From: Planctomycetota bacterium
GTDB taxonomy: Bacteria; Planctomycetota; PUPC01; DSUN01
Direction: 5' to 3'
DNA length: 11,487 nt
Assembly (NCBI GenBank): GCA_016872875.1
Contig: VGYW01000272.1
Location: 1-11,487, forward strand
The translations under genes were made by a program, and so were the position numbers. This document shows positions 1 to 11,487 of the stretch, piece after piece. Below the pieces are notes generated by a model. It did no database searches. It saw only the letters and a program-made list of their open reading frames with translations, and had not been told where the DNA came from. Within the stretch, counting starts at the first letter, position 1. Every line of letters begins with the position of its first letter.

Positions 1-1
1 C

Positions 2-736
2 CTCGACGCCATCGCGCACATGGACAGGGCGGACGACGACATCGGGCTGGACACGATCGAGATGGGGGCGACCATTGCGGTGGCGATGGAGGGCGGCCTG
101 CTGCCCTTCGGGGACGCCGCGGGCGCACTCCGCCTGCTCGACGAGGTCCGCAAGGGCACGCCGCTCGGCCGCATCCTCGGCTCGGGGGCCGCGGTCACGG
201 GCAAGGCATTCGGCGTCAGCCGCATCCCGTGCGTGAAGGGCCAGGCCATGCCCGCCTACGACCCAAGGGCCGCGAAGGGCATCGGGGTCACTTACGCCAC
301 GAGCACGATGGGCGCGGACCACACGGCCGGCTACGCCATCGCGCAGAACGTGCTCGGCGTCGGCGGCTCGGTGAATCCGTTGAAGCCGGAGGGCCAGGCG
401 GCCCTCAGCGCCGCCCTCCAGCAGGCCACGGCCGCGCTCGACAGCACGGGACTGTGCCTCTTCGTCGCCTTCTGCGTCCTCGACGTGCCCGACGCGGGCC
501 AGGCCGTCGTGGACATGGTGAACGCCCACTGCGGCACGAGCTGGTCGCCGGGCGACTACCTTGAGATTCTCGGCAAGGCCACGCTGCGGGCGGAGCGGGC
601 CTTCAACCGCGCCGCGGGCTTCGGGGCCGCCGACGACCGCCTGCCCCACTTCATGAAGGTGGAGGCGCTGCCGCCCCACAACACCGTTTTCGACGTCCCC
701 GACGAGGAGCTCGATGGCGTCCATGCCGGACTCTGA
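2..736 (+). CDS. aor: Aldehyde:ferredoxin oxidoreductase, C-terminal part (5' end outside window)
   Basis: The frame is open from the first bases of the window, so this is the 3' part of a longer gene; about 244 codons are visible, against roughly 600 residues for the family. Members oxidise aldehydes to acids and pass electrons to ferredoxin, using a tungsten (or molybdenum) bis-pterin cofactor and a [4Fe-4S] cluster in the cytoplasm. Family-typical blocks are visible: GLDTIEMG near the start, then KGQAMPAYDPRAAKGIG and GADHTAG, then DSTGLC (Cys codon 455-457), and PPHNTVFDVPDEELD at the C-terminus. From knowledge of the family, the DxxGLC cysteine is the fourth cluster ligand; the N-terminal CxxCxxxC ligands lie outside the window. 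The 3' end overlaps the MoaD-like gene by 23 nt, which suggests translational coupling. The aldehyde substrate cannot be told from this fragment. Confidence 0.93.
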   Translation, partial: LDAIAHMDRADDDIGLDTIEMGATIAVAMEGGLLPFGDAAGALRLLDEVRKGTPLGRILGSGAAVTGKAFGVSRIPCVKGQAMPAYDPRAAKGIGVTYATSTMGADHTAGYAIAQNVLGVGGSVNPLKPEGQAALSAALQQATAALDSTGLCLFVAFCVLDVPDAGQAVVDMVNAHCGTSWSPGDYLEILGKATLRAERAFNRAAGFGAADDRLPHFMKVEALPPHNTVFDVPDEELDGVHAGL

Positions 737-983
737 TGCACGGATCACGGTGCAGGTCATGCTGCGGTCGGTCCTGGGTCGGTATCGGCCTGACCCCAGG
801 GACCGCAAGCCGTTCGCCGTCCAACTGGCGCCGGGCGCGACGGTGCGGGACCTTCTTGCGAAGCTGGGCGTGCCCGAGGCGGTGGCCAAGCTCATCTTCG
901 TGGACCACGTCCGCTGCGACCCATCGGCCGTGCTGAACGACGGCGCGAGCGTGGACGTGTTTCCGCCGATTGCGGGGGGGTGA
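714..983 (+). CDS. MoaD/ThiS-family ubiquitin-like sulfur carrier protein
   Basis: This is a small protein of 89 residues with the beta-grasp MoaD/ThiS pattern: a TVRDLLAKLGVP segment, a hydrophobic core strand, a DGASVDVFPPIAGG ending and a C-terminal Gly-Gly that abuts the TGA stop. In this family the terminal glycine is adenylylated and converted to a thiocarboxylate that delivers sulfur, for MoaD to molybdopterin. The start chosen is ATG 714, which has GAGGAG at 704-709 four bases upstream; ATG 723 is a second candidate with poorer spacing. The gene begins inside the aor reading frame, so the two are probably translated together. The context suggests it serves the pterin cofactor of the tungsten enzyme. 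A ThiS or general sulfur-carrier role cannot be excluded from sequence alone. Confidence 0.87.
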   Translation: MASMPDSDARITVQVMLRSVLGRYRPDPRDRKPFAVQLAPGATVRDLLAKLGVPEAVAKLIFVDHVRCDPSAVLNDGASVDVFPPIAGG

Positions 984-989
984 GCGGCC

Positions 990-1094
990 CTCTTGATCGT
1001 CCTCGTCCTCGTCCTCGTCCTCGACTCCTCTCTTCCCCAAGGCAAGAGAATCGAGGACGAGGGACGAGGACGAGGGACGAGGACGATTGAAGAG
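990..1094. repeat. Long imperfect hairpin built from TCGTCC-type repeats
   Basis: The left arm (from 996) is several tandem copies of TCGTCC ending in CTCGA at about 1024. The right arm (1051-1087) is the complementary GAGGACGAGG(G)ACG series, with extra G residues that would bulge. Pairing continues outward as CTCTT (990-994) with AAGAG (1090-1094), and inward as CTCTT (1030-1034) with AAGAG (1044-1048), leaving a 9-nt loop. It lies between the moaD-like stop and the promoter of the TPR gene. It could end or stabilise the upstream transcript, but no T tract follows, so it is not a classical intrinsic terminator. Confidence 0.8.
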
Positions 1095-1108
1095 CGATCT
1101 GGCGCGCT

Positions 1109-1137
1109 TTGACTTTCCGGCGAGTGTGTGCTATAGT
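1109..1137 (+). promoter_or_regulatory. Predicted sigma70-type promoter for the TPR gene
   Basis: TTGACT at 1109-1114 and TATAGT at 1132-1137 are separated by exactly 17 bases. Each hexamer is close to consensus, which is notable in such GC-rich DNA. Transcription would start near 1144, giving a leader of about 40 nt before the GTG start at 1185. This is predicted from motif match only. Confidence 0.7.
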
Positions 1138-1171
1138 TTGGCGAGTTGTGAGCGATACGTCCTGGGGCTTG

Positions 1172-1177
1172 AGAGGA
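1172..1177 (+). promoter_or_regulatory. Ribosome binding site fixing the GTG start of the TPR gene
   Basis: AGAGGA lies 7 bases before GTG 1185. No ATG in the same frame has a comparable site, so this motif supports the GTG start. Confidence 0.65.
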
Positions 1178-1184
1178 TGCCTTT

Positions 1185-2585
1185 GTGGACGCGAGCAAGC
1201 TGACGGAGAAGGCGGCGGTGGCCGCCGAGCGGGGGAACTTCGATTACGCGATCGACCTCTACGTGCGGCTGCTGGAGCTCCAGCCGAAGCACGTGGAGGC
1301 CCGCAAGGCGCTCCGCGCCGTGGAAATCCGCCGCTGCCAGGAGCGCGGGGTCACGAAGTCCGGCGCAGGCGGCTGGTTCCGCGGACTCGGGCATCTCGTC
1401 TCCGCAGGCATCTACATCGTCATCCGCAAGCCCGAGAAGGCGATGATCGCCTGCGAGTCGTTCCTCAAGAACGACCCCTACAACAAGTCGGTGCTGCGCC
1501 TCCTTGCCCGCGCGGCGGAGAAGGCGGGCTACCTGGACACCGCGGTGCTGGTGCTGGAGGACGTGCGGACCGGCTCCGGCTCGCCGACCAAGGGCATCGG
1601 AAAGCGGGGCTACGTGAAGGTGCTCCGGCAGCTCGGCGAGCTCTACGCGCAGACCGAGCGCCTGCCCCTGGCCGCCGAACGCATCGAAGAGGTCCTCAGG
1701 CTCCTCCCCGGCGACCGCGAGGCCGAACGCCGCATCCGGGACATCGCGGCCCAGCGCTCGATGAAGGAGGGCGGCTGGGACAAGGCGGGCAAGGCCGGCG
1801 GATACCGCGAGGTCCTCAAGGACGAGGAAGGCGCCAAGCGCATGGAGGACTCCCAGCGCGACATCCGCACCCGCGAGGACATCCTGGCCGCCATCGAGCG
1901 CGTCAAGAACGACCTCGTGAAGGACCCCAACAACACGCGCCACCTCACCCAACTGGGCGACCTCTACAAGATGCTGAAGGACTGGGCGGCGGCCCGCACC
2001 CAGTACGACAAGGCCCAGAAGATCGACCCGCACAACTTCATGGTCACCGAGCGGCAGGGCGACCTGCGCCTCGCCGAGATGGACGAGGAGATCGAGCGCG
2101 AGGCCAAGGACCCAACCAAGAAGGAGCATGTCGCCCAACTGCGCAAAGAGCGGATGCAGTTCGCCTTCGGCGAGTACCAGCGGCGTGCGAAAGCCCGGCC
2201 CCAGGACCTTCCCACCCGCTTCGCCCTCGCCAACGTCCTCTACGAGGCGGGCCGCTTCAAGGAGGCATCGGCGCAGTTCCAGCTCGCCTCGCGCGACCCG
2301 CAACACCGCCGGACCGCGCTCCACCGCCTGGGCATCTGCTTCCAGAAGCAGGGGCTCGTGGACCTCGCCGTTGAGCAATATGAGAAGGCGATCTCCGGCG
2401 CCAGCATCGTGGACCAGGAGGTCAAGGACATCCTGTATGCCCTGGGCGAGGCGCACGAGAGCCACGGGCGGCTCCCACAGGCCCTGGAGGCATACAAGCG
2501 GCTGTTCGAGGTGGACATCGGCTACCGCGACGTCTCGAAGAAGATCGAGGACCTGTACAAGCAAGGCGCCAGGGACGAGAGCTAG
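1185..2585 (+). CDS. Tetratricopeptide-repeat (TPR) protein
   Basis: The protein has 466 residues and no signal peptide or clear membrane segment, so it is probably cytoplasmic. Several TPR helix pairs are readable: residues about 7-40 (GNFDYAIDLYVRLLELQP), 82-125, 142-178, 248-283 (LGDLYKMLKDWAAARTQY), and a C-terminal run of about 340-455 (LANVLYEAGRFKEA, FQKQGLVDLAVEQYEKAI, ALGEAHESHGRLPQALEAY). TPRs are protein-interaction scaffolds, so the partner and the job cannot be named. A highly charged stretch around residues 185-225 interrupts the repeats and may be a flexible linker. The GTG start at 1185 has a good ribosome binding site, and the gene has its own strong-looking promoter. It is probably not part of the aor operon and may be expressed constitutively. 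Confidence 0.88.
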   Translation: MDASKLTEKAAVAAERGNFDYAIDLYVRLLELQPKHVEARKALRAVEIRRCQERGVTKSGAGGWFRGLGHLVSAGIYIVIRKPEKAMIACESFLKNDPYNKSVLRLLARAAEKAGYLDTAVLVLEDVRTGSGSPTKGIGKRGYVKVLRQLGELYAQTERLPLAAERIEEVLRLLPGDREAERRIRDIAAQRSMKEGGWDKAGKAGGYREVLKDEEGAKRMEDSQRDIRTREDILAAIERVKNDLVKDPNNTRHLTQLGDLYKMLKDWAAARTQYDKAQKIDPHNFMVTERQGDLRLAEMDEEIEREAKDPTKKEHVAQLRKERMQFAFGEYQRRAKARPQDLPTRFALANVLYEAGRFKEASAQFQLASRDPQHRRTALHRLGICFQKQGLVDLAVEQYEKAISGASIVDQEVKDILYALGEAHESHGRLPQALEAYKRLFEVDIGYRDVSKKIEDLYKQGARDES

Positions 2586-2670
2586 CCCGCATTTCTGGCG
2601 AAATGCGGGAAGCCCGAGATCCCAAATCCCAAATCCGAAGGAATACCAAAGCCGAAAACGCCAACCCCCA
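2586..2670. repeat. Palindrome (CCCGCATTTC family) with A/C-rich tail, copy 1
   Basis: A perfect 10-bp stem, CCCGCATTTC (2586-2595) with GAAATGCGGG (2600-2609) and a 4-base loop, starts immediately after the TPR stop codon. It is followed by about 60 bases that are roughly four-fifths A+C on the + strand, including two CCCAAAT units. The same stem core followed by the same kind of tail recurs at 11360-11460, so this looks like a dispersed intergenic repeat. It may also mark the 3' end of the TPR transcript, but there is no T tract. Confidence 0.78.
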
Positions 2671-2679
2671 GAACCTCAT

Positions 2680-2685
2680 TGGAGG
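2680..2685 (+). promoter_or_regulatory. Shine-Dalgarno site for rpsT
   Basis: TGGAGG lies 5 bases before ATG 2691. It fixes that ATG as the start rather than the ATT-initiated extension from 2679. Confidence 0.75.
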
Positions 2686-2690
2686 CATTC

Positions 2691-2978
2691 ATGCCGAGGT
2701 CAGGAACGACGAAGAAGCGTATTCGCCAGAATATCAAGCGGCGCCTTCGGAACCGCGCGGCCAAGGGCGCGGTGAAGGCGCAGGTGAAGAAGCTCCTCAC
2801 GACGCTTGAGGGCGGCGACGCCGAGGGCCGGGCACGCGAGTTCAAGGCCGCGGTCCGCGCGCTCGACAAGGCGGCCGCCCACGGCGTGCTCCACAAGAAC
2901 GCCGCGGCCCGCCGCAAGTCCCGCCTCGCGGCGAGGCTCAAGAAGGCATCCGCTGCCACGCCTGCGCCCCAGGCCTGA
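2691..2978 (+). CDS. rpsT: 30S ribosomal protein S20
   Basis: The protein has 95 residues, slightly longer than the usual 85-90. It is very basic and almost entirely helical, as expected for S20, which binds 16S rRNA early in 30S assembly. Recognisable blocks are an N-terminal TTKKRIRQNIKRRLRNRAAK, a middle FKAAVRALDKAAAHGVLHKN and a basic C-terminal NAAARRKSRLAARLKK. ATG 2691 has a strong TGGAGG site at the right distance. The last residues (SAATPAPQA) are a low-complexity extension. The gene stands alone between a TPR gene and tldD, with repeat elements on both sides, so it is probably a single-gene unit. No promoter could be recognised in the A/C-rich upstream stretch. Confidence 0.95.
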   Translation: MPRSGTTKKRIRQNIKRRLRNRAAKGAVKAQVKKLLTTLEGGDAEGRAREFKAAVRALDKAAAHGVLHKNAAARRKSRLAARLKKASAATPAPQA

Positions 2979-2984
2979 AGGGAG

Positions 2985-3054
2985 TGGATGACTGGATGAC
3001 TGGATGACTGGATGGGTGTCGGACAATCATCCATTCATCCACCGATCCAAACAT
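2985..3054. repeat. 8-bp tandem repeat (TGGATGAC) with partly complementary second arm
   Basis: TGGATGAC is repeated almost four times from 2985 to 3014. After about 12 bases the sequence turns into ATCATCCATTCATCC-like DNA (3027-3054), which is partly the reverse complement, so a hairpin can form. It fills the gap between the rpsT stop and tldD. An in-frame ATG at 3012 falls within the repeat and is unlikely to be the real tldD start. Confidence 0.75.
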
Positions 3055-3062
3055 CCCCTTGT

Positions 3063-4424
3063 ATGGAAGCAGTTCTCAAGGATGCTCTAGGGCATGCCCG
3101 CGCCGACTACGCGGAGGTCCGCGTGGAGCGGAGAACCTCCACGCGGATCAGCTACGTCGGCCGCGAGCTGGAGGACCTCTCCGGCTTCACCTCCGCCGGC
3201 GGATGCGTCCGCGCGCTCGTCAAAGGCGGCTGGGGCTTCGTGGCCTTCAACGACCTCGGCGACCTGCCGCGCTACGTGCGCCTGGCCTGCGAGCAGGCGG
3301 CCCTTGTGGGGCGCACGAAGAGCCAGTTGGCGCCAGTCGTCCCGGCCACGGACAGCGTGGCGGCGCGGCCCGACTCTGACCCCCGCCAAGTGCCTCTCGC
3401 CCAGAAGGAAGCCCTCTGCCGGCACTATAACGGCCTCATCCTGGCACGCGAGCGGGTCCAGACCTCCAGCGTGCGCTACCACGATTCCTGGGCCGAGACG
3501 ACGTTCGTCTCCACCGACGGCGCGTGCGTCCGACAGGAGGAGGTCTTCTGCGGCGCCGCGCTCGCCGCGATTGCCAAGGACGGGATGAACGTCCAGCGCG
3601 CCCACAAGGGCGTGGGCGACCTCCGCGGCTACGCAATCGTCGAGGGCCTCGACGCCGACTGCGAGAGGGTCACGGAGCGCGCCGTCGCGCTCCTGGCGGC
3701 AGAGCCGGTGAAGGGCGGACGCCACACCGTCATCATTGACCCCCTCCTCGCCGGGGTGTTCGCGCACGAGGCATTCGGGCACCTCAGCGAGGCGGACTTC
3801 GTCTACGAGAACCCGCCGCTGCGCGAGATGATGCAGCTAGGCAGACGCTTCGGGCAGGACCACCTGAGCATCGTGGACGACCCGACGCTGCCCAACGAGG
3901 CCGGCTCCTACCGCTTCGACAGCGAGGGCACGCCCGCCCGCCGCACCGAGCTGATCAAGGGCGGCGTGCTCGCCAGCCGCCTCCACTCGCGCGAGACCGC
4001 CGCCAAGATGGGCGAGGAGCCTACCGGCAACGCACGCGCAATCAGCCACCAGTTCCAGCCCATCGTGCGGATGTCCAACACCTACATCGAGCCGGGGAAA
4101 TGGGCGCTGGATGACCTCCTGTCCGACACGGGCGAGGGGCTGTACGTCCGCGGCTCGCTCGGCGGCCAGACCGAGATGGAGATGTTCACGTTCTCGGCCG
4201 AAGAGGCGTTCGCCATCCGGGGCGGCCGCCGCGCCGAGCGGCTCCGCGAGGTGGTCCTCACGGGCAATGTCTTCGAGACCCTTGCGAGCATAGACGCGGT
4301 CGGGAGCGACCTCGCCTTCTACGGCGGCCTGGGCGGCTGCGGCAAGGGCGAGCAGAGCCCGCTCCGCGTCTCCACAGGCGGCCCACACATCCGCATCCGA
4401 AACTGCCTTGTTGGGGGGCGTTGA
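3063..4424 (+). CDS. tldD: TldD, metal-binding subunit of the TldD/TldE metallopeptidase
   Basis: The protein is 453 residues from ATG 3063, close to the family length. TldD pairs with TldE (PmbA); the heterodimer cleaves unfolded peptides in the cytoplasm and is known in E. coli for microcin B17 maturation and CcdA turnover. The HExxxH motif is intact (His235, Glu236, His240 in HEAFGHLSEAD). The C-terminal GGCGKGEQ block carries Cys426, matching the cysteine reported as third metal ligand in E. coli TldD, and GGPHIRI follows as usual. The start at 3063 (MEAVLKDALGHARADYAEVRVE) matches the family N-terminus; the in-frame ATG at 3012 lies in repeat DNA. No convincing ribosome binding site is visible before 3063. 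pmbA follows but is now separated by an inserted element. Physiological substrates cannot be deduced here. Confidence 0.94.
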   Translation: MEAVLKDALGHARADYAEVRVERRTSTRISYVGRELEDLSGFTSAGGCVRALVKGGWGFVAFNDLGDLPRYVRLACEQAALVGRTKSQLAPVVPATDSVAARPDSDPRQVPLAQKEALCRHYNGLILARERVQTSSVRYHDSWAETTFVSTDGACVRQEEVFCGAALAAIAKDGMNVQRAHKGVGDLRGYAIVEGLDADCERVTERAVALLAAEPVKGGRHTVIIDPLLAGVFAHEAFGHLSEADFVYENPPLREMMQLGRRFGQDHLSIVDDPTLPNEAGSYRFDSEGTPARRTELIKGGVLASRLHSRETAAKMGEEPTGNARAISHQFQPIVRMSNTYIEPGKWALDDLLSDTGEGLYVRGSLGGQTEMEMFTFSAEEAFAIRGGRRAERLREVVLTGNVFETLASIDAVGSDLAFYGGLGGCGKGEQSPLRVSTGGPHIRIRNCLVGGR

Positions 4425-4426
4425 GT

Positions 4427-4435
4427 GTGGTAGAT
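4427..4435. repeat. Left copy of 9-bp target-site duplication
   Basis: GTGGTAGAT here is identical to 4999-5007. The two copies directly abut the terminal inverted repeats of the element between them, which is the arrangement left by transposition. This copy begins 2 nt after the tldD stop codon. Confidence 0.8.
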
Positions 4436-4476
4436 GAGTATAGCCCCCAGTTCTGGTGTTCTGCGCGCGGGCCGAC

Positions 4477-4490
4477 GCTCCGAATGGAGC
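4477..4490. repeat. Hairpin with compensatory partner at 4950-4963
   Basis: GCTCCGAATGGAGC folds as a 5-bp stem. The equivalent position in the other half of the element (4950-4963, GCCCCAGTCGGGGC) has changed both sides of a stem pair, so pairing is kept. Confidence 0.65.
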
Positions 4491-4553
4491 GTACTATAGC
4501 AGCCCAGGGCGAAGCCCTGCTCTTTGCCCACATCTTCTGGGGGCTGGGGTTTA

Positions 4554-4569
4554 GCCCCCGAATGGGGGC
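4554..4569. repeat. Hairpin with compensatory partner at 4743-4758
   Basis: GCCCCCGAATGGGGGC folds as a 6-bp stem. Its counterpart at 4743-4758 (GCCCGCGTCGGCGGGC) swaps a C-G pair for G-C while keeping the stem intact. Confidence 0.65.
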
Positions 4570-4574
4570 GTTTG

Positions 4575-4737
4575 AGCCGTAGCCCAGGGCGACCGAAGGG
4601 AGCCCTGGGAAAAGGCCCCGCCAGCGTAGAGCCCCCGAAGCGGGGCGATTCAATGGGCGTGAAACGCCCCCTTCGGGGGCTTGGATGCGGGGGACGCGCG
4701 ATCCCAGGGCTCCCTTCGGTCGCCCTGGGCTACGGCT
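4575..4737. repeat. Perfect 36-nt inverted repeat at the core of the element
   Basis: Bases 4575-4610 are the exact reverse complement of 4702-4737. The 91-nt spacer holds two further GC-rich hairpins (4631-4646 and 4666-4680). Each 36-nt arm also contains its own small hairpin with CCCAGGGC and GCCCTGGG sides. Confidence 0.9.
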
Positions 4738-4823
4738 GGGTCGCCCGCGTCGGCGGGCTACAAGGCCCCGAGATGTGGGCAAAGATCAGGGCGAAGCCCT
4801 GGGACAGGCGGGCGGCCGGATTC

Positions 4824-4897
4824 AGCCCTGTAGGGGCGTACTAGCCGCCGCAGGAGGGATGTCGCGCATGGACCACGCAGTACGCCCCTTCAGGGCT
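4824..4897. repeat. Extra inverted repeat present only in the right half of the element
   Basis: The arms 4824-4842 and 4879-4897 (AGCCCTGTAGGGGCGTACT and its complement) match at 18 of 19 positions around a 36-nt spacer. The segment has no counterpart in the left half and is bounded by inverted AGGGCGAAGCCCT units, so it may be a later insertion or module duplication. Confidence 0.7.
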
Positions 4898-4998
4898 AAC
4901 CTACATATCGCCTCCTTTCCCAGGGCTTCGCCCTGGGCTGCTATAGTACGCCCCAGTCGGGGCTTCAGACCAGCTCACGACAACTGGGGGCCATACTC

Positions 4999-5007
4999 GT
5001 GGTAGAT
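4999..5007. repeat. Right copy of 9-bp target-site duplication, overlapping the pmbA start
   Basis: This GTGGTAGAT is identical to 4427-4435. Its first three bases are the GTG start codon of pmbA, so the present start codon lies in the duplicated target. Confidence 0.8.
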
Positions 5008-6300
5008 CAGGTCCTTGATCTCGCCCGCCGCAAGGCTGACTCCGCAGAGGCCCACCTCATCCAAACCGAGGCCAGGCCAGTCCAGTTCGAGAACAACGAT
5101 CTGAAATACGTCCACACGAAGTCGTCGCGCGTGCTGAGCTTGCGGGTGATCCACGGCGGGCGAATCGGGTTCGCGAGCACGACCGACCTGTCGGAGCCTG
5201 AGCGGCTGGTCTCGCAGGCGATTGAGAGCGCACAGTTCGGCCAGGAGGCGAAGTTCGCCTTCCCCGCCGCTGCGCCGTGCCCAAGCGTGGCGGCCTACGA
5301 CCCGCGCGTGGCCGAGTTCCCGGTCGAGCGTGGCATCGAGCTTGGCCGCGAGGCTATCGCCGCCGTCCTCGCCGCCTTCGCTGACGTCCAGTGCTACGTC
5401 GAGGTCAGCAAGGCCGTCAGCGTCGAACGCCTGGCGAACACAAGCGGGCTGGACGTGCAGGAGCGCACGACCGGCTTCGACTGCGGCCTCACCGCCGTGC
5501 GCGTGCGCGACGGCGGCATCCTGTGGGTGAGCGACGGCGAGAGCTCCAGGGCTCTCACCGCGAACTTCGCGCGCTACACCGCGAAGGTCATCGCCGATGT
5601 CCGGCGGGCGGAGACCGAATCCCCCGCGCCCTCTGGCGCGGTCCCCGTCCTCTTCACCGCCAGGGCCGTGGGCCTGCTCCTTCAGTTGCTCGAGACCGCA
5701 GTGAACGGCAAGCTGGTGCAGAAGGGCGCCTCGCCGCTCGTCGGCCGCCTGGGCGACCAGGTGCTCGGCACGGAGATCACCATCTACGACGACGGCACGC
5801 GCCCCTTCGGCGACGGCACCGCCGCGTGGGACGCCGAGGGCGTGCCCAGCCGCAAGACCCCGGTGTTCGAGCGTGGCGTGCTGCGCAACTACCTCTTCGA
5901 CCTCCAGACGGCTGGGATGCTGGGCGCGGCCTCCACGGGCAACGCCGGGCGCGGCTTCGCCGCCACGCCAGGCCCCGACGCAACCAACTTCGTCCTGGAA
6001 CCCGGGTCCGCGACCTTCGGCGAGCTCCTCGCGGGGATCGAACGCGGCCTCCTCGTGGACGAGGTTATCGGGGGCGGGCAGTCCAACGTCCTCGCCGGCG
6101 AGTTCTCCGTCAACGTCAGCCTCGGCTTCCTCGTCGAGCGGGGCGAGATCGTCGGGAGGGTGAAGGACTGCATGGTGGCCGGAAATGTCTTCGACCTCTT
6201 CAAGCGTGTCAGGGGCATGGGCCGCGAGCAGGAGGTCCACGGCCCGATCGTCGCGCCGCCCGTCTGCTTCGACTCCGTTCACGTTGCGGGCGGCAAGTGA
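4999..6300 (+). CDS. pmbA: PmbA/TldE, partner subunit of the TldD/TldE metallopeptidase
   Basis: The protein has 433 residues, of typical PmbA/TldE length. It shares the TldD fold (N-terminal VDQVLDLARRKADSAEAHL, middle FDCGLTAVRVRDGG, C-terminal GGGQSNVLAGEFSVNVSLGFLVERGEIVGRVKDCMVAGNVFDLF) but lacks HExxxH. This is normal for TldE, which forms the heterodimer without the metal-binding residues. The GTG start at 4999 fits the family N-terminus; the only possible ribosome site is GGGGG at 4986-4990, which belongs to the inserted element. In the reconstructed pre-insertion sequence the start lies 2 nt after the tldD stop, implying an ancestral translationally coupled pair. The two genes are now 574 nt apart, so expression of this one may depend on read-through across a highly structured leader. 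Confidence 0.93.
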   Translation: MVDQVLDLARRKADSAEAHLIQTEARPVQFENNDLKYVHTKSSRVLSLRVIHGGRIGFASTTDLSEPERLVSQAIESAQFGQEAKFAFPAAAPCPSVAAYDPRVAEFPVERGIELGREAIAAVLAAFADVQCYVEVSKAVSVERLANTSGLDVQERTTGFDCGLTAVRVRDGGILWVSDGESSRALTANFARYTAKVIADVRRAETESPAPSGAVPVLFTARAVGLLLQLLETAVNGKLVQKGASPLVGRLGDQVLGTEITIYDDGTRPFGDGTAAWDAEGVPSRKTPVFERGVLRNYLFDLQTAGMLGAASTGNAGRGFAATPGPDATNFVLEPGSATFGELLAGIERGLLVDEVIGGGQSNVLAGEFSVNVSLGFLVERGEIVGRVKDCMVAGNVFDLFKRVRGMGREQEVHGPIVAPPVCFDSVHVAGGK

Positions 6301-6316
6301 TTGCTGGTATCATGAA

Positions 6317-6393
6317 CTTGGCCGGGCGAGCACCCTGAAGATTGGGCCAGCCCCTCGGGGCCAAGCCCGGTGAAGCCATTGTGCCGCCCGGCC
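6317..6393. repeat. Inverted repeat in the pmbA-pcrA gap
   Basis: GGCCGGGCGAGCAC (6320-6333) pairs with GTGCCGCCCGGCC (6381-6393) apart from one bulged base. Alternative pairings are possible, such as CTTGGCC (6317-6323) with GGCCAAG (6359-6365), and a small GCCCC-TC-GGGGC hairpin sits in the middle. The competing folds could act as an attenuator or transcript end, but no T tract is present and no promoter was recognised in this 106-base gap. Confidence 0.45.
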
Positions 6394-6406
6394 ATTACCT
6401 TTTCAT

Positions 6407-8680
6407 ATGGTCATGGACCCTATCAAAGCCATTCTCTCAGACCTGACGCCTCAGCAGCGCGAGGCGGTCACGCACATGGAAGGGCCGCTCCTCGTCGTGG
6501 CCGGCGCCGGGAGCGGCAAGACGCGCGTCATCACACGCCGCGTCGCTCACCTGGTCATGGGCGGCGTCCCAGCGCACCGCGTCCTCGCCGTCACCTTCAC
6601 GAACAAGGCGGCCGACGAGCTGCGCGAGCGGATCGTGAAGCTGGGCGCCGCCGACGACTCCCGCCACGGCGCCTGGGTCTCCACCTTCCACTCCTTGTGC
6701 GCCTCCATGCTCCGCTTCTCCGCCGACCAGATCGGCTTGGAGAAAAACTTCACCATCTATGACCGCGACGACCAGCTTGCCGCCGTCGGCGAGGCACTCA
6801 AGGCCCTGGAGTTCGCCCGCGAGGACCTCGCGCCCGCCGCCGCGCTCCAAGCCATCAGCAACGCCAAGACCCGCCTCCAAAGCCCCAAGGACTTCGAGCG
6901 GGCCGCCAAGGGCTTCCGCGAAGAGCGCCTCGCACAGGTCTACACCAAGTACCAGGAAACCCTCGACCGCAACGCGGCCCTGGATTTCGACGACCTCCTG
7001 ATGCGCGTGGCACTCTTGCTCCAAGGGCACCCCCAGTTCCGCGAGCGCTGGCAGAAGCGCTTCCAATACGTCCTCATTGACGAGTACCAGGACACCAACC
7101 ACGCGCAGTACCTCATCGCCCGCGAGCTCTCGGCGCTCCACCGCAACCTCTGCGCGACCGGCGACCCCGACCAGGCGATCTACTCCTGGCGCGGCGCCAC
7201 AATCCGCAACATCCTCGAGTTCAAGCGCGACTACCCCGACGCCCTCATCGTGAAGCTCGAGCGCAACTACCGCTCGACCAAGGTCATCCTGCGGGCCGCC
7301 GACAGCCTCATCGTCCACAACAAGCTCCGCCACGAGCGCGGCCTCTGGACAGAGAACGACGAGGGGGTGGCGGTCCGCTTCGTCTCCGCCGCCGACGCGG
7401 AGACCGAGGCCGCCGAGGTCGTCAAAGCCATCAGGGCCGGCCACAAGGCTGGGCGCCCCTGGCGCGACTTCGCCGTCTTCTACCGCACCAACGCCCAGTC
7501 GCGCTCCTTCGAGGAAACGATGCGCCACGGCATCCCACACCGCCTCATCGGGGCCGTGGCGTTCTACGGCCGCCAGGAGATCAAGGACCTCGTGGCCTAC
7601 CTACGCGTGTGCCTCAACGAGCGGGACGACCTGAGCCTCGCGCGGATCATCAACGTGCCCGCCCGCGGCATCGGCGACCGCACGGTAGCTCAGCTCAAGG
7701 AGTGGGCGGCCGGGCAGGGCATTTCCCTTCGCGGCGCGCTCCCAAGGGTCGAGGAGATTCCCGACCTGGCCACCCGCGCGAAGAACGCGGTGAAAGCCTT
7801 TGCCGACCTCCTCGACGCCTTCGCCGCCGCGCCACGCAAGCCGGTCCTCGACTTCTGCCAGCGCGTCCTCGCCGAGAGCGGCTACCAGAAGTGGCTCGAA
7901 CAGCCCGAAAACGAGGAGCGACTCGAGAACGTCGAGGAGTTCCTCGCCAAGGCCGCGAAGTTCGACATGGACGACCCCGAGGGCGACCTGGCAGCGTTCA
8001 TGCAAGAGGTCGCGCTCGTCTCGGACATTGACAACCTCGACCCGTCGGCGGACGCGGTGACGCTGATGACCCTCCACGCGGCCAAGGGCCTCGAGTTCCC
8101 CGTCGTCTTCCTCACAGGCATGGAGGAGAACCTCCTGCCGCACTTCAACGCGCTGAACTCGCCCGAGCAGATCGAGGAGGAGCGGCGCCTGTGCTACGTG
8201 GGCATGACCCGCGCCAAGCAGGAGCTCGTCCTCACCGCCGCCCAGTGGCGCGCCCAGGGCGGCCAGGACTGGGAGCGCGAGCCCTCCCGCTTCATCTTCG
8301 AGCTAACCGAGGATGTGCTCGACAAGGCCAGCCGCCAGGCCCTCACCACAATGGGCGGAGGAGAGAGCGCGGAAGAGGACATCGCCGAGGAGGATGAAGA
8401 GGACGGGTATGAGTGGATGCGCCCACGCCGGCGGCAACCCGGCAGGCGGGCCTTCTCTACCCCGCGGGTAGTCAGGCGGCACAGAGACAGCCCGCCGCCA
8501 GCCGCAGATGCCCCAAAGGGCGGCTTCGCCATCGGCGACCGCGTGCGCCACCCGGAGTTCGGCACCGGCCGCATCCTCTCCCTCCAGCGCTCCGAAAAGC
8601 TCACCCTTGCCACCGTGGCCATGACCGGCGGCGGCAAGCGCATCTTCGCCCTCGAATACGCCCAACTGGAAAAGCTGTAG
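6407..8680 (+). CDS. pcrA: ATP-dependent 3'-5' DNA helicase, PcrA/UvrD type
   Basis: The protein has 757 residues, normal for superfamily 1A helicases that unwind DNA in excision and mismatch repair and clear protein from DNA. All main motifs are seen: Q-motif LTPQQREAV, Walker A AGAGSGKT (residues 32-39), TFTNKAA, TFHSL, Walker B DEYQDT (225-230), GDPDQAIYSWRGA, NYRS, TLHAAKGLEFPVVF and YVGMTRAKQEL. An acidic then basic, proline-rich linker (about 640-700) leads to a C-terminal GDRVRHPEFGTG...LEYAQLEKL domain, the Tudor-like module that in PcrA/UvrD contacts RNA polymerase. ATG 6407 and ATG 6413 are both possible starts; MDPI at 6413 resembles many homologs, and neither has a clear ribosome site. 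The methyltransferase gene follows after 13 nt, suggesting an operon. pcrA versus uvrD naming is not resolvable here. Confidence 0.95.
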   Translation: MVMDPIKAILSDLTPQQREAVTHMEGPLLVVAGAGSGKTRVITRRVAHLVMGGVPAHRVLAVTFTNKAADELRERIVKLGAADDSRHGAWVSTFHSLCASMLRFSADQIGLEKNFTIYDRDDQLAAVGEALKALEFAREDLAPAAALQAISNAKTRLQSPKDFERAAKGFREERLAQVYTKYQETLDRNAALDFDDLLMRVALLLQGHPQFRERWQKRFQYVLIDEYQDTNHAQYLIARELSALHRNLCATGDPDQAIYSWRGATIRNILEFKRDYPDALIVKLERNYRSTKVILRAADSLIVHNKLRHERGLWTENDEGVAVRFVSAADAETEAAEVVKAIRAGHKAGRPWRDFAVFYRTNAQSRSFEETMRHGIPHRLIGAVAFYGRQEIKDLVAYLRVCLNERDDLSLARIINVPARGIGDRTVAQLKEWAAGQGISLRGALPRVEEIPDLATRAKNAVKAFADLLDAFAAAPRKPVLDFCQRVLAESGYQKWLEQPENEERLENVEEFLAKAAKFDMDDPEGDLAAFMQEVALVSDIDNLDPSADAVTLMTLHAAKGLEFPVVFLTGMEENLLPHFNALNSPEQIEEERRLCYVGMTRAKQELVLTAAQWRAQGGQDWEREPSRFIFELTEDVLDKASRQALTTMGGGESAEEDIAEEDEEDGYEWMRPRRRQPGRRAFSTPRVVRRHRDSPPPAADAPKGGFAIGDRVRHPEFGTGRILSLQRSEKLTLATVAMTGGGKRIFALEYAQLEKL

Positions 8681-8693
8681 GCCCCTCACTACA

Positions 8694-9407
8694 ATGAAGG
8701 CAATGGCAAGGCGGCGGGAGCTCGGGCAGTACTTCACCCCGCAGCCCGTGGCGGCGTTCGCCTTCGACGCCCTGACCGCCTTCGGGCTTTCAGGGCAGCG
8801 CCTCCGCGTGGTTGACCCGGCCTGCGGCGAGGGGGTGTTCCTCCTCGAAGCCCTCCGCCGTTGGCCAGAGGCCGAGGTGTGGGGCTGGGATCTCGATGCC
8901 GGCTTGACCGAGCGATGGCTCGCGGCCGGCCTCAGCGGGCCGCGCGTCCACTTGCAGGTCGAGGACGGGCTCCTCGGCACACCCCTCTGGGGCCTGAAGC
9001 AGGAGCAGTTCGATCTTGTTATCGGCAACCCGCCCTACGGGCTCGGGCTGCCGCGTCCAGGCCGTGGCGAAACCATCGAGGCGCTCTTCGTCCGCCGCTT
9101 CGTCGCGCTCGCACGACCCGGCGGCTGGCTGGCCGTCGTGGTCCCCGAAGGCATCGTGGCCGGCGACCGCTCGCAGCGCCTGCGCGACTGGCTTCAGCAA
9201 CGTGTGGCGCTGAAGGCCGTCGTCGCGCTCCCCGAAGGTACATTCGCGGGGAGCGGCACGGCCGCACGCACGGCGCTCATCCTGGCGCGCAAGGGAAGGG
9301 ATGACGGCCGCGATGTGCTTCTGGCATCTCCGTCGCCGGAGTGCCGGGGCAGCGACGCGCTGGCCGCCTATCTCAACGAGGTCCTGGCCAGAATCAGGGG
9401 CTTGTGA
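8694..9407 (+). CDS. Short HsdM-like N6-adenine DNA methyltransferase
   Basis: The protein has 237 residues in the order motif X (GQYFTP, 11-16), motif I for S-adenosylmethionine (DPACGEGVFL, 41-50) and motif IV catalytic NPPYG (112-116). A closing LPEGTFAGSGTAARTALILARKG block resembles the end of the HsdM N6_Mtase domain. HsdM and most stand-alone adenine methyltransferases are much longer (about 400-600 residues) because they carry recognition or partner-binding regions; none is apparent here. No restriction endonuclease or HsdS-like specificity gene is in the window. It could be an orphan DNA methyltransferase with an unknown partner, or have a changed substrate (RNA or protein), since NPPY also occurs in such enzymes. 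ATG 8694 is used; ATG 8703 is an alternative. The FHA regulator starts 3 nt after its stop. Confidence 0.82.
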   Translation: MKAMARRRELGQYFTPQPVAAFAFDALTAFGLSGQRLRVVDPACGEGVFLLEALRRWPEAEVWGWDLDAGLTERWLAAGLSGPRVHLQVEDGLLGTPLWGLKQEQFDLVIGNPPYGLGLPRPGRGETIEALFVRRFVALARPGGWLAVVVPEGIVAGDRSQRLRDWLQQRVALKAVVALPEGTFAGSGTAARTALILARKGRDDGRDVLLASPSPECRGSDALAAYLNEVLARIRGL

Positions 9408-9410
9408 GCC

Positions 9411-11294
<1,884 letters not shown>

Positions 11295-11359
11295 CCTGGC
11301 AAGGCTTGTGCTCCACGCCAGTCTCGCTCACGCCTGCACCCCGCAGACCTGACCCACTA

Positions 11360-11460
11360 TCCCGCATTTCTCACCAGCGGCTGGTGAGAAATGCGGGAAC
11401 CACCAAACCACAAGCACCAAGCGCCAAACAAGCCCCAAACTCCAATCCTCAATGGTCCAA
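11360..11460. repeat. Palindrome (CCCGCATTTC family) with A/C-rich tail, copy 2
   Basis: A perfect 18-bp stem (11360-11377 with 11381-11398) closes on a 3-base CGG loop. Its outer part is the same CCCGCATTTCT core as at 2586-2609, and the inner CACCAG/CTGGTG extends it. Bases 11399-11460 are about four-fifths A+C on the + strand (CACCAAACCACAAGC-like), as after copy 1. No T tract follows. Nothing else was recognised between the activator stop (11294) and this hairpin. Confidence 0.8.
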
Positions 11461-11487
11461 GCGGAGACTACGTGGTGTTGCCCGCGA
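11452..11487 (+). CDS. Possible 5' end of a further gene (runs off the window)
   Basis: From ATG 11452 twelve codons are open to the window edge, reading MVQAETTWCCPR. The paired cysteines could begin a zinc-binding segment, but the stretch is far too short to judge and there is no clear ribosome site. A later GTG at 11471 in another frame is an equally weak alternative. Confidence 0.2.
   Translation, partial: MVQAETTWCCPR

Follow-up and report, generated by a model that had tools for sequence, protein, structure and literature searches.

Probable nested MITEs between tldD and pmbA in a planctomycete: an outer element of a family found beside promoters and an inner element with IS50/Tn5-type ends

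The block that separates tldD from pmbA in the window, the whole 11,487-nt stretch of Planctomycetota DNA analysed here, is probably a nest of two MITEs, the outer one of a promoter-targeting Mutator type (ISKra4-like most likely) and the inner one of the IS50/Tn5 type. Both elements are short and gene-free, end in inverted repeats, are flanked by a target duplication and occur in multiple copies. We file them as MITEs that would work like two known transposase classes, and for the outer element "ISKra4-like" names a likeness and not membership. The features of the junction are as follows.

3012-4424, + strand: tldD, with PmbA_TldD domains; reading frame whole
4427-4435, no strand: first GTGGTAGAT of the outer target duplication (9 bp)
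4436-4519, + strand: left end of the outer element (GAGTATAGCCCCCAGTT...), an imperfect 84-bp arm that ends in the hairpin piece CAGGGCGAAGCCCTG
4508-4516, no strand: first GGCGAAGCC of the inner duplication (9 bp), within the loop of the hairpin formed by the outer element
4517-4789, no strand: inner element, 273 bp, with IS50/Tn5-type ends CTG[CA]TCTTTGCCCACATCT
4552-4767, no strand: core of the inner element, a palindromic REP-like unit, found alone elsewhere in genome G001 without a detectable target duplication
4578-4609, + strand: hairpin within the REP-like core, with a GTAG tag (another of this type lies at 4698-4729)
4790-4798, no strand: second GGCGAAGCC of the inner duplication (9 bp)
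4921-4998, - strand: right end of the outer element, a 78-bp arm with the same ends in reverse complement
4999-5007, no strand: second GTGGTAGAT of the outer target duplication (9 bp), which holds the GTG start of pmbA
4999-6300, + strand: pmbA (tldE), with PmbA_TldD domains; frame whole, start within the right outer duplication
5014-5019, + strand: CTTGAT, 6 nt past the right outer duplication, at the place of CTTGAC (-35 box) in many outer-type copies

The two copies of GTGGTAGAT lie exactly where the initial annotation had placed them, and the block between them (4436-4998, 563 bp) has terminal inverted repeats that pair at 16 of 17 positions, beyond which a weaker inverted repeat runs on to about 84/78 bp. 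The pairing claimed for these termini was borne out against 200 simulated windows with the trinucleotide statistics of the real one. Among these, a 9-mer direct repeat with inverted inner ends reached 14/17 at best, in a single case; 16/17 is found twice in the window itself, at the outer block and at the interval between GGCGAAGCC at 4508 and at 4790, the latter absent from the initial annotation. As proposed, removal of the block and one 9-mer leaves the tldD TGA, two nucleotides and the pmbA GTG, and a comparison of tldD-pmbA spacing in relatives yielded a locus that matches this reconstruction. At L001, the nearest match among 30 loci that PmbA retrieved (PmbA 86% identical), the junction reads TAG, CG, ATG, that is, stop, 2 nt, start, and constitutes an empty site, which backs the reading of the block as a transposed, non-autonomous insertion that duplicated 9 bp. 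This locus comes from a Planctomycetota MAG, isolate M_DeepCast_400m_m2_195, whose genome is G001. The gap could be read in 17 of the other 29 loci, with values of -1 (L012, L027, L028), 1 (L007) and up to several kb; none was readable in the remaining 12 (L003-L006, L010, L011, L018, L020, L022-L025), where the TldD query matched PmbA alone.

Both reading frames are intact after the insertion because the outer duplication contains the pmbA start codon, and the tight coupling of the two genes is lost, which may have altered the TldD/PmbA balance. The single strand of 4427-5007 folds strongly (z = -19.5 versus 100 shuffles, DNA parameters). No promoter or terminator patterns were found in 4200-5300, and there were no Rfam matches at gathering scores. 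Neighbouring genes in the window include those for S20 and a UvrD-type helicase, among others; an N6 DNA methylase-like gene (8694-9407) comes directly after the helicase gene. At L026:4423-4963, a different planctomycete carries an insert of its own between tldD and pmbA, with 34-nt inverted repeats (94%) around a 186-aa ORF whose match to 23S_rRNA_IVP falls just under the Pfam cut-off.

The initial annotation took the block to be one 563-bp element; its mobility stands, its unity does not, as the block resolves into an element of 281 bp that holds another of 273 bp plus the latter's 9-bp duplication. The inner element has its own 16/17 inverted repeats (the ends are also written CTGATCTTTGCCCACATCT) and its own duplication, GGCGAAGCC, and it occupies the loop of a hairpin, CCCAGGGCGAAGCCCTGGG, of the outer element, whose ends read GAGTATRGCCCCCAGTT (also written GAGTATGGCCCCCAG and GAGTATRGCCCCCAG). 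Each element has counterparts without the other in G001. At L063 (2651-2930), a 280-bp outer-type element without the inner one, flanked by the 9/9 duplication TGCTTCGTG, aligns end to end with the outer element of the window (inner element and one 9-mer left out) at 83.4% identity over 283 columns. The inner element is, over its whole length, 93-94% identical to copies in contigs C113 and C74, which lie between CCCTCGGGG duplications. L115, L128 and L137 each have an outer element that shares the core of the window's but is only 80-81% identical to it; at the same position these hold pieces 98-99% identical to the inner element. The inner element thus postdates the divergence of these outer copies, and its recurrence at one position makes the outer hairpin a repeated landing place.

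From these comparisons we infer the nesting order and the order in which the outer element arrived here. The 281-bp outer element would have been inserted at the tldD-pmbA junction by a promoter-targeting Mutator-type DDE transposase (ISKra4-like most likely), duplicating GTGGTAGAT, and the 273-bp element with IS50/Tn5-type ends would have entered the loop of the outer hairpin in a separate insertion, duplicating GGCGAAGCC. Alternatively, the whole block could be one 563-bp MITE brought in by one transposase in a single insertion, any nesting being older and having taken place elsewhere. The outer duplication of the window is perfect, whereas three composites with both outer ends in G001, L065 (two inner copies), L078 and L079, have kept none, and the same nest, in the same outer core, recurs elsewhere at L137, so that transposition of a composite as a unit may occur. 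However, the inner piece has ends and a 9-bp duplication of its own, lies alone at other sites between other 9/9 duplications, is absent from L063 and shows the disparity in identity described above, and we consider a single insertion improbable and two insertions the preferred reading. A single outer element, at L065:7921-8690, was also seen to hold a pair of inner elements, both flanked by a 9/9 duplication of their own.

A search for the same ends in G001 (8.9 Mb), of the kind that the initial annotation had advised for the source genome, returned many copies, a sizeable share of which have 9-bp duplications. When up to 3 mismatches were allowed, the outer end pattern gave 66+68 matches versus 5+8 for the reversed control, and the inner end pattern 36+45 versus 2+0. 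We then restricted the pairing of ends to 100 regions (1.18 Mb of G001) picked for carrying such matches. Strict outer end pairs less than 1.5 kb apart numbered 28, with a 9/9 duplication in 11 and 8/9 in 5; strict inner end pairs numbered 25 (two of them without a left flank and one spanning two copies), with 9/9 in 13 and 8/9 in 1. Under looser criteria, G001 yielded 24 outer copies whose duplication was 8/9 or better. The duplicated outer copies are 163-345 bp long and share their ends, a GAGCATGACTCCTCG variant occurring among them, around several unrelated cores.

No transposase gene with matching ends, which the initial annotation had suggested looking for, was found for either element in G001. 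Longer outer-ended elements (0.9-4 kb, duplication at least 8/9) were absent from the 1.18 Mb; the matching search for longer inner-ended elements was loose, with mostly chance rows among the matches listed. The 100 regions contained no inner-element shell lacking the core. The first bases of five G001 contigs (L115, L123, L129, L132, L137) lie at or inside an inner-type copy, which indicates that the element breaks the assembly, and the absence of autonomous copies may stem from that.

Among 148 relatives, 81 had a match to the outer end pattern, with a clear excess in G001 only (59+68 versus 1+0); totals in the others were at most 5 per genome, and controls reached 7. The inner end pattern was matched in 20 of 149 relatives, with more than two matches only in G001, G004, G006, G086 and G110. 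Plasmids gave one weak 83-bp match, in Candidatus Thiodictyon, and viral contigs none to the TldD patterns. The outer 17-mer occurs at two places in viral contigs (L061, L062), of which L061 falls within a phage-like ORF run and was taken as chance. Places with GAGTATAGCCCCCGG in G143 and G114 were set aside as not of this family, their partners being 183-323 bp off, their duplications 2-5 of 9 and their appearance REP-like. Repeats of 183-185 bp starting GAGTATAGCCCCCGGCTTTC at L294, L295 and L296 (G143), with hairpins and no target duplication, likewise look REP-like.

In terms of the enzymes involved, which the initial annotation had left unspecified, the field can be narrowed, by inference, to an IS50/Tn5 type for the inner element and a promoter-targeting Mutator type (most likely ISKra4-like) for the outer. 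Both inner ends match the IS50 end signature, CW------Y---CA-A--W- (consensus from PMC2266710), which is expected by chance at about 0.0005 per position at equal base frequencies. The 9-bp duplication lies within the 8-9 bp of the IS50/Tn5 subgroup. These likenesses to the IS50/Tn5 subgroup of IS4 and its MITEs, as described in PMC2266710, suggest that an IS50/Tn5-type enzyme moved the inner element, which differs from the subgroup in having no transposase gene and a REP-like palindrome as its core.

The target sites of the inner family are palindromic. All 8 pairs at distances 2-9 from the centre of the duplication are complementary in 7 of 15 inner sites (null 0.034%) and at least 6 pairs in 8 of 15 (null 0.83%), and the centring is exact to the base; none of 24 outer sites had 6 or more pairs. 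Palindromic targets have been described for Tn5 and, in REPs, for ISRm22 (PMC1525189).

A relative, G086, offers a parallel in its 218-bp mini-elements, which have 9/9 duplications at two of three loci examined (L215, L221; none seen at L200). Their sequence matches the two ends of a 2130-bp IS (L226:2-2131) over 38 bp at 87-89% and over 17 bp at 100%. This IS has a 708-aa open frame with DruA, Tn5 DNA-binding and Tn5 dimerisation domains (IS4_3 model, 389 bits), an IS50/Tn5-type transposase fused behind a DruA (Druantia) domain, and it lies at a contig start, where its duplication is unreadable. Its ends are similar in kind to the inner ends, one of them departing from the IS50 signature at the last base. 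In G001, PF14706 had no match, and no pair of inner or outer ends was seen around the 9 PF01609 (DDE_Tnp_1) loci.

The core of the inner element leads a separate existence, about 215 bp of it being found solo in G001. At 12 of 12 solo copies examined there was no 6-14 bp duplication with inverted ends. GTAG stands on one side of core-type hairpins in at least 67 of 152 strand readings, each hairpin being read on both strands. The core thereby resembles the GTAG-tagged REPs described in PMC3733652, with which it has in common GTAG beside a palindrome and solo copies without target duplication, and from which it differs in being carried within a DDE-type mini-element.

Many copies of the outer family lie at a fixed distance from predicted promoters. 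In 13 of 24 outer copies, one of the two flanks has CTTGAC (at least 5/6) at exactly 6 nt from the duplication (chance 1.2%). With a rule requiring -35 and -10 boxes of at least 4/6 each at a spacing of 16-18, a predicted promoter was located 7-8 nt past the duplication, and hence 16-17 bp from the element end, in 14 of 25 duplicated copies, the copy in the window being counted among the 25. The same rule returned 0.19% at random positions and 0.47% (52 of 10952) at positions 20-150 bp upstream of long ORFs. Over 50 offsets in 24 copies, 11 promoters fell at offset 7, 3 at offset 8 and at most one at any other; L070:13416-13628, with an 8/9 duplication and no promoter, is left out of the 24 used here, for CTTGAC and for the palindrome count, and included in the 25. 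The inner family had promoters in at most 1 of 15 copies at any offset. An ORF of at least 80 aa begins within 300 bp of 13 of the 14 promoter-adjoining copies, a count without a control.

Offsets 7-8 were first picked after seeing the data; they equal the published 16 bp, and they held in a held-out set made of every other outer end that the 100 regions contain (17-mer, at most 3 mismatches), 52 of the 90 ends there being outside the copies already used. Here, a promoter was present at offset 7-8 in 10 of 52 (9 at 7, 1 at 8; null 0.083%), with at most one at any other of 50 offsets, and one of the ten, L093, had been seen beforehand. By the rule, 11 of the 25 duplicated copies and 42 of the 52 held-out ends have no promoter, the latter including ends of decayed copies and chance matches.

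Three same-core outer elements had their flanks inspected singly, those of the window, L063 and L137, and a promoter was seen at L137 only. This copy, which has the outer core of the window and the inner element and is cut on its left by the contig end, reads TTGACG, 17 nt, TAGGAT at offset 7. L063 has no promoter at the rule distance. In the window, CTTGAT is at the right distance and the -10 box reaches only 2/6, so the copy is not at a promoter.

Copies that land in genes would be eliminated, and upstream regions tolerate insertions. The associations with promoters and palindromes could accordingly reflect selection on the survival of copies and not the choice of target. This is very hard to reconcile with a distance fixed within 1 bp, both in the duplicated copies and in the held-out ends, which selection would not produce, with the mere 0.47% in 20-150 bp upstream regions in general and with palindrome centring that is likewise base-exact; we regard selection as highly improbable and target choice as the better account of both associations.

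Promoter-directed insertion, an unusual property among prokaryotic transposases, is described in PMC3942029 for p-MULT 3 (TnGBS/ISLre2) and for 13 ISs of the ISKra4 group (p-MULT 4). That paper gives a peak of -35 boxes at 16 bp, target duplications of 8-9 bp and insertion in both orientations where the ends are nearly symmetric, places p-MULT 4 elements in Planctomycetes and lists for ISKra4 a duplication of 8-9 bp together with ends of 18-39 bp in which the terminal C is conserved. The outer element has such a duplication and such ends (here G...C), and part of its family, though neither the window copy nor L063, lies at about 16 bp from predicted -35 boxes, in both orientations with near-symmetric ends. 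It is taken as ISKra4-like because insertion distance, duplication length, end symmetry and occurrence in Planctomycetes match PMC3942029. The outer element differs from the ISKra4 and TnGBS/ISLre2 groups in that it has no transposase gene, is 163-345 bp long in G001 and, in the window, stands off a promoter; the enzyme of the window copy is consequently judged from its ends, its duplication length and its kinship to L137.

G001 had no match to PF14706, PF00872, PF06782 or the ISKra4 model, and neither IS256 nor ISLre2 was found there. The ISKra4 model matched in 39 of 199 relatives, 6 of them over the cut-off. No ISKra4 transposase on an element with exactly the outer ends was found in G001 or in the 18 ISKra4 loci of relatives scanned, where the best likeness, in a scan that required G...C ends, was one end of L301 (9/9 duplication), GAGTGTGGCCC. 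Inspection by eye, without scoring, of 12 flanks of six ISKra4-type elements of relatives revealed no promoter so placed. An ISLre2/TnGBS-type (p-MULT 3) or other promoter-targeting enzyme in place of ISKra4 is a rather unlikely mover of the outer element. It would suit the lack of an ISKra4 element with exactly the outer ends, and p-MULT 3 elements likewise insert about 16 bp from -35 boxes (PMC3942029). However, PF06782 matches in only 1 of 59 relatives, at a place also matched by the more widespread ISKra4 model; ISLre2 is found mostly in Firmicutes; and promoters beside either end of the outer element fit near-symmetric ISKra4 elements. An ISKra4-like enzyme stays the favoured candidate.

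We propose, tentatively, that a planctomycete lineage carries an outer-type MITE family which homes genome-wide to sites upstream of -35 boxes, at 16-17 bp, and thereby places a uniform hairpin-bearing cassette before many promoters. These cassettes would be landing pads for palindrome-seeking Tn5-type MITEs and might serve as a regulatory module dispersed over the genome. Among the open-licence papers listed by literature searches, no bacterial MITE that inserts at promoters was recognised. The nested block of the window would unite two target rules, promoter-homing and palindrome-homing. With tens of copies, a promoter-homing non-autonomous family would provide a natural insertion set from which to learn how a transposase finds -35 boxes, and the same set could show what a fixed upstream cassette does to promoters.
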